Of a stretch of DNA of 64,000 nucleotides, positions 1 through 64,000 are shown in pieces. The stretch is from Companilactobacillus pabuli. Its GTDB lineage: Bacteria > Bacillota > Bacilli > Lactobacillales > Lactobacillaceae. The translations under genes and the position numbers were made by a program. The notes beneath the pieces are model-generated. The model saw only the letters and a program-made list of their open reading frames with translations, had not been told where the DNA came from and searched no databases. Position 1 is the stretch's first letter. Every line of letters starts with the position of its first letter. The stretch lies in contig NZ_CP049366.1 of NCBI RefSeq assembly GCF_014058425.1, positions 248,001-312,000 on the forward strand. Direction: 5' to 3'.

Positions 1-744
1 AACTATATGAAACCTATCTACGACAATGCGAGCATTGGGGAATATACGATGAACGACTAATTGATAGTTGGCATTTAAGTCGATTGATACGGTTTTTACA
101 GCTTGTCGTTCCGATAAGCTGTAATTATTTATAAAGTGTTCAGTTATTGTTTTAGACAGTCTGTCATGTATCAATTCGACCAATCGATGCGTATCCGCAT
201 CGATGGCGATAAATGTAAAAATATTTTTTACGGATCTAAACTCATCAAAACAAAGATTTTCTGGCAAATGCGCACATCTATTAGGAATTTTGGTATTACT
301 ATATAAAATCCTACTTACAGTATTGGCTGAAATACCGATGACTTTAGCTATTGATGACAGAGTAAATGATTCTTTAGCCATGGAAAAGATTCTATTCTTA
401 ATCTGTTTGGTCATAGTATGATTTTTTATCAATAGATCACTGTGGGCACCGCAGGTGCTTCCACAGTTCCTACACAGGAATCGTTGCTTTCTTAGTACTA
501 GGTGGTACTCGATACCATTAAAGCTAGCTAATCTTGCATTAGTGGTTCTTTTACCATTTTTAACTAGTGTATTCATTCCACATTGAGGGCACCTATATAA
601 AGAATAAGATAGTTCAGCATTCACTATTTTAATGTGTTTTATAACGCCACGTTTTTTTATCTTGGCATCCTTTACTGAAACATTTTTTATATTATTGTCT
701 TTTATGTCTAGTGCACATAGTATAGAATTGTCTTGGGACATCAT
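1..744 (-). CDS. ISL3-family transposase, 3' part missing
   Basis: The minus strand is open from ATG at 744 to the window edge (248 codons). About 400-440 residues are usual for the family. The N-terminal part has a zinc-binding arrangement with paired cysteines (CPQC, then CRNCGSTC). A helix-turn-helix follows (SLSSIAKVIGISANTVSRI region). The beginning of the DDE nuclease core shows in an IAIDADTHR segment with the first acidic residue and a VVDRFHI segment with the second. No frameshift or stop lies in the visible part, so the copy may be intact. It would catalyse cut-and-paste or replicative movement of the element. Confidence 0.85.
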   Translation of the reverse strand, partial: MMSQDNSILCALDIKDNNIKNVSVKDAKIKKRGVIKHIKIVNAELSYSLYRCPQCGMNTLVKNGKRTTNARLASFNGIEYHLVLRKQRFLCRNCGSTCGAHSDLLIKNHTMTKQIKNRIFSMAKESFTLSSIAKVIGISANTVSRILYSNTKIPNRCAHLPENLCFDEFRSVKNIFTFIAIDADTHRLVELIHDRLSKTITEHFINNYSLSERQAVKTVSIDLNANYQLVVHRIFPNARIVVDRFHIV

Positions 745-826
745 TGTTCACTCCTGTTTGATTTGGTTTGGTCGCTTAAATCTTAACACGAGAACAGTGA
801 TGTTCTTTTTTTATTTCAAAGAGTAT

Positions 827-860
827 AAAAAAACTGGTATTGATTGTTCATCAATACCAG
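827..860 (-). terminator. Hairpin terminator upstream of the transposase
   Basis: An 11-bp perfect stem (834-844 with 850-860, 5-nt loop) is followed on the minus strand by seven T residues. It sits between the element end and the transposase start. It could block transcription entering from outside, which is a common safeguard in insertion sequences. Confidence 0.6.
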
Positions 861-873
861 AAAGTTTAGAACC

Positions 874-1127
874 ATTTTTTTGCGTAATATTTAATACATA
901 AGAGCTGAACATTCACGACTTACATACCACAATGTCCATATAAAAGAGGAGACTTGATAATCAAGAGACTATTTCCATGCATGAAATTTTAGATAAGTTT
1001 TAACAAAATAATTCAATAATCAAAAATAATTTTATTATTTATTAACGTTCAACACTTTAATTATGAACTATCATAATAATAGAGATAATTGAAGGAGTGA
1101 CGTGTTACGTTCAATAACAAAAATGGA
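874..1127. other. AT-rich intergenic region before the WxL gene
   Basis: No open reading frame or RNA gene is evident. The region is very AT-rich, with a small hairpin around CTTGATAATCAAG near 952. It ends in a good ribosome binding site, GAAGGAG at 1091-1097. A promoter is expected here, but no convincing -35/-10 pair stands out. Confidence 0.4.
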
Positions 1128-3410
1128 TTGGCTGTTCTATCGGCTTTATTATTGACATTTATTGTTCTCATGCCGTTTACTGCTCAAGTGGTTTTTGCGG
1201 ACACCGACAGCGATGCTATTAACAATGCGCCGGTTGGTTTGGATATTTCGAAGTATTTTGATGTTGGCAATTTTGAGAAGACATCTACTGAAGATGACAA
1301 TTATTCGTATCAAACTAATTCGGCCACCATTTACAATAATTCTAGCGATTCATCTGATAAGCATAATGGTCGTGTTTTGGATATGGCTAAGAGTGGTGAC
1401 GAAAAAAGTGTAGGTGCTGCTTGGTCAAAAATCGGTAGTGGTAGCGACAATTATATTGATATAAATAAGAAACAAACCGTTTCAGTTTGGCTTTATTTTG
1501 GTTCTGGAGAAGATACCGATCCTTTGAGCAATGGCGAAGGGATGTCGTTAGTTTTGCAAAATGATTCGCGTGGAACCTCTGCCATGGGAGCTGGGATGCA
1601 ATCTCTAGGTTCGATGGGAGCCGATACAGCTAAATTGAAAGATATTGGGACTAATCTTTTGGGTAATTGGAGTTGGAGTAAGGACTCTAGTTCTGGCGCT
1701 ACTACTAATACCCCGGAACAGGCCGCTCAGACTGCAGTTGGTAACAGTATTGCTTTGAACTTCAAAACAGAAGATAACAATTTGATGGGGAGTAAGCTTC
1801 AACAGCCTATTCAAATTGGTGAATCTTCAATAGATTACGATAATGTCATACATACCGGTGGAAAGAAATATTTGTACTACACATTGAATAGTTTTGATAC
1901 ACCTAAAGGTACAGACACTCCACCTGCTACTTTTCCAGCCTATAATGATTTGTTGAATGTTGATTTTGACAATTATATTCCTTCATTAAAATTAGGTAAT
2001 ACGGGTAGTTCTTATGGTTTGATCAATTTGACTTATCCTGGCAATTCAGTTTCATACAAGTCATTGGATTTAAACAATATTCGTAACGATGATCAACTAA
2101 AGGCCAGCCTTTCAACGATTGGAAATGGTAGCTTGTGGGCTTATATCACAGGTGTTTCCAATAAAGGTAAGGCTTTGTCAACTTATCAAGCAGCACCAAC
2201 TCAGACTCACTTGATTGACGGTGACGATGAAAATGGTAATCCAATTTATTGGCATCATTTGACCTTTACTTGGAATCCAGCTGAAAATGGCAATCCGGCT
2301 ACGATTAGTTATGACTACAATGACAAATATCCTGACGGAACTGCTAATACAGGTCAGAGTGAATATTATGACGAAGTTAAGGAAACTATTCCGGTTGATC
2401 CTAGTGAACTTGGTAATCCAACCGATGGACACGTTTATTGGGGCTTGACCGGTGCCAATAATGAAAAAGCCAATTACAGCAAGTTGGCAGTCTTTGAATC
2501 AATTCCTGCTTTAGCCACCGCCAAAGTAACATCTTCATTGACTGATAACGATTTGAACAAAACTATCACTGACGATTCAACCGACAATACCGTCAATAAT
2601 GGTGATAATTTGAGCTTTGATTACAACTTGAAATGGGATGATACTTCACGTGAAAATTGGCAAAATATCGTCTCTGATTTGAATTTGCCAACTGACGTTA
2701 CATATCGTTCAGCTACGATCACTTATAAAGACGCCAATGGCAATAGTAGTGCACCAATCACAATTTCTGATGCTAAAGGGATGACCAATAGTACTTTGAG
2801 TTACACTTTGACAAAAGACCTCGGAACAATCGATGCAAGTACTGGCTACACGAGTGCTGACATCGTTTTAAACGGCACTGCCACTAATTCAACTGGTCAA
2901 GAAATTACGGTTTCACCAGCACCAGCTACGTTCAAAGGTGATAATGCGATTGAAACAACAAGTACTCCGCAATTCAAAATTGAAGGCAACAAAGTCCCTG
3001 ATAAAATTTTGAAATTGACTGTTTCAAAAAATCTAGATTTTCAAGATATTAATTATCAGACAACTAAGAAATACATTGCCAGAAAAAATGATTTCGATTT
3101 GACCGTCACAAGTCTCAGATCTCCTTGGAAGCTAGATGTTTCATCAACCGGATTATCAATGGATGGTAAAAAGTTTAACGGTGATTTGGTTTATAAAAAG
3201 AATCAAGCAACCACTGAACCATTGACTAGTTCTGATGAATTGATAGCTCAAGACTTGACCTCATACCAAGATAAGACTATTAGTGATCTATCAGCTGGTT
3301 GGACGAAAAATACTGGCTTGTTACTAGAACCAAACCAAGACCAAGTATCACCAGCAGGCAAATATCAAGGAACTCTAAATTGGACCTTAGTCAATTCAAT
3401 TGCAAATTAG
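1128..3410 (+). CDS. WxL-domain surface protein with an L-type lectin-like domain
   Basis: The product is about 760 residues and secreted: a hydrophobic segment (LSALLLTFIVLMPFTAQVVFA) precedes the mature DTDS sequence. Residues about 90-430 resemble an L-type (legume-like) lectin fold (VSVWLYFGSG, GEGMSLVLQND). A beta-rich middle section leads to a C-terminal WxL region with two W-containing motifs (RSPWKLDV near residue 660 and GTLNWTLV at the end). WxL domains bind peptidoglycan non-covalently, so the protein probably sits on the wall and binds glycans. The only recognised in-frame start is TTG at 1128. However, the ribosome binding site at 1091-1097 is correctly spaced for an ACG at 1107, suggesting a damaged ATG. 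No other csc/WxL partner gene is nearby; the convergent Mga-type gene may regulate it. Confidence 0.8.
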   Translation: MAVLSALLLTFIVLMPFTAQVVFADTDSDAINNAPVGLDISKYFDVGNFEKTSTEDDNYSYQTNSATIYNNSSDSSDKHNGRVLDMAKSGDEKSVGAAWSKIGSGSDNYIDINKKQTVSVWLYFGSGEDTDPLSNGEGMSLVLQNDSRGTSAMGAGMQSLGSMGADTAKLKDIGTNLLGNWSWSKDSSSGATTNTPEQAAQTAVGNSIALNFKTEDNNLMGSKLQQPIQIGESSIDYDNVIHTGGKKYLYYTLNSFDTPKGTDTPPATFPAYNDLLNVDFDNYIPSLKLGNTGSSYGLINLTYPGNSVSYKSLDLNNIRNDDQLKASLSTIGNGSLWAYITGVSNKGKALSTYQAAPTQTHLIDGDDENGNPIYWHHLTFTWNPAENGNPATISYDYNDKYPDGTANTGQSEYYDEVKETIPVDPSELGNPTDGHVYWGLTGANNEKANYSKLAVFESIPALATAKVTSSLTDNDLNKTITDDSTDNTVNNGDNLSFDYNLKWDDTSRENWQNIVSDLNLPTDVTYRSATITYKDANGNSSAPITISDAKGMTNSTLSYTLTKDLGTIDASTGYTSADIVLNGTATNSTGQEITVSPAPATFKGDNAIETTSTPQFKIEGNKVPDKILKLTVSKNLDFQDINYQTTKKYIARKNDFDLTVTSLRSPWKLDVSSTGLSMDGKKFNGDLVYKKNQATTEPLTSSDELIAQDLTSYQDKTISDLSAGWTKNTGLLLEPNQDQVSPAGKYQGTLNWTLVNSIAN

Positions 3411-3419
3411 GCAAAATAA

Positions 3420-3470
3420 TAGCTCTATAAGAATGTAAATTGCATCCTTATAGAGCTATTTTGATTTTTT
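3420..3470. terminator. Bidirectional terminator after the WxL gene
   Basis: TAGCTCTATAAG (3420-3431) pairs with CTTATAGAGCTA (3447-3458). A T-rich run follows on the plus strand and an A-rich run precedes it. Confidence 0.85.
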
Positions 3471-3497
3471 ATCGTAATTAAGAAATAAAACAACTAT

Positions 3498-3668
3498 CTA
3501 GTCGGTAGCAAAAGCCCTGTGATGGCTCAGCCGCCAAATTATTCTTAGCAACTTGTTGCTTAGAATAAGACCAATCTTGAAGACTTTGCCCGAACTTGGG
3601 CTTAGCAAAGGCTCCAAGTTGTGTCGGCAGCGTTCCAGCCAATCACAGGGCTTTTGCGGACGACGGCA
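3498..3668 (+). repeat. Structured intergenic repeat, family 1, copy 1
   Basis: This 171-bp element begins CTAGTCGG and ends GACGACGGCA. It is 170/171 identical to the copy at 14130-14300. The ends form a long helix (GCAAAAGCCCTGTGAT near 3506 with ATCACAGGGCTTTTGC near 3642). Inside are a 12-bp hairpin (ATTCTTAGCAAC/GTTGCTTAGAAT) and a further stem-loop, giving a cloverleaf-like shape. It lies between two convergent genes. Open frames crossing it are judged to be shadows. Confidence 0.85.
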
Positions 3669-3682
3669 ATATAACACCAATA

Positions 3683-5200
3683 CTACAATGCCTTTTTCTT
3701 CTTTTCTTCATCTTGTTTATTCTTGATTTTCTTAACGTAAACCTGATTCAATTGAATCAACAACCAAATATAATCAGGACGCGTTGAAGAAATATCCCAA
3801 GGAATAACTTTCAAATTCTCAGGATACTTCTTGCGTTCGATATCCAAAGGCAACACATCCATTGAAGTGATCAACACATCGACATCATCGAAAACATTGC
3901 TAGGAACGATCTCAACGAAGTCCAAAGTCCGGATATTTCTCAAAACAACTTCGGCGGTTTGGTTACCAGGATCAATCAAGACTTTGACTTTGATAATATC
4001 TTCAGCACGGATAGTGGAGATATAACTAGGCAAAACTTGATATAAGTCTTTAGAAATCAATTCTGCAGCGTTGTAGATTCCAGGGAATTCATTTTGGTCG
4101 ACGTTAGAGAAGAAGGTGTAGACATCTTTATACAAGTCAGTAAAGTTCTTCTCACTATCTTCATTAGGATACATCGAATCCAAATGCATTAAGGAATAAG
4201 GTGCCATAATGTAGTAGAAAACGATGTCACGTGTTACGTAAGTCATGATGTGTTTCAAAGTCTTTTGGTTATGGTAGACCGACATATCATCGTGGTAATG
4301 TTCCTTTAAGAAATCTATAAAGTGATAAACGAGTGCATAGAACTTCGGATTGATTCTAGCGTTGGCATTGATTGGTTGCTCAAATGAAGTATCGCTAGGT
4401 TGGAAGGCGGTTCTTCTGAAGAGATTGATCAATTTGTTTTCATTATCTAAAGCAACTACTGGCACGATAGGATAATCTTCTTGTGTCAAAATATCTTCGC
4501 CTAGACTTTGAGTGCCAAAAACATCGCTATAATATGGTAGTTCGTCGATATAGTGACGTTTGATCAAACGAATTCTAGAAATTGCTAGAAAATATTTTAA
4601 TTGGAAATGAACGATTGGATTATCGAAGGTAATATCAGTCCGACCGATAATTTGATCGATAGAATTTTCTTGAATCAAACTAAATGGCCATTCTTGCCCG
4701 TGATATGTGTACCAATAAACATAGTATGCCATCCAACGGATATTTTTCTCATTACCTTTGATCTCAAGTGTCGAGTTGGAAATCTTGAGACCGAAGTTTT
4801 TGAGAAAAGCTCTGAATTTAGACATTCGACGATTTAAAGTGGACTTACTCGTAAAGTGTTCGTCACTGAAACTCTCAAATGACGGATTGGCATTAGTCAA
4901 ACCATAATTGAAGGCTTGGAAAACGACTGAGTTTTTTACCAAAAATAGTCGGTAAGTATCAATGGAAACTTTTCTGAAGTCGATTGACTCGATTTTCGTA
5001 TCGCTAGGGTCAATGTCGGGAGCGACGTCAGCTAAATCTTCCAGTAATGCTTGAAAAATATTATATGTTTTTTGGTAGGTGAATTGTAGTCGATTACTAA
5101 TGTTGCTTAGGTTTACTTCACGAGGAGGTAAAGATTTTATAACAGTTAGCATTTTGTATTTTTCTACGTCTTGCTTAACTAAGAAAATTTGCTCCAACAT
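3683..5200 (-). CDS. Mga-type transcriptional regulator
   Basis: The 505-residue protein has an N-terminal winged-helix region (VEKYKMLTVIKSL... NISNRLQFTYQKTYNIFQALLED) and a second Mga-like HTH near residues 100-150 (SKSTLNRRMSKFRAFLKNFGL). A PRD-like middle and a C-terminal EIIB-like segment (VKVLIDPGNQTAEVVLRNI) follow. Such stand-alone regulators respond to sugar-PTS phosphorylation and often control surface protein genes, which suits the neighbouring WxL gene. The start at 5200 has a GGGGGAAGA ribosome binding site. Specific targets are inferred only. Confidence 0.8.
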   Translation of the reverse strand: MLEQIFLVKQDVEKYKMLTVIKSLPPREVNLSNISNRLQFTYQKTYNIFQALLEDLADVAPDIDPSDTKIESIDFRKVSIDTYRLFLVKNSVVFQAFNYGLTNANPSFESFSDEHFTSKSTLNRRMSKFRAFLKNFGLKISNSTLEIKGNEKNIRWMAYYVYWYTYHGQEWPFSLIQENSIDQIIGRTDITFDNPIVHFQLKYFLAISRIRLIKRHYIDELPYYSDVFGTQSLGEDILTQEDYPIVPVVALDNENKLINLFRRTAFQPSDTSFEQPINANARINPKFYALVYHFIDFLKEHYHDDMSVYHNQKTLKHIMTYVTRDIVFYYIMAPYSLMHLDSMYPNEDSEKNFTDLYKDVYTFFSNVDQNEFPGIYNAAELISKDLYQVLPSYISTIRAEDIIKVKVLIDPGNQTAEVVLRNIRTLDFVEIVPSNVFDDVDVLITSMDVLPLDIERKKYPENLKVIPWDISSTRPDYIWLLIQLNQVYVKKIKNKQDEEKKKKAL

Positions 5201-5443
5201 TTGTCTTCCCCCGGTAACGTTTAATTAAAATAATTTAATAATAAATGAAACACTACTTGCTACTATCTTAACATTTATTTATAATGTTTTGTAATCAGAT
5301 AGAGGTGCAATCTTTATTATTAGTATTTTGGAGTATGGATAGGGTACTTTGAAAAGATATGAAAGGAAAGTTTGCCGAAATCAATTATCCCTACTTGGTA
5401 ATTTGATTGGGCTACTGCTTAATAGGTGGTGGACTGTCGATTA

Positions 5444-5542
5444 AGAGAGTGGAGAACGGCGTTTAGGTTCTGGGCAAAAGCACAGCAGCCTGCCGTTTGT
5501 AACTCGTTTCCGCAATATTGCCGGCAAACGGAGACACTCTCT
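5444..5542 (+). repeat. Repeat family 2 element inside the riboswitch P5 arm
   Basis: Terminal inverted repeats AGAGAGTG and CACTCTCT enclose a sequence whose 23-bp core (5499-5521) matches 21/23 with a core at 7382-7404 in the serS leader. Local stems (CCGTTTG with CAAACGG) make the insert fold on itself. Confidence 0.6.
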
Positions 5543-5576
5543 AATTCGTTGAGCTATTGATTAATGGGATAATTAT

Positions 5577-5620
5577 AATCCTTATTGTCGGTAGTTCCTC
5601 TGATAATAAGGATTTTTTTT
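5577..5620 (+). terminator. Riboswitch terminator upstream of the lysine permease
   Basis: AATCCTTATT (5577-5586) pairs with AATAAGGATT (5605-5614) and is followed by eight T residues. It lies 24 bp before the permease start. Confidence 0.85.
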
Positions 5621-5643
5621 ATATCCAAAAAGGGGAATGAAAG

Positions 5644-7092
5644 ATGGAAAATAATGATGTGAATAGGTCGTTGAAGACCCGTCATTTGTCGATGATCGCA
5701 CTTGGTGGGTCAATTGGAACTGGTTTGTTTGTGGCAAGCGGTTCCTCAATTTCAACAGCTGGTCCTGGAGGTGCCTTGATAGCTTATGTGGCTATTGGTA
5801 TTATGGTTTACTTCTTAATGACTAGTTTGGGAGAAATGGCAACTTACATGCCAGTTTCCGGCTCATTTGCGACATATGCTACAAAATTTATCGATCCTGC
5901 TTTTGGTTTTGCGTTAGGTTGGAATTATTGGTTCAACTGGGCGATTACTTTGGCGGTCGATTTATCCACAATCTCTATAGTTGTAAAATATTGGTTCCCA
6001 AGTTGGACCTCGTGGAAGATCAGTTTAACTTTCATGATCGTGCTCTTGGTAATTAACTTTATTTCGGTAAGTTCGTTTGGTGAAACTGAATACTGGTTAT
6101 CATCAGTCAAGGTTACTGCTGTTATCATTTTCTTGATTGTTGGTGTCTTAAGTATATTAGGAATTTTAGGAAATGAAAACTTTGTTGGGTTGACAAATTA
6201 TACATATAAAAAAGCACCTTTCGTTGGAGGCGTTCCGGCGATTCTAAGTGTATTCGTTGTTGCCGGGTTCTCCTTCCAAGGTACTGAGTTGATCGGTATC
6301 ACAGCTGGTGAATCAGCAACTCCTGAAAAGAGTATCCCAAAGGCTATCAAACAAGTCTTTTGGAGAATTTTATTGTTTTACATTTTGTCTATCGCCATTA
6401 TTGGTGCTTTGATTCCTTATACTAGTCCAAATCTTTTGGGATCAGACGCTGGCGATATTGCTATCAGTCCCTTTACGATTGTCTTCAAGAAAGTTGGTAT
6501 TCCACTAGCTGCCGGAGTTATGAACGCTGTTATTTTAACTTCAGTAATTTCCGCTGCTAATTCTGGACTATACGCTGCCAGTCGAATGCTCTGGTCAATG
6601 AGTAAAAATAATATGGCACCAAAGGTCTTTGAAAAAACTAATGGTCGTGGTGTACCAGTCTTCTCACTTCTACTAACTGCTTTAGTTGGTGGGGCAGCCT
6701 TATTCACTAGTTTGTATGGAGATTCCTTCTATGAACTCTTGGTTGCAGCCAGTGGTTTGACCGGATTTATCGCTTGGATTGGGATTGCCTTTTCTCATTA
6801 TCGTTTCAGAAAAGCATACTTATTCAAGGGCTACAGTCTAGATGACTTGAAGTATAAGGCTAAGTGGTTCCCATTTGGACCAATTCTAGCTATCATCCTA
6901 GGTATCATTATTATTATTGGACAAGATGTGCGTTCGATGGTTGATTTCAATATTGGTCGTCTCTTGATCAGTTATAGTGGTTTGATTATTTTGTTCATGT
7001 GTTGGGCTTACTACAAGATCAAGCATAAGACGAAGTTCTTGAAGCTAGAAGATATCGATGTCGAAGCTACTAAAAATGGTGGTCATTACTAG
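5644..7092 (+). CDS. lysP: Lysine-specific permease (APC family)
   Basis: This 482-residue amino acid permease has about 12 membrane spans. It opens with the typical RHLSMIALGGSIGTGLFVASG first-helix motif of the AAT/LysP group. The region SFQGTELIGITAGESATPEKSIPKA after span 5 is characteristic of this subfamily. It imports amino acids by proton symport. Lysine as the substrate is inferred mainly from the lysine riboswitch in its leader. A GGGGAATGAAAG ribosome binding site precedes the start. It is followed by the serS T-box leader rather than by a co-transcribed gene. Confidence 0.88.
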   Translation: MENNDVNRSLKTRHLSMIALGGSIGTGLFVASGSSISTAGPGGALIAYVAIGIMVYFLMTSLGEMATYMPVSGSFATYATKFIDPAFGFALGWNYWFNWAITLAVDLSTISIVVKYWFPSWTSWKISLTFMIVLLVINFISVSSFGETEYWLSSVKVTAVIIFLIVGVLSILGILGNENFVGLTNYTYKKAPFVGGVPAILSVFVVAGFSFQGTELIGITAGESATPEKSIPKAIKQVFWRILLFYILSIAIIGALIPYTSPNLLGSDAGDIAISPFTIVFKKVGIPLAAGVMNAVILTSVISAANSGLYAASRMLWSMSKNNMAPKVFEKTNGRGVPVFSLLLTALVGGAALFTSLYGDSFYELLVAASGLTGFIAWIGIAFSHYRFRKAYLFKGYSLDDLKYKAKWFPFGPILAIILGIIIIIGQDVRSMVDFNIGRLLISYSGLIILFMCWAYYKIKHKTKFLKLEDIDVEATKNGGHY

Positions 7093-7127
7093 TTGATATT
7101 TATAACATTTTAAATTATGATTAACAA

Positions 7128-7345
7128 TGAATATAAAGCTAAGAGAGTGCCTACTCACAAACCTTTCAGAGAGACGATGGTCGGTGAAAATCGTCAAGGT
7201 TTTATTCCAGCATTCTGGCAACGGGTAATTCCGTTCGGGTTGATCCGATAAAATCTGAAAGTGCAGGGTATTGTTATACTCTGAAACTGGGTGGTACCGC
7301 GAATGGTCGATTCGTCCCTTTATTGGGATGTTTCGACCTTTTTTT
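7128..7345 (+). promoter_or_regulatory. T-box leader of serS
   Basis: The conserved T-box GGGTGGTACCGCG is at 7289-7301. Upstream is the stem I signature AGAGAGACGATGGTCGGTGAAAATCGTC (split here by its hairpin). The terminator hairpin at 7305-7345 competes with the antiterminator. The gene controlled is seryl-tRNA synthetase, so the specifier should be a serine codon. A TCC at about 7214 is a candidate, but I could not fix it with confidence. Confidence 0.9.
7305..7345 (+). terminator. T-box terminator
   Basis: GGTCGA (7305-7310) pairs with TCGACC (7333-7338), with an inner CCC/GGG pairing, and is followed by a T run. Confidence 0.85.
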
Positions 7346-7350
7346 ATATT

Positions 7351-7430
7351 AGAGAGCGGAACAAGGACGATTAGCCCTTGTGTAGCTCGTTTCCGCTATA
7401 TTGCAGGAAACAGTTACCTAGGCTAATCGT
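7351..7430 (+). repeat. Repeat family 2 element in the serS leader
   Basis: It starts AGAGAGCGGA, similar to the family 2 copy in the lysine riboswitch. ACGATTAGCC (7367-7376) pairs with GGCTAATCGT (7421-7430) around an inner GTTTCC/GGAAAC stem. It sits after the T-box terminator and before the serS ribosome binding site, so it is part of the read-through mRNA. Confidence 0.6.
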
Positions 7431-7460
7431 GCAAGTTCACAAATAATGGAGGATGAATTT

Positions 7461-8750
7461 ATGTTAGACATTAAGCTAATCAGAAAAGATCCTGAATGGA
7501 TCAAAAACAAATTAGCTTCACGTGGCGTTACAAGTGAAGAAATCGACGAATTACTTTCATACGATGAAAAACGTCGTGAGTTGTTAGTTAAGACAGAAAC
7601 TTTGAAGGAAGAAAGAAACAAGGTTTCTCAAGGAATTGCTAACAAGAAACGCAACAAAGAAGACGCTAGTGACGAAATCGCTGCTATGAAAAAAGTCGGT
7701 GGCGATATCAAGAAGATCGATGCTGACCTTGAAGAAACACAAAACAAGATGAACTACATCTTAGTTCGTCTACCCAACATCCCTGATGATTCTGTTCCCG
7801 TTGGTCCTGATGAAAGTACTAACGTTGAAATCAGAAAAGTCGGTGCCGTTCCTAAAGAAAACTTCAAACCAAGACACCACTGGGATATCGGTGAAGAACT
7901 GGGAATTTTAGACTTCGAACAAGCTACTAAAGTTTCAGGTTCACGTTTTGTTTACTACATTGGTATGGGTGCTAGACTTGAACGTGCTGTTTACAACTTC
8001 ATGTTGGATCAACACCAAAAAGAAGGCTATACAGAAGTAATCCCTCCATACTTGGTTAACAACAACGCCATGTTTGGTACTAGTCAATTCCCTAAGTTTA
8101 CCGAAGATGTCTACACAGTTATGGTTGATGAAAACCCATTGACTTTGATTCCTACAGCCGAAGTTCCTTTGACAAACTACTTTGCTGACAAGATTTTGGA
8201 CGAAAAAGATTTGCCAAAATATGTTACAGCTTTGACACCTTGTTTCCGTTCTGAAGCAGGTTCTGCCGGTCGTGATACTCGTGGATTGATCCGTATGCAC
8301 CAATTTAACAAGGTTGAAATGGTTAAGGTTACAAAACCTGAAGAATCATACAACGAACTAGAAAAATTGACTGCTAATGCTGAAAATATCCTAAAACAAT
8401 TAGGACTTCCATACCACGTAATCGTTCTTTCAAGTGGGGATGCAAGTTTCAGTTCTGCTAAGACTTATGATCTTGAAGTTTGGATGCCTGCTCAAGACAA
8501 GTACCGTGAAGTTTCAAGTTGTTCAAACTGTCTAGACTTCCAAGCTCGTCGTGCTCACATCAGATATCGTGACGAAAATGGTAAGACAAAACTAGCTCAC
8601 ACATTGAATGGTTCAGGACTTGCTGCTGGTCGTACAGTTGCCGCTATTTTGGAAAACTACCAAAATGAAGACGGTTCTGTAACAATTCCAGACGTTTTAG
8701 TGCCATATATGGGTGGAGTTACAAAAATTACTAAAGAAAATGCCAAATAG
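7461..8750 (+). CDS. serS: Seryl-tRNA synthetase
   Basis: The 429-residue class II synthetase charges tRNA-Ser. The N-terminal 110 residues form the long coiled-coil arm that contacts tRNA-Ser ([19 protein letters not shown] start). The catalytic core holds motif 2 ([25 protein letters not shown]) and motif 3 near the end ([20 protein letters not shown]). I chose ATG at 7461 because GGAGG at 7449-7453 precedes it; an upstream in-frame ATG at 7446 overlaps that site. It is controlled by the T-box leader. Confidence 0.97.
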
Positions 8751-8814
8751 TTATTGACCTGAGGCTTATAAATTGATAAGATTTAATAGTTCTGTTAAAG
8801 AGCTATTGAATTAT

Positions 8815-8887
8815 TCCGGATTAGCTCAGTTGGTAGAGCATCTGACTGTTAATCAGGGTGTCGTCAGTTCGAGTCTGACATCCGGAG
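8815..8887 (+). tRNA. tRNA-Asn (GTT)
   Basis: A full cloverleaf is visible: acceptor TCCGGAT (8815-8821) with ATCCGGA (8880-8886), anticodon GTT at 8848-8850, and T-arm GTTCGAGTC. No CCA is encoded. Confidence 0.96.
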
Positions 8888-8927
8888 TTATAAATACTTA
8901 GGAAATACCTAGGTGTCTCAATATATT

Positions 8928-8962
8928 ACATCTAGTTCATTGGAATTAGGTGTATTTTTTTT
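8928..8962 (+). terminator. Terminator between the two tRNA genes
   Basis: ACATCTA (8928-8934) pairs with TAGGTGT (8947-8953) and a run of T residues follows. Confidence 0.65.
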
Positions 8963-8964
8963 AA

Positions 8965-9037
8965 GCCGTCTTAGCTCAGTTGGTAGAGCATCGGTATCGT
9001 AAACCGGCGGTCACAGGTTCAAATCCTGCAGACGGCA
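8965..9037 (+). tRNA. tRNA-Thr (CGT)
   Basis: Acceptor GCCGTCT (8965-8971) pairs with AGACGGC (9030-9036). The anticodon is CGT at 8998-9000 and the T-arm GGTTCAAATCC is present. No CCA is encoded. A TAGGAAATACCT string follows both this and the preceding tRNA gene, suggesting the two units share an origin. Confidence 0.95.
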
Positions 9038-9067
9038 TTGATAATTTTAGGAAATACCTCCCATGAA

Positions 9068-9094
9068 GGGCATCGTTTAGCGGTGTCCTTTTTT
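9068..9094 (+). terminator. Terminator after tRNA-Thr
   Basis: GGGCATCG pairs with CGGTGTCC (G-T pairs allowed), then TTTTTT. Confidence 0.8.
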
Positions 9095-9099
9095 AGTGC

Positions 9100-9127
9100 A
9101 AAAAAATAGGAGTGCAATTGCACTCCT
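9100..9127 (-). terminator. Terminator of the fumarate-reductase-like gene
   Basis: The perfect 20-bp palindrome AGGAGTGCAATTGCACTCCT (9108-9127) is followed on the minus strand by ATTTTTTTG. Confidence 0.85.
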
Positions 9128-9136
9128 AAAAGAGTT

Positions 9137-10963
9137 TTATTTAATTTGTTTCAAAGCATCAGAAACGGCTTCTTTAATAGCTTTACTTGAAGCAGAAGCA
9201 CCAGAAATTGTATCAACATCGACCGAATTCTTTTCTACGATTTCTTTTGGCAATTCCTTAACAGCTTTGAGACCGTAATCGTCAGATTCACTTTGTTTCA
9301 AAACTTCGATATCTTGAATGTCGTCTTTGCTATTGGCAGTGACACGAACGACGATTTCATTTCCCATACCGGCAGTTGATTTACCGATGTATTGGTTGTC
9401 GTTAGTTTCATAGTGTTCTTCGCCAACATCAGATCCTAAGCCCTCTTCGTGAACACTAGCTGAGGTATTAGCGTCGACTTTAACTGACTCAACGTCTTTT
9501 TCTTTAGCAGCATTTTCACCGGCAATCTTACCAAAAATCAAGTTTTCAGCAAGGTTACTACCACCGTTGTATTGACGTCCCATCAAACTTCCTAATTCAC
9601 CACAAGCGTATAGGTGAGGGATGATTTCATCGTTTACATCAACAACTTCTGCGTTGGAATTGTGAACGGGACCACCTTGAGTATTCAATAATCCTTGAAC
9701 CATAGCTAAACAGTAGTAAGGACCATCATCGAAGGCTGTCAAAGTATCAGCATCACGGTCAAAGGCATAGTCACGTTTGATTTCTGCAAAGTGGTTGAAG
9801 TCTTTGATAGTGCTTGCCAACTTGTCAGCATCAACGTTCATTACTTCAGCTAAACTGTTCAAATCATCAGCTTTAACGACTGACTCTAAGAATTCTGGAT
9901 AAGGAGCGTTTTTATCATTCTTTAATTCGTCGTACTTCTTTTGATCAAAGACAACATAAGGATGACGTTGAGCTAAAGGAACTCTCCAATTGCCGTGATC
10001 TTGGATGTGTCCGTGACGGTGGATTTCATTTTCATCGAAGTAACGAGTTCCATCATCACCGACAACAATCAAACTGCCTTGGTGGAATGCAGGCCAGTCG
10101 AATGGCAAGAATTGTGAACGTTGACCTTTAGCTGGCTTAGGAGTTAGTCCATGGAAAATGCCATAAGATTCATAATTGTTCATGTTATAAAGTTTAGCAC
10201 CGACTTCACTAGCCATTGTGACACCGATACCTTTGTTATAAAGGGAACCGATAGGATTTAGACTAGTTTCGCCGAGGTAATTTTCGACCATTTCAGGATT
10301 GTTTTCAAAACCACCGGTAGCCATGACGACACCATTGTTGGCTTTGACATTCAAAAGTTTGCCATTACGTTCGATTTGAACACCAACGATAGCCTTTGTT
10401 GCTGGATCTTGAATCAAGTGTTTAGCGGGTGTTTGATACAAGACATCAATTTTGTCAGCACGGTCTAAAACTTGTTGACGGAGATTTTTCCAAAGAGCAG
10501 AGTCAGCGACACCTTCATGGACAGCGACTAATTCGTGAGTAGCTTGACCACGGAATTCTGGGTATTCGTGAGCCATAAAGTGCAAAGCCTTAGATACTGG
10601 TGATTCTGGGTGTTTGCCCATGATAAATGGTTTAACACCGAGATAATTTTCTAGGTAATTAGGGATGTCATAGAGTCCTTTGACGAAAGTTTCCATCAAA
10701 TCCTTGTCATATGACAATGGGAAAGCTAAATCTTCGTAATATTTACGTAAATCATCTAAATTGTCACCTGATGAAATAACTTGACCAGCATAGCGAGTAT
10801 TGCCACCCTCATGACCCTCTGGAGCTGAGTCAGTAATCAAAACTTTGGCGTTGTTGTCAGCCGCAAATCTAGCAGCACTGGCACCAGCACCACCGAATCC
10901 TAAAACGATAACGTCATAAGTTGCGTTCCAATTTAATTTTGAATCCTCAAACATTTCATTCAC
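9137..10963 (-). CDS. FAD-dependent fumarate-reductase-like protein with a C-terminal FMN_bind domain
   Basis: The 608-residue protein lacks a signal peptide. An N-terminal FAD_binding_2 domain opens with the dinucleotide motif VIVLGFGGAGASAARFAA and continues to about residue 480 with the GELGSLMGRQYNGGSNLAENLIFG segment typical of fumarate reductase flavoproteins. Residues about 510-608 form an FMN_bind domain ending in DTISGASAS (584-592), the site where ApbE attaches FMN covalently. It likely reduces fumarate or a related enoate in the cytoplasm using electrons passed through the bound FMN. There is no heme domain. The divergent apbE gene supports this reading. The start may be 10963 or the second ATG at 10954. 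The exact substrate cannot be told. Confidence 0.88.
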   Translation of the reverse strand: MNEMFEDSKLNWNATYDVIVLGFGGAGASAARFAADNNAKVLITDSAPEGHEGGNTRYAGQVISSGDNLDDLRKYYEDLAFPLSYDKDLMETFVKGLYDIPNYLENYLGVKPFIMGKHPESPVSKALHFMAHEYPEFRGQATHELVAVHEGVADSALWKNLRQQVLDRADKIDVLYQTPAKHLIQDPATKAIVGVQIERNGKLLNVKANNGVVMATGGFENNPEMVENYLGETSLNPIGSLYNKGIGVTMASEVGAKLYNMNNYESYGIFHGLTPKPAKGQRSQFLPFDWPAFHQGSLIVVGDDGTRYFDENEIHRHGHIQDHGNWRVPLAQRHPYVVFDQKKYDELKNDKNAPYPEFLESVVKADDLNSLAEVMNVDADKLASTIKDFNHFAEIKRDYAFDRDADTLTAFDDGPYYCLAMVQGLLNTQGGPVHNSNAEVVDVNDEIIPHLYACGELGSLMGRQYNGGSNLAENLIFGKIAGENAAKEKDVESVKVDANTSASVHEEGLGSDVGEEHYETNDNQYIGKSTAGMGNEIVVRVTANSKDDIQDIEVLKQSESDDYGLKAVKELPKEIVEKNSVDVDTISGASASSKAIKEAVSDALKQIK

Positions 10964-10988
10964 TCCAATTCCTCTAAATGTTAGGATT

Positions 10989-11056
10989 AATATAACTCTA
11001 TTTATGGATATTGTGAATAACTTACCTTTGTCGTAAACGACACAAAAGACTATGAT
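10989..11056. promoter_or_regulatory. Divergent promoters with a palindromic operator
   Basis: On the minus strand, TTCACA (11012-11017) and TATATT (10989-10994) are 17 bp apart and serve the reductase. On the plus strand, TTGTCG (11028-11033) and TATGAT (11051-11056) are 17 bp apart and serve apbE. A palindrome TGTCGTAAACGACA (11029-11042) overlaps the plus-strand -35 box and may be an operator. Confidence 0.55.
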
Positions 11057-11107
11057 AGAGGGTGTTCACTATCGTAAATTATTTTTTTATGAATTGAGGA
11101 AAGTTCA

Positions 11108-12037
11108 ATGGGGCTAATTAACAAGAGCTATTATGCATTGGGAACAGTGATCAACTTGTCAGTGGCAGAACCTAGTGGTGTGGCTGATTTAGAGGCTGGT
11201 TACAAGTTGATTCAAAACTTTGAAGATAAGTTGACCGTCAATCGTAACGAGTCAGAAGTCATGTCGATCAATCACAATGCCGGTATCAAGCCAGTTCAGG
11301 TGCCAGAAGATACGTATGATTTAATCAAACGAGCTGTTTTAGTCAGTCGCAAACATCTAGGCTTTAATGTAGCAATCGGACCTTTAGTCAAATTGTGGAA
11401 AATTGGTTTTAAGGGTGCCAACAAGCCTTGTGACAAAGATATCAAGCAACGCTTACAAATTATCGACCCTGAAAAAATAATCCTCGACGACGCCAATATG
11501 AGCGTATTTTTGCAAGAAAAAGGTATGGAGATCGACCTTGGTGGTATTGCCAAAGGTTATATTGCTGACGAGATCAAAAAGCTTTGGCAAAAACGTGGTG
11601 TTCAGACGGGAATTATTGATTTGGGTGGTAATGTTTTGTTAGTCGGCGACAGTTTGCATGAGGACAAGTTATGGAATATCGGTATTCAAAATCCCATTAA
11701 GCCGCGAGATGTCTCCTTAGGTGTCGTGCATATTCCTGAAAAATCAATTGGTACGTCTGGTATTTATGAACGCAAGTTAGTAATTGATGGTCATGAATAT
11801 CACCACATGTTTGATTCAAAAACTGGCTATCCAATCAAAAATAACCTTGCTAGTGTGACAATTATTAGTGACAAGTCGATTGACGGTGAAATTTGGTCAA
11901 CGATTGGCTTTTATCAAGGTATAAAACGTGGTATGGCTTTGATTGAAGCACAAAAGGGAATTGAAGCTGTCTTTATTACGAAGGACTTAGAGACCTTTGT
12001 TACTAGCGGATTGAAAGATATTTTTAAGAAAATATAA
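11108..12037 (+). CDS. apbE: FAD:protein FMN transferase
   Basis: The 309-residue ApbE-family enzyme transfers FMN from FAD onto a Thr or Ser of target proteins. Visible family features are ALGTVINLSV near the start, the EIDLGGIAKGYIADEI motif around residues 140-155, and the Mg-binding region with SIGTSGIYER and HHMFDSKTGYP. It lacks the lipoprotein signal of exported ApbE proteins, so it should act in the cytoplasm, like its neighbour targets. A GAGGAAAG ribosome binding site precedes the ATG. It lies divergent to the FMN_bind flavoprotein and upstream of two FMN-reductase genes, so it probably modifies products of this same locus. Confidence 0.93.
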   Translation: MGLINKSYYALGTVINLSVAEPSGVADLEAGYKLIQNFEDKLTVNRNESEVMSINHNAGIKPVQVPEDTYDLIKRAVLVSRKHLGFNVAIGPLVKLWKIGFKGANKPCDKDIKQRLQIIDPEKIILDDANMSVFLQEKGMEIDLGGIAKGYIADEIKKLWQKRGVQTGIIDLGGNVLLVGDSLHEDKLWNIGIQNPIKPRDVSLGVVHIPEKSIGTSGIYERKLVIDGHEYHHMFDSKTGYPIKNNLASVTIISDKSIDGEIWSTIGFYQGIKRGMALIEAQKGIEAVFITKDLETFVTSGLKDIFKKI

Positions 12038-12131
12038 CTATACTATATGAAAACAATCACATAATTATATTGCTTTACCTAGTGAAACATTTTACAATTA
12101 ACATGACAATAAAATAGAAGTGGGATGATTA

Positions 12132-12743
12132 ATGATGAATAAATTTATCGCTATTGTGGGATCAAATTCCCAAAAATCAACCAACCGTGAATTATTGAAG
12201 TATATGAAGAGACATTTCCAAGATTACGCTGAAATTGAATTAGTTGAAATCAAGGATTTGCCAATCTTTAAGAAGAGTGCAGATAAGTATGTGCCACAAT
12301 TGGCCAAAGACATCGCTAAGAAAATTGAGGATGCTGACGGTGTCATTATTGCTACTCCTGAATACGATCACTCTGTAACGGCTGTTTTGTCGAGTGCCTT
12401 AGCTTGGCTATCATATGGAATCCATCCATTTGTCGACAAGCCCGTTATGATTACCGGTGCTTCTTATGGATCTCTTGGGTCATCACGTGCCCAAGCTCAA
12501 TTACGTCAAATCCTTGATTCGCCAGAATTAAAAGCTAGAATTATGCCTAGTTCAGAGTTCCTTTTGGCACATTCATTACAAGCCTTTGATGATGAGGGCA
12601 ATTTGAAGGATAAAGATGTTGTTAAAGAATTAGACGGTCTCTTCCAAGACTTTCTTCAATTCGTTAATATTTCAAAACAATTGAATAATGCAGAAGACGC
12701 TACAAAGCAAAAAGCTGCTACATTCTCATGGGACAAAGACTAG
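12132..12743 (+). CDS. NAD(P)H-dependent FMN reductase
   Basis: The flavodoxin-fold protein has 203 residues. The phosphate-binding loop [13 protein letters not shown] near residue 10 and the [20 protein letters not shown] segment near residue 78 are typical of the NADPH-dependent FMN_red family, which supplies reduced FMN. It is paralogous to the next gene but stops after the reductase domain. An 11-bp gap with a TAGGAGGG ribosome binding site links the two, so they form an operon. The start could be either of two adjacent ATGs (12132 or 12135). Confidence 0.88.
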
Positions 12744-12753
12744 GAGGGATAGT

Positions 12754-14019
12754 ATGAAATTAGTTGGAATTGCTGGATCAATCGCTGATCAATCATATAA
12801 TCGTACATTATTAAACTTTATCGCCAAACATTTTACAGGACTAATCGACGTCGATGTCTTGGATATCAATGAAGTACCAATGTTCAACCAAGATGATGAC
12901 CAAACAAATAGCCCCGTTATTCAAAATCTTTGCAAGAAAATTTCAGCTGCTGATGGTGTTATCATTGCTACTCCTGAACACAATCACACTGTTCCTGCAG
13001 CCTTGAAGAACGTTATCGAATGGCTATCTTATGAAGTACATCCTTTCGACGGCAAACCCGTTATGATTGTCGGAGCTTCATACCATACTCAAGGGTCATC
13101 ACGTGCCCAATTACATTTGAGACAAATTCTTGAAGCACCTGGTGTTAATGCGGTTGTCTTGCCTGGTAATGAATTTTTGCTAGGTGACGTTAAAACTGCT
13201 TTTGACGAAAATGGTGACTTGAAGGATCAAAGAACAGTTGATTTCTTACAAACTACTTTGCAAAACTTTATCAAATTTGCCAAAGTTATCAACTTGATTA
13301 GTCAATCAAACGGCTATCAAGACGAAGACCTTTCTGCTAAAAAAGGAACTGACACAACTATTCAAGGTATCGACATGAACGACGATGACTGGTTGGACAA
13401 AGCTGCTAAGAAAGTCAATGCCGTTGAAGGTGGCACTTATGTCAAATTAGACAGTGGTTTGTTGACAGTTGATCAATTGAACTACTTCTTAAAGACTATG
13501 CCAGTTGAATTGACTTACGTTGATGAAAATAATCAATTTATTTATTACAACAAAGTTGGCAAAGCTGAAGATATGTTAGCTAAACGTGTTCCTGCTCAAG
13601 TCGGAGATGCTTTAGATAAGGTTCACCCTAATATCGAACGCGTTATGAAACACGTTAAACAAGTTATCTATGACTTGAGAAGTGGTAAGACTGATTTAGT
13701 TTCAATGCCAGTACCTGGTGGTGACGAAAATCATCACGTAATGCACTATTACAAAGCAATGCATGATGAAAATGACAATTACAAAGGTGTTAACGAATGG
13801 GCTGTTGATATCAAACCAATCGTTGACCAATACTTACAACAAACTGGTCAAAAACTAGTCCCAGATCCAAACGCTAAGTTGGATGCTACATCTGGTGCTT
13901 CGAAAGATGAAAGTAAATCAGCAGTTGATGCAAACTCTGGCGCTTCAGAATCAGCTGAAGAACCTGCTGTTAAACCTGAAGTAGAAGTAGACGCTACATC
14001 TAGTGCTTCTAAAAATTAG
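12754..14019 (+). CDS. FMN reductase fused to a PAS-like domain, with a tail of flavinylation-like motifs
   Basis: The 421-residue product has three parts. Residues 1-185 form an FMN_red domain ([33 protein letters not shown]). Residues about 240-365 form a PAS domain of the type attached to DUF438 proteins ([39 protein letters not shown]). The last 47 residues are low-complexity and hold DATSGAS (377-383), DANSGAS (392-398) and DATSSAS (413-419). These resemble the D-x-x-S-G-A-S/T site that ApbE modifies, and the same pattern (DTISGAS) is in the nearby FMN_bind protein. I infer that the tail may carry up to two or three covalent FMNs, moving electrons from the reductase domain to partners. 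The start at 12754 has TAGGAGGG. Confidence 0.85.
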
Positions 14020-14037
14020 ATATTGAATATTGTTAAT

Positions 14038-14085
14038 AAAAATCCCGTTAGAATGTAATTTGTTTACAATCTAACGGGATTTTTG
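14038..14085. terminator. Terminator of the flavin operon
   Basis: AATCCCGTTAGA (14041-14052) pairs with TCTAACGGGATT (14070-14081), with T and A runs on both sides. Confidence 0.9.
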
Positions 14086-14129
14086 TATTGGCGCATGAAA
14101 TAATTACGATAAAATTAAGTATATGGAAT

Positions 14130-14300
14130 CTAGTCGGTAGCAAAAGCCCTGTGATGGCTCAGCCGCCAAATTATTCTAAGCAACTTGTTGCTTAGAATAA
14201 GACCAATCTTGAAGACTTTGCCCGAACTTGGGCTTAGCAAAGGCTCCAAGTTGTGTCGGCAGCGTTCCAGCCAATCACAGGGCTTTTGCGGACGACGGCA
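14130..14300 (+). repeat. Structured intergenic repeat, family 1, copy 2
   Basis: This 171-bp copy differs from copy 1 at one base. It lies at the 3' end of the flavin operon, facing the minus-strand RNA genes. The bases from 14301 to 14414 hold nothing recognisable apart from a TGTTTAAACA palindrome at 14363-14372. Confidence 0.85.
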
Positions 14301-14416
14301 GTTTATCACAAAACAGACCTAATATGTTTAACCACATATGTTCAATATATCCGTCTTCGTAATGTTTAAACAAAATCTAATAGAATAAATCAAGAATTGT
14401 CATTCGAATAAAAAAC

Positions 14417-14722
14417 GCAAAAAAAACAGCTCGTCTTGGGGGGACGGGCTTGTTTTTTCTGCATTACCAGTAGTGTCAGGGACAAAGTTATGAATGCTTG
14501 TGAGGGTTCCATATTTGTCAAATAGAGAGGGATTTGTAATTAATTAATGAAAGCATTCAAAGTAAATTATTGTAATGGGAAACGCATTTGAGGGGGAGAA
14601 CAAGTTGATTGAGGGGGGCAACTTGTTCTGAATGCGAATGAGTTTTATGGCTACGATATGAGGATGTATCGCAACCTTCTTTGGTTAAAAAAGAAGAATT
14701 GCATTTCATATCTTTGCCCCTT
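14417..14722 (-). ncRNA. Structured small RNA, copy 1 of a tandem pair
   Basis: Read on the minus strand, a promoter at 14729-14757 is followed by three hairpins and a terminator. Hairpin 1 is GGTTGCGATA/TATCGTAGCC (14667-14676 with 14649-14658) with loop CATCCTCA. Hairpin 2 is an 11-bp stem (14619-14629 with 14597-14607) with loop CCCCCCTCAAT, inside an outer CGCATT/AATGCG helix. Hairpin 3 closes with GAATGCTT/AAGCATTC (14551-14558, 14492-14499). The terminator is at 14427-14452. A second copy at 14925-15254 keeps all the stems by compensating changes. Some G-U pairs exist only on the minus strand, which points to that strand as the transcript. A 50-codon frame in this copy is cut to 28 codons in the other, so I favour RNA over protein. 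Confidence 0.7.
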
Positions 14723-14728
14723 TCACAG

Positions 14729-14757
14729 TTAATAATATAGCATATATGTTTAAACAT
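14729..14757 (-). promoter_or_regulatory. Promoter of small RNA copy 1
   Basis: On the minus strand, ATGTTT (14752-14757) and TATTAA (14729-14734) are separated by 17 bp. The -35 box is covered by the palindrome ATGTTTAAACAT (14746-14757). Confidence 0.5.
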
Positions 14758-14924
14758 GTACATTCATTTTTAGAAAAAATAATTTTTTGATTTTGGATAA
14801 ATAAATATGTAAATAACATGTTATTATATTTAATTCATTGTGGATTTTTTCACGATGTATAGACCATTTTTTTGATATAATGAATTACCCATAAAAATTC
14901 TTGTATGATCTATTAGAAAAAAAG

Positions 14925-15254
14925 AGCAAAAAAAAACAGCTCATCTGGGGGGACGGGCTTGTTTTTTTGTTACACCTAATGTGTAACGGCATTACCAGTA
15001 GTGTCAGAGATAAAGGTATGAATGCTTATGAGGTTTCCATATTTGTCAAATAGAGAGGGATTTGTAATTAATTAATGAAAGCATTCAAAGTAAATTATTG
15101 TAATGGGATAACGCATTTGAGGGGAGGATAAAGTTGATTGAGGGGGGCAACTTTATCCTGAATGCGAGTAAGCTATTCGGTTACGATATGAGGATGTATC
15201 GCAACCTTTAGAGTTAAAAAAGGAAGGAATTGCATTGATCATATCTCTATCTCT
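14925..15254 (-). ncRNA. Structured small RNA, copy 2 of a tandem pair
   Basis: It has the same order of elements as copy 1. Hairpin 1 is GGTTGCGATA/TATCGTAACC (15197-15206 with 15179-15188). Hairpin 2 is a 12-bp stem AGGATAAAGTTG/CAACTTTATCCT on the plus strand (15125-15136 with 15148-15159). Its loop is identical to copy 1 although the stem has changed on both sides. An extra hairpin GTTACAC/GTGTAAC (14969-14987) is inserted before the terminator. The loops again carry CCTCA. The two units are about 512 bp apart and point the same way, away from nox. Confidence 0.7.
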
Positions 15255-15260
15255 TTCACG

Positions 15261-15289
15261 GTTATAATATAACACATATGTTTAAACAA
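15261..15289 (-). promoter_or_regulatory. Promoter of small RNA copy 2
   Basis: On the minus strand, TTGTTT (15284-15289) and TATAAC (15261-15266) are separated by 17 bp. TGTTTAAACA (15279-15288) overlaps the -35 box as in copy 1. Confidence 0.55.
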
Positions 15290-15486
15290 TTAAATTCATT
15301 TTAGAAAAAAATAATTATTTGTTTTTAGTTTCACAAATACTTCAATTTATGTGATTATAATGTTAAGTTTATTTTTTCGTTTTGAGAGGATTTAAACGAC
15401 ACTTTGACGTTTTATGGGGCGTAAGTGAGGTGGTTTATACTTTTAATTAGATTTATTTATATTCTATATATATTTTTTAATATAGT

Positions 15487-15525
15487 ATGTAAACGCTTTA
15501 ATCATGTTAAAATATTAACTATAAT
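15487..15525 (+). promoter_or_regulatory. cre-like site and -10 box upstream of nox
   Basis: ATGTAAACGCTTTAA (15487-15501) matches the CcpA-binding cre consensus with one mismatch. TATAAT at 15520-15525 is a plausible -10 box, so CcpA bound here could affect initiation. The bases 15290-15486 hold no gene. Confidence 0.5.
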
Positions 15526-15555
15526 GATATTAAATCGTAAAAGGTGGTAATTATT

Positions 15556-16896
15556 ATGAAGGTAAGTATCGTAGGTTGTACACATGCAGGAACTTTTTCA
15601 GCAATGAATATTTTGAAGGAACATCCAGATTGGGAAGTTTCCGTTTTTGAAAGAAATGATAATCTTTCTTTCCTATCATGTGGAATCGCACTTTGGGTAA
15701 GTGACCGTGTTTCAGATCCTAACAAGATGTTTTATGCTAGTCCCGAAGCTTTGACAGAACTTGGTGCACACATGCACATGCAACATGATGTTACAAATAT
15801 TGACTTCGATAATAAGAAATTAGCCGTTAAAAATCTAGTTAGTGGGGAAACTTTCGAGCAAGATTATGATAAGTTGGTCATTACTACTGGCTCAGCTCCA
15901 GTTATCCCTCCAATTCCAGGTATTGATTCAAGCCGCGTAATGCTTTGCAAGAATTGGACTAATGCCAATGAATTGAAAGAAAATGCTAAAGACATCAAGA
16001 GTGCTATCGTTATTGGTGCTGGTTACATCGGTGCTGAACTAGCTGAAGGTTATGCAACTCTTGGTAAAGAAACTACTTTGATTGATGCTTTACCACACGT
16101 TTTAGGTAAGAACCTTGACCCTAACATGTCTGCTGTTGCCGAAAAAGATTATCTCGACAATGGTGTAAAACTTGGCATGGGCGAAAAAGTTCAGTCATTT
16201 GAAGAAACAGATCATAGTGTAATTGTAAAAACTGATAAAAATACTTATGAAGCTGATATTGCTGTTATGTGTGTTGGCTTCCGTCCTAATACAAAGATGT
16301 TCGCTGACGAATTTGAAACTTTGCCAAACGGTGCTTTGATTGTGGATAAATACATGCACACAAGTAAAGAAGACGTCTTCTCAGCTGGTGATGCAGCATC
16401 TGTTCACTACAATCCAACAGGCGACAACCAATATATTCCTTTGGCAACTAATTCAGTTCGTCAAGGTATCTTGGTTGGTAAGAATATCGAAAAAGATACT
16501 GAAGCTTATATGGGAACACAAGCTAGTTCAGCGGTTGAACTATTCGGCAGAACTTATGCTGCCAGTGGTTTGACTAAAGAACACGCTGAAGTTCTAGGTA
16601 AGAAAGTTGATAGTGTATCTCTAGAAGACAACTATCGTCCAGAGTTCATGTTGACAACTACTCCTGTTTTGATGAACCTCGTATGGGATCCAGAAACAAG
16701 AGAAATTCTCGGTGGTGCTTTGACAAGCATGTATGATGTATCGCAATCAGCTAACCTCTTGTCATTAGCAATTCAAAAGAAAGTTACGATCGATGAGTTG
16801 TCCATGGTTGACTTCTTGTTCCAACCTAACTTCGACAAACCAGTTAACTACGTCAGTGCCTTAGCTGGAGCTGCTGTAGAAAAAGCTGATAAATAA
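15556..16896 (+). CDS. nox: NADH oxidase, water-forming type
   Basis: The 446-residue FAD- and NAD-binding oxidoreductase has the FAD motif KVSIVGCTHAGTFSA at the N-terminus, a redox-active cysteine C42 in SFLSCGI, and the NAD motif AIVIGAGYIGAELAEG near residue 155. A second FAD motif is DVFSAGDAASVHY, and a C-terminal dimerisation domain ends the protein. This fits the Nox/Npx class that uses O2 to regenerate NAD+ in lactic acid bacteria. Water as the product is inferred from similarity; CoA-disulfide reductase is the main alternative. The start at 15556 is chosen because AAAGGTGG lies 8 bp upstream. Confidence 0.9.
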   Translation: MKVSIVGCTHAGTFSAMNILKEHPDWEVSVFERNDNLSFLSCGIALWVSDRVSDPNKMFYASPEALTELGAHMHMQHDVTNIDFDNKKLAVKNLVSGETFEQDYDKLVITTGSAPVIPPIPGIDSSRVMLCKNWTNANELKENAKDIKSAIVIGAGYIGAELAEGYATLGKETTLIDALPHVLGKNLDPNMSAVAEKDYLDNGVKLGMGEKVQSFEETDHSVIVKTDKNTYEADIAVMCVGFRPNTKMFADEFETLPNGALIVDKYMHTSKEDVFSAGDAASVHYNPTGDNQYIPLATNSVRQGILVGKNIEKDTEAYMGTQASSAVELFGRTYAASGLTKEHAEVLGKKVDSVSLEDNYRPEFMLTTTPVLMNLVWDPETREILGGALTSMYDVSQSANLLSLAIQKKVTIDELSMVDFLFQPNFDKPVNYVSALAGAAVEKADK

Positions 16897-16905
16897 TTAA
16901 TTTAT

Positions 16906-16950
16906 GAATACCCGAATATCACAAATTAAATGTGTTATTCGGGTATTTTT
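16906..16950 (+). terminator. Terminator of nox
   Basis: GAATACCCGAATA pairs with TATTCGGGTATT around a short loop, with a T run after it. Confidence 0.85.
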
Positions 16951-17003
16951 GTGGCTAAAAAAATTATTTCTTCCTATACTGTGGGTAAAGTGGAGGGAAT
17001 GTT

Positions 17004-17348
17004 ATGGCTGAAGATAGTGATTTCATCATGCGTCAAATTAAGTCGTTTGCGGAAGGCTTTGGTTATATGGTCGGAAAAAAAGACGGCGAAAAAACTGAAG
17101 TAGTGTTTGAGCAGCAACAAGGTCAAAGTGACAAAATCCATCGTGATATAACTGAATTGTTGATGCATCAAAAGTATGAACAGGCAATTCAGTACGTTTA
17201 TGCCCAGAAATTTACTTTAGAAGAAGGACAATATTTTATCTTGGGACAGTGGCTGTTGGGAAAATTAAGTGACATACCAGAAATCAGCCAAGATGTAATA
17301 GAAGAGTTTCGCATCAATATAGAGAAGCACCGACCATCTATTAATTAA
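17004..17348 (+). CDS. DUF6483-like conserved protein
   Basis: The 114-residue soluble helical protein (MAEDSDFIMRQIKSFAEGFG start) resembles the DUF6483 family of lactobacilli. There is no signal peptide or catalytic motif. It has its own ribosome binding site (TGGAGG) and lies alone between the nox terminator and a palindromic site. The function is unknown. Confidence 0.7.
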   Translation: MAEDSDFIMRQIKSFAEGFGYMVGKKDGEKTEVVFEQQQGQSDKIHRDITELLMHQKYEQAIQYVYAQKFTLEEGQYFILGQWLLGKLSDIPEISQDVIEEFRINIEKHRPSIN

Positions 17349-17397
17349 TTCACAAATAATTCAAATTTTAGTACAAACTTTTTCATAATATCTCGGT

Positions 17398-17413
17398 ACT
17401 ATGTATACATAGT
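17398..17413. promoter_or_regulatory. 16-bp perfect palindrome, possible operator
   Basis: ACTATGTATACATAGT is its own reverse complement and lies 33 bp before a small membrane-protein gene. It has the size and position of a dimeric repressor site. The regulator is unknown. Confidence 0.45.
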
Positions 17414-17446
17414 CAAATATGGCTATACAAAAACGAGGTGAATTTT

Positions 17447-17548
17447 ATGAAAAAACATCCTTTGCTCGTGCTTACTGGTGTTTCCGTCTTAGCAACTGTT
17501 TGTACTAAGATGATCAGAAATTACAATGGTAAGAAATTTTTAAACTAG
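17447..17548 (+). CDS. Small membrane protein, 33 residues
   Basis: It begins MKKHPLLVLTGVSVLATVCT and ends with a basic tail (KMIRNYNGKKFLN). One membrane span is predicted. A good ribosome binding site (ACGAGGTGAA) is spaced correctly, and a palindromic operator-like site precedes it. The family is unknown and it is below usual length cut-offs. Confidence 0.5.
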   Translation: MKKHPLLVLTGVSVLATVCTKMIRNYNGKKFLN

Positions 17549-17667
17549 AATCACATTACTCAAAAATACAAAAATACAAGAATTAAAAACCATTCACACA
17601 CATTCAAAACAAAACTTAAATTACGTTAAATCAAGAGGTAGACATTATGAAAAATAATATGATGACA

Positions 17668-17692
17668 GGCTTGCGCAAGCAAGCCTTTTTTG
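17668..17692 (+). terminator. Terminator before yfhO
   Basis: GGCTTG (17668-17673) pairs with CAAGCC (17680-17685) around CGCAAG, followed by six T residues. Confidence 0.75.
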
Positions 17693-17761
17693 TTTGGCAT
17701 CTTTTTTGCAATTATTCGGTTTATCCCATATTATTTGGATAGTTAGTAAGGAGATACAAAT

Positions 17762-20302
17762 ATGCTTAAACGTCATGTCCGGTATTATCTTGGAGCGTTT
17801 TTTCTTAATTTCGTTATTATTTCGGTTATTTTTGCGTATTTTAAATTAGTGCCTTTTGGTAGTAACAATTTCTTGAGTAGTGACTTGGGAACGCAATATC
17901 TGACTTTTTTAACTGAATTGCGGCGTCAGTTAACATCTGGTAATCTGCATTTTTACTTGTTCAGTCAGTCACTAGGGGATAATTTCTTTCCTGTTATGAG
18001 CTATTATTTATTGTCACCCTTTAATTTGTTATTGGTCTTTTTTAGTCCAATGGGGATTCCGGCAGCGGCAAATATTATTATCATGCTGAAGATTTCTTCA
18101 ATGGGCGTGGCAATGGCTTACTTCTTGAAAGAATACTCACAAAAGATTAAATTTACCAATTATATTTTTACTCTAGCTTATAGTTTTTGTGGATTCGTAG
18201 CGTCATACTTTTATGATTTGATGTGGCTGGATGCCTTAATAATGTTACCTTTGGTAGCGATAGGCGTTATGCGGGTCATAAAAGAGCAAAAATATCTTCT
18301 ATATTATTGTTCAATTTTATTGGCCATTATCTTCAACTATTACTTAGGATATATGCTTTGTATTTTTTCATTATGTTTCTTTATTTATACAGGATTTGAG
18401 AATAATCTCTTCCGTCAAAATAATAAGTGGAAGATTATTAGAAATTATTTGATCACTTCAGTTTTGGCTGGTTTGAGTTCAGCAGTCGTCTTATTACCAA
18501 CCTTGGTCGGCATGATGAAAACGGGTAAGACTTCCTTTAATGTTATGAATTATTTGCCATCGGCTCGCTTTGGTTTGGAAGCTTTGACGGAATTAGGAAT
18601 CGGTGGGAATACTTTTGAACAGCGATTAGAACACGGCCCGTCAGTTTTTATGACCTCGACAATTCTAATTTTGTTGTTGGCATACTTCTTTAGTCCTCGA
18701 GTTAATAATAAAGATAAACAAAATTCTACATTCTTGTTAGGGATTTTGCTGATCAGCATGTTTGTGACAACATTCAATACTGTTTGGCATATGTTTCAAA
18801 ATCCAGCTGGTTTCCCATTTAGAAATAGCTTTATTTTTTCATTCGTATGTATTTTTATTGCCTATAAAGCTTTTGAGGCTGGTGTTTTCAAAGATAAGTC
18901 GACAATTATTAAATCCACTTGTGTAGCAGGGATTTTACTCTGCATTGGCTATTCGACGGAATGGCTGTTGCCAAAGATTATTGAGCGACTTGGTTTTGCA
19001 ATTCCAGATAATAATTACAATGGTTATTTCTTCTGGCTAAGTATTATTTGTATCATTATCTCCGGTGTGATTTTGCTAGTTCTTAATAGTAATAAAAAGT
19101 TCTTCGGCTTGTTGATGCTGATAATGATGTTTGAAATTGTGGCTAATTTTAATTCGGTTATCAGTACTGCGGGATTAGGTAATCAATTAGTTTATCGAGA
19201 GGAATTTAAGAAAGAAAATAATATCCTAGCTGATGTGAAGGCAAGAAGTCATTTGGGACATCGAATAATTGTCTCCAAATCTGGTTTGAATAAGGCCTTT
19301 CCGGAAAAATACAACAATTATAATGATCCGATTTTGTTCAACATCAACGGGTTAAGTCTGTATAGCTCCACTTTGAATCAAAAGACTCTGGAAATGATGA
19401 ATAACTTGGGCTACTACAGTATCAATGTTCGCCGTATCAGTTATTTTGGTGGGACAAATTTGACCAATGCCTTGCTGGGCGTTTATTATCGAGTCCGTCA
19501 GTGGGATAATCATTATTACGTCGAAGAAAATTATAATGCACCATCATTAGGTTTCATGGTCAATAAAGATGTCTATGGATACAAGATGAAAAATGGTCAC
19601 GCTTTGGATAACCAGGATCGTTTATGGCAGGCTTTGAATGGCAATAGTACCGAATATTTAAAAAATGCTACACTCAATAGCATGCAACAGACGACGACTG
19701 AAGGTAAAACGCTCTATACGTATCAAATGACTACTCGTGCTAGTGGTCCATTGTACTTTTATAAAACGCCGTTAAATTACGACAAAACTAAGATTTATGT
19801 TGATGGCAAGCGTGTCAAAACTAGTAATATGAATGTTTATAAGGCAGCTACATTGCGTTTGGGGCATTTTAAGAAGAATCAAAAAGTTCAAGTAAAGATT
19901 TTGACGAAGAAGATATTTGATTTGAATCCTGAATACTTCCAATCATTGGATCAACCGAAATTCTTAAAGTCCTTGTATAAATTCCAAGATAATTCCTTGA
20001 AAATCAGTTCTGACCTGAATCACGATACTGTTCGTGGAACCATCAATGTCGAAAAAGCAGGGCCAATGTTGTTCAGTATTCCTTACGATGATGGTTGGAG
20101 TGCCACAGTCGATGGTCAGAAAGTCAAACTTCATCAAGTGGTCGATAACTTAATGGCGATTGATTTAGACAAGGGACAACATAAAGTTGAATTGAACTAT
20201 CAAGTACCAGGGCTTAAAATTGGTTGGATAGTTTCAGTTGTGTCAGTTATTTTGTTTATCAGTTTTGAATTATTAAATTATAGAACTAAAAAATATAATT
20301 AA
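17762..20302 (+). CDS. yfhO: YfhO-family membrane protein
   Basis: The 846-residue protein has about 12-13 membrane spans in its first 480 residues (from RYYLGAFFLNFVIISVIFAYF), a large outer domain, and a last span near residue 825. The early acidic motif SSDLGTQYLTF after span 1 is typical of GT-C type YfhO proteins. In relatives these decorate lipoteichoic acid or other wall polymers with sugars from a lipid carrier. The outer domain ends in an IPYDDGWSATVDGQKVK motif common to the family. An AAGGAGATAC ribosome binding site precedes the ATG. It appears to be a single-gene unit. Confidence 0.88.
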   Translation: MLKRHVRYYLGAFFLNFVIISVIFAYFKLVPFGSNNFLSSDLGTQYLTFLTELRRQLTSGNLHFYLFSQSLGDNFFPVMSYYLLSPFNLLLVFFSPMGIPAAANIIIMLKISSMGVAMAYFLKEYSQKIKFTNYIFTLAYSFCGFVASYFYDLMWLDALIMLPLVAIGVMRVIKEQKYLLYYCSILLAIIFNYYLGYMLCIFSLCFFIYTGFENNLFRQNNKWKIIRNYLITSVLAGLSSAVVLLPTLVGMMKTGKTSFNVMNYLPSARFGLEALTELGIGGNTFEQRLEHGPSVFMTSTILILLLAYFFSPRVNNKDKQNSTFLLGILLISMFVTTFNTVWHMFQNPAGFPFRNSFIFSFVCIFIAYKAFEAGVFKDKSTIIKSTCVAGILLCIGYSTEWLLPKIIERLGFAIPDNNYNGYFFWLSIICIIISGVILLVLNSNKKFFGLLMLIMMFEIVANFNSVISTAGLGNQLVYREEFKKENNILADVKARSHLGHRIIVSKSGLNKAFPEKYNNYNDPILFNINGLSLYSSTLNQKTLEMMNNLGYYSINVRRISYFGGTNLTNALLGVYYRVRQWDNHYYVEENYNAPSLGFMVNKDVYGYKMKNGHALDNQDRLWQALNGNSTEYLKNATLNSMQQTTTEGKTLYTYQMTTRASGPLYFYKTPLNYDKTKIYVDGKRVKTSNMNVYKAATLRLGHFKKNQKVQVKILTKKIFDLNPEYFQSLDQPKFLKSLYKFQDNSLKISSDLNHDTVRGTINVEKAGPMLFSIPYDDGWSATVDGQKVKLHQVVDNLMAIDLDKGQHKVELNYQVPGLKIGWIVSVVSVILFISFELLNYRTKKYN

Positions 20303-20361
20303 ATGACTTGTAAAACAAAATATTAGAAAAATAGCTAGAATTATTTGCATTATTCTGGAGA

Positions 20362-20394
20362 TGTTATAATATTTTGGTATGAAGCGTTTACATT
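20362..20394 (+). promoter_or_regulatory. Extended -10 promoter and cre-like site of glpK
   Basis: TGTTATAAT (20362-20370) is an extended -10 box. ATGAAGCGTTTACAT (20379-20393) matches a cre site on the reverse strand with one or two mismatches, placed where CcpA binding would block transcription. Confidence 0.5.
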
Positions 20395-20403
20395 AATAAA
20401 TGA

Positions 20404-21921
<1,518 letters not shown>

Positions 21922-21950
21922 AAAATTCTGAACTTTAGTTAATGTAGTAT

Positions 21951-22116
21951 TCCGTCCTCCATAGCAAAGAAAATTTGGCTGGAACGTAGTGGGCACGATT
22001 TTGAGCTTTTGCATAAACCAAGTGCGCAAAATCTCAAAACTCGGCCTTATTCTAAGCAACAAGTTGCTTAGAATAATTTCACTACTGAGCCAATTTTCTT
22101 TGCTATTCCGGACTAG
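21951..22116 (-). repeat. Structured intergenic repeat, family 1, copy 3
   Basis: In reverse orientation it starts CTAGTCCGG and ends near GGACGG. The outer helix is AGCAAAGAAAATTGGCT with AGCCAAATTTTCTTTGCT, quite different from copies 1 and 2 but still fully paired. The second helix is GTAGTG/CACTAC. The inner hairpin ATTCTAAGCAAC/GTTGCTTAGAAT is shared with copy 2. It sits between the two glycerol kinase genes. Confidence 0.8.
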
Positions 22117-22218
22117 ATAGTAATTCTATTTTTTATTTCTTGAAATAAGGAGTAAGAAATATGATTTAGTCGGTAGTGACGAAAGATTAATGTTAACCTT
22201 AGTTTATTTAAGAATCAT

Positions 22219-22239
22219 AAAGGCGGAGACGCCTTTTTT
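22219..22239 (+). terminator. Terminator between the glycerol kinase genes
   Basis: AAAGGCG (22219-22225), loop GAGA and CGCCTTT form a compact hairpin ending in T residues, just before glpK2. The bases 22117-22218 hold only a short fragment resembling the repeat end (TTAGTCGGTAGT near 22165). Confidence 0.75.
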
Positions 22240-22257
22240 CGTATTTAGGAGTTAACA

Positions 22258-23763
22258 ATGGAAAAAGAATACATTTTAGCAATTGATGAAGGGACAACGA
22301 CGGCTCGGGCTATTATTTTTGACCACAGTGGTAAAAAGGTAGCTGTTGCCAGACACCCAATTCAACAAATTTTACCGAATCCTGGTTGGGTCGAACATGA
22401 TCCCAATCTGATTTGGAATGCTGTACAAACTACTATCGCTACTGCTCTGATTGATTCAGGTATTAAACCCGATCAGATCAAAGCAATTGGGATTGCTAGT
22501 CAAAGAGAGACAACTGTTGTTTGGGATAAAGAGACTGGTTTGCCAATTTATAATGCCATCGTTTGGCAAAGTCGACAAACTGTTCACTTGGCTAATGACA
22601 TGATCAAGGCTGGTTTCAAAGATGAAATTCATAAAAAGACTGGTTTGATTATCAGCCCTTATTTCTCAGCTACTAAAATTCGTTGGATTCTCAATCACGT
22701 TGAAGGTGCTCAGGAGCGTGCTGAAAAAGGTGAATTGCTCTTTGGAACTATTAATACGTGGTTGTTATGGAAGTTGACTGATGGGGCCAGCTTTATGACC
22801 GATTATGCCAATGCTAGTCGGACGATGTTGTTCAATATCAATACTTTGCAATGGGATGAAGATTTATTAAAGCTCTTTAATATTCCTAAAGCTATGTTGC
22901 CAGAAGTTAAATCGAATTCAGAAGTATTTGGAATAACTAAAAATTATCAATTTTATGGTTCGGAAATTCCAATTTCTGGGATGACTGGTTCTCAACAAGC
23001 CTCACTCTTTGGTCAAATGGCCTTTGAAAAGGGAATGGTCAAAAATACTTACGGAACTGGTGCTTTTGCGGTCATGAATACCGGTGACAAACCAGCTTTA
23101 TCCGATAATAATTTGTTAACGACGATTGCTTACGGTATCAACGGTGAAATCAAGTATGCCTTAGAAGGTAGTGTATTCGTGGCTGGAGCGGCGTTACAGT
23201 GGTTGCGTGATGATATGCGTTTGATCAACAATACTCCGCAAACTTCAGATTATGCAAAAGATTCAACCGATCATGATGAAGTTTATGTCGTTCCAGCTTT
23301 TGCCGGTTTGGGTGCACCTTATTGGGATAACCAAGCACACGGTACGATGTTTGGAATTACTCGTGGCACAACTGATAAGGACTTGGTCAAAGCGACGTTG
23401 CAGGCGATTGCATATCAAACGAAAGATATCATTGAAACGATGAGTTCTGATGCTAAGATGCCAATTGAAGTCTTAAAAGTCGACGGAGCAGCATCTGCCA
23501 ATGATTACTTGATGCAATTTCAAGCTGATATTTTAGGGATTTCTCTCCAGCGTTCATCAGAATTGGAAACCACTTCATTAGGAGTTGCTTTTATGGCTGG
23601 TTTAGGAATTGGTTTCTGGAAAGATATCGACGATATTAAGAAGAACTATCAAACTGGTAAGATGTATCAACCAAAAATGAAAGAATCTCTTAGAAATGAT
23701 CTTTATGATGGCTGGAAAGAGGCTGTTAAAGCAACAATGGCCTTCAAACATAACGCTAAATAA
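22258..23763 (+). CDS. Glycerol-kinase paralogue lacking key residues
   Basis: The 501-residue protein is close to the upstream GlpK over its whole length without gaps up to residue 300. Several functional positions differ. Asp245, the catalytic base, is Ser ([12 protein letters not shown]). The HPr-phosphorylated His231 is Gln (NYQFYGSE). The VDGGAANN motif is [11 protein letters not shown]-site and QRE motifs remain. The frame is intact and codon use is normal, so it is not a decaying pseudogene. I infer a changed substrate, reduced activity or a regulatory role. It has its own AGGAG ribosome binding site and is separated from glpK by a repeat and a terminator. Confidence 0.85.
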
Positions 23764-23798
23764 TAAGAACCTATATTAAAAGGCTCTTATTTTTTTTT
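23762..23798 (+). terminator. Terminator of the glpK paralogue
   Basis: AATAAGAACC pairs with GGCTCTTATT, followed by nine T residues. The stop codon overlaps the 5' arm. Confidence 0.8.
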
Positions 23799-23906
23799 GC
23801 CTATATATAAGGCTTTGAGAACTGTTTATTAAAAAATGCTTTGACACTTTTGATTTGTAAGTTTAATATTAATGTATTATTTGTGTAATGTGAGGAGAAT
23901 TTTTTA

Positions 23907-25382
23907 ATGGACGAAAAGAAAGACCGAGGATTTTTCGGTCAACCGATAGGGTTACGTACATTATTCCTAACTGAATTTTGGGAAAGATTCAGTTACTATG
24001 GTATGCGTGCCATTTTGCTATTCTACATGTACTATGCTGTAACAAAGGGCGGACTTGGTATGGACCGTACCACTGCAGCATCTGTCATGTCTATCTACGG
24101 TTCACTAGTTTATATGTCTAGTGTGCTTGGTGGATTTATCAGTGATAGACTTTTGGGACCTAGAAGAACTGTCTTCTGGGGTGGTGTCTTGATCATGTTT
24201 GGTCATATCGTATTGTCACTCCCAATGGGCGAAACTGGTTTGTTTGTATCAATTGGACTTATTGTTATTGGTACTGGTTTATTGAAGCCAAACGTATCTG
24301 AAATGGTTGGTGGATTGTATACCGAAGGAGATCCAAGACGTGATTCTGGTTTCAGTATTTACGTTATGGGTATCAACTTGGGTTCACTTGTTGCTCCACA
24401 AGCCGTTACAACGATGTGGAATCACTTTAATTTCCATGCTGGTTTCTCATTAGCTGCTATTGGTATGTTCTTAGGATTAGTAGTTTACTGGTGGGATGGT
24501 CGTAAGTACCTTCCTAAAGAAAGTTTACAAGCACCAGATCCAATTACTGATGCTGAACGTAGTAAATTCTACAAACGTGTCATCATTGGTGTAATTGCAC
24601 TTGTTGTTATTGTTGTAATTATGATGATTATGAATGCTTTCACAGTTGACAACTTTATTACTATCTTGAGTATCTTGGGTATCGCTTTGCCTGTTGGTTA
24701 CTTCGTAATGATGCTAACAAGTAAAAAGGTTACAAAGATCGAAAGATCACGTGTATTTGCTTATATTCCATTGTTCATCGCTGCTGCAATTTTCTGGGCA
24801 ATTGAAGAACAAGGCTCTGTTGTTTTGGCACTTTTCGCTGCTGAACAAACTCAATTAAACTTTGCTGGTTTGCATTTGTCAGCTCCACAATTCCAAATGC
24901 TTAACCCATTCTTCATCATTATCTATACACCATTCTTTGCATGGTTATGGATTAAATTGGCTAAACGTCAACCATCATCACCATCTAAGTTCTGGATGGG
25001 GTTAGTTGCTACAGCCATTTCATACTTTGTTTTGATTATTCCTTTGATTGGCTTAGCTCCCGGTGGCAAAGTTAGTCCACTATGGCTAGTTCTAAGTTGG
25101 GGTATCATTGAAATTGGTGAAATGTTGATTTCTCCAGTTGGTTTGTCAGCCACAACAAAACTTGCTCCTAAGGCCTTCAGAGGTCAAATGATGAGTATGT
25201 GGTTCCTAGCTGATTCAGCTGGACAAGCTGCCAATGCTCAATTAGTTAAGTTATTCGAACCAGGAAACCCACAAAATGAAATGATGTTCTTCGGTGTAAC
25301 TGGTATCGTTACATTAGTTGCCGCAGTTATCTTGATTATGTTTGTACCTAAGATCAAGAAATTGATGGCCGGTGTTAACTAA
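23907..25382 (+). CDS. dtpT: Di-/tripeptide transporter (POT family)
   Basis: The 491-residue proton-coupled oligopeptide transporter has about 14 spans. The signature FFLTEFWERFSYYGMRAILL at the start and the EQQ-type and NPFFIIIYTPFF segments in the C-terminal half mark the POT/PTR family. It imports di- and tripeptides, a main nitrogen source for lactobacilli. A GAGGAGA ribosome binding site precedes it, and it has its own terminator, so it is probably monocistronic. Confidence 0.94.
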   Translation: MDEKKDRGFFGQPIGLRTLFLTEFWERFSYYGMRAILLFYMYYAVTKGGLGMDRTTAASVMSIYGSLVYMSSVLGGFISDRLLGPRRTVFWGGVLIMFGHIVLSLPMGETGLFVSIGLIVIGTGLLKPNVSEMVGGLYTEGDPRRDSGFSIYVMGINLGSLVAPQAVTTMWNHFNFHAGFSLAAIGMFLGLVVYWWDGRKYLPKESLQAPDPITDAERSKFYKRVIIGVIALVVIVVIMMIMNAFTVDNFITILSILGIALPVGYFVMMLTSKKVTKIERSRVFAYIPLFIAAAIFWAIEEQGSVVLALFAAEQTQLNFAGLHLSAPQFQMLNPFFIIIYTPFFAWLWIKLAKRQPSSPSKFWMGLVATAISYFVLIIPLIGLAPGGKVSPLWLVLSWGIIEIGEMLISPVGLSATTKLAPKAFRGQMMSMWFLADSAGQAANAQLVKLFEPGNPQNEMMFFGVTGIVTLVAAVILIMFVPKIKKLMAGVN

Positions 25383-25401
25383 AAAATCGTATATTAAACT
25401 A

Positions 25402-25428
25402 AGTCATAACTTCGGTTATGGCTTTTTT
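25402..25428 (+). terminator. Terminator of dtpT
   Basis: GTCATAAC, tetraloop TTCG, GTTATGGC, then six T residues. Confidence 0.9.
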
Positions 25429-25461
25429 GTTTTCTGACGAAAAAATATTTAAAATTCTTTA

Positions 25462-25476
25462 TGAAATCGTTTACAA
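25462..25476 (+). promoter_or_regulatory. cre box before a micropeptide gene
   Basis: TGAAATCGTTTACAA is a perfect match, on the reverse strand, to the consensus WTGNAANCGNWNNCW. It is 35 bp before the small secreted peptide gene. CcpA control is inferred. Confidence 0.6.
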
Positions 25477-25511
25477 TATTGATATAAACATTTGTAGAGG
25501 AGCGAGTGTTC

Positions 25512-25658
25512 ATGAGGAAGAAAATCGAGCTGTTGATTCTTAGTTTCATCGCAGCACTAGCAATAGTCTTGGGAATTGCCCAAACTACCAAAGCTGTACA
25601 GATTAATAATGATCAAAAAGTTGTTACCTTGAGCGTAAGTCGGGTAGCAACTTTTTGA
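25512..25658 (+). CDS. Small secreted or membrane peptide, 48 residues
   Basis: The product starts MRKKIELLILSFIAALAIVL, a clear signal-type segment, with a possible cleavage after TTKA that leaves about 20 residues. The GAGGAG ribosome binding site is 9 bp upstream. The last 12 codons overlap the terminator hairpin, and the stop lies inside its T run. A perfect cre box lies upstream. The family is not recognised. It could be a secreted signalling peptide or a membrane micropeptide. Confidence 0.55.
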   Translation: MRKKIELLILSFIAALAIVLGIAQTTKAVQINNDQKVVTLSVSRVATF

Positions 25659-25665
25659 TTTTTGA
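25616..25665 (+). terminator. Terminator overlapping the micropeptide gene
   Basis: AAAAGTTGTTACC pairs with GGGTAGCAACTTTT across a 12-nt loop; T residues follow. Confidence 0.8.
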
Positions 25666-25737
25666 TATAAAAATACTTCTATTTGGGGCTATAATAATCC
25701 AAATGAAAAGGCTAACAATCATAGAAGGGGTGATTTT

Positions 25738-27324
25738 ATGAAGAAATTAGTTAAAACTTTAATTTATAGTTTAGCTGTTTTTATTGGAATTTTCGGTATG
25801 GGGCAGTTGAATGTTTTGGCTGACGATTCTGATCAAAATTCTACTGGTACCACGACAGGTGAACAGAGTGAATCTCTTAATGTCGATGAACAAAAATGGG
25901 GAGATAATGCCTCTTGGTCGATTAAAGATGATGTGCTTTATTTAAATGGTACTGAAATATCTGATAATGAAAAGGGAGATCTCACAGTTCCGTGGTCTCA
26001 ATATTATGAACAAATTAAAAAGGTTGTAATTAATTCTGATAATAATAGTAAATTACTACTTCCAAGTAATTCTAGTTATTTATTTGCAAATATGACGAAT
26101 GTAACTGAAATTGGTGGGCTTAATAAGTTGGATGTGTCTAAAGTTGATAGTTTTGAAGGGATGTTTGCAGAAGATAATTTTCTTCTTAATATAGACTTAA
26201 GTAGTTTTGAGCCTAATCAGGAAAAAGAGTTAAATCTTTCAAAGATGTTTAATGATGATTTTCGTTTGCATGAGGTAGATATAAGCAAATTTACGAATTC
26301 GAATGACAATATAAAAAATATATTTTATAAAACTAATCGATTGTATCAAATTAAGATTTCTGGTTTGGATTTTTCCAAGGATTCAGGTCTTGATGTGGAT
26401 TCATGGATAAACCCAAATGATGAAAAAGAAAATCAAGCAGAATATCCACAGGGTGGAACAGATGTTAGTACTTGGAATTTGAAAGTAAGTGAAAAAAATA
26501 TGAGTGAGACCTTTTTTACTTTCGGATTGTATTCTAATAAAAGTGTTACGTTAAATAGTGATGACTTAGAGGATTCTGAACCTTCAGGAGATTATAGTTC
26601 TATGCTTGCTTCTGATTTTTCGGGAGAAAAGCTTTTTATGGGAGCATTAACAATTAAAAAGAGTGTTTTTTCTTATGTAGGGCAAACCATAACAATTCAG
26701 GCTCCAAGTATTTCCGGATATACGGCAAATCCTAATACGGTCAAAATAAAATTAAAGACATTTAATGGGGATCCTAATAAGATTGGTGCATATGTGTTAG
26801 ACGTGTCAAAAAGTGAAAAATCTTTTGCGGTTATTCAAAATGGGAATAGAATGGAAAATAATTACACAATTTACTACACTAAAAATCCGTCCGCACCAAC
26901 AGTAACTTCCAAATTCACACACAAACTTCAAACCTTAACCACATACCCAGATCAAGATTCTGCCGACATTTATGATGAAGATGGTAACCTAAGTAAAACT
27001 GTTGCTCTTTCACCAAACTCAAATTGGCAAACCGACGAGTACATGACTATTAAAGGCGAGAAGTACTACCGTGTAGCAACTAATGAATTCGTCAAAGCTT
27101 CTGATATTTACCTATACAAGGATAAAGATTCAGTAGTTAGAACTCACGATGGAGCTGACTATATCTCGCTAGATAATTCTCACGGCGATACAGTAACCAA
27201 TCGTGCTTTAGCTGTCAAAACTGATTGGAAAATTGATAAAGTAATTAAAATTAATAATGAAGATTATTATCGTGTAGCGACAAATGAGTTCGTAAAAGCC
27301 GATAATGTCGACGTTATAAGGTAG
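25738..27324 (+). CDS. Secreted BspA-like surface protein with SLAP-like repeats
   Basis: The 528-residue protein has a signal peptide (MKKLVKTLIYSLAVFIGIFG). Residues about 95-270 form a BspA-type leucine-rich region of the DUF285 kind (NKLDVSKVDSFEGMF, LNLSKMFNDDFRLHEVDISKF). A MucBP-like strand region follows. The C-terminus has two SLAP-like wall-binding repeats, each ending in YYRVATNEFVKA. The same repeat recurs in five proteins between 41.6 and 51.6 kb. Attachment to wall polymers and interaction with surfaces are inferred. The start has AGAAGGGG at a good distance. Confidence 0.8.
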   Translation: MKKLVKTLIYSLAVFIGIFGMGQLNVLADDSDQNSTGTTTGEQSESLNVDEQKWGDNASWSIKDDVLYLNGTEISDNEKGDLTVPWSQYYEQIKKVVINSDNNSKLLLPSNSSYLFANMTNVTEIGGLNKLDVSKVDSFEGMFAEDNFLLNIDLSSFEPNQEKELNLSKMFNDDFRLHEVDISKFTNSNDNIKNIFYKTNRLYQIKISGLDFSKDSGLDVDSWINPNDEKENQAEYPQGGTDVSTWNLKVSEKNMSETFFTFGLYSNKSVTLNSDDLEDSEPSGDYSSMLASDFSGEKLFMGALTIKKSVFSYVGQTITIQAPSISGYTANPNTVKIKLKTFNGDPNKIGAYVLDVSKSEKSFAVIQNGNRMENNYTIYYTKNPSAPTVTSKFTHKLQTLTTYPDQDSADIYDEDGNLSKTVALSPNSNWQTDEYMTIKGEKYYRVATNEFVKASDIYLYKDKDSVVRTHDGADYISLDNSHGDTVTNRALAVKTDWKIDKVIKINNEDYYRVATNEFVKADNVDVIR

Positions 27325-27331
27325 TTAAAAA

Positions 27332-27362
27332 GATGAATCTGAAAATGATTCATCTTTTTTTG
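27332..27362 (+). terminator. Terminator of the BspA-like gene
   Basis: AGATGAATC pairs with GATTCATCT, followed by a T run. Confidence 0.85.
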
Positions 27363-27435
27363 CAAAAAACTCTTGAAATGGTCTGTTATTTTCGGTAATA
27401 TAATTAAGTCGGATAAAGACATGTGGTAAACACAT

Positions 27436-27518
27436 GGAGGGGTAGCGAAGTCTGGCTAAACGCGGCGGACTGTAAATCCGCTCCTTCGGGTTCGGTGGTT
27501 CGAATCCACTCCCCTCCA
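27436..27518 (+). tRNA. tRNA-Tyr (GTA)
   Basis: Acceptor GGAGGGG (27436-27442) pairs with CCCCTCC (27511-27517). The anticodon loop is CTGTAAA, and a long variable arm typical of bacterial tRNA-Tyr is present (CTCCTTCGGGTTCG region). Confidence 0.95.
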
Positions 27519-27523
27519 TTCAT

Positions 27524-27595
27524 TGGGTTATAGCCAAGCGGTAAGGCAACGGGTTTTGATCCCGTCATGCGCTGGTTCGAATCCAGCTAACCCAA
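27524..27595 (+). tRNA. tRNA-Gln (TTG)
   Basis: Acceptor TGGGTTA (27524-27530) pairs with TAACCCA (27588-27594). The anticodon loop is TTTTGAT, and the T-arm GGTTCGAATCC is present. It is 5 bp after tRNA-Tyr, so the two are co-transcribed. Confidence 0.95.
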
Positions 27596-27610
27596 TTTAT
27601 TTACCAGTTA

Positions 27611-27648
27611 GTCGTCAACAAGAATAAACTTGTTTGACGGCTTTTTTT
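27611..27648 (+). terminator. Terminator of the tRNA pair
   Basis: CGTCAACAAG pairs with CTTGTTTGACG, then seven T residues. Confidence 0.85.
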
Positions 27649-27659
27649 ATTCCACAAAG

Positions 27660-27683
27660 AAAAAACACCGACGATTGTCGATG
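27660..27683 (-). terminator. Terminator of pnuC
   Basis: On the minus strand CATCGAC pairs with GTCGGTG around AATC, followed by six T residues. Confidence 0.75.
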
Positions 27684-27686
27684 CTT

Positions 27687-27701
27687 AAGTGACTACACGA
27701 T
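27687..27701 (+). repeat. 15-bp inverted repeat flanking pnuC, downstream side
   Basis: AAGTGACTACACGAT here is the exact reverse complement of 28593-28607 on the other side of pnuC. It sits just before the pnuC terminator. Confidence 0.8.
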
Positions 27702-27742
27702 GGATAATTGCTTTTTGACGGTTATATTAAATGTTTCAAATA

Positions 27743-28534
27743 TTATTGTTGGTCTCTAGGTTTAAACCAAAGATAGGCGCCATAAATGGCATTAGCCAAC
27801 ATAATTATTTGTAGAACGAACATCGAAGTGGAAGCAGGGCTAACTACTTGCAATTGGTTGAACCAGATGACAACATTAATGACATCAAGAGTGATCCAGG
27901 CAATCCACTGGGAACGATAACCATAAGTCATTAGAACTTGTCCAACAATTCCTAATGGCAAAAGAGTAGCATCTAAGTAAACTTGGACGCCATTCAAATG
28001 TTTACTGAAGAATAAAACAATGAAATAAATAATAAAGGTCGCCAAGAACCAGAAGATTCCTTCACGCCAAGTTAATTTGCGAGAATTTACTTCTTCTTGG
28101 TCAGCTTGGGTGATCTCACGATGCCAAACTGAAAGACCTACGAATTGCATAATTAAATAAAACGACTGCGAAGCGATATCGCCAATTAAACGGTTGTTAA
28201 TGGCAATGATTAGCCAAACGACACAACCTAAGACGCCCCAACTATAATTAGTCAAACGACCTTGGTCAACTAAGATTAGATTCAAGACAACGGAAGTACC
28301 AGTGATGACACCGATCCAACCTGAAAATCCAAAATCTTTTCCCAAGATAAATGAAGCCCAAGTTGCTAAAAGCATAATAGCCATCATGATCTTAGTCGTT
28401 TTCTTGAGGGTTCTTAATTCATGCACATTTCGTTGCAAGTTGAACACCTGTCCAAGTGCATTTGGCAAATCTCTTAAAGCAGCAGAAAAACGTTCAGTGA
28501 AACTACTATTTGAATTATTGGAATAATTATCCAT
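27743..28534 (-). CDS. pnuC: Nicotinamide riboside transporter
   Basis: The 263-residue membrane protein has about 7-8 spans. After a polar N-terminal region, the conserved PnuC core shows GWIGVITGTSVVLNLILVDQGRLTNYSWG and, near the C-terminus, the WITLDVINVVIWFNQ segment with the substrate-binding Asn and Trp residues. It takes up nicotinamide riboside for NAD synthesis by facilitated diffusion. A CAAGGAG ribosome binding site is upstream. The 5' leader (about 28535-28620) contains a hairpin (ACAGC/GCTGT) and one arm of the inverted repeat. An NAD-responsive riboswitch is possible there but is not proven. pncB and nadE lie 5 kb away. Confidence 0.92.
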   Translation of the reverse strand: MDNYSNNSNSSFTERFSAALRDLPNALGQVFNLQRNVHELRTLKKTTKIMMAIMLLATWASFILGKDFGFSGWIGVITGTSVVLNLILVDQGRLTNYSWGVLGCVVWLIIAINNRLIGDIASQSFYLIMQFVGLSVWHREITQADQEEVNSRKLTWREGIFWFLATFIIYFIVLFFSKHLNGVQVYLDATLLPLGIVGQVLMTYGYRSQWIAWITLDVINVVIWFNQLQVVSPASTSMFVLQIIMLANAIYGAYLWFKPRDQQ

Positions 28535-28592
28535 GTGATAAAAAATCTCCTTGTTTGTTTTTAGACAGCCGTATCGGAAGCAACGCTGTTAG

Positions 28593-28607
28593 ATCGTGTA
28601 GTCACTT
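28593..28607 (+). repeat. 15-bp inverted repeat flanking pnuC, upstream side
   Basis: ATCGTGTAGTCACTT lies in the pnuC leader and is the perfect reverse complement of 27687-27701. In the mRNA the two sites could pair. Confidence 0.8.
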
Positions 28608-28756
28608 GCGTTTTAGAATATACTGATTAGTTTTTTATGTCAATTGATATAGACCTATTATTGTATTTGTTATAATTGTTTTTAGACCAATTCTTAATTT
28701 TTTACAAAAATACTGTATAATTAACAGAAGTAATGCTTAAAGGGAGTGCCAAATAA

Positions 28757-29458
28757 ATGAAGGTACCAGTATATATACAAATTCACAATGAAATTAGAAA
28801 AGAAATCGAATCTGGCAAGTGGGCTGTTGGGGAACGTATCCCGTCAGAAAGACAGCTTTCACAAGACTTTGATGTCAGTCGGATGACACTTCGCCAAGCA
28901 ATCCAAACTTTAGTCGATGAGGGAATTTTGCAACGACAAGTTGGATCAGGAACTTATGTTGCTAGTAGCAAGGTTCAAGAAAAGATGTCAGGAACGACTA
29001 GTTTTACCGAAATCACTGAAAGCCAAGGAAAGAAGCCTTCAAGTAAGACTGTTTCTTATCATGTGGCTGATCCATCAATCAGTGAATTAGAAAAATTAAA
29101 ATTAAAAGATGGCGACCAAATTTTACGAATGGAAAGAATTCGTTACGCCGATCAACAACCAATTTGTTTTGAAGTTGCGACTATACCGATAAATATCGTC
29201 AACAGTTTGAATAAAAAAGACATAACGTCTTCACTTTATAAAGCACTTGAGGACAAAGCTGGGTTAAAATTAGGTAACGCTACGCAAACTGTTTCTGCTA
29301 TTTTAGCTTCAGAAAAAATCGCTAATTTCTTGAACGTTAAGCGTGGTTCAGCAATCTTACGTGTTCGCCAAGTAACAACTTTGGATGATGGTAGACCATT
29401 TGAATACGTTCGTTCACAATACGCTGGAGATCGTTTTGAATTTTATCTAGAAAGATAG
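28757..29458 (+). CDS. GntR-family regulator with UTRA domain
   Basis: The 233-residue regulator has an N-terminal winged helix of the HutC subgroup (IPSERQLSQDFDVSRMTLRQAIQTLVDEGILQRQVGSGTYV, residues about 25-70) and a C-terminal UTRA ligand domain (residues about 85-230). Such proteins respond to sugar phosphates, amino acids or other small molecules and often repress neighbouring genes. No transporter or enzyme operon is adjacent, so the ligand is unknown. The AAAGGGAGTG ribosome binding site supports this start. Confidence 0.88.
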   Translation: MKVPVYIQIHNEIRKEIESGKWAVGERIPSERQLSQDFDVSRMTLRQAIQTLVDEGILQRQVGSGTYVASSKVQEKMSGTTSFTEITESQGKKPSSKTVSYHVADPSISELEKLKLKDGDQILRMERIRYADQQPICFEVATIPINIVNSLNKKDITSSLYKALEDKAGLKLGNATQTVSAILASEKIANFLNVKRGSAILRVRQVTTLDDGRPFEYVRSQYAGDRFEFYLER

Positions 29459-29537
29459 ATAATCAATTTCTTTAGAATTAGATTTAAGGTAAGATATAAC
29501 CTACACATGTTTTAAATTTTTAAACTGGGAGTCACTT

Positions 29538-30932
29538 ATGCAAAGCTTTATAAAAAAGTATAGTATCTTTTTGATGCTGTACATTATCTTTCAACCAGTA
29601 TTAGATGCCGTTACTGGTACGATGATGCGTTTTAACATCAATATTACCTTCGGGGTATTGATCAGAATGGTCGTCATGGCGATAACGGTATTCTACATAT
29701 TATTGTTCTTGATTTTGAATCGAGATAATAAACACGGGTTTCGAATAATTGGTTACTTCGTATTATTAGCAGTAGTGTCAGCTATTAGTTTGGCAATCAA
29801 TTACAAAACTAAAACTCTATTTATTCCATCTTTGGAAATTACGACTTTAGCAAAGAGTTTGTATTATCCAATTATGTTGCTCGGATATTTTTACGCTTTT
29901 GAAGAATTAGCTGAGGATCGAATCATCAATCGCTTTTTCCCAAAGGTAGTCTTTATTGCGGTCAACATTATCAGTATCATCATGATTGTGGCTCACTTCA
30001 CTAATACTAGTTTCAGTTCATACTCATACTACAAATTAGGAGAGAGCGGTTGGTTCTTCGCAGCCAACGAATTGAGTGCAATCGTTTCAATCTCTTTCCC
30101 AATTATGGTTTGGTATGCACTTAAGAAAATTAATACTTGGTCAAAAATTTACTATTGGCTAACGATTGTTATCGCAATTTACTCAGCACTGTTAATTGGA
30201 ACAAAGGGTTCTTTATTAGCTATCGTGTTTGGTATTTGCATGGCTATCTTGGCAGCAGTGATTCAATTCTTCCAAGACAGCGGTCGTCGCAAATACATGG
30301 CTGGAATCATCGTTATGCTAGTTATAACGCTAGGTGGAATTTTTGCCGCCTATCCAGCAATGGCCGTTTCTAGAACAGCTGAATTGCACAGTGATATGAT
30401 TAAGTACAAGAAGAAACAAGCTAAGACAAAAAAAGGTATCACTAAAGATCAAAAGAAGTACGTTGAAACTAATAAGACCGTTTCTTACTTATTCAGTGGT
30501 CGGACAGTTTACTTTGAAAATGCGGCTGATAACTTCTCCAAAGCAACGCCTGCACAAAAGGCTTTTGGAATGGGTTACGCTACTAACTTCAAGAGTGAAA
30601 AGAAAGCTAAGTTGGTTGAAATGGATTACGTCGATATCTTCTTCCAATTTGGTTTTATCGGAACTATCGTTTACTTAGCACCACTAGCTTATTGCTTGAT
30701 TTACCTAATTGGAGTTTTCCTTAGAAAATTCAAGTACATGTGGTCATTTAAGTGGGCAATGCTAGTTTCCAGTGTTGCTTTAGGATTCGGAATGGCTTTG
30801 ATGACGGGACATGTTATTGAAGCACCTTCAGTAAGTATTTATTTCGTTACCATTTTGAGTTATGCAATGTTGAATGCACGAATCTTTTTAAGATCTGGTG
30901 AAGATCCTTATACAATTGATGTAGAAGAATAA
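29538..30932 (+). CDS. O-antigen-ligase-like membrane protein (Wzy/WaaL type)
   Basis: The 464-residue membrane protein has about 11 spans. The large outer loop between residues about 280 and 370 (KYKKKQAKTKKGITKDQKKYVETNKTV, split by motifs) is basic, as in polysaccharide polymerases and O-antigen ligases, and GTKGSLLAIVFG in an inner span fits the family. It probably polymerises or attaches exopolysaccharide or wall glycan units. TagA and a GT4 glycosyltransferase follow at 31.4-33.3 kb on either strand. Confidence 0.75.
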   Translation: MQSFIKKYSIFLMLYIIFQPVLDAVTGTMMRFNINITFGVLIRMVVMAITVFYILLFLILNRDNKHGFRIIGYFVLLAVVSAISLAINYKTKTLFIPSLEITTLAKSLYYPIMLLGYFYAFEELAEDRIINRFFPKVVFIAVNIISIIMIVAHFTNTSFSSYSYYKLGESGWFFAANELSAIVSISFPIMVWYALKKINTWSKIYYWLTIVIAIYSALLIGTKGSLLAIVFGICMAILAAVIQFFQDSGRRKYMAGIIVMLVITLGGIFAAYPAMAVSRTAELHSDMIKYKKKQAKTKKGITKDQKKYVETNKTVSYLFSGRTVYFENAADNFSKATPAQKAFGMGYATNFKSEKKAKLVEMDYVDIFFQFGFIGTIVYLAPLAYCLIYLIGVFLRKFKYMWSFKWAMLVSSVALGFGMALMTGHVIEAPSVSIYFVTILSYAMLNARIFLRSGEDPYTIDVEE

Positions 30933-30938
30933 TAAAAA

Positions 30939-30976
30939 ATCCTGTTAGAAATTAGATTTTCTAACGGGATTTTTTT
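30939..30976. terminator. Terminator of the polymerase-like gene
   Basis: AAAATCCTGTTAGAAA pairs with TTTCTAACGGGATTTT; T and A runs on both sides. It is very similar to the terminator at 14038-14085. Confidence 0.88.
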
Positions 30977-30986
30977 GTGTGAAGTA

Positions 30987-31156
30987 TGCCGTCGTCCGCA
31001 AAAGCCCTGTGATTGGCTGGAACGCTGCCGGCACTATTTTGAGCTTTTGCATGGCCCCAAAGACGCAAAATCTCAAAACTAGGCCTTCTTGTAAGTGCTA
31101 AAGCACTAACAAGAATCTGGCGGCTGAGCCATCACAGGGATTTTGCTCCCGACTAG
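30987..31156 (-). repeat. Structured intergenic repeat, family 1, copy 4
   Basis: On the minus strand it runs from CTAGTCGGG to CGACGGCA. The outer helix resembles copies 1 and 2 (TCCCTGTGATGGCT with AGCCAATCACAGGG). The inner hairpin has a different sequence, TTCTTGTTAGTGCT with AGCACTTACAAGAA, again paired. The following arm matches copy 3. This copy therefore mixes arms of the other copies. Confidence 0.82.
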
Positions 31157-31223
31157 ATTTCAATATCTATTTGAAAAGAATTAGACACATACTTTTTGAG
31201 TAACATCCATATTTCTTTATACC

Positions 31224-31281
31224 AAAAAAAGAAGATATTACCAGAAATGCAGCAATATACTGCAATTCCAATAATATCTTC
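31224..31281 (-). terminator. Long hairpin terminator downstream of tagA
   Basis: GAAGATATTA (31231-31240) pairs with TAATATCTTC (31272-31281), with an inner TGCAG/CTGCA stem. On the minus strand seven T residues follow. Confidence 0.65.
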
Positions 31282-31325
31282 TATTAATTTTCTGAAGTTA
31301 TTTATATAAAGATAGAAATCACTAT

Positions 31326-31373
31326 CTAGTCGGCAGCGTCCCAGCGTTTTCCAGTGCCGAACGGACGACGGCA
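31326..31373 (+). repeat. Miniature family 1 repeat
   Basis: This 48-bp element has both family ends (CTAGTCGGCAGCG and CGGACGACGGCA) but lacks the internal arms. It faces copy 4 in opposite orientation across 170 bp. Confidence 0.7.
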
Positions 31374-31400
31374 ATTTAATACTAATTGAAAAAAATTTCG

Positions 31401-32129
31401 TTATTTCTTGTTTTTCTTCTCTTTATTAATCATATTCATATACTTAGGAATTGCCATCATACGGCCAATTCTAGTTGGTTCAGTTATCAAGCGGTAGAAC
31501 CATTCAAGATTAAGCTTTTGGAAAACTTTAGGGGCACGCTTCTTAGTTTCTGAGAAAACATCGAAACTACCACCGACACCGATCCAGACAGCATCTGCTT
31601 GATCACGGTACTTGTTGATGAAGAATTCTTGTTTTGGTGATCCTAAAGCTACTAGAACAACGTTGGGTTTCTTAGCAGCGATTTCTTCAACGATTGGTGC
31701 GTCGTCTTTGAAATATCCGTCGTGATAGCCAACTAAGTTAACTTGAGGATATTGTTTTTTAATTTTTTTGGCGCTGGCTTCAATAACTTCTGGTTTAGCG
31801 CCTACCATATAAAGTTTTAATTGTTTGCGATTAACAGCTGAAATTAAGTATTCTAAAGTATCAAAACCAGTGATTCTTTCATGGAGAGGAGTGCCTAGAC
31901 TCTTAGCCCCCTTAATGATTCCGATACCGTCAGGGATGACATAATCAGCGTTGTTGATGATTTTTGAAAAATTGCTATCTTTTCTGGCTGATAAAACAAT
32001 TTCAGGATTAGGTGTTACGATGAATCTGTTAGCTTTAAGGTCTAAATCGTCATCCAAATATTTGTGGAATTGTTTAGCGGTAAAGTTGTCAAATTCTGTA
32101 CCTAAAATATTTACTCTATTTTTGTGCAT
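31401..32129 (-). CDS. tagA: WecG/TagA/CpsF-family glycosyltransferase
   Basis: The 242-residue GT26 enzyme normally adds ManNAc to GlcNAc-PP-undecaprenol, the second step of wall teichoic acid linkage-unit synthesis. Family features are NILGTEFDNFTAKQF at the start, TPNPEIVLSARKD, the DGIGIIKGAKSLG motif, and VALGSPKQEFFI near residue 170. The start at 32129 is chosen for its AAAGGAG ribosome binding site; a longer frame starting at 32186 would overlap the divergent gene's leader. It ends in a lysine-rich tail (NKEKKNKK). The family is certain; the exact acceptor is inferred. Confidence 0.87.
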   Translation of the reverse strand: MHKNRVNILGTEFDNFTAKQFHKYLDDDLDLKANRFIVTPNPEIVLSARKDSNFSKIINNADYVIPDGIGIIKGAKSLGTPLHERITGFDTLEYLISAVNRKQLKLYMVGAKPEVIEASAKKIKKQYPQVNLVGYHDGYFKDDAPIVEEIAAKKPNVVLVALGSPKQEFFINKYRDQADAVWIGVGGSFDVFSETKKRAPKVFQKLNLEWFYRLITEPTRIGRMMAIPKYMNMINKEKKNKK

Positions 32130-32187
32130 GGCGTTCTCCTTTAATGTATTATTATACACGAGAAAGATTAATTTGAGAGGTGTCAAA

Positions 32188-33264
32188 ATGCGCGTTTTAC
32201 ATATTAATGCCGGTAATGAAGACGGTGGAGCAAGAACTTATATTATCAACTTAATGAAAGGCCAAAAACAAATTGGTGTTGAAAGTACTTTATTGACCTT
32301 TCAAAGAGGTCCCGTTTCAAAAATGGCCAAGGAAAATGGTTTGAGCGTGTCTGTGATTGAGCAAAAGCAACGTTTTGACTTGTCTATTTTGAAACCATTA
32401 ATTAAATATATCAATAATAATAATTTCGATATCGTGCATACCCATGGTCCACGAGCAAATTACATTGTTTCCTTAATCCGAAAGAGAATCAATGCTAAAT
32501 GGGTCATTACAGTCCATTCTGACCCCCGTATCGACTTTTCAGGACTCAAAGGGTCAGTTATGCTCAAATTAAATCTCCACGCTTTAAAACGCGCAGATTC
32601 ACTTTTCTATATGAATCCTGATCTAGTAGATTATTTTGAATCATTGAAAATTCCTGATGAAAGAACTTTTGAAGTTTTCAATGCTATTGATTTTTCTGGA
32701 ATCAATCCTCGATTCAATCGTCAAGCAACTTTTAGTCTTCTGGAAGTGGCACGTTTAGTTGATGTCAAGAATCATCGCTTGTTATTAGAAGCCTTGAGCA
32801 AGGTCAAATTTAACTATCGTTTAACTTTAGTTGGTGATGGTCCACTGATGGATGACTTACGGGAACTAGTTAAGAAACTAGGAATCAAAGATAAAGTCGA
32901 ATTCGTTGGTTTTAGAGAAAATACTGGCGATTACTATCAAGAATGCGATGTATCTGTTTTGACTTCAAAATCAGAAAGTTTGCCAACAGTTTATCTAGAA
33001 TCGGCTGCCTATGGAAAGCCTGTTATTGCAACAAACGTTGGGGCAACTGACAAGGTTATCAATGATGAGACTGGTTGGTTAGTTGAATCTGACAATGAGC
33101 AAGAATTGATCAGTGCTTTAAATGATGCACATGCTTTTTGGAAAGATGGCAACTTGGATCAAAAAGGTTTAGCTCTTTATCAAGAAGTTCGTGACAATTA
33201 TTCTATTGAAAAATTAGCTCAAAAAGTAAATGACGGCTATCAAGCGACTTTGGATGCCAATTAA
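32188..33264 (+). CDS. Family 4 glycosyltransferase
   Basis: The 358-residue GT-B enzyme has the N-terminal donor/acceptor half MRVLHINAGNEDGGARTYIINL and the C-terminal Glycos_transf_1 half with LVGDGPLMDDLRELVKKLGI and the catalytic E-x7-E region SKSESLPTVYLESAAYGKPVIAT. It is likely to build a surface glycan. It starts at 32188 with GAGAGGTG upstream and is divergent from tagA by 58 bp, so the two share a promoter region. Confidence 0.87.
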   Translation: MRVLHINAGNEDGGARTYIINLMKGQKQIGVESTLLTFQRGPVSKMAKENGLSVSVIEQKQRFDLSILKPLIKYINNNNFDIVHTHGPRANYIVSLIRKRINAKWVITVHSDPRIDFSGLKGSVMLKLNLHALKRADSLFYMNPDLVDYFESLKIPDERTFEVFNAIDFSGINPRFNRQATFSLLEVARLVDVKNHRLLLEALSKVKFNYRLTLVGDGPLMDDLRELVKKLGIKDKVEFVGFRENTGDYYQECDVSVLTSKSESLPTVYLESAAYGKPVIATNVGATDKVINDETGWLVESDNEQELISALNDAHAFWKDGNLDQKGLALYQEVRDNYSIEKLAQKVNDGYQATLDAN

Positions 33265-33306
33265 TGTAAAATAAATTTTGATAATCAAATTATTAAGGGA
33301 GATATG

Positions 33307-34779
33307 ATGACTCAATTTCAAAATGAAGATTTAACTTTGCATACTGATTATTATGAACTCAATATGATGTATACGTACTGGAAGAAGGGGCTGCACAATC
33401 GTCGGGCTGTTTTCGAAGTTTATTTCCGTAAATTGCCTTTCGATAATGGCTTTGCTGTCTTTGCAGGTCTAGAACATGTGGTTAATTATCTTAAGAACTT
33501 AAGTTTTTCAGATTCAGATATCGATTACTTGCGTGAATATGGGGAATATGATGAAGAATTTTTACGCTGGTTAAAAGATATGCAATTTAGTTGTACAGTG
33601 CGTTCAGCTTTGGAAGGGGACTTGGTTTTCAATGAAGAACCAATTTTTCAAGTTGAAGGACCACTAGCACAATGTCAATTGATTGAAACTGCCGTTTTGA
33701 ATATGGTTAATTTCCAAACGCTTATTGCTACTAAAGCCGCTCGTATCAAGACTGTCTGTGGTGATGATCCCGTTATGGAATTCGGTTCTCGTCGCGCGCA
33801 AGAAGTCGATGCTGCTATTTGGGGAACACGTGCTGCATACATTGCTGGTTTTGATGCTACAAGTAACGTTTTAGCTGGTAAATTATTTGGTATTCCAATT
33901 TCTGGAACACATGCCCATGCTTTGGTACAAACTTACCGTAACGAATATGATGCTTTCAAAGCTTATGCTACAACTCACAAGAATTGTGTTTTCTTAGTTG
34001 ATACTTACGATACTTTGAAGAGTGGTGTGCCTAGTGCTATCAAAGTTGCTCGTGAAATGGGTGACAAGATCAATTTCTTAGGCGTTCGAATCGATTCCGG
34101 TGATATGGCTTATATTTCCAAACGTGTTAGAAAACAACTTGATGAAGCTGGTTTTCCTAATGCTAAGATTTATGCTTCTAACGATTTGGATGAAAAGACT
34201 GTTTTGAACTTGAAGATGCAAGATGCCAAAATTGACGTCTGGGGTATCGGTACTAAGGTTATTACAGCCTTTGACCAACCAGCTTTAGGTGCTGTCTACA
34301 AGTTAGTAAGTATTGAAGATGCCAAAGGTAACATGATGGATACTTTGAAACTTTCTAGCAATGCGGCTAAGATTTCTACACCAGGTAAGAAACAAGTTTG
34401 GCGCATTACTAATAACGAGAAGAACGACAAATCAGAAGGGGATTACGTAACTTTCTGGAATGAAGATCCTCGTGAGCACAATTCACTTTATATGTTCCAT
34501 CCACAATACACATATATCAATAAAACAGTTGAAGATTTCCAAGCTAAGCCATTGCTACATGATATTTTCGTTAATGGAAAATTAGTCTATGACTTGCCAA
34601 CCGTTAAAGAAATCAAAGACTACTGTGCAGCCAACTTAGATTCACTTTGGGATGAATACAAACGTATCTTGAACCCACAAGTCTATCCAGTCGACTTATC
34701 TTCAAAACTATACAGTCATAAGATGAAGTATATTGAGAAGATTAGAAATGATGTAAACAATATTAGATTAGGTGACTAA
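33307..34779 (+). CDS. pncB: Nicotinate phosphoribosyltransferase
   Basis: The roughly 490-residue enzyme converts nicotinate and PRPP to nicotinate mononucleotide in NAD salvage. Recognisable parts are [18 protein letters not shown] at the start, [38 protein letters not shown] with the phospho-accepting histidine region, and [17 protein letters not shown]. Two adjacent ATGs exist; 33307 is better spaced from AAGGGAG than 33304. The stop is 2 bp before nadE, so the two are one operon completing the route from nicotinate to NAD. Confidence 0.95.
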
Positions 34780-34781
34780 AA

Positions 34782-35600
34782 ATGAGACCATTGCAAAAAG
34801 AAATTATTGAATTTGAACATGCTAAACCAGAAATTGATCCTGAAGCCGAAATTAGACGTTCAGTTGATTTTTTGAAGACTTACTTAAAACAACACAGTTT
34901 TTTGAAAACTTTAGTGTTGGGTATTTCTGGTGGACAAGATTCCACATTAGCTGGTAAATTATCAGAAATTGCTATGACAGAACTTCGTCAAGAAACAGGC
35001 GATAACGATTATCAATTCATTGCCGTTCGTTTGCCTTACGGAGAACAAGCTGATGAATCAGATGCCATGCAAGCTATCGAATGGATGCAGGCTGACAAGG
35101 TTGTCCGTGTAAATATCAAAGACAGTGTTGATGCAATGGTAAAAGCCGTTGAAGATAATGGTTTAACTATTTCTGACTTTAACAAGGGTAATATCAAAGC
35201 TAGAACGAGAATGATTGCTCAATATGCAATTGCTGGGGATAACAAGGGTGTCGTTGTTGGAACTGATCATGCGGCTGAAAATATCACTGGTTTTTATACT
35301 AAATATGGTGATGGTGCTGCCGATGTAACGCCGTTATTCCGCCTTGACAAACGCCAAGGTAAAGCAATGTTGGAGAAATTGGATGCTCCAAAGAACCTTT
35401 ACGAAAAAATTCCAACTGCTGATTTGGAAGAAGACCGTCCAAGTCTTCCTGATGAAAAAGCTTTAGGAGTTTCTTATAAAGATATTGATGATTATCTTGA
35501 AGGTAAAGATATTGATCCTAAGCACGCTGAAATTATTGAAAATTGGTATAAGAAGACAGCTCACAAACGTCGTCTACCTTATACAGTTTTTGATGTGTAA
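34782..35600 (+). CDS. nadE: NH3-dependent NAD+ synthetase
   Basis: The 272-residue enzyme amidates nicotinate adenine dinucleotide with ammonia and ATP. The PP-loop SGGQDS is at residues 49-54, preceded by LVLGI. Further motifs are [23 protein letters not shown] and [18 protein letters not shown]. There is no glutaminase domain, so ammonia is the nitrogen donor. It directly follows pncB. Confidence 0.96.
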
Positions 35601-35610
35601 TTAATTAGTC

Positions 35611-35642
35611 CAGCCAATTTTTGAAATTGGTTGGGCTTTTTT
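35611..35642 (+). terminator. Terminator of pncB-nadE
   Basis: CAGCCAATTT pairs with AAATTGGTTGGG, followed by six T residues. Confidence 0.88.
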
Positions 35643-35775
35643 ATCGAATTGGTTATTTAAATGAATGCGCTTAACTCATTGATAGACAATGGCAAACTAA
35701 TGTCTCAATCAGTTCTGTCTAATGAAAATCATATGTTAGAATTAAAGGGTAATCTTTAAGAAGAGGTGTTTAACA

Positions 35776-36966
35776 GTGAAAAGTGATTTAATCTCCCTTA
35801 TGAAACCGTCAGTTGTGGCAATTAAACAACAAGATATCTTTAAGTTTAATGCCAAAGCTAAGAGTATACCCGGAGCTGTTAATATGACCGTTGGTGAACC
35901 TAACTTTCCAACTCCTGATCATATTAAAAAAGCTGCTATTGCAGCAATCGATGAGAATAAAACTCATTACACAGTTCCCGAAGGAGACCATGAGCTTTTA
36001 CATGCAGTAGCTACTTATCTACATGACAAGTACGATTTGAATTATGATCCAGAGAGCCAAATTTTGGCTACCGCTGGTGTTACAGAAGGTGTTTTCTCAG
36101 TTTTTAATGCTATTTTGCAAACTGGGGATGAAGTTTTGCTTCCATCGCCTTCATTTACAATCTATGGTCCAGATGCTAATTTTAATGGGGCGTCTCCAGT
36201 CTATTTAGATACTTCAAAGACTGGTTTCAAGATGACTCCAGAAATGTTAGCTGAGGTTTTAAGAACTAATCCTAGAATTAAAATTTTATTATTGAATTAC
36301 CCAAGCAATCCAACTGGTGTTAGTTATACAAAAGCTGAGTTGGAAGCTTTGGCCGAAGTTTTAAAAAAGCATGATGTTTTTGTCGTTAGTGACGAAATTT
36401 ATAGTGAATTGACTTATAATTTTAAGCATGTATCATTCGGAACAATTTTGCCAGAACAAACAATTTTGTTGAATGGTTTATCTAAATCGCATGCCATGAC
36501 TGGTTGGCGTTTTGGTGTCGTTTGCGGACCTGCTGAAGTGATTGCTCAAATCAATAAGATTCACGAATTGGCTACAACTTCGATAACTTCTATCACACAA
36601 TACGCTGCCTTAGAGGCTTATAAGAATGGTTATGACGACCCAATTCCAATGCGTAAAGAATACCAAGCTCGCCGTGATATTTTGCATAAGGGTCTAAAAG
36701 AATTAGGCTTTGATTGTCCTGATCCCGATGGTGCTTTCTACTTATTCATTAAGATTCCAGAAGGTCTTGAGCAAGACGATGTCAAATTTGCCAACGAATT
36801 ACTAGAGGAAGAACATTTGGCAATTTTACCAGGTAGTTTCTTTGGTATCGGTGGTGAAGGCCATTTACGTTTGAGCTACGCTGCAAGTATGGACAGTATC
36901 AATGCTTGTTTAGATAAACTTGGTGATTTTGTGAAGAAACACAGTAAATTAATTCATCAAGCATAA
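35776..36966 (+). CDS. Class I/II pyridoxal-phosphate aminotransferase
   Basis: The 396-residue enzyme starts at GTG, with AAGAGGTG upstream. The PLP-binding lysine is K237 in GLSKSHAMTGWRFG, and the LLNYPSNPTGV and SDEIYSELTY motifs are typical of the AraT/PatA group. It probably transaminates aromatic amino acids or the N-acetyl-diaminopimelate precursor. The substrate cannot be told from sequence alone. An 8-bp gap to the next gene suggests co-transcription with the glycosylation pair. Confidence 0.88.
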   Translation: MKSDLISLMKPSVVAIKQQDIFKFNAKAKSIPGAVNMTVGEPNFPTPDHIKKAAIAAIDENKTHYTVPEGDHELLHAVATYLHDKYDLNYDPESQILATAGVTEGVFSVFNAILQTGDEVLLPSPSFTIYGPDANFNGASPVYLDTSKTGFKMTPEMLAEVLRTNPRIKILLLNYPSNPTGVSYTKAELEALAEVLKKHDVFVVSDEIYSELTYNFKHVSFGTILPEQTILLNGLSKSHAMTGWRFGVVCGPAEVIAQINKIHELATTSITSITQYAALEAYKNGYDDPIPMRKEYQARRDILHKGLKELGFDCPDPDGAFYLFIKIPEGLEQDDVKFANELLEEEHLAILPGSFFGIGGEGHLRLSYAASMDSINACLDKLGDFVKKHSKLIHQA

Positions 36967-36974
36967 GGGGTATC

Positions 36975-38426
36975 ATGCTGAATAAATTTCAAAATATTAT
37001 TAGCAAATTAGTTATTGTCTGCTTAGTGATCTTTACGTCAGTCGTTTTGATTCAAGCTGGGCAATTTTATACATTAAATTATTTAAAAATAGAACCAGTA
37101 TTAGCGATACTGGTTTTTCTTTGTGCAATTATTTTTGTCGGTGGAGTGGGTTATTTGCTCTATCGAATTCGGGATGATGATAAAAATCTCAATCGTTTGA
37201 TCTTAATTAGTCTTTTACTAGTCTTCGCAATTGTTGCTTTAATTTGGTTGAAGCTGGTTCCGCAGACACAGGTCAGTGACTTTAAGGCTTTTTGGCGAAC
37301 AGCTCCGAAAGCTTTAAATGGTGAGAAGATTTTTAGTTACGATAACGATTATTTTGCTAAATGGGCCTACCAAACGGGCTTTTTAGTCTACGTTATGACG
37401 GTGGTCAAAATCTTTGGACATCACGTAATAGCAATTCAATTGTTAAATGTTTTGTACCAAATTTTGATTCTTTTTATGGTCTACTTGTTAGCCATTAAAA
37501 TTACAAAAAAAGTTAAGTTAGCCCGTCTATCCGTCTTTATTTTGATGATTGACTTGGACTGGTTTGCTTTAAATAGTCAAGCTGATAATCAGTATCTAGG
37601 GATGTTATTATTCTTAGTGACGTTTTACTTGATTCTAAAAGGCAGTTATTGGTCTTATGCACTGGCTGGTTTGACTCTCGGCGTTGGTAGTATCATTCGG
37701 CCGATTGGTCCAGTCGTTATAGCGGGTATCGTTGTTTATGCCTTGATTTATTTATTGATCGATAATGATCGACTCAATTGGTCAAAAATTGTCAAAGTAG
37801 TAATAACTTTGTTAATTTATCAAGTGATTTTTTCTGGAGCTAGTTTAGCAATTAGAAATTCGGGGCTCAATTCTTATGGATTAACTAATCGAGATTCTGA
37901 GTGGAAATTTGTAGTCGGTTTGGATGCTAACTCTAACGGTGCTTATGATCAAAAAATGGTTGACCGTTTCAACCTCAAAGATAGCCGGGCTAAAATGAGT
38001 GCCAAAGAACATCAAGTTATTCGTGAAAATATTGATAATCTCAACTCTACTCATGGTTGGCTTAAACTATTATGGAATAAAAATTCTAAATTGTGGGCAG
38101 AACGTGCAATCACCATTGACTTTACCGGTATTGAAACTAGACATTCATTGAAGACAAGTAACTTTATCAAATTATTGGGCTATTTAGGCTCACTAGTCTT
38201 GATAATCTTGTCATGGTTTGGTTCAATCAAATTATTGAAAAACACTCACAAAGAGATATTTATATTATTGTTACCACTAATGGCGTACGCCGTTGTACAA
38301 TTATTAATTGAAGTACAAGGTAGGTATCGACTAGAGTTTCTACCTGTTATCGCAATCTTAGGCGGGATTGGCCTATATTGGATTTACGATTGGTTTAAAT
38401 TAAAATGGGGGAAAATGAATGTCTGA
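36975..38426 (+). CDS. GT-C type membrane glycosyltransferase
   Basis: The 483-residue protein has about 12 spans. An early outer loop (QVSDFKAFWRTAPKALNG) carries the acidic residue expected for the polyprenol-phosphate-sugar donor site of GT39-like enzymes. It overlaps the next gene, a polyprenol-phosphate glycosyltransferase, by 8 bp. That is the usual arrangement in which one enzyme makes the lipid-linked sugar and the other transfers it to a surface polymer outside the membrane. The acceptor is unknown. Confidence 0.75.
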   Translation: MLNKFQNIISKLVIVCLVIFTSVVLIQAGQFYTLNYLKIEPVLAILVFLCAIIFVGGVGYLLYRIRDDDKNLNRLILISLLLVFAIVALIWLKLVPQTQVSDFKAFWRTAPKALNGEKIFSYDNDYFAKWAYQTGFLVYVMTVVKIFGHHVIAIQLLNVLYQILILFMVYLLAIKITKKVKLARLSVFILMIDLDWFALNSQADNQYLGMLLFLVTFYLILKGSYWSYALAGLTLGVGSIIRPIGPVVIAGIVVYALIYLLIDNDRLNWSKIVKVVITLLIYQVIFSGASLAIRNSGLNSYGLTNRDSEWKFVVGLDANSNGAYDQKMVDRFNLKDSRAKMSAKEHQVIRENIDNLNSTHGWLKLLWNKNSKLWAERAITIDFTGIETRHSLKTSNFIKLLGYLGSLVLIILSWFGSIKLLKNTHKEIFILLLPLMAYAVVQLLIEVQGRYRLEFLPVIAILGGIGLYWIYDWFKLKWGKMNV

Positions 38427-39399
38427 TTTATTCAAATTAAGTATTGTAGTCCCTTGCTACAACGAAGAAGAAGTTTTGCCAGAAACGACAAAAGAATTAT
38501 CAGCAATTGTTAATGGCTTGATTGAGTCACGTAAGATTTCTGCCAACAGTAAAATTGTTTACGTCGACGATGGTAGTAAAGATAAGACTTGGAGTATGAT
38601 TGATAATTTCTCTAAAGAATCTAAATTAGTTTCTGGTGTTAAATTGAGCCGTAATTTTGGTCATCAGGGAGCTTTGTTGGCCGGAGTAACTCGTGCCTCT
38701 AAAGATTCAGATGCCGTTATAACGATAGATGCTGATTTACAAGATGATGTTAATGCGATTCCTAAAATGGTCGATGAATATCTCGATGGTGCAGAAGTAG
38801 TTTATGGCGTTAGAAATAATCGTGATACTGATACGGCTTTTAAGCGTAATACAGCTGAGATGTTCTACAAATTCATGGGCTTTTTGGGAGTTCATTTAGT
38901 TCCTGATTCTGCGGATTATCGTTTGATGAGCCAAAGAGCGTGCCAAGTTTTGTTGAGTTATCGTGAAAGAAATTTGTTTTTACGTGGGATCGTACCTTTA
39001 GTAGGTTTCAAATCTGCCAAAGTTTACTATGCTCGTAAAGAAAGATTTGCTGGTGAATCTAAGTATCCATTACGCAAGATGATTAAATTTGCGATGGACG
39101 GAATCACTTCGTTTTCAATTGTTCCTATAAAGATGATTATGGGCTTAGGATTTTTTATCGTTTTAATCAGTTTGATTTTATTGATTTATAGTTTTATTCA
39201 AAAAATCAATGGTAATGTTGTTGATGGCTGGTCTTCACTAATGATATCTATTTGGGCACTTGGTGGTGTACAATTAATTAGTATTAGTGTAATCGGTGAA
39301 TACGTTGGAAAAATTTTTAGTGAAGTTAAACAACGTCCTAGATTTACTATTGAAAAAGATATTTATACCGAAAAAACACAAAAAGAAAACAAGAGGTAA
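38419..39399 (+). CDS. Polyprenol-phosphate glycosyltransferase (GtrB/DPM1-like)
   Basis: The 326-residue GT2 enzyme opens with LSIVVPCYNEEEVLPET. The DDGSKD and DADLQDD acidic motifs bind the nucleotide sugar. The C-terminus has two membrane spans, as in GtrB. It makes a lipid-linked sugar on the inner membrane face for the GT-C enzyme upstream. Translation is probably coupled to that gene through the 8-bp overlap. Confidence 0.88.
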   Translation: MSDLFKLSIVVPCYNEEEVLPETTKELSAIVNGLIESRKISANSKIVYVDDGSKDKTWSMIDNFSKESKLVSGVKLSRNFGHQGALLAGVTRASKDSDAVITIDADLQDDVNAIPKMVDEYLDGAEVVYGVRNNRDTDTAFKRNTAEMFYKFMGFLGVHLVPDSADYRLMSQRACQVLLSYRERNLFLRGIVPLVGFKSAKVYYARKERFAGESKYPLRKMIKFAMDGITSFSIVPIKMIMGLGFFIVLISLILLIYSFIQKINGNVVDGWSSLMISIWALGGVQLISISVIGEYVGKIFSEVKQRPRFTIEKDIYTEKTQKENKR

Positions 39400-39404
39400 T
39401 TACT

Positions 39405-39839
39405 ATGAATGCCGCACAAAAGAAAGCTATGCAATATGGCAATTTAATTAACAGTACTGTTCAATCAATTCAAGATGAACAAGACAAACTTAATCCAGAA
39501 TTTGAAAAATTACGTGATGCATTAGACCGTAGCAAAGTTGATAAATTAGACGATGTAGAATATACAAAGATTCAAAAAGATTTCGCTACTGGTACAAAGA
39601 ATTATCAAACAACTTTAGCAAAATTGGAAAAGGGTAAGGCACCAGCTAGATTGATGGGAACACACATTAATTTGGTTTCAGCTTTCAAGAATTATGTTGC
39701 TGGCTGTGCTGATATGACTGAAAGTATCGGTGACAATAAAAAAATCGACCGTCACAAGTTTGATGAAGCAGAAAAGAAGCAAGATGAGTACATGGATAAA
39801 TTTTCTAAATTGATTCAAAAGTTGACTAACTTAGCTTAA
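39405..39839 (+). CDS. Conserved helical protein of unknown function
   Basis: The 144-residue, highly charged, almost entirely helical protein has no signal peptide, membrane span or catalytic motif. It sits between the GT2 gene (5-bp gap) and sprT (1-bp gap), so it belongs to this operon. I do not recognise the family. Confidence 0.7.
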   Translation: MNAAQKKAMQYGNLINSTVQSIQDEQDKLNPEFEKLRDALDRSKVDKLDDVEYTKIQKDFATGTKNYQTTLAKLEKGKAPARLMGTHINLVSAFKNYVAGCADMTESIGDNKKIDRHKFDEAEKKQDEYMDKFSKLIQKLTNLA

Positions 39840-39840
39840 G

Positions 39841-40305
39841 ATGAATGATTTAGAATTAACTGCATTAGTAAAAAAGGTTTCCCAAGAATATTTTGGGAAA
39901 CCTTTTATTCATCAAGCGTATTTCAATAGTCGGTTAAAAACCACTGGTGGTCGTTTTCATTTACGAGATAAAAATATTGATATTAATCCTAAAATATATC
40001 GGGATTTTGGTCGGGCAGAATTAATCGGTGTCATAAAACATGAATTATGCCACTATCATTTGTACAATGATGGATTGCCAGCACAGCATAAGGATCGAAC
40101 TTTTAAAATTCTTTTGCAACAAGTTGGCGGTAGTCGTTTTTCTCCAATTAAGAGCACCGTTCATAGAAAAAACTATCACATTTATGAATGTAATAATTGT
40201 CATCATATTTATCGTCGTGTAAAAAAGATAAATGCTCGAAAATATGTCTGCGGAAAATGTCATGGAAAACTAAAATATATCAAAGATATTACTATTTCGT
40301 CTTGA
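39841..40305 (+). CDS. SprT-family zinc protein
   Basis: The 154-residue protein has a metalloprotease-type motif H67-E-L-C-H71 in KHELCHYHL and a C-terminal zinc ribbon (CNNCHH... CGKC). This matches bacterial SprT-like proteins (YdiK/SprT-like). The start directly follows the stop of the preceding gene. Its biological role in bacteria is unclear. Confidence 0.88.
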   Translation: MNDLELTALVKKVSQEYFGKPFIHQAYFNSRLKTTGGRFHLRDKNIDINPKIYRDFGRAELIGVIKHELCHYHLYNDGLPAQHKDRTFKILLQQVGGSRFSPIKSTVHRKNYHIYECNNCHHIYRRVKKINARKYVCGKCHGKLKYIKDITISS

Positions 40306-40341
40306 TAATTTTTTTATTTATGTGTATAGTAGAACGTGCAT

Positions 40342-40427
40342 GCGGGTATGGCGGAATTGGCAGACGCGCAAGACTAAGGATCTTGTGGAGAATTATCTCC
40401 GTGGAAGTTCGAATCTTCTTACCCGCA
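40342..40427 (+). tRNA. tRNA-Leu (AAG)
   Basis: Acceptor GCGGGTA (40342-40348) pairs with TACCCGC (40420-40426). The anticodon loop is CTAAGGA, and the long variable arm of class II tRNAs is present. Confidence 0.94.
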
Positions 40428-40436
40428 TCACTAGAG

Positions 40437-40470
40437 TAGTTGGACATTAATTTGTTCGACTGCTTTTTTT
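40437..40470 (+). terminator. Terminator of tRNA-Leu
   Basis: AGTTGGAC pairs with GTTCGACT using G-T pairs, followed by eight or more T residues. Confidence 0.75.
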
Positions 40471-40640
40471 TTACAATGGTTGATAATACTGGAAATTGAG
40501 CACAAGTTTTTTTGTGCATATGCAAATATTCATAAAAATATATATTAATAATGGATTATTTATTTATGATAACTATATATATTTTTTTATCCGGTGGTAT
40601 AGTATTATTGATAAATGTCATAACGATAGATAGGAGTGTG

Positions 40641-41486
40641 TTGCCATTGTTTCTTGGATCAATTATTTACAATAAAAGACGAGAAATGAACTTAACTCAA
40701 ATTGAGTTAGCTGATGATATTTGTACTCAGAATACAATTAGCAAAATTGAGAAACATAATATCGCACCCACGGTCAATATCCTTATTAAGATTTGCTTGA
40801 AATTAGATTTAACATTAAACGATGTTTTTAGTGATTTTTCAAGTAAAGCTTCTGCCAAAGAGGATAGTGCCTTGGATGTATTAGAGAAAGATACATTATT
40901 GAGAGATACTTCAGATGTAGCGGAAAAGTTGTCTTCACTCGAGGGAAAATTGAGCGATAACGACATGAAGCAATACGAATTGATTACTGGTGTGTTGGAT
41001 TATTGGAAGGGTAACTTTGATGCCTCATTGTTCACTCTTGATAAAGTTTTACAGTATACTAAATCAGCTAATGATGATATTTATACTTTGTTAGCTTATT
41101 TGTTCAAAGGACTAGATTATTTAGGCCAAGGACATGATGACCGCGCACAATACTATTTCCAAATGATTTCTAATGCTTGTGATGAGGATGTCGAACTCAA
41201 AAATGCCAATGAATTGGAAATCCTCTTTATTTGCAAGACATTAGCTGGTTCTTTTGCCAAAATGCAATCTTATCAAACATCATTTGACTTCAGTCAACGT
41301 GGTTTAAAATTTGCAAATGAAAAACATGTTTCATATTTCTTGGATGAATTAAATTACTTTGCTGCCTTATCAATTAAAAATGATAAGAACAAAAAAGCAG
41401 ATTATGAAACTTTCAATAACTTGGCTTATTATTTAGCTAAGGTTAATGAAAATAACGATTTGTTGAAAAAGATAGATCATAAATAA
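40641..41486 (+). CDS. Rgg/PlcR-like transcriptional regulator
   Basis: The product is about 281 residues. It has an XRE-type helix-turn-helix (GSIIYNKRREMNLTQIELADDICTQNTISKIE, residues about 5-40) followed by a helical TPR-like region to the end. This is the layout of Rgg and PlcR regulators, which bind short peptides. A longer frame begins at 40551, but AGGAG at 40632-40636 points to TTG at 40641 or 40647. It lies directly before a series of secreted SLAP-like proteins, which it may control. No short peptide gene is obvious beside it. Confidence 0.78.
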   Translation: MPLFLGSIIYNKRREMNLTQIELADDICTQNTISKIEKHNIAPTVNILIKICLKLDLTLNDVFSDFSSKASAKEDSALDVLEKDTLLRDTSDVAEKLSSLEGKLSDNDMKQYELITGVLDYWKGNFDASLFTLDKVLQYTKSANDDIYTLLAYLFKGLDYLGQGHDDRAQYYFQMISNACDEDVELKNANELEILFICKTLAGSFAKMQSYQTSFDFSQRGLKFANEKHVSYFLDELNYFAALSIKNDKNKKADYETFNNLAYYLAKVNENNDLLKKIDHK

Positions 41487-41492
41487 ATTTAA

Positions 41493-41527
41493 AAATCATC
41501 AGATTATTTAGTCTGGTGATTTTTTTT
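41493..41527 (+). terminator. Terminator of the Rgg-like gene
   Basis: AAATCATCAGA pairs with TCTGGTGATTT, followed by eight T residues. Confidence 0.85.
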
Positions 41528-41616
41528 ATAAATATATGTGTAAGCTCAATTATTGTAATATTTGTTTAAACATATTACAGTTTAGTTAGTCTAAGGAGAC
41601 TAAGGAAGTATAAAAA

Positions 41617-42117
41617 ATGAAAAAGCTCGTAGTAATGTTTTTAACAATTTTACTTGGCTTAGGTTTTTCATTTTCACCGACTAGTGTCAAGGCTGAATCC
41701 GTTAATAGCGGAAATTTTGTAGATGTAGATTCATCTTCAGCAGATCTATACAATTCCAATGGAGATAATCTTGGGAGAAAAGTTCCAAAGAATAGTACAT
41801 GGTATCTTGGGAAAACAATCAGTATTAAAAATACGGACTATTACCAAATAGCTACTGATGAGTATTTAAGCTCCAAAGATAGCTATACTTATAGCAATAG
41901 ACCGGAGGTTATCAAGGTTTCATCAACTGATGGAGATGTACCTTTGTATGATCACAACTTTGTTCAATTATCGGATGTAGCATTAGCACCAGGTACTTCT
42001 TGGTATTCGGATAGAGTGATTTTCACACCTGATGGAATGCCATTTGTACGAGTAGCGACAGACGAATATGTGGGCATGTGGTATGTCATGCAACAAGAAT
42101 TTTCAGCAAAACTATAA
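41617..42117 (+). CDS. Small secreted SLAP-like protein
   Basis: The 166-residue protein has a signal peptide (MKKLVVMFLTILLGLGFSFS, cleavage after VKA). Two SLAP-like units follow, the first ending YYQIATDEYLSS and the second VRVATDEYVGMWY. It consists almost entirely of wall-binding units. CTAAGGAGA is 17 bp upstream and AAGGAAG is nearer. A TGTTTAAACA palindrome (41573-41582) lies upstream. It is a close relative of the next gene. Confidence 0.78.
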   Translation: MKKLVVMFLTILLGLGFSFSPTSVKAESVNSGNFVDVDSSSADLYNSNGDNLGRKVPKNSTWYLGKTISIKNTDYYQIATDEYLSSKDSYTYSNRPEVIKVSSTDGDVPLYDHNFVQLSDVALAPGTSWYSDRVIFTPDGMPFVRVATDEYVGMWYVMQQEFSAKL

Positions 42118-42123
42118 ATAACC

Positions 42124-42159
42124 AAAAAAAGATTATCTTGATTAAGATAGTCTTTTTTT
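42124..42159. terminator. Terminator of the first small SLAP gene
   Basis: AAAGATTATCTT pairs with AAGATAGTCTTT around GATT; A and T runs on both sides. Confidence 0.88.
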
Positions 42160-42472
42160 ATTTTCATGACATATAGGTCTACAGAAGTCAATATTATCAA
42201 CGATTATAACGTTTTCTTATTTTTATGATATACGATATATTGAAAATTTGATAAAAAAAATAAGGATTTTTGAACGATATTTCTTGTAATAGTCATCCAA
42301 ACCTTGTACTATAAAGTTGCTTATAATTATGCCAATGTTATATAGCTGACTGTGTGAAATATTAATTTTTTTATTGTATTACATAAAACCAATTTTGTGT
42401 GCGCTTTTTTTCTGCCAAAAAAATAAGTGCACAGAGGGTTAAATTATTTGAATTATAGTGAGGTCAAGGAAA
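42160..42472 (+). promoter_or_regulatory. Intergenic leader of the second small SLAP gene
   Basis: TTGCTT (42317-42322) and TATATA (42339-42344) are 16 bp apart and form a reasonable promoter. About 120 nt of untranslated leader follow, with a weak GTGCGC/GTGCAC hairpin near 42400. No gene is seen. Confidence 0.45.
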
Positions 42473-42985
42473 ATGAAAAAATCTTTATTATTTTTAGTGT
42501 GTGCACTTTTAGGTGTTGGGGGTTCTCTAGCAACAACTACTGATGTTAATGCCCAATCAGTAAGTAAGGGAAACTTTGCTCAAGTAAGTAGCGAAGAAGC
42601 ACCTGTTTATGATCAAAATGGAAATGCTACTGATGTTGCTCTTCAAAAGGATAGTACTTGGCAAGTTGCTAAGACTCAAAATATTAACGGAACTGACTAT
42701 TTCCAAGTTGCACCTAACCAATTTTTAAGCTCAAAAGATAGTTTTGCATACAAAAACCGTCGAATGGTTATCAAAGTTCAATCACTCGACGGCAAAGATA
42801 AAGCTGTTAATGTTTACGATCATAATTTAGTACAAAAAAGCGACGTATCTTTAGCATCTGGAACCAAATGGGCTACAGATACTGTTATCAATACGTCTAA
42901 CGGTATGCCTTTCTTACGTGTTGCTCCTGATCAATACGTTGCCATGTACGATGTAGTTGAACAAACTTTCAAGGCTACTATTTAA
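42473..42985 (+). CDS. Small secreted SLAP-like protein
   Basis: The 170-residue protein has a signal peptide (MKKSLLFLVCALLGVGGSLA, cleavage after VNA) followed by two SLAP-like units ending YFQVAPNQFLSS and LRVAPDQYVAMYD. It is co-linear with the preceding gene product along its length, so the two arose by tandem duplication. ATG at 42473 is preferred over the upstream GTG at 42458 because the signal peptide then has the normal KK start. Confidence 0.78.
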   Translation: MKKSLLFLVCALLGVGGSLATTTDVNAQSVSKGNFAQVSSEEAPVYDQNGNATDVALQKDSTWQVAKTQNINGTDYFQVAPNQFLSSKDSFAYKNRRMVIKVQSLDGKDKAVNVYDHNLVQKSDVSLASGTKWATDTVINTSNGMPFLRVAPDQYVAMYDVVEQTFKATI

Positions 42986-43017
42986 TTTTTTTATAACTGT
43001 GTGTGAATTATTAATTT

Positions 43018-43057
43018 GGATGTTCGTGGTATGCCGACCATGGACATCCTTTTTTTG
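43018..43057 (+). terminator. Terminator of the second small SLAP gene
   Basis: GGATGT pairs with ACATCC, with an inner GGT/ACC stem, followed by seven T residues. Confidence 0.8.
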
Positions 43058-43453
43058 TATACATATCAATTTCGTGTACACTGCCAAATGTACTTGAATT
43101 GTCTTAACGATATATATGAGGTCTTTCCTTATTACAAATAATATAGTACTATCACTTGCTCCTAATTTTGATTCAATTTTTGTAAGAGGTTTTTTCCAAA
43201 AGTGGAATAAAACTTTATTAAAGTAATATTATCAATTCACTTAATGAATTTTTCCCGACAAATGAACAAGATAATATAAATATCATGGCTTTTTTTGTAA
43301 ATATTCACTTTTTACGAATAGTATACAGCTAAAAGCTCAAAATGCTTGGGATAGTAGGATTCTTGAAATTATAAAAAAATAAGCAAAATTATTATTCTGG
43401 AAAATTAGTTCGAATTATTTAGTATGAGCGCTGAAGAAAGAAGCGTGATTGAT
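43058..43453 (+). other. AT-rich intergenic region before the first large SLAP gene
   Basis: No gene or structured RNA was recognised. Several AT-rich promoter-like strings are present (for example GATAATATAAATA near 43270), but no pair with good spacing stands out. Confidence 0.4.
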
Positions 43454-45964
43454 GTGTTATTGAATAAGAAATGTGTATATTTAGGAGTTACATTATTTTC
43501 AGCATTGATTTTAGGAGGAGTCACGACATCGCAAACGGCTAAGGCTGCTACTACAAGCGATACGACAACTAGTTCAACTACAGCGACTAGTTCATCAAGT
43601 CCAAGTGCCACTAGTCCAGTAACTTCATCAACTAGTTCGTCGACTGGTAACAATTCAACAACTACTGCTTCTACAAGTACGATGACAAGCAGTAGTTCAA
43701 CCACAAGTGCAGCTACTACTCCAACAACATCAACGACGACAACAAGTCCGACTACAACTACCACGACCAATGGAACAACGGCACCATCTACAACAACTAG
43801 TGGAATTTCAACGACAAGTCCAACTACCACGACGACTAGCAGCAGTACAGCACCAACAACATCAACGAGTACTACAAGTCCAAGTACAAGTTCTGCAAGC
43901 ACCACTACCACGGCGCCAACGACATCCACTATTACAACAAGTACAATAACTATTCCAAGCAGTAGTTCAACTACTGGTTCAACCACAACAGGGACTACAA
44001 CACCAACGACAAATCCAACAAGTACTACGACAACCACGGGGACGGGCACAACTGGTACTTCAACAACAACTACTACACCGGCTACTGGGACTGATCCATA
44101 TGCAATTCCTAGCAATGTTACCGATAGTACGGTAGTAAACTTTGCTGACCCTTTGTTAGGTGCTGCTGTTAAATCAGCTTTGAATATTCCTACTAGTGAT
44201 CCGATTACAGTTGGCGATATTAAGGGATACGTCAATCCAACACTTGGAATTATGATGACTGGCTACGAGATGGATCATCCAGCTAATGGTTCAGGTCCAA
44301 CGCCTGGAGCTTCAATGACTGATCAACAAGATACACCTGTTGAAAGTCTTGATGGGATGCAATATTTGCAATTATTACCAACTAAAACGAGTGTTATTTT
44401 TCAAGCTAAATTGGCTTCAGATGCTAATGCTAATACCGATTTGAGACCATTGGATGGTATTAATTTTAGTGAACTCACGCTTGATGGTAACTTTAGTGAT
44501 CCAGATGCTAAAGAGATTGATGTCAGCCAAATCGCTGGTCTTGATCTTGCCAACGCAACGTTATTTGAATTGAGCGGTGGTTCAACTACATCACCAACTG
44601 GTGGCTTGAACAATCAAGAATTGGCTCAAGTTGCTCCAACTATTGTTAAATTCGCTAATAATGGTCAAAGTTATCACACAATTGAATTAGGCTATTCAAG
44701 TATTTCAGACTTTACGCCATTGCAAGGAGTCGAATCTGGTCAAAGTGTATCTGTTATTGCGGTATCAAATACAATTAATGATTCAACACCAATTTATGCG
44801 GTAACAGGACAACCAATCACATTCACGGCACCTAAGGTTTTAGACTTAGATGGAAAAGATATAGCAAATAGTTATCATTATTCTAGTTCAGTGCCAACAA
44901 CTGATTTGAAAGATGATAATCTGACTAATAATGGAAACGACAGTTACACTTTGACTGATGCCGATCCAAACGCAAAGGAATTAGATTATGGTCAAATTGG
45001 TTTTGCTGATTATACGCCAGATTCTTTAACTTATGAAACTAAAGGGACAACACTTTTTGAAACCGTAACAATGGAAGATCAACCATTAATTTGGCAAGCA
45101 CATCCCACTGTTACAATTGATTACATGGATCCCGCTGGACAACCAGTTTTAAATGCTGATGGGACTCCAATGACTAAGACTATTGAAGGGAATTTAATCG
45201 GTGATCCATATGATTTGACTAACGATAGCCAAATAACGGGATACACTTTGACTAGTCCAACGAGTTTGTTGAAGGGGAATTATACTCAAAATCCTCAAAC
45301 TATTGATTTGACTTATCAAGCTGCCAGTTCACAAACTTATGCATCTGGTACTTCAAGCTCATCAACTACTTCATCAACAACGCAACCAACTACATCAACT
45401 ACAACCACAACGCCAACATCACCTGATAGAGTTTCTATTCAAGTTAAAGATTTGTCGGCTGATTCTCCAACCGATGAACAATTGATTGATATGGGGGTTC
45501 ATGCAACTACTCATATTAATGGACAATTGTTCTATTTAGTTGGAAATAACCAATGGGTTTTAGCTAGTGACTACAATAATGTTGCTTCACCAACTAGCGG
45601 TGTGGTCAGAACCTTTGATAGTTCAACTGATCTGGTAAATTCTTATGGTCAGCCAGTCTCAGAGAAATTAATGCCTAATACAGAATGGAAGTATAGCAAG
45701 ATCGTAACTATCAATGGTGCCCAATATTATCAAGTAGCTACTGATGAATTCTTACCCGTTCAAAGTGGGGTTGAATTTGTTTCAACTAAAGCAACGGTAA
45801 AAACTCAAACTAGAGCAACGCTTTATGATTCTCAAGGTAAGAGTTTAGGACGTGGATTATCAAGTGGATCCAGTTGGTATACAGACGGCTATGCCATGAT
45901 CAATGGTGTCAAGATGTATCGTGTCGCTACTGATGAATGGGTTCCAGCTAGTGATGTTATTTAA
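43454..45964 (+). CDS. Large Thr/Ser-rich secreted protein with MucBP-like and SLAP-like domains
   Basis: The product has about 836 residues. GTG at 43454 is chosen because its two paralogues start at the matching position (M-L-x-N-K-K-C). A signal peptide ends at TAKAATT. Residues about 40-210 are nearly all Thr and Ser, a likely O-glycosylated stalk. A shared central domain follows (SLDGMQYLQLLP, internalin-like LRR remnants). Next is a MucBP-like repeat (VTIDYMDPAGQPVLNADGTP), a second short Thr-rich linker, and three SLAP-like units ending YYQVATDEFLPV and MYRVATDEWVPA. No LPXTG is present, so attachment is through SLAP units. It is the first of three paralogues in a row. Confidence 0.82.
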   Translation: MLLNKKCVYLGVTLFSALILGGVTTSQTAKAATTSDTTTSSTTATSSSSPSATSPVTSSTSSSTGNNSTTTASTSTMTSSSSTTSAATTPTTSTTTTSPTTTTTTNGTTAPSTTTSGISTTSPTTTTTSSSTAPTTSTSTTSPSTSSASTTTTAPTTSTITTSTITIPSSSSTTGSTTTGTTTPTTNPTSTTTTTGTGTTGTSTTTTTPATGTDPYAIPSNVTDSTVVNFADPLLGAAVKSALNIPTSDPITVGDIKGYVNPTLGIMMTGYEMDHPANGSGPTPGASMTDQQDTPVESLDGMQYLQLLPTKTSVIFQAKLASDANANTDLRPLDGINFSELTLDGNFSDPDAKEIDVSQIAGLDLANATLFELSGGSTTSPTGGLNNQELAQVAPTIVKFANNGQSYHTIELGYSSISDFTPLQGVESGQSVSVIAVSNTINDSTPIYAVTGQPITFTAPKVLDLDGKDIANSYHYSSSVPTTDLKDDNLTNNGNDSYTLTDADPNAKELDYGQIGFADYTPDSLTYETKGTTLFETVTMEDQPLIWQAHPTVTIDYMDPAGQPVLNADGTPMTKTIEGNLIGDPYDLTNDSQITGYTLTSPTSLLKGNYTQNPQTIDLTYQAASSQTYASGTSSSSTTSSTTQPTTSTTTTTPTSPDRVSIQVKDLSADSPTDEQLIDMGVHATTHINGQLFYLVGNNQWVLASDYNNVASPTSGVVRTFDSSTDLVNSYGQPVSEKLMPNTEWKYSKIVTINGAQYYQVATDEFLPVQSGVEFVSTKATVKTQTRATLYDSQGKSLGRGLSSGSSWYTDGYAMINGVKMYRVATDEWVPASDVI

Positions 45965-45966
45965 AT

Positions 45967-46025
45967 AAAAAAGAAGAGCTCATGGTCAGTGCTAGAAATA
46001 GTATTGATTATGAGTTCTTTTTTTA
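45967..46025 (+). terminator. Terminator of the first large SLAP gene
   Basis: AAGAAGAGCTCAT pairs with ATGAGTTCTTTTT; T residues follow. Confidence 0.75.
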
Positions 46026-46180
46026 CGAATGGTATACATTTTTGATTAGAAAATTCAGATGGCTGTAAGGCTTTTGCAAATAGCTATTAATAATTTAATC
46101 TTTTGTACCAACTTTATATTGGTATATATAAAAATAACGTTCTAATATCGATTTTGAGGATTAGGAAAAGAGTGATTGAT

Positions 46181-48841
46181 ATGTTAACTAATAAGAAATG
46201 TATGAAATTAGGAACGACTATTATTTCAGCGTTAGTATTAACGTCTTTATCAGGACAAACGGTAGATGCTGCAACAACAAGTACTTCTACTAGTTCGACG
46301 ACCACGCCAACGACTGCTACGACAGAAACGGTATCGCCAACAGTAACGACTAGTGTGACAACTGCACCGACGACTTCAACAATGGGTTCAACGACAGGTT
46401 CAACAACTTCAGGTTCAACAACTTCAGGTACGACAAGTGAAACGCCAACAACATCTAGTTCAACTACTACTCCGGCAACAACGTCTACTGCCACAACCGC
46501 ACCAACAACAACGCCAACGACTTCAACATCGTCTGTTTCAACAACAAATACGACTGGTACGACTGCTTCAACTAGCACAACTAGTGGCACGACTACCACA
46601 CCAAGTACAACTACTACAAGTACACCAACAACTTCGACAACAAATCCTACAACGAGTTCAACAACTGGAACTTCTTCAACAACTACTACAGGTACAAGTA
46701 CGACAAGTTCTAGTGCTTCTGGTAGTACTGCAGGAGCAACTTTACCAGCTTCAAGTTTGCCAGTAAGCGTTCCAACAGCATTACCTGGCGGTCAAACTAA
46801 CGTTACGGCTGATACTGGCGGTTATAAGTTACCAGCCAATTTGACTGATAGTACAGTAGTTGATTTTTCAGATGCTACTTTGGCTGGGATGGTAAGACAA
46901 GCCTTAGGATTGAAGTCTACTGATCCGATTACAGTCGGAGATATCAAGAATTATCAACCATTGACCGTTACTTTGACATTGGATGAAGGTCAATATTTAG
47001 CTAAGACTACTGGTACTAGTTATGTAGCTCAAGCTGATTACGTTCCTATTGAAAGTTTGGATGGGATGCAATATTTGCAATTATTGCCACACGATACAAT
47101 TAGTTTTACTGGTAGATTGGGTTCAGATGCCAATGCCAATCCAAGTTTGGAACCTATGTATGGTATCAAACTCAACCAATTGGAATTGATTGGTAACTAT
47201 AGCGACAACTCCAAGAAGGAAATCAATGTCAGCCAAATCGCTAAATTGGAAACACCAATTGGCAGTGCTTATTTTGCCGGGGATGATGGATTCAATGGTA
47301 TTACTAATGATGAGTTGAAGACTTTGGCACCTTGGGTTATTCAATTTTCTAACGATTCAACTGGTGGTAGCTTAGTTATGAATGGCAACACTATCAGTGA
47401 TTTTTCACCATTAGGTGGCATCAATAGAAATACTCACTTCAGTATCAATACTACTGGTGGTGTCTACGATCCAACTACCGTTTATGGTGTCGTCGGTCAA
47501 CCAATGCAATTTACTTCAACACCAGTCAAAGGACTTGATGGCGAGGATGTTTCTTCAAACTATGGCTTCACTATGAATACTGCTAGTCCAGCCTATGGTG
47601 ATTTGACTGCTAAAGGAAATGACACTTATGTAATTCAAAATCCAACTAGTTCTTATGATGAATTAGTTTACGGTGATTCTGGGTTTGATCCTAAATATAA
47701 TCCTACTTACAATCTTGGTGGGGTACTAGTCAAACAATATGGCACTACTCAATGGATTAACAATATGATTCATGCTCAACCAGTCGTATGGCAAACTGGT
47801 CCTAGTGTTGAGATCAAATATACTAATAGTGATGGGACACCAATTTTGAATGCCAACGGACAACCATTAACTAAAACTGTTACTGGAACAACGATTGGTG
47901 ACAGTTTTGATTTGAGTGGCGATACTGCAGTTGATGGATATACTTTGGAGACTCCAACACCAACATTACAAGGTAAATATACGCAAGATCCACAAACAAT
48001 AACTTTGACATACAAAGCCATTCCTAAGTCAACTTATACTGGAACAACTGGTTCTGGTTCAACGACAACTCCATCAGCACCAACAACTCCGCCAACTTCT
48101 GATGATGAAGTACAATCAAGAATTCCTATAACAGTTAACTCTTTGTCGGGCCCTCAAACAGGAGAAAATGAACTCTTAGCTAGCTTAGGAGTCAAAGCAA
48201 CGACAACTATTAATGGTCAAAAATTCTATCAAGTAGGTTATGGTCAATGGGTCGAAGCCAGTTCATTTACTGACGCTGAATTTTCTAAACCTGGTACAGT
48301 CAGAACCTTTAACAATACTGTTGACCTAGTTGATAGTTCTGGTAAAGAAATCGGTAGAGTCGTATCCCCAAGTTCCGGTTGGAAATACAGTAAGATAGTA
48401 AAAATTGACGGTAATGATTACTATCAAGTAGCTACAAATGAATTTGTACCTGTAAAGAGTGGTATTCCATATACAGCAGTGCCAGAAACTACTTCAGTTG
48501 GAATTACTAGTTCGACACCAATTTATAATTCTAAAGGCGAAAGCATCGGAACAACTTTGCCAGCTAATACTAGTTGGAGAACTGACAGCTATGCCACAAT
48601 CAACGGTGAAAAGATGTATCGTGTCGCCACTGATGAATGGATTCCAGCCAGTTCATTGACAACTTATCAACCAATCTCTTCTACTTATACAACTAAAGGA
48701 GAAATTCCACTCTATGATCATACAGGTAAATTGATTGGTAAAACTCTAGCACCTGGAACATCTTGGAAGACCGATCAACTTGCTACTATCAATGGTCGAG
48801 AATATTATCGGGTTGCTACAAATGAATATGTTTTAGCTTAA
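46181..48841 (+). CDS. Large Thr/Ser-rich secreted protein with MucBP-like and SLAP-like domains
   Basis: The 886-residue paralogue has the same order of parts: signal peptide (MLTNKKCMKLGTTIISALVL), a stalk of about 160 residues of Thr, Ser and Gly, the central domain (SLDGMQYLQLLPHDTI), a MucBP-like repeat (VEIKYTNSDGTPILNANGQP), a short linker and four SLAP-like units, the last ending YYRVATNEYVLA. It has one more SLAP unit than its neighbours. ATG at 46181 follows AGGAAAAGAGTG; an open extension to 46103 is not supported. Confidence 0.84.
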   Translation: MLTNKKCMKLGTTIISALVLTSLSGQTVDAATTSTSTSSTTTPTTATTETVSPTVTTSVTTAPTTSTMGSTTGSTTSGSTTSGTTSETPTTSSSTTTPATTSTATTAPTTTPTTSTSSVSTTNTTGTTASTSTTSGTTTTPSTTTTSTPTTSTTNPTTSSTTGTSSTTTTGTSTTSSSASGSTAGATLPASSLPVSVPTALPGGQTNVTADTGGYKLPANLTDSTVVDFSDATLAGMVRQALGLKSTDPITVGDIKNYQPLTVTLTLDEGQYLAKTTGTSYVAQADYVPIESLDGMQYLQLLPHDTISFTGRLGSDANANPSLEPMYGIKLNQLELIGNYSDNSKKEINVSQIAKLETPIGSAYFAGDDGFNGITNDELKTLAPWVIQFSNDSTGGSLVMNGNTISDFSPLGGINRNTHFSINTTGGVYDPTTVYGVVGQPMQFTSTPVKGLDGEDVSSNYGFTMNTASPAYGDLTAKGNDTYVIQNPTSSYDELVYGDSGFDPKYNPTYNLGGVLVKQYGTTQWINNMIHAQPVVWQTGPSVEIKYTNSDGTPILNANGQPLTKTVTGTTIGDSFDLSGDTAVDGYTLETPTPTLQGKYTQDPQTITLTYKAIPKSTYTGTTGSGSTTTPSAPTTPPTSDDEVQSRIPITVNSLSGPQTGENELLASLGVKATTTINGQKFYQVGYGQWVEASSFTDAEFSKPGTVRTFNNTVDLVDSSGKEIGRVVSPSSGWKYSKIVKIDGNDYYQVATNEFVPVKSGIPYTAVPETTSVGITSSTPIYNSKGESIGTTLPANTSWRTDSYATINGEKMYRVATDEWIPASSLTTYQPISSTYTTKGEIPLYDHTGKLIGKTLAPGTSWKTDQLATINGREYYRVATNEYVLA

Positions 48842-48845
48842 AGAA

Positions 48846-48878
48846 ATAACCTCTACATTAAATTGTGGAGGTTGTTTT
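48846..48878 (+). terminator. Terminator of the second large SLAP gene
   Basis: AACCTCTACA pairs with TGTGGAGGTT across a short AT loop; T-rich bases follow. Confidence 0.75.
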
Positions 48879-49041
48879 GTTATTACATATTGTATGGAAA
48901 AGAATGGGCTCTAGAGAGAGTATGTGTTTTAAATATAGGATAATTTTTTTAATAAATTATGACGACCTTTTATTGGAACGCTTCAAAAATGCACATTAAT
49001 ATCGATTATGAATAAGGGAATTAAGAAAAGAGTAATGATAT

Positions 49042-51591
49042 ATGTTAACGAATAAAAAATGTGTATATTTGGGTGCCACAATCGTTTCGGCATTAGTACT
49101 AACGGTTTTGTCAGGACAAACAGTTAAGGCTGATACAACGACTAATAATCAAATAACTAACAATCAAACAACTACGTTAGCTCCAGCAACAAAGGTAGTG
49201 CCAACAGCTACCAAAACTAATGTAGCCACTGATGATGATACAACTAAGGGACAAACAGCTGTATCATCAGTAAATGATCCTTCAAATAGTACTGCCAAAA
49301 GTCAGGGAGATTCGACAGCTACAACTAGTACAAACGATAATTCGTCGAATGATTCATCTGATAGTTCGTTGAAAGGTAATTCATTGAATCAGAGTTCTAC
49401 TGCAGTAGCCACTAATTCAACTTCAGAATCCTCAACTAATGATGTAAATGCGAGTTCTACGACAGATCAAACTGCAACAAATACAAATTCTGACAATAGC
49501 AGTACAAATACAAGTTCAACCGCAACAGATAATGATTCGAATGAAACTGTTGTCCAGGATATGAATGGCGTTAGTATTGATCTTTCGAATGCTTCAATGA
49601 AAGGAATATATTTGGACGACAAAACTGATATATATTCTAATTTAGCCATACCAGATAAACCAGTCGTAGGTCAAACCAATATTACTAATGATACTAATTC
49701 ATATGCTTTACCTGATAACTTAACTGATACAACAGTAGTTAAGTTTGCTGATTCATATTTGGCTGGCCTAGTAAAACAAGGCTTGGGTTTAAAGTCCACT
49801 GATAATATTACTGTCGGTGATATTAAGAATTTTAAAGGGGCAATTTTGAATATCGATGGTACAGTGATTTCTAACGGACTTGGAAAAGGTGAAATGTCAT
49901 CAAAAGATGTTACACCAATTGAAAGCTTAGATGGGATGCAATATCTACAGCTATTGCCTAATAATATTGTTAGCTTTACAGGAACTTTAGCCTCGGATGC
50001 CAAAGCTAATCCAAGTTTGGCCCCACTTTATGGCTTGAAATTATCCGAATTGAATTTATTTGGTAATTATAGTGACGGGACTATGAAAGAAATAAATATT
50101 AGTCAGATTCCAAAACTAACAATGGCAATATGTCACGATATGCTTAATGAAGTTATAACTCCTACTAATAGTATTGATAATCAACTATCACTGAGTGGAG
50201 ATGAGCCATTTAATGGATTGACTAACGATGAGCTAAAGACAGTTGCACCATGGATTGAACAAAACTCAAAGAAAGAATCACCTCAAGGTGTAAGAGGTTT
50301 CTTGGGGGATATTTATTTTATGAATTCTACGATTGATGATTATTCTCCCCTCAAAGATATTTTGACTGATAATTATACGGTGGCAACATTTGAAACAAAT
50401 GGTATGAAATATGATCCAACTCCAGTATATGGTGTCAAGGGGCAACCACTTATTTTCAAAGCTGATCCTATCTATAATGATTACGGACTTGAGTTCGAGA
50501 ACCCTAATGACTTCAGGACTTACAATGTTCCTGATCCAACATTCTATCCAGTTAAAAGTTTGGGCAATAACACATATGAACTTGATAATCCCGATACAAG
50601 TCTCAATATGTTAATATACGGCTATCCATTCCTTTCACCTGATGAAAATAAACCGCAAGGATTTTATAGTCCACTTCTTACTGCAACCATGCATTCTCAA
50701 CCATTAATTTGGCAAGATCATCCTAACGTTACTATCGAATATGTTGATCAAAATGGCAATCCAATCATGTCAAATGGTGTTCCTCTAACTAAAACAGTCA
50801 ATGGCAATTTGATCGGCGATAGTTTTGATTTAACTAAAGAAGCTAGTCTAAACGGTTATACCTTATTGAGCCCAACTACTAGTTTGCAAGGTAAATATGA
50901 ACAAGCACCACAAGTTATCAAATTAAGCTATAAGGAAAATCCGGTACCTGTTAGTGCAAGTAATGATGAAGTAAATCCTACAACGGTAAATACATTAGCT
51001 ACACCAATTACCATTATTCCAAAAGTCGTCGGGACAGTTTCATTGCATGACTTAACTGGTGCTGAAACTGGCAAAGACCTTGTAGTAAATGGTAGTGAAA
51101 TTACGATTTCAGCCACTGCGATGATCAATGGTCAAGAATATTACCAAATCGGTAACAAATGGGTTTGTGCTGATGATTTTGATATTGTAGAAACTGATAA
51201 ATTAGGTTACGTCAGAATCTACAATGAAGTTGCTAATTTGATTAATAGCGATGGCCAATTATTAACTAGAGAATTGGGACCAAATACCGGTTGGAAATTC
51301 AACAGAATCGTTTCAATCGACGATAACGACTTTTATCAAGTAGCAACCAATGAATTTGTCTCAGTCGATAGCGGTGTTCCATATATTCCAATTAATGCCA
51401 AAACGGACGTTAACCTTACAAAACCTGCTGAACTTTACGATTCACAAGGTCCAGACCTAGATAAAAGTTTACCAACTAAAACTAGTTGGAGAACTGATAG
51501 TTATGCCAAAATCGATAACGTCAAAATGTATCGTGTCGCCACCGATGAATGGATTCCAGCCGATACTTTAGATGTGGTTCAAGTTAAATAA
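49042..51591 (+). CDS. Large secreted protein with MucBP-like and SLAP-like domains
   Basis: The 849-residue third paralogue has the signal peptide MLTNKKCVYLGATIVSALVL. Here the stalk (residues about 35-165) is mixed Ser, Thr, Asn and Asp instead of pure Thr/Ser. The central domain (SLDGMQYLQLLPNNIV), a MucBP-like repeat (VTIEYVDQNGNPIMSNGVP) and three SLAP-like units follow, ending MYRVATDEWIPA. The short leader (AATATCGATTATGAATAAGG) resembles that of the second paralogue. No LPXTG motif is present. Confidence 0.84.
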   Translation: MLTNKKCVYLGATIVSALVLTVLSGQTVKADTTTNNQITNNQTTTLAPATKVVPTATKTNVATDDDTTKGQTAVSSVNDPSNSTAKSQGDSTATTSTNDNSSNDSSDSSLKGNSLNQSSTAVATNSTSESSTNDVNASSTTDQTATNTNSDNSSTNTSSTATDNDSNETVVQDMNGVSIDLSNASMKGIYLDDKTDIYSNLAIPDKPVVGQTNITNDTNSYALPDNLTDTTVVKFADSYLAGLVKQGLGLKSTDNITVGDIKNFKGAILNIDGTVISNGLGKGEMSSKDVTPIESLDGMQYLQLLPNNIVSFTGTLASDAKANPSLAPLYGLKLSELNLFGNYSDGTMKEINISQIPKLTMAICHDMLNEVITPTNSIDNQLSLSGDEPFNGLTNDELKTVAPWIEQNSKKESPQGVRGFLGDIYFMNSTIDDYSPLKDILTDNYTVATFETNGMKYDPTPVYGVKGQPLIFKADPIYNDYGLEFENPNDFRTYNVPDPTFYPVKSLGNNTYELDNPDTSLNMLIYGYPFLSPDENKPQGFYSPLLTATMHSQPLIWQDHPNVTIEYVDQNGNPIMSNGVPLTKTVNGNLIGDSFDLTKEASLNGYTLLSPTTSLQGKYEQAPQVIKLSYKENPVPVSASNDEVNPTTVNTLATPITIIPKVVGTVSLHDLTGAETGKDLVVNGSEITISATAMINGQEYYQIGNKWVCADDFDIVETDKLGYVRIYNEVANLINSDGQLLTRELGPNTGWKFNRIVSIDDNDFYQVATNEFVSVDSGVPYIPINAKTDVNLTKPAELYDSQGPDLDKSLPTKTSWRTDSYAKIDNVKMYRVATDEWIPADTLDVVQVK

Positions 51592-51605
51592 GGGCAACAA
51601 AATAA

Positions 51606-51635
51606 CCTCTACAAATTGATGTAGAGGCTTTTTTG
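51606..51635. terminator. Bidirectional terminator between convergent genes
   Basis: CCTCTACA (51606-51613) pairs with TGTAGAGG (51620-51627), followed by T residues. It serves the SLAP gene and probably the opposing membrane protein gene. Confidence 0.85.
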
Positions 51636-51638
51636 TTA

Positions 51639-53039
51639 TTACTTTTGTTGTTTTTGTTGAATTAATTTAACTTTCTCTAAAATACCTTTGTTGAAAGCTT
51701 TCATATAATCGTCGCGATTGGCAAAATGCTTATTCTGAAGTTGATCTTGAACATCGACCCAATCGTAATAGTTGATAGGAATTTTATTTCTATTATTGTT
51801 TTTGACATATAGCTCGGCAAAATTAGGATCATCTTGAATCAGAGTTGTTAGCCAAATATAGTGAGTATCCTGATATTGCAAATAGTACTGATTCTTACTA
51901 TCAATAGTATTTTGGTATTCTGAATATTCAATTTGCATATCAAAGGTTTTACCATAATTTCTGGCAATTAAATCCATTCGTGCACCCAATACTAAAGCAA
52001 TCAAGGCAAAGACTGGGAAAATGTACTTCTCATAAGCATCAGTCAGTAAATCAATATTGATTACTACTATAGTAGAGAAGAGCGCATAAGTTGCAAACAT
52101 ACATCTGGAACCAAAAGGTGAAACGACCAAAAATGGTGCAATAACAACGAACCCGGATACTAGTAGAAAAAGGTTAGCGATTCTTAATTTGATGTTTCTC
52201 ATTTTGTAAGAATACAAGATAACGATGATACTGAATAATAATAGTAGAATTCCAACAGTAATCAGAGTTTTGGGTGTAAATTGCGTTTTTAAATAGTTGA
52301 ACATCGTGTCAGAATTGGCTGAACCAGAAACTGAACGATAAGAATCTTTTCCAAATAAAATCTTTAAGTAGGCACCGTTGATAAACATGAAAAAGGCACC
52401 GATAATATTTCCTAAAAGAATCCAATTGAGGATTTTTTTGAATTCAGTTCCAAAGTGTTTTCTCAAGAAAATCCAAACTAAAACACTATTAAAACAGTTT
52501 AAAAGCGTTACATGTTCGGCAAAAAATTGAGCCATAATTGAAGCTAGAAAAATTAAAATAACTACGGTTCGATAATAATGAATCTCTTTGTCGTAATTTT
52601 TTAAGACTAAGTAAAGCATGAATAATGGAAAAACAACTGATGGTACATAGTTGGCAAATCCTGCGTGCCAACCTAGAATTTGTTTAAAAATAACTTTTGG
52701 AGTTATTAAGATGGCAATTGTCATTAAAGATGAAGAAACTAATCCTAAAGATTTAGGTGTTTTGATCTGATCTCTGATTTTTTGAACTAAAAAGACGATC
52801 AAAGTCATGAAAGTTCCATAAGCGATAAATGACAGTGGCTTGATCTTAGTAATAGAAATAACTAGTAAATCTCCTAAATAACGTCCATCGTATTTTAGGA
52901 AGATGCCTTGAGGGAAATAGTTGCTACCGAAGTAAGTACCCCAATGCAAGTCATCGCCAAGTAGTGGCATCCACAGGCCAATCAGACCGAAGATAATGAA
53001 AATGATGAAATAAAAACTTAGTTTAGCTGTTCTTGTCAT
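51639..53039 (-). CDS. DUF6056-like polytopic membrane protein
   Basis: The 466-residue protein has about 10-11 spans. The first outer loop has GDDLHWGTYFGS and KYDGRYLGDLLV, the pattern seen in DUF6056 and GtrII-like proteins that may transfer glucose to surface polymers. The start at 53039 is chosen because GAGAGGAC lies 7 bp upstream; the frame extends to 53162 without support. The glycosyltransferase function is a guess from topology. Confidence 0.75.
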   Translation of the reverse strand: MTRTAKLSFYFIIFIIFGLIGLWMPLLGDDLHWGTYFGSNYFPQGIFLKYDGRYLGDLLVISITKIKPLSFIAYGTFMTLIVFLVQKIRDQIKTPKSLGLVSSSLMTIAILITPKVIFKQILGWHAGFANYVPSVVFPLFMLYLVLKNYDKEIHYYRTVVILIFLASIMAQFFAEHVTLLNCFNSVLVWIFLRKHFGTEFKKILNWILLGNIIGAFFMFINGAYLKILFGKDSYRSVSGSANSDTMFNYLKTQFTPKTLITVGILLLLFSIIVILYSYKMRNIKLRIANLFLLVSGFVVIAPFLVVSPFGSRCMFATYALFSTIVVINIDLLTDAYEKYIFPVFALIALVLGARMDLIARNYGKTFDMQIEYSEYQNTIDSKNQYYLQYQDTHYIWLTTLIQDDPNFAELYVKNNNRNKIPINYYDWVDVQDQLQNKHFANRDDYMKAFNKGILEKVKLIQQKQQK

Positions 53040-53175
53040 AGTGTGTCCTCTCGAAGTATCTTTTACTAGGATATATTCATTTCGGTTTTCTAGCAACAAA
53101 AAATCTATACTTGCTACTAGATATGTCATATTGATAAAATATTTACGTAGATAATTGTGCATGTTAAGATTAATT

Positions 53176-53190
53176 TTGCAAACGATTACA
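53176..53190 (+). promoter_or_regulatory. cre box upstream of rbsD
   Basis: TTGCAAACGATTACA is a perfect cre match 17 bp before the rbsD start. LacI-family proteins such as CcpA or RbsR are expected to bind it. Confidence 0.65.
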
Positions 53191-53207
53191 GAAAAGGTGA
53201 AAATTTC

Positions 53208-53603
53208 ATGAAAAAAACAAGAGTAATCAACTCTAATATTTCACGTGTCATCGCTCAAATGGGCCATTTTGACACGATTGGAATTGGTGATGCCGGGATG
53301 CCAGTTCCAGCAGATACTGAAAAAATCGATTTGGCAGTTGAAGCAGGCTTACCTAGTTTCATGCAAGTCCTAGAAAATGTCTTGAGTGAATTAGAGGTAC
53401 AAAAAGTTTATTTGGCCGAAGAAATCAAAGTTCAAAATCCAGAACAATTGGCTGCTGTGAAAAAAGCTATCGGCGATACACCAATTGAGTTTATTCCTCA
53501 TGAAGAAATGAAGAAAGACTTGAGCGACACTAAAGCGTTCATTCGAACAGGAGAGGAAACACCATATTCAAATATCTTACTTGAAAGTGGAGTTGTCTTT
53601 TAG
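53208..53603 (+). CDS. rbsD: D-ribose pyranase
   Basis: The 131-residue enzyme interconverts the pyranose and furanose forms of ribose before phosphorylation. The family pattern [17 protein letters not shown] includes the catalytic H20 and D28. The C-terminal [20 protein letters not shown] is also conserved. ATG at 53208 fits the family start; an upstream in-frame ATG at 53157 would translate across the cre box. rbsK follows 12 bp later. No ribose transporter is in view. Confidence 0.95.
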
Positions 53604-53615
53604 AGAGGTTTTAAT

Positions 53616-54524
53616 ATGAAGAAAATTGTTGTATTAGGTTCAATTAATATAGATACTATTTTAAATATTGCTCGTTTACCTTTACCTGGTGAAACAATGG
53701 CAATGCACGGTCGTTCCATTGCTGGCGGTGGAAAAGGTGCTAATCAAGCGATTGCGGCCGTTCGTGCAGGGGCAGAGACATCATTTATCGCTAAGATTGG
53801 AAAAGATCATGCGGCTGATTTTATGATTGATACTTTTAAGTCGGATGGTTTAAATATCCAAAATGTTACTGAAGATAATGTAGCAGGTACTGGTAAAGCT
53901 TATATTTTATTAGATGACAATGGTCAAAATAGTATTTTAATTTACGGTGGAGCTAACCAGACAATTACAGTCGAAGATATTAGAAATGCTTCTGAAACAA
54001 TCAAATCAGCTGATTGCTTGATTACTGAGTTTGAAACACCACTTGAAGCATCAACGGAAGCTTTTAAAATTGCTAAAGAAAATAATGTTTTAACTATTTT
54101 AAATCCTGCTCCAGCTAAACAAAATATTCCCGAAGAGTTGTTGAAACTCACTGATATCATTGTTCCTAACGAAACAGAAGCTCAGGCAATCACAGGAATT
54201 GAAGTTGTTGATGAACCTTCAATGGCTCAGGCTGCAAAAAAAATGCACGCAATGGGTGTAAAGAATGTTATAATAACCGTCGGTGCTAATGGATCATTTT
54301 ATTCACAATCTGAAAAGAGTGGTTTCGTTAATGCCTATAAAGTTAACACTGTTGATACAACAGCTGCCGGTGATACATTTATCGGATATCTAGCTTCTAA
54401 GTTAGATCCAGATTTAAGTAATATCGAGGAAGCGATGAAATTTGCTAGTAAAGCATCTTCTATTACAGTTCAAACTCAAGGTGCTCAGAATTCAATTCCT
54501 TATGTCAAAGATGTTGAAATTTAA
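53616..54524 (+). CDS. rbsK: Ribokinase
   Basis: The 302-residue PfkB-family kinase makes ribose 5-phosphate. The N-terminal motif AGGGKGANQAIAAVRAGA and the C-terminal motif VNTVDTTAAGDTFIGYLA with the catalytic Asp are intact. It is in an operon with rbsD behind the cre box. Confidence 0.96.
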   Translation: MKKIVVLGSINIDTILNIARLPLPGETMAMHGRSIAGGGKGANQAIAAVRAGAETSFIAKIGKDHAADFMIDTFKSDGLNIQNVTEDNVAGTGKAYILLDDNGQNSILIYGGANQTITVEDIRNASETIKSADCLITEFETPLEASTEAFKIAKENNVLTILNPAPAKQNIPEELLKLTDIIVPNETEAQAITGIEVVDEPSMAQAAKKMHAMGVKNVIITVGANGSFYSQSEKSGFVNAYKVNTVDTTAAGDTFIGYLASKLDPDLSNIEEAMKFASKASSITVQTQGAQNSIPYVKDVEI

Positions 54525-54710
54525 GTATTTGTAAACGAAACTTTACTCTAAGTTCATTGTAATAATTGGTCAAACATGTTAATATAATAGTTGTATTTTT
54601 GAATGGTGAATGGTTCGAATGGTTTGAATGTTTCGTATTTTAGACTTTCTTCCATGATGTACCACGAAATAATGCACAAAAAATATTTAGTTATCAGGAG
54701 GAATAGTCTG

Positions 54711-54911
54711 ATGGAACACGGAACAGTTAAATGGTTTAACGCAGAAAAAGGCTATGGTTTTATTACACGCGAAGATGGTAGTGACGTATTTGTTCACTTC
54801 TCAGCAATCCAAGGTGACGGTTACAAGACACTTGAAGAAGGTCAATCTGTAACTTTCGATATCGAAGATTCAGATCGTGGCCCACAAGCTTCAAACGTTG
54901 TTAAGGACTAA
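54711..54911 (+). CDS. cspA: Cold-shock protein
   Basis: The 66-residue OB-fold RNA chaperone has both RNP motifs (KGYGFI and VFVHFS). It starts at 54711 behind CAGGAGG. About 110-120 bases of untranslated leader lie between the likely promoter near 54585 (AATATAAT) and the start, as is usual for temperature-sensitive csp mRNAs. The open frame through that leader is probably not translated. Confidence 0.95.
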
Positions 54912-54930
54912 TTAATAAACTTTGAGCAAA

Positions 54931-54958
54931 AGTCAACTCGTATGAGTTGGCTTTTTTT
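54931..54958 (+). terminator. Terminator of the cold-shock gene
   Basis: AGTCAACTC, loop GTAT, GAGTTGGCT, then seven T residues. Confidence 0.9.
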
Positions 54959-55056
54959 AATGCTCTTTTTTTTGCCTCCTACGATAATTTACATAAACTT
55001 TACAGTAACTAAACATTAGTAGTTTATGCTTAAGACTCAACATTGTGGGGGTCGAT

Positions 55057-56268
55057 ATGCAAAAAGCTTGGCAAAAGAATTTTAAAATTTTATGGTTTGG
55101 TAGTTTTATTACTGATATGGGCAATGCGATGACATTGCCTTTTGTTGTCTTATTTATTGATACGTTAGGTGATTTTACTCAAACGCAACTGAATTTTTTA
55201 GGAGCAGCGGCTTTTTCTCTGACTTATTTAATGAAGGCTTTCGTTTCACCACTCTGGGGGCGATTAGCTGATCTAAAAGGTCGAAAATTGATGTGTCTCA
55301 GGGCCTCTGGGGTAATGACGATAACGATTTTTATGATTGGTTTGTCGCCGAATGTGTGGTTTTTATTATTCTTTCGAGCATTACAAGGAGCTTTCTCAGG
55401 GTATATCAATAATGCTAATGCTTTGATGTCAGTTTCTGCACTACAGGGCATGCAAGGTCGAGTAATGAGCAAATTGGTAACTGGCAGTATCACAGGAACC
55501 TTGATAGGTCCTTTGCTAGGTAGTTTTTTAGCAACAGCAGTTGGCTATCGAGGGGCGTTCTTTTTAACGAGTTTTTTAATGGGATTGGTTTTTTTAACAA
55601 CGTTATTCGGTGTTGAAGAAAATTTTGTACCAATTACGAAAGAAAAGTTACAGCCGGTTCTACCTTTAATGAAGAAAATTGGTTGGCCATTCTTTTTAGC
55701 CTTGTTTTACTCGCTCTTAGCCATTCAAGCGACGACTAATGCAATTATACCGATGATTAGTTTATTAGTCCGAGAGCTTGATTCTAACAGCTCTAATCTG
55801 GTTCTCATCACTGGTATCGTGTCAGCTGCTCCAGGTTTGGCAACAATTTTAATGGCTGGAATTGTCGGTTCTCTGATTGATAAGATGGGGGCTTTAAAAA
55901 GTATGATACTTTTTTTGCTCTTAGCTATCGTTAGTTTAGTTTTGACTAGTTGGGTACAAAATGTTTGGGAATTAGTTGCTTTGAGATTTATTTTGGGGAT
56001 TTCTGATGCAGCTTTAATCCCATCGATTCAGGTTCTAACTGTACAAAATGTACCGAAACAAATATTTGGACGGATTTTCAGTTATAATCAATCCGCACAG
56101 TCGTTTGGGAATGTTTTTGGTCCAATGCTTGCGGCTGTGATTGCCACAGGATTAGGTTATAAAAGTATCTTCTTGTTCTGCGCTATTTTAGAAGTTGTAG
56201 CTTTGATATTGTGGATCGTGTATACAAAATGGCAAGGCTTAAAACTCGATAGTCTAAGACATTTTTAA
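55057..56268 (+). CDS. MFS multidrug-type efflux transporter
   Basis: The product has about 403 residues and 12 spans. The GRLADLKGRKL loop between spans 2 and 3 is the major-facilitator signature, and its antiporter motif (GSITGTLIGPLLGSFLA) in span 5 marks drug/proton antiporters. It resembles PmrA-type pumps. The start at 55057 is chosen after GGGGG; a GTG at 55045 is possible. The substrate is unknown. Confidence 0.85.
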   Translation: MQKAWQKNFKILWFGSFITDMGNAMTLPFVVLFIDTLGDFTQTQLNFLGAAAFSLTYLMKAFVSPLWGRLADLKGRKLMCLRASGVMTITIFMIGLSPNVWFLLFFRALQGAFSGYINNANALMSVSALQGMQGRVMSKLVTGSITGTLIGPLLGSFLATAVGYRGAFFLTSFLMGLVFLTTLFGVEENFVPITKEKLQPVLPLMKKIGWPFFLALFYSLLAIQATTNAIIPMISLLVRELDSNSSNLVLITGIVSAAPGLATILMAGIVGSLIDKMGALKSMILFLLLAIVSLVLTSWVQNVWELVALRFILGISDAALIPSIQVLTVQNVPKQIFGRIFSYNQSAQSFGNVFGPMLAAVIATGLGYKSIFLFCAILEVVALILWIVYTKWQGLKLDSLRHF

Positions 56269-56345
56269 AATTCTTTTTCAAATCATAAAAAGTTCAAAGT
56301 TATCGGCTATAATTAGAGTTAATAAACTTAAAAGGGATAGATCAA

Positions 56346-56993
56346 TTGCCACAAAAGAGAAGATATACAGCGCACAAGAGTTATCGGCGCAAACGAAGCA
56401 GAAAAAATAATAATACAACTTTTATTTTGTTAGCCATCGTCGCTGTTTTTGTAATCAGCTTTTTTGGATACAGAGGATATGTCCATCATCAAAACGAAAC
56501 AAAGGTTGAAATGGTCCAACAAGAACACAATTCTTTCGTTAAAAAAGTCGCTCCATATGCGGTTGAATTAGGTCAAGAATATGGTGTTTTACCTAGTATT
56601 ACAATTGCTCAGGCGATTTTGGAAAGTGATTGGGGTACTAGTACGTTAGCTAGTCAGTACAATAATTATTTTGGTATTAAGGGTGAAGATCCTAATAATA
56701 CTAAGGTTTTGCAGACGAAAGAATATACTAACGGTCAATGGATAACTATCAACGGACGTTTTCGAGTTTATTCGGATTTTCGTGAGTCGATGAAAGATCA
56801 TACAAAATTATTAGTGAACGGTACCTCGTGGAATTCGCAGCAATATAAGCAAGTCATCCAATCGAAGAATTATATTGATGCGGCAGTTGCTTTGCAAACT
56901 GATGGATATGCGACTGATCCTGGTTACACAAGTAAAATTATTCGGATTATACAGAAATATAATCTAAAAAAATACGATCAAGGTATCAAGTAA
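56346..56993 (+). CDS. GH73-family peptidoglycan hydrolase, membrane-anchored
   Basis: The 215-residue protein starts with TTG behind AAAGGGA. A very basic cytoplasmic tail (QKRRYTAHKSYRRKRSRK) precedes one membrane span (residues about 26-45), then an N-acetylglucosaminidase-type domain. The catalytic Glu is in SITIAQAILESDWGTS, and YNNYFGIKG, FRVYSDFRESMKDH and YATDPGYTSKI are family motifs. It cuts peptidoglycan at the outer face of the membrane, for growth or division. Confidence 0.88.
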   Translation: MPQKRRYTAHKSYRRKRSRKNNNTTFILLAIVAVFVISFFGYRGYVHHQNETKVEMVQQEHNSFVKKVAPYAVELGQEYGVLPSITIAQAILESDWGTSTLASQYNNYFGIKGEDPNNTKVLQTKEYTNGQWITINGRFRVYSDFRESMKDHTKLLVNGTSWNSQQYKQVIQSKNYIDAAVALQTDGYATDPGYTSKIIRIIQKYNLKKYDQGIK

Positions 56994-57029
56994 AAATCAA
57001 AGTATGATAGACTCTAATTATTCTATTAA

Positions 57030-57626
<597 letters not shown>

Positions 57627-57644
57627 TAATAGGAAGGTGGAATT

Positions 57645-58775
57645 ATGACTTTTATTGCGCCCGGTAAGACTTTAGGAATAATTGGCGGCGGCAGTGAAAC
57701 TTATATATTTGAATTGGAAGCTAAGAGAATGGGCTTTAGGACTATGCTTTTAACGGCTGAGGAAAAAGATATTGCGACACAAGCTGCGGACAGTTTTTTG
57801 GTTGGAACTTTAGAGAACCTTGAAAATCTAAGTGAATTGGGCCGTAGAAGTGACCTTCTTTTGTACATGGATGAGAATTTCGACAGTACGCTTTTGAAAA
57901 AATTGTCAGAAGACTTCAATGTGGTTCAAGGAGCTGATTTGTTAGGCATTGCCCAAGATCGGTATATCGAAAGAACCTTTTTAAACGATTTGAATATTAA
58001 CGTTCCACCGTTCTTTTCAATCGTTACGGTCAATGATATAAAAAAAGCCGTCGAGGAAATTGGTTTTCCATGTGCATTAAAACCGATTCAAAAGAATCAA
58101 ACTATCTTAAAACGCCATATTTTGTACAACGCTGAAGATGTTGAGCAAGTACAAAAACTACTCCAAGATGGGACTTACATTTTGGAAGCTTGGATCGATA
58201 CCAAAGCTGAGTATTCAATTATGGTAAGCAAGAGTAAAGATAAAAAAATCCATACTTTTCCGATGATTCGAGAAATATATGATGGTACGCATTTGATGAG
58301 TTCTTTCATTTACAAGAAGAATAATCCCGATGTGGAAGCAGAAATGCAAAGAGTTGCCTTAATGGTGGCTGAAAATGTTGATTACGTGGGAGTCTTTGGC
58401 ATAGGTTTCATCCTATCTCAATCCGGGGTTTTGTACGTCAAACGAATTTTCCCAGGAATCAATTATTCGGCTAATGTTTATCAAGAAGCAACGGGCATTT
58501 CTCAATTTGAATTACATATCAGAGCGATTTGTGATTGGCCCATTCCTGAAATTTTTCCAATGGTCAATGCGGCTACCTTAAAGATTATTGAAGGTAACTT
58601 GCCACAGAGTTTGGATCTACTTCAGGAAAAAGCACAATGGAAATTTAACTATTACACAGGTTTTAAAGCTAAGAATCAAGCCGATAGGGATGTCGGTTAT
58701 ATTTCAATTTTTTCTGACGATGTCGAAGAATTAAAGAATGATATCTTAACAACTAATATTTGGAGAGTAGAATAA
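57645..58775 (+). CDS. PurK-like ATP-grasp protein with altered active-site motifs
   Basis: The 376-residue protein follows the PurK layout: an N-terminal KTLGIIGGGSE motif, QGADLLGIAQDRYIERTFLNDL, and ISQFELHIRAICDWP. PurK makes N5-CAIR from AIR. Two key stretches differ. The glycine-rich ATP loop (GGYDGKGQ in PurK) is replaced by KNQTILKRH. The ELAPRPHNSGH substrate motif is replaced by RIFPGINYSAN. It is full-length and lies 3 bp before purB. It may have lost PurK activity or changed substrate. No purE is nearby. Confidence 0.72.
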   Translation: MTFIAPGKTLGIIGGGSETYIFELEAKRMGFRTMLLTAEEKDIATQAADSFLVGTLENLENLSELGRRSDLLLYMDENFDSTLLKKLSEDFNVVQGADLLGIAQDRYIERTFLNDLNINVPPFFSIVTVNDIKKAVEEIGFPCALKPIQKNQTILKRHILYNAEDVEQVQKLLQDGTYILEAWIDTKAEYSIMVSKSKDKKIHTFPMIREIYDGTHLMSSFIYKKNNPDVEAEMQRVALMVAENVDYVGVFGIGFILSQSGVLYVKRIFPGINYSANVYQEATGISQFELHIRAICDWPIPEIFPMVNAATLKIIEGNLPQSLDLLQEKAQWKFNYYTGFKAKNQADRDVGYISIFSDDVEELKNDILTTNIWRVE

Positions 58776-58778
58776 TTC

Positions 58779-60074
58779 ATGATTGATAGATATGTAACTA
58801 AACAAATGAAACCAATTTGGACGGACCAAAATAGATTTCAAGCTTGGCTCGAAGTAGAAATCGCAGCTGTAGAAGGTTGGAGCAAACTAGGAGAAATTCC
58901 TGCTGAAGATGCAAAGTTGATTGCTCAAAATGCTAAGTTTGATGTTTCAGAAATTGCTGAAATCGAAAAGCAAACTAAGCATGACGTAGTTGCTTTTACT
59001 AGAGATGTTTCACGTTACTTAGGACCAGAAAGAAAATGGGTCCACTTCGGCTTAACTTCAACTGATGTTGTTGATACAGCCTATGGTTACTTGATGAAAC
59101 AAGCTAATGATATTATTCGTGAAGATTTGAATGAATTTCTCGAAGTAGTTAAACAAAAAGCTTTGAAGTACAAAGATACACCAATGATTGGTCGTACTCA
59201 CGGCGTTCACGCTGAACCTACTACTTTTGGTTTGGTATTAGCTAACTGGTACTCAGAAATCAAACGTGATATCGAAAGATTCGACCATGCAGCTAAAGGT
59301 GTTGAAGCAGGTAAAATCAGTGGTGCGGTTGGTAGTTACGCTAATGTGCCAACTAGTGTTGAAAAATTTGTTTGTGATAAATTGGGTATTCGTGCTCAAG
59401 AAATCTCAACTCAAGTTCTTCCAAGAGATCTTCACGCTGAATACATCCAAACAATGGCTTTGATTGCCACATCAATTGAACGTTTTGCTCTAGAAGTTCG
59501 TCATTTGCAAAGAACTGAAGTTAGGGAAGCTGAAGAATTCTTTGCTGCTGGACAAAAAGGTTCAAGTGCTATGCCACACAAACGTAACCCAATCGGTTCA
59601 GAAAATGTTACAGGTTTAGCTCGAGTAATCAGAGGACATGCCTTTACAGCCCTAGAAGATGTGCCATTGTGGCATGAACGTGATATTTCACATTCTTCAG
59701 CTGAACGTGTCATCATTCCTGATACAACTGAATTGTTAGATTACATTTTGAGAAGATTTACTAAGATCACAAAAGATCTAACAGTCTTTCCAGATAAGAT
59801 GATTGAAGATATGAACATCACTCACGGTTTGATTTACTCACAACGTGTCTTGTTGAAGTTAGTTGAAGCTGGTTATTCTCGTGAACAAGCTTATGACATT
59901 GTTCAGCCAATGACTGCCAAAGCTTGGGATGAAAAGAAAGACTTCAGAACGATGCTTGAAAATGATACACGTGTGACTGACAAACTTTCTGATGCTGATC
60001 TTGATGATGCTTTTGATTATCACTGGCATTTGAGAAATGTTGATGAAATCTTTAAGCGTGTTGGTTTAGAATAA
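58779..60074 (+). CDS. purB: Adenylosuccinate lyase
   Basis: The 431-residue fumarase-superfamily enzyme cleaves adenylosuccinate to AMP and fumarate, and SAICAR in the purine pathway. The signature SSAMPHKRNPIGSENV and the GRTHGVHAEPTTFG region are intact. The start is 3 bp after the PurK-like gene stop. The fumarate it releases could feed the fumarate-reductase-like protein encoded at 9.1 kb, though that link is speculative. Confidence 0.96.
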   Translation: MIDRYVTKQMKPIWTDQNRFQAWLEVEIAAVEGWSKLGEIPAEDAKLIAQNAKFDVSEIAEIEKQTKHDVVAFTRDVSRYLGPERKWVHFGLTSTDVVDTAYGYLMKQANDIIREDLNEFLEVVKQKALKYKDTPMIGRTHGVHAEPTTFGLVLANWYSEIKRDIERFDHAAKGVEAGKISGAVGSYANVPTSVEKFVCDKLGIRAQEISTQVLPRDLHAEYIQTMALIATSIERFALEVRHLQRTEVREAEEFFAAGQKGSSAMPHKRNPIGSENVTGLARVIRGHAFTALEDVPLWHERDISHSSAERVIIPDTTELLDYILRRFTKITKDLTVFPDKMIEDMNITHGLIYSQRVLLKLVEAGYSREQAYDIVQPMTAKAWDEKKDFRTMLENDTRVTDKLSDADLDDAFDYHWHLRNVDEIFKRVGLE

Positions 60075-60078
60075 AAAT

Positions 60079-60126
60079 AATAATCCACATTAACCTTATT
60101 TTGGTTAATGTGGATTATTATTTTTT
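60079..60126. terminator. Bidirectional terminator after purB
   Basis: ATAATCCACATTAACC pairs with GGTTAATGTGGATTAT, with T residues on the plus strand and A residues before it. It separates convergent genes. Confidence 0.92.
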
Positions 60127-60128
60127 AA

Positions 60129-60977
60129 TTAATCAAATATTTTACTGCTTTGCATTATTTCTTTAAGTTGTAAGGCGCTCCAAGGTAAATACTCTGCAAT
60201 TGTTAAACCGACTGTTTTATCAGACAAATCATTTAACAATTTCATTATTTCATTGGGATTCAGTGTCCCATGTGAAACGTTATAACTAGTAACGCCAGGT
60301 TGATCAAAATATTGCTCATGGAATAATTTTGGATCTAAAGCATCTAGATCCAAATGAATTAAAACCTTTGTAAAATTATTTTCGTTAATCCAAGTTTGAA
60401 TTTTATCAAAATCAATTTTATTTTGAGTTTGATAGTTGATTCCTAAATCAGGTAAAATCTTGTTTTCATCAGCGGTGGGTTTTTGTAAGCCAACGTACAT
60501 GATTTCTTTAGGGGAGAAGGGGTGTTCAACTAATTTTTCTAATTCTTTATCTCCTTGGTGAATCAAATTTCCTAAGACCATAGCATGTTCATTAGGAAAA
60601 ATCTTTGGTGTTGATATGTCTGGGTGAGCATCAATCCAAAGGATACCGACATGACCTTGATATTTATTATGTAAGTAGTCAAATGGAGCTTGTGATACTA
60701 AACAATTACCACCTAAGGTAATTACTTTGTCAGGTTGTTCGTTATTTAAGATCTTCATAGTTTCTTGCAAATTTTTCTTAACAATTGATTGGGCAGTAAC
60801 CCCGTTTTCCCTTGTTAAATTAGTATTATCTTCATTAGGAGCTGTGATTGGAACTGTAAAAATTTTTTGATTAGGATTATTTGGTACTAAGGCAGTTAAT
60901 AATTGTGATCCTAAATAATAAAGTGGATTATTACCAGCTTGCCAATCAGGAACAGTTAGTCTAATAGTTTTGTTCAT
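60129..60977 (-). CDS. Arginase/agmatinase-family protein
   Basis: The 282-residue ureohydrolase-fold protein retains the metal-binding motifs WIDAHPDIS and HLDLDALDP. The first motif, GGDH in true arginases, is GGNC here, so one manganese ligand is changed. This suggests a different substrate from arginine or altered metal use. It is divergently arranged with a MerR regulator over a 72-bp gap, so that regulator probably controls it. Confidence 0.8.
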   Translation of the reverse strand: MNKTIRLTVPDWQAGNNPLYYLGSQLLTALVPNNPNQKIFTVPITAPNEDNTNLTRENGVTAQSIVKKNLQETMKILNNEQPDKVITLGGNCLVSQAPFDYLHNKYQGHVGILWIDAHPDISTPKIFPNEHAMVLGNLIHQGDKELEKLVEHPFSPKEIMYVGLQKPTADENKILPDLGINYQTQNKIDFDKIQTWINENNFTKVLIHLDLDALDPKLFHEQYFDQPGVTSYNVSHGTLNPNEIMKLLNDLSDKTVGLTIAEYLPWSALQLKEIMQSSKIFD

Positions 60978-61049
60978 TGTATGACCTCGCTTTTTTCTTT
61001 AATGCAATCTATGATAAAGTCTATAGTTAGAATAGGGTCAAGGTGTAAA

Positions 61050-61889
61050 ATGGAAAAATTATCAATTGGTAAGATGGCGAATATTTGTAATGTTAGTATT
61101 CAAACTTTGAGATACTATGACAAAATAGATTTAATCAAACCAGCTATAAGAGATACAAAAAATGGCTATCGATATTATGATATTAACCAAGTTTTTAGAA
61201 TTAATATCATTAAATATCTACAACATACAGGATCATCGCTCAAAGAAATCAAGCAAGTTTTAACTTTAGACAGTGAGCGTTTAGTTGAATTTTGGAATCA
61301 ACAGGAGTTAGAGATCGAAAATAAAATTCAAAACTTACAAAGAACTAAAGAATTAATTCGAGGTCAGCAATTACAGTTTCAACAATTAAACGAAATTCAA
61401 AAATTTTCTCAGGAAATTGTTTATCAAAGAGCTATTCCGCAAGAATTAATAATTCAAATAAAGCCGATAACTAAAATAACCCCACTCAGCCATCCCGATG
61501 CAGAAGTGAGTCGATTAGAAAATATATTATTACAAAATAAGACGATGGCTAACTTACAATATGGTTTTTCATATCCATTAAAAGAGTATAATGATTTAAC
61601 TGAAATTGAATACGATAGTATTTTTACAAGAGTTTTTTCATCAAGAATTGACGAAGCTGAAGAATTATTGACATACATGCTTTCTGGACAATATTTATGC
61701 ATATCTTTTCTTTGGGATAGAACTAAATATTTGTCGTATTATCAAAAATTGTTCTCGGCGTTCCTACATAAATTTGGTACCATTCCAACAGAAGTTTATG
61801 AAGTATCAATAGTTGATGAGTATCACTATGAGAATGAACAAAATTTTTTGACAGAGTTAAGGGTTAAAATACCTAAAAACTATCATTAA
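61050..61889 (+). CDS. MerR-family regulator
   Basis: The 279-residue protein has the N-terminal MerR HTH (LSIGKMANICNVSIQTLRYYDKIDLIKPA), a coiled coil (residues about 80-125) and a long C-terminal domain of the effector-binding type found in BmrR-like regulators. The start at 61050 is chosen for AAGGTG 6 bp upstream; the longer frame from 60981 would cover the shared promoter. It likely controls itself and the divergent arginase-like gene. Confidence 0.85.
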   Translation: MEKLSIGKMANICNVSIQTLRYYDKIDLIKPAIRDTKNGYRYYDINQVFRINIIKYLQHTGSSLKEIKQVLTLDSERLVEFWNQQELEIENKIQNLQRTKELIRGQQLQFQQLNEIQKFSQEIVYQRAIPQELIIQIKPITKITPLSHPDAEVSRLENILLQNKTMANLQYGFSYPLKEYNDLTEIEYDSIFTRVFSSRIDEAEELLTYMLSGQYLCISFLWDRTKYLSYYQKLFSAFLHKFGTIPTEVYEVSIVDEYHYENEQNFLTELRVKIPKNYH

Positions 61890-61996
61890 TGTTTAAGTAT
61901 GGTTTTTAGCTCTGAAGATAAAAATTTGCTACAATATAAACAGCTATTTTTAAGTACAACTAATTTTTTTACACAAAGATTTGAGGGAGTTATAAA

Positions 61997-64000
61997 TTGG
62001 ACAATACAATGCTAACAGGTCTTAACCCAGAACAACAAAAAGCAGTTAAGGCAACAGAAGGACCACTTTTGATCATGGCGGGTGCCGGTTCAGGTAAGAC
62101 ACGTGTTTTGACTCATCGTGTGGCCTATTTGATTGAAGAAAAAAATGTCATGCCTTGGCACGTCCTAGCTATTACTTTTACTAACAAGGCCGCTAAGGAA
62201 ATGAAGGAAAGAATTGGTAAATTACTCAATGAATCAGCAGGCGACGTTTGGGTTTCAACTTTCCACTCTCTTTGTGTAAGAATTTTAAGAAGAGATATCG
62301 ACAAGATGGGGAAGCCTAAGACATTTACGATTGCTGACCCTAGTGAACAAAGAACTTTGATGAAACAAATCTTGGTGAAGATGAATCTTGATCCTAAGCG
62401 TTATGATCCTAGAGCTCTTTTAGGAACTATCAGTAATGCTAAGAATGAATTACAAACCCCAGCTGAATACGCTAAGGTTGCTGCAACTCCTTATGAACAA
62501 ACAGTTGCGACAGTTTATGATGCTTATGCTAAGGAAATGGACCGCAACAACTCACTTGATTTTGACGATTTGATCATGCAAACGAGTGAACTATTTGACC
62601 AAAATCCTGATGTACTAGAGAAGTATCAAGAAAAATTCCAATACATTCACGTTGATGAATATCAGGATACTAATGAGGCTCAATACAAATTAGTAAAACA
62701 ATTGGGTGCAAAATATCGTAATGTTTGTGTAGTTGGTGATGCTGACCAGAGTATTTACGGTTGGCGTGGTGCTAACATCCAAAACATTATGAACTTTGAA
62801 AAAGACTATCCAGAAGCTACAACGATTAAATTGGAACAAAATTATCGTTCAACTAAGGTCATTTTGAAGGCCGCTAACGAGGTTATCAACAATAACTCCA
62901 ATCGTAAGCCTAAGGAATTGTGGACTGATAACTCTGAAGGGGACAAGATCAAATTTTATCGTGGTCAAAGTGATACTGACGAAGCTTTGTACGTAATTGA
63001 CCAGATCAAAGATTTATTGTTACAAGGCTATAATTACGGTGATTTTGCCGTTTTGTACAGAACTAATGCTCAATCACGTAACTTTGAAGATAAGCTTATG
63101 AAGGCTAATATTCCTTACAAGATTATTGGCGGACATAAGTTCTATGACCGTAAAGAAATCAAAGATATCTTGGCATATTTACGTTTGATTGCTAATCACG
63201 ATGATTCAATGAGTTTTCAACGTGTTATCAACAGTCCTAAACGTGGAATTGGACCAGGTACGATTGAAAAATTGCAAACTTTCGCTGATGAGCACAATTG
63301 GTCATTGTTAGAAGCGGCTGAAAATATTGAATTGTCGCCACTAGCAGCTAAACCTCGTAAAACAATTGGTGAATTTGCCAAAGTAATTGATAACCTGACT
63401 AAATTGTCTGAAGACCAATCAATGACAGTTTTGATGGATCATTTATTAGAAGATTCGGGTTACGTTGAAGAATTGAAGAAACAAAACAATCTCGAATCTC
63501 AAGCTCGAGTAGAAAATATCGAAGAACTTTTGACAGTTACAACTCAATTTGACCAAAGTTATGAACCAGATGTTGACGTTGATGAGACTCGTTTGACGAC
63601 TTTCTTAACTGAACTATCATTGGTCAGTGATCAAGATGAGGTTGAAGAAGATCAACAAGAAGTAACTTTGATGACTTTGCATGCTGCTAAAGGGTTGGAA
63701 TTTCCAGTCGTCTTCTTGGTTGGTATGGAAGAAGGAATTTTCCCATTAGGACGTTCATTGTTGAAAGAAGACGATCTAGAAGAAGAACGTCGCTTAGCTT
63801 ATGTGGGAATTACTCGTGCTGAAAAACGCTTATACATCACTAATGCTATTAGTCGAATGTTATATGGTCGTGTTCAAAGTAATCCAACTTCAAGATTTGT
63901 TAATGAAATTCAAGAAGATGCCATTGAACCAGTTAATCCAGTTGCTGGCAATCTTGCTGGTGCTAAGAAAGAGAAATATCCATTCAGCAAGAACCGTCGT
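61997..64000 (+). CDS. pcrA: ATP-dependent DNA helicase, 3' end beyond the window
   Basis: Superfamily 1A helicase of the PcrA/UvrD group; 668 codons are visible and the frame is still open at the edge. The Walker A motif GAGSGKT is at residues 29-35. DEYQDTN (motif II), VGDADQSIYGWRGA (motif III), QNYRST (motif IV), TLHAAKGLEFPVVFLVGMEEG (split by motif V) and YVGITRAEKRLY (motif VI) follow. The TTG at 61997 is chosen because GAGGGAG lies 7 bp upstream. It acts in DNA repair and rolling-circle replication. In lactobacilli ligA usually follows. Confidence 0.96.
   Translation, partial: MDNTMLTGLNPEQQKAVKATEGPLLIMAGAGSGKTRVLTHRVAYLIEEKNVMPWHVLAITFTNKAAKEMKERIGKLLNESAGDVWVSTFHSLCVRILRRDIDKMGKPKTFTIADPSEQRTLMKQILVKMNLDPKRYDPRALLGTISNAKNELQTPAEYAKVAATPYEQTVATVYDAYAKEMDRNNSLDFDDLIMQTSELFDQNPDVLEKYQEKFQYIHVDEYQDTNEAQYKLVKQLGAKYRNVCVVGDADQSIYGWRGANIQNIMNFEKDYPEATTIKLEQNYRSTKVILKAANEVINNNSNRKPKELWTDNSEGDKIKFYRGQSDTDEALYVIDQIKDLLLQGYNYGDFAVLYRTNAQSRNFEDKLMKANIPYKIIGGHKFYDRKEIKDILAYLRLIANHDDSMSFQRVINSPKRGIGPGTIEKLQTFADEHNWSLLEAAENIELSPLAAKPRKTIGEFAKVIDNLTKLSEDQSMTVLMDHLLEDSGYVEELKKQNNLESQARVENIEELLTVTTQFDQSYEPDVDVDETRLTTFLTELSLVSDQDEVEEDQQEVTLMTLHAAKGLEFPVVFLVGMEEGIFPLGRSLLKEDDLEEERRLAYVGITRAEKRLYITNAISRMLYGRVQSNPTSRFVNEIQEDAIEPVNPVAGNLAGAKKEKYPFSKNRR

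Follow-up and report, generated by a model that had tools for sequence, protein, structure and literature searches.

An FMN reductase of Companilactobacillus pabuli with a PAS domain and a disordered tail carrying three predicted ApbE flavinylation motifs

The tailed reductase and its neighbours

The window analysed here, a stretch of 64,000 nucleotides from Companilactobacillus pabuli, contains a gene, referred to here as REDT, in which an FMN reductase domain and a PAS domain are followed by a short tail of repeated motifs. Its features, and the possible end of the transcription unit to which it may belong, are as follows.

12754..14019, plus strand: REDT, FMN_red-PAS_10-tail protein, 421 aa (ORF, Pfam, AlphaFold2)
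12754..13185, plus strand: FMN_red domain, residues 1-144 (Pfam PF03358, E 9.7e-39, 132.8 bits, cut-off 24)
13477..13815, plus strand: PAS_10 domain, residues 242-354 (Pfam PF13596, E 1.6e-25)
13876..14016, plus strand: disordered tail, residues 375-421 (pLDDT below 50 throughout)
13882..13902, plus strand: motif 1, DATSGAS, residues 377-383, predicted acceptor Ser383 (sequence)
13927..13947, plus strand: motif 2, DANSGAS, residues 392-398, predicted acceptor Ser398 (sequence)
13990..14010, plus strand: motif 3, DATSSAS, residues 413-419, predicted acceptor Ser419, with S for G at position 5 (sequence)
14038..14084, plus strand: inverted repeat ending in a T run (21-nt arms, 95% complementary), possible terminator of an apbE-RED1-REDT unit

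The initial annotation had described a reductase whose tail carries three ApbE-type motifs in otherwise disordered sequence. Both parts of this description are borne out, as the motifs begin at residues 377, 392 and 413 and are thus spaced 15 and 21 residues apart, and every residue from 375 to 421 has a pLDDT below 50. In the AlphaFold2 monomer, built on a 21-row alignment, the two domains are well placed while the tail is left unplaced. The homologues in loci L002 (C. formosensis) and L003 (C. futsaii) are 98% and 97% identical to REDT, and a further relative, P0001, also 98% identical, has the same motif spacing (15, 21). An alternative in-frame ATG is present at 12688, 5' of REDT, and AGGAGG immediately precedes position 12754. 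The inverted repeat at 14038-14084 was not among the matches of a terminator scan, and Rfam at gathering thresholds returned no RNA family other than two tRNAs between 8700 and 15700.

Three neighbouring genes bear on the function of the tail.

9137..10963, minus strand: FAD_binding_2 plus FMN_bind reductase, 608 aa, divergent from apbE (Pfam)
9194..9214, minus strand: motif DTISGAS, residues 584-590, in the FMN_bind domain of the 608-aa reductase (sequence)
9455..9475, minus strand: extra motif DANTSAS, residues 497-503, in the linker before FMN_bind of the 608-aa reductase (sequence, alignment)
11108..12037, plus strand: apbE, flavin transferase, without visible signal peptide (PF02424, E 2.5e-75), the single ApbE match of the genome
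12132..12743, plus strand: RED1, a second FMN_red protein, 203 aa, tail-less, directly upstream of REDT (Pfam FMN_red, E 3.1e-36)

RED1 is likely the heterodimer partner of REDT. As noted at the outset, apbE lies between its two putative target genes, sitting two genes upstream of REDT on the same strand, and none of the four proteins has a signal peptide visible by eye; the ApbE protein begins straight in its ApbE domain. The multi-flavinylated proteins of Meheust et al. 2021 resemble REDT in having several ApbE sites per chain, whereas they are described as extracytosolic and contain more than one FMN-binding domain, and REDT offers bare peptides, with no FMN_bind domain and no visible signal peptide (PMC8238504). 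The identification of REDT as an extracytosolic multi-flavinylated protein was rejected on these two grounds, a signal peptide not being seen by eye and FMN_bind being absent.

The closest solved relative of the window ApbE is 7esa (E 2.1e-74). Catalytic residue roles in FmnB were taken from the account in PMC12052999, and our reading of the alignment is that the Ser, His and Arg of FmnB are kept in the window ApbE and that its Asp is replaced by Glu. The same Glu is found in most ApbEs that adjoin PAS-tail or CrdB-like genes, in an alignment with four rows left out and one row partial, while this position is Asp in L076 and L099 and Lys in L045; L108 and L109, whose ApbEs we take to be of the secreted type, show GDALST. 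Most of the other ApbEs in which no signal peptide is visible share the Glu, so it is probably tolerated, and we read it as a feature of the lineage that entails no loss of function.

The 608-aa reductase is likely a second ApbE substrate. The DTISGAS attributed to it by the initial annotation is indeed present in its FMN_bind domain. Of 13 Companilactobacillus rows aligned, counting that of the window, 12 have the linker motif, in one case as DATAGAS, and L025 is without it. The best solved relative of the protein is urocanate reductase, and in the alignment HHTMGG of 6t85 corresponds to LNTQGG and NRLGGN to QYNGGS. A His and an Arg that bind the substrate in solved fumarate and urocanate reductases are thereby replaced, and without these two residues the neighbour is probably not a fumarate reductase. 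All NCBIfam matches listed for it (25 of 38) were under the cut-off, including vinyl phenol reductase VprA, and its AlphaFold2 model was unusable (mean pLDDT 46.7, 13-row alignment). The genome encodes one more FMN_bind protein, of 602 aa, at L178.

Two other features of the window were observed. One is an interspersed repeat, roughly 180 bp long and containing an inverted pair of 23 nt, that resembles a MITE or REP-like element. It lies at 14120-14310 and also at 3496-3677, 31162-30987 and 22092-21975; it had at least 41 genome matches of at least 120 bp (40 of 95 candidates scored), many of them only of a 120-bp core, and no Rfam match in the copy at 14120-14310 (searched from 8700 to 15700). 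At 20413-21921 and 22258-23763 there is a tandem pair of similar genes that appear by eye, from their translations, to be glycerol-kinase-like.

Tail motifs and their association with apbE

The published consensus for ApbE targets is D-x-x-[S/T]-G-A-[S/T], and seven residues are enough for the enzyme (PMC12052999). The engineered flavin-tag described in the same source, in which a seven-residue terminal motif suffices and which performs best at a protein terminus, is artificial, whereas the tags of REDT are natural (PMC12052999). Two of the three REDT motifs match the consensus exactly, and motif 3 is the least certain site because Ser replaces the consensus Gly; S-for-G sites in general are uncertain, since a Gly-to-Ala change roughly halved flavinylation in a study cited in PMC12052999. 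We scored motifs with a strict pattern, D-x-x-[ST]-[GS]-A-[ST], and a wide pattern, D-x-x-[STA]-[AGS]-A-[ST], with no Pro allowed at x.

When the last 47 residues of REDT were shuffled, three strict motifs arose in 0 of 200,000 shuffles. A database search gave 1495 relatives of REDT, and among the best 120 of these 1495 at least one D-x-x-[ST]-[AGS]-A-[ST] was present in 117; the other three comprise two shortened records and P0078, which has Ala at motif position 4. For a test of enrichment 327 proteins or ORFs were gathered, 16 without a recognisable tail were left out, and the proteins from searches and loci were clustered at 70% identity into 40 representatives with 2976 tail residues. These held 106 strict motifs, where shuffling gave 0.41 on average and 3 at most (2000 shuffles), and each of the 40 had at least two wide motifs. 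The 121 wide motifs of the representatives had S (59), T (47) or A (15) at position 4, G (90) or S (31) at position 5 and S (116) or T (5) at position 7, and the spacers between motifs vary in length and sequence among relatives. Nine of 107 further proteins were without a wide motif: seven end before the tail or lack it (P0164, P0202, P0204, P0205, P0221, P0222 and P0226), the ends of P0176 and P0212 read DTATGAF and VNTGAS, respectively. Motifs arising by chance are thus ruled out by the shuffles, and also by background ORFs, as 942 ORFs of at least 150 aa contained 12 strict motifs, at least two of which, in the L018 pyruvate oxidase and a small PAS-like protein of L151, resemble real tags.

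We then compared the distribution of the tail with that of apbE in a sample of 151 Lactobacillaceae genomes. The PAS-tail query matched 67 genomes, 48 of them strongly (more than 180 bits). Full-length ApbE was present in 48/48 genomes with a PAS-tail protein compared to 30/103 others (Fisher p ~1e-18, a value that ignores relatedness), 14 genomes whose best ApbE match was weaker than 1e-50 having been set apart. Loss of the motifs with retention of apbE, which had been proposed as evidence against the idea, was looked for in these 48 genomes: 47 tails keep at least two wide motifs and the remaining one is frameshifted. By the exact consensus, at least one motif was found in 39 and at least two in 32, so that 8 of the 47 intact tails are without an exact published motif.

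FMN_bind was found in 37/48 PAS-tail genomes compared to 33/103 others. The 11 PAS-tail genomes without it have one ApbE match each, and ten of them are at least 99% complete, G464 being only 65% complete. Across the sample, full-length ApbE occurred without FMN_bind in 21 genomes, and in 20 of these there was a motif-tailed FMN_red or PAS protein, namely in the 11 PAS-tail genomes and in nine others, in all of which the tailed gene adjoins or overlaps apbE. Fifteen of the 20 have an exact published motif, whereas G318, G439, G477, G493 and G519 fit the wider patterns only; the exception, G494, has an ApbE with a lipoprotein-like start. Given that a tailed FMN_red or PAS protein is encoded in 20 of the 21 FMN_bind-free apbE genomes, the tail is likely the ApbE substrate in these genomes, as judged from gene content with DUF2271, DUF3570, NqrB/RnfD and Flavodoxin_4 outside the count. 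In a second set of 39 genomes, representing 40 of the 79 loci considered below, ApbE was present in all 39, in two pieces in G012, and nine were without FMN_bind. In a phylum-wide sample the query matched 95 of 299 genomes, exceeding 100 bits only in the C. pabuli genome itself and, at 167.9 bits, in G042 from the same order; the other matches were weak PAS matches, and the query is blind to FMN_red-tail forms without PAS.

A direct precedent exists in Lactococcus. The FMN_red proteins described by Huang et al. 2024, mainly from Firmicutes, are encoded beside apbE and bear one or two motifs at the C-terminus; flavinylation is reported for two such tailed proteins, from L. lactis and L. taiwanensis, and required the motif Ser/Thr (PMC11334425). 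Their class and REDT have in common PF03358, a motif-bearing C-terminal extension and a co-located apbE; PAS is absent from the class as described there and its motifs number one or two, while in REDT a PAS_10 domain is inserted and there are three motifs, with more in some relatives. One could still suppose that the REDT motifs are not flavinylated, or that the tail is a generic motif-like linker, as variants with Ala at position 4 or S for G are common. This is very improbable given the roughly 250-fold enrichment of motifs over shuffles, the presence of ApbE in 48/48 genomes and the flavinylation in print of proteins of the same kind (PMC11334425). Thus, conservation, co-occurrence and the Lactococcus precedent together give us high confidence that the REDT tail is flavinylated.

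Domain architectures and other tagged proteins

Alignment and size were used to sort 79 loci from named genomes into 49 of the PAS-tail type, 28 of a CrdB-like type and two short forms. As for the search that the initial annotation had suggested, for FMN_red-PAS proteins with repeated-motif tails next to apbE, apbE lies inside the examined locus in 32 of the 49 PAS-tail loci, mostly directly before RED1, as well as in 24 of the 28 CrdB-like loci. A RED1 homologue was present in 46/49 and 28/28 loci, respectively. At least two wide motifs were found in 48 of the 49 PAS-tail loci, L063 having one; by the exact published consensus, 45/49 have at least one motif and 31/49 at least two.

In the CrdB-like type (28/79) the same FMN_red domain runs on into a chain of about 800-840 aa instead of into a PAS-tail, and L046, the member that was checked by Pfam, consists of FMN_red, FMN_bind and FAD_binding_2. 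CrdB of the Vibrio ruber CrdAB reportedly likewise unites FMN_red with FMN_bind and FAD_binding_2 in a single polypeptide. While L046 and, reportedly, CrdB are thus single chains, the window encodes an FMN_red with a PAS-tail and, as a separate gene, the FAD_binding_2/FMN_bind reductase. The hydroxycinnamate reductases HcrAB and CrdAB combine an FMN_red-type helper with a reductase that has an FMN_red-type domain, as does the window (HcrAB: PMC10295242). Because FMN_red continues into either, the tail and FMN_bind occupy the same place, and this exchange of a PAS-tail for FMN_bind plus FAD_binding_2 at one fusion point supports an equivalent, presumably electron-accepting, role.

The tail is also found in other contexts. 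PAS-tail proteins without FMN_red occur in Loigolactobacillus (L071, L075) and in L170, L171, L173 and L174, mostly with 2-5 motifs, and FMN_red-tail proteins without PAS occur in L145, L148 and L149, whereas L041 (Dolosicoccus, 8001-10142) encodes a 713-aa protein with FMN_red, two PAS_10 stretches by Pfam and six motifs. Judged by these architectures, the tail is the common part, and FMN_red and PAS are variable. A strictly intramolecular shuttle is not the whole story, since PAS-only and FMN_red-only tailed forms exist.

Several further arrangements were seen. P0062, P0083 and L041 are relatives of 711-713 aa with six or seven motifs, some of them between domains. In L151, a 185-aa protein (2410-2967), PAS-like by eye and without a Pfam match, has a single terminal DAISGAS and is encoded directly upstream of apbE. 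L081 (1048-1971) and L105 (1345-1815) encode FMN_bind proteins without a visible signal peptide and with terminal tags, DTTSSAS/DSHSSAS or DATTSAT.

In Pediococcus stilesii (L018, 4968-6863), a pyruvate oxidase ending in DVVSGASQHV is encoded directly before apbE-RED1-REDT. C-terminal motifs were found in 12 of 120 pyruvate oxidase relatives among the matches listed, the query's own record included. At a match limit of E 1e-150, pyruvate oxidases were found in 73/151 genomes, and 30 loci were examined; ten of these encode a tagged enzyme, including all five sampled genomes of genus g2, which have PAS-tail proteins of the LjPAS type. Full-length ApbE accompanied 10/10 tagged compared to 12/20 untagged loci (p 0.03). 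Tagged pyruvate oxidase is a possible new class of ApbE substrate, going by these sequences. Untagged pyruvate oxidase genes are also found beside apbE and PAS-tail genes, in L071 (4969-6732), L075 (5327-7084), L139 (3227-3652), L140 (23-409) and L155 (14-670; within 2 kb, two genes between), and their placement hints at a link to oxygen metabolism. A gene at 689-1483 of L155, riboflavin kinase/FAD synthetase-like by eye (GFFDGVHRGHQ), is likewise close to PAS-tail and apbE genes.

These architectures bear on whether the tail merely tethers a cofactor. In such a scheme, which is near the reading of Huang et al., the tail FMN would fold back into the site of the FMN_red dimer and prevent cofactor loss; their models place the motif-bearing extension near flavin sites, and they propose that non-covalent sites gained the motifs (PMC11334425). 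This explanation has to accommodate up to seven motifs against one site per subunit, tailed PAS-only proteins that have no FMN_red and the tagging of pyruvate oxidases, and the unplaced tail of the AlphaFold2 model also speaks against it, if weakly, as a monomer only was modelled. We therefore regard tethering alone as unlikely.

Proposed electron transfer and relation to the LjPAS system

Valladares et al. 2015 describe an FMN_red pair, FRedA/FRedB, and the protein LjPAS of Lactobacillus johnsonii, and already note a PAS-FMN_red fusion in other lactobacilli (PMC4500961). An FMN_red pair and PAS_10 are common to that system and the window, and our PAS-tail query matches LjPAS-type proteins such as L170, which has PAS_10. 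The main text of PMC4500961 contains no reference to ApbE, covalent flavin or flavinylation. The LjPAS primers printed there, translated by hand, give MAEPKWL for the forward primer, as at the start of L175, and SGASEY-stop for the reverse primer, and LjPAS must therefore end in at least one SGAS.

The same system is relevant to a second explanation of the tail, in which PAS would sense how far the tethered FMNs are reduced and regulate assembly or activity of the reductase pair, making the protein a redox or oxygen sensor. The PAS-tail type accounts for 49 of the 79 loci, free LjPAS delays FRedA/B start-up in vitro, and the LjPAS gene is repressed under anaerobic conditions (PMC4500961). Against a sensor, tails are also carried by the PAS-free FMN_red proteins L145, L148 and L149 and by pyruvate oxidase, so the tail must be useful without PAS; moreover, LjPAS was made in E. 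coli, with a strain table that lists no apbE plasmid (PMC4500961). A sensor is in our view slightly less probable still than a tethered cofactor.

Instead, we favour the view, at a probability of roughly 0.6, that REDT works in the cytosol as an NADH:flavin reductase whose own tail bears the flavins that accept its electrons. The cytosolic ApbE would move FMN from FAD to the last Ser of each tail motif, resulting in two or three covalent FMNs per REDT chain. RED1 and the FMN_red domain of REDT would form a heterodimer with ordinary bound FMN that takes electrons from NADH, and the tethered FMNs would act both as an acceptor at high local concentration and as a swinging arm. That the tail FMN is reduced by the FMN_red domain of REDT itself is somewhat favoured. 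In this genus, plausible next acceptors of the electrons are the covalent FMNs on the FAD_binding_2/FMN_bind reductase encoded divergently from apbE; where relatives lack such a reductase, O2 or other small acceptors may receive the electrons.

The initial annotation had proposed a cytoplasmic chain in which the tail passes electrons to a fumarate-reductase-like enzyme. Its first half, tail flavinylation, is strongly supported by the motifs, the co-occurrence with apbE and the Lactococcus precedent, whereas the hand-over fits the genus only: a close homologue (more than 60% identity) of the 608-aa reductase is found in 15/49 PAS-type loci, all of Companilactobacillus. Since FMN_bind is absent in 11/48 genomes, the acceptor cannot be the same everywhere, and an obligatory partnership with the fumarate-reductase-like neighbour as a general rule is ruled out. 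Even within Companilactobacillus, delivery to the neighbouring reductase is a tentative proposal.

Because Huang et al. already show such tails to be flavinylated, categorical novelty is gone. What is new is the PAS-containing multi-site form, the PAS-tail proteins including LjPAS, the second motif in the neighbouring reductase and the tag on some pyruvate oxidases. The main text of PMC11334425 makes no mention of a PAS domain, lactobacilli, johnsonii or pyruvate oxidase, and no prior report of PAS- or pyruvate-oxidase-linked flavinylation was found among the open-access papers searched, subscription journals being mostly outside this search.

ApbE flavinylation is mostly discussed, in the literature consulted, as an extracytosolic device against flavin loss. 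Its cytosolic use on disordered repeat tails in many members of one order calls for another reason, which for intracellular flavinylated tails would most simply be electron transfer at high local flavin concentration. The tails also offer a substrate for orphan apbE genes, as in 20/21 FMN_bind-free apbE genomes of the Lactobacillaceae sample; in the text of Meheust et al., 4% of genomes remain orphan-apbE genomes even with their new substrate families (PMC8238504). More speculatively, lactic acid bacteria may possess a portable natural flavin tag, the short peptide D-x-x-[ST]-[GS]-A-S repeated in flexible tails and linkers, loaded by cytosolic ApbE and attached to NADH:flavin reductases, PAS_10 proteins including LjPAS, FMN_bind reductases and pyruvate oxidases. 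The resulting cytosolic pool of tethered FMN would exchange electrons between these enzymes and O2 and so set the output of H2O2, and LjPAS would then have been studied in its unloaded form. The tail motif thus alters how LjPAS, a probiotic H2O2 regulator, may be read.
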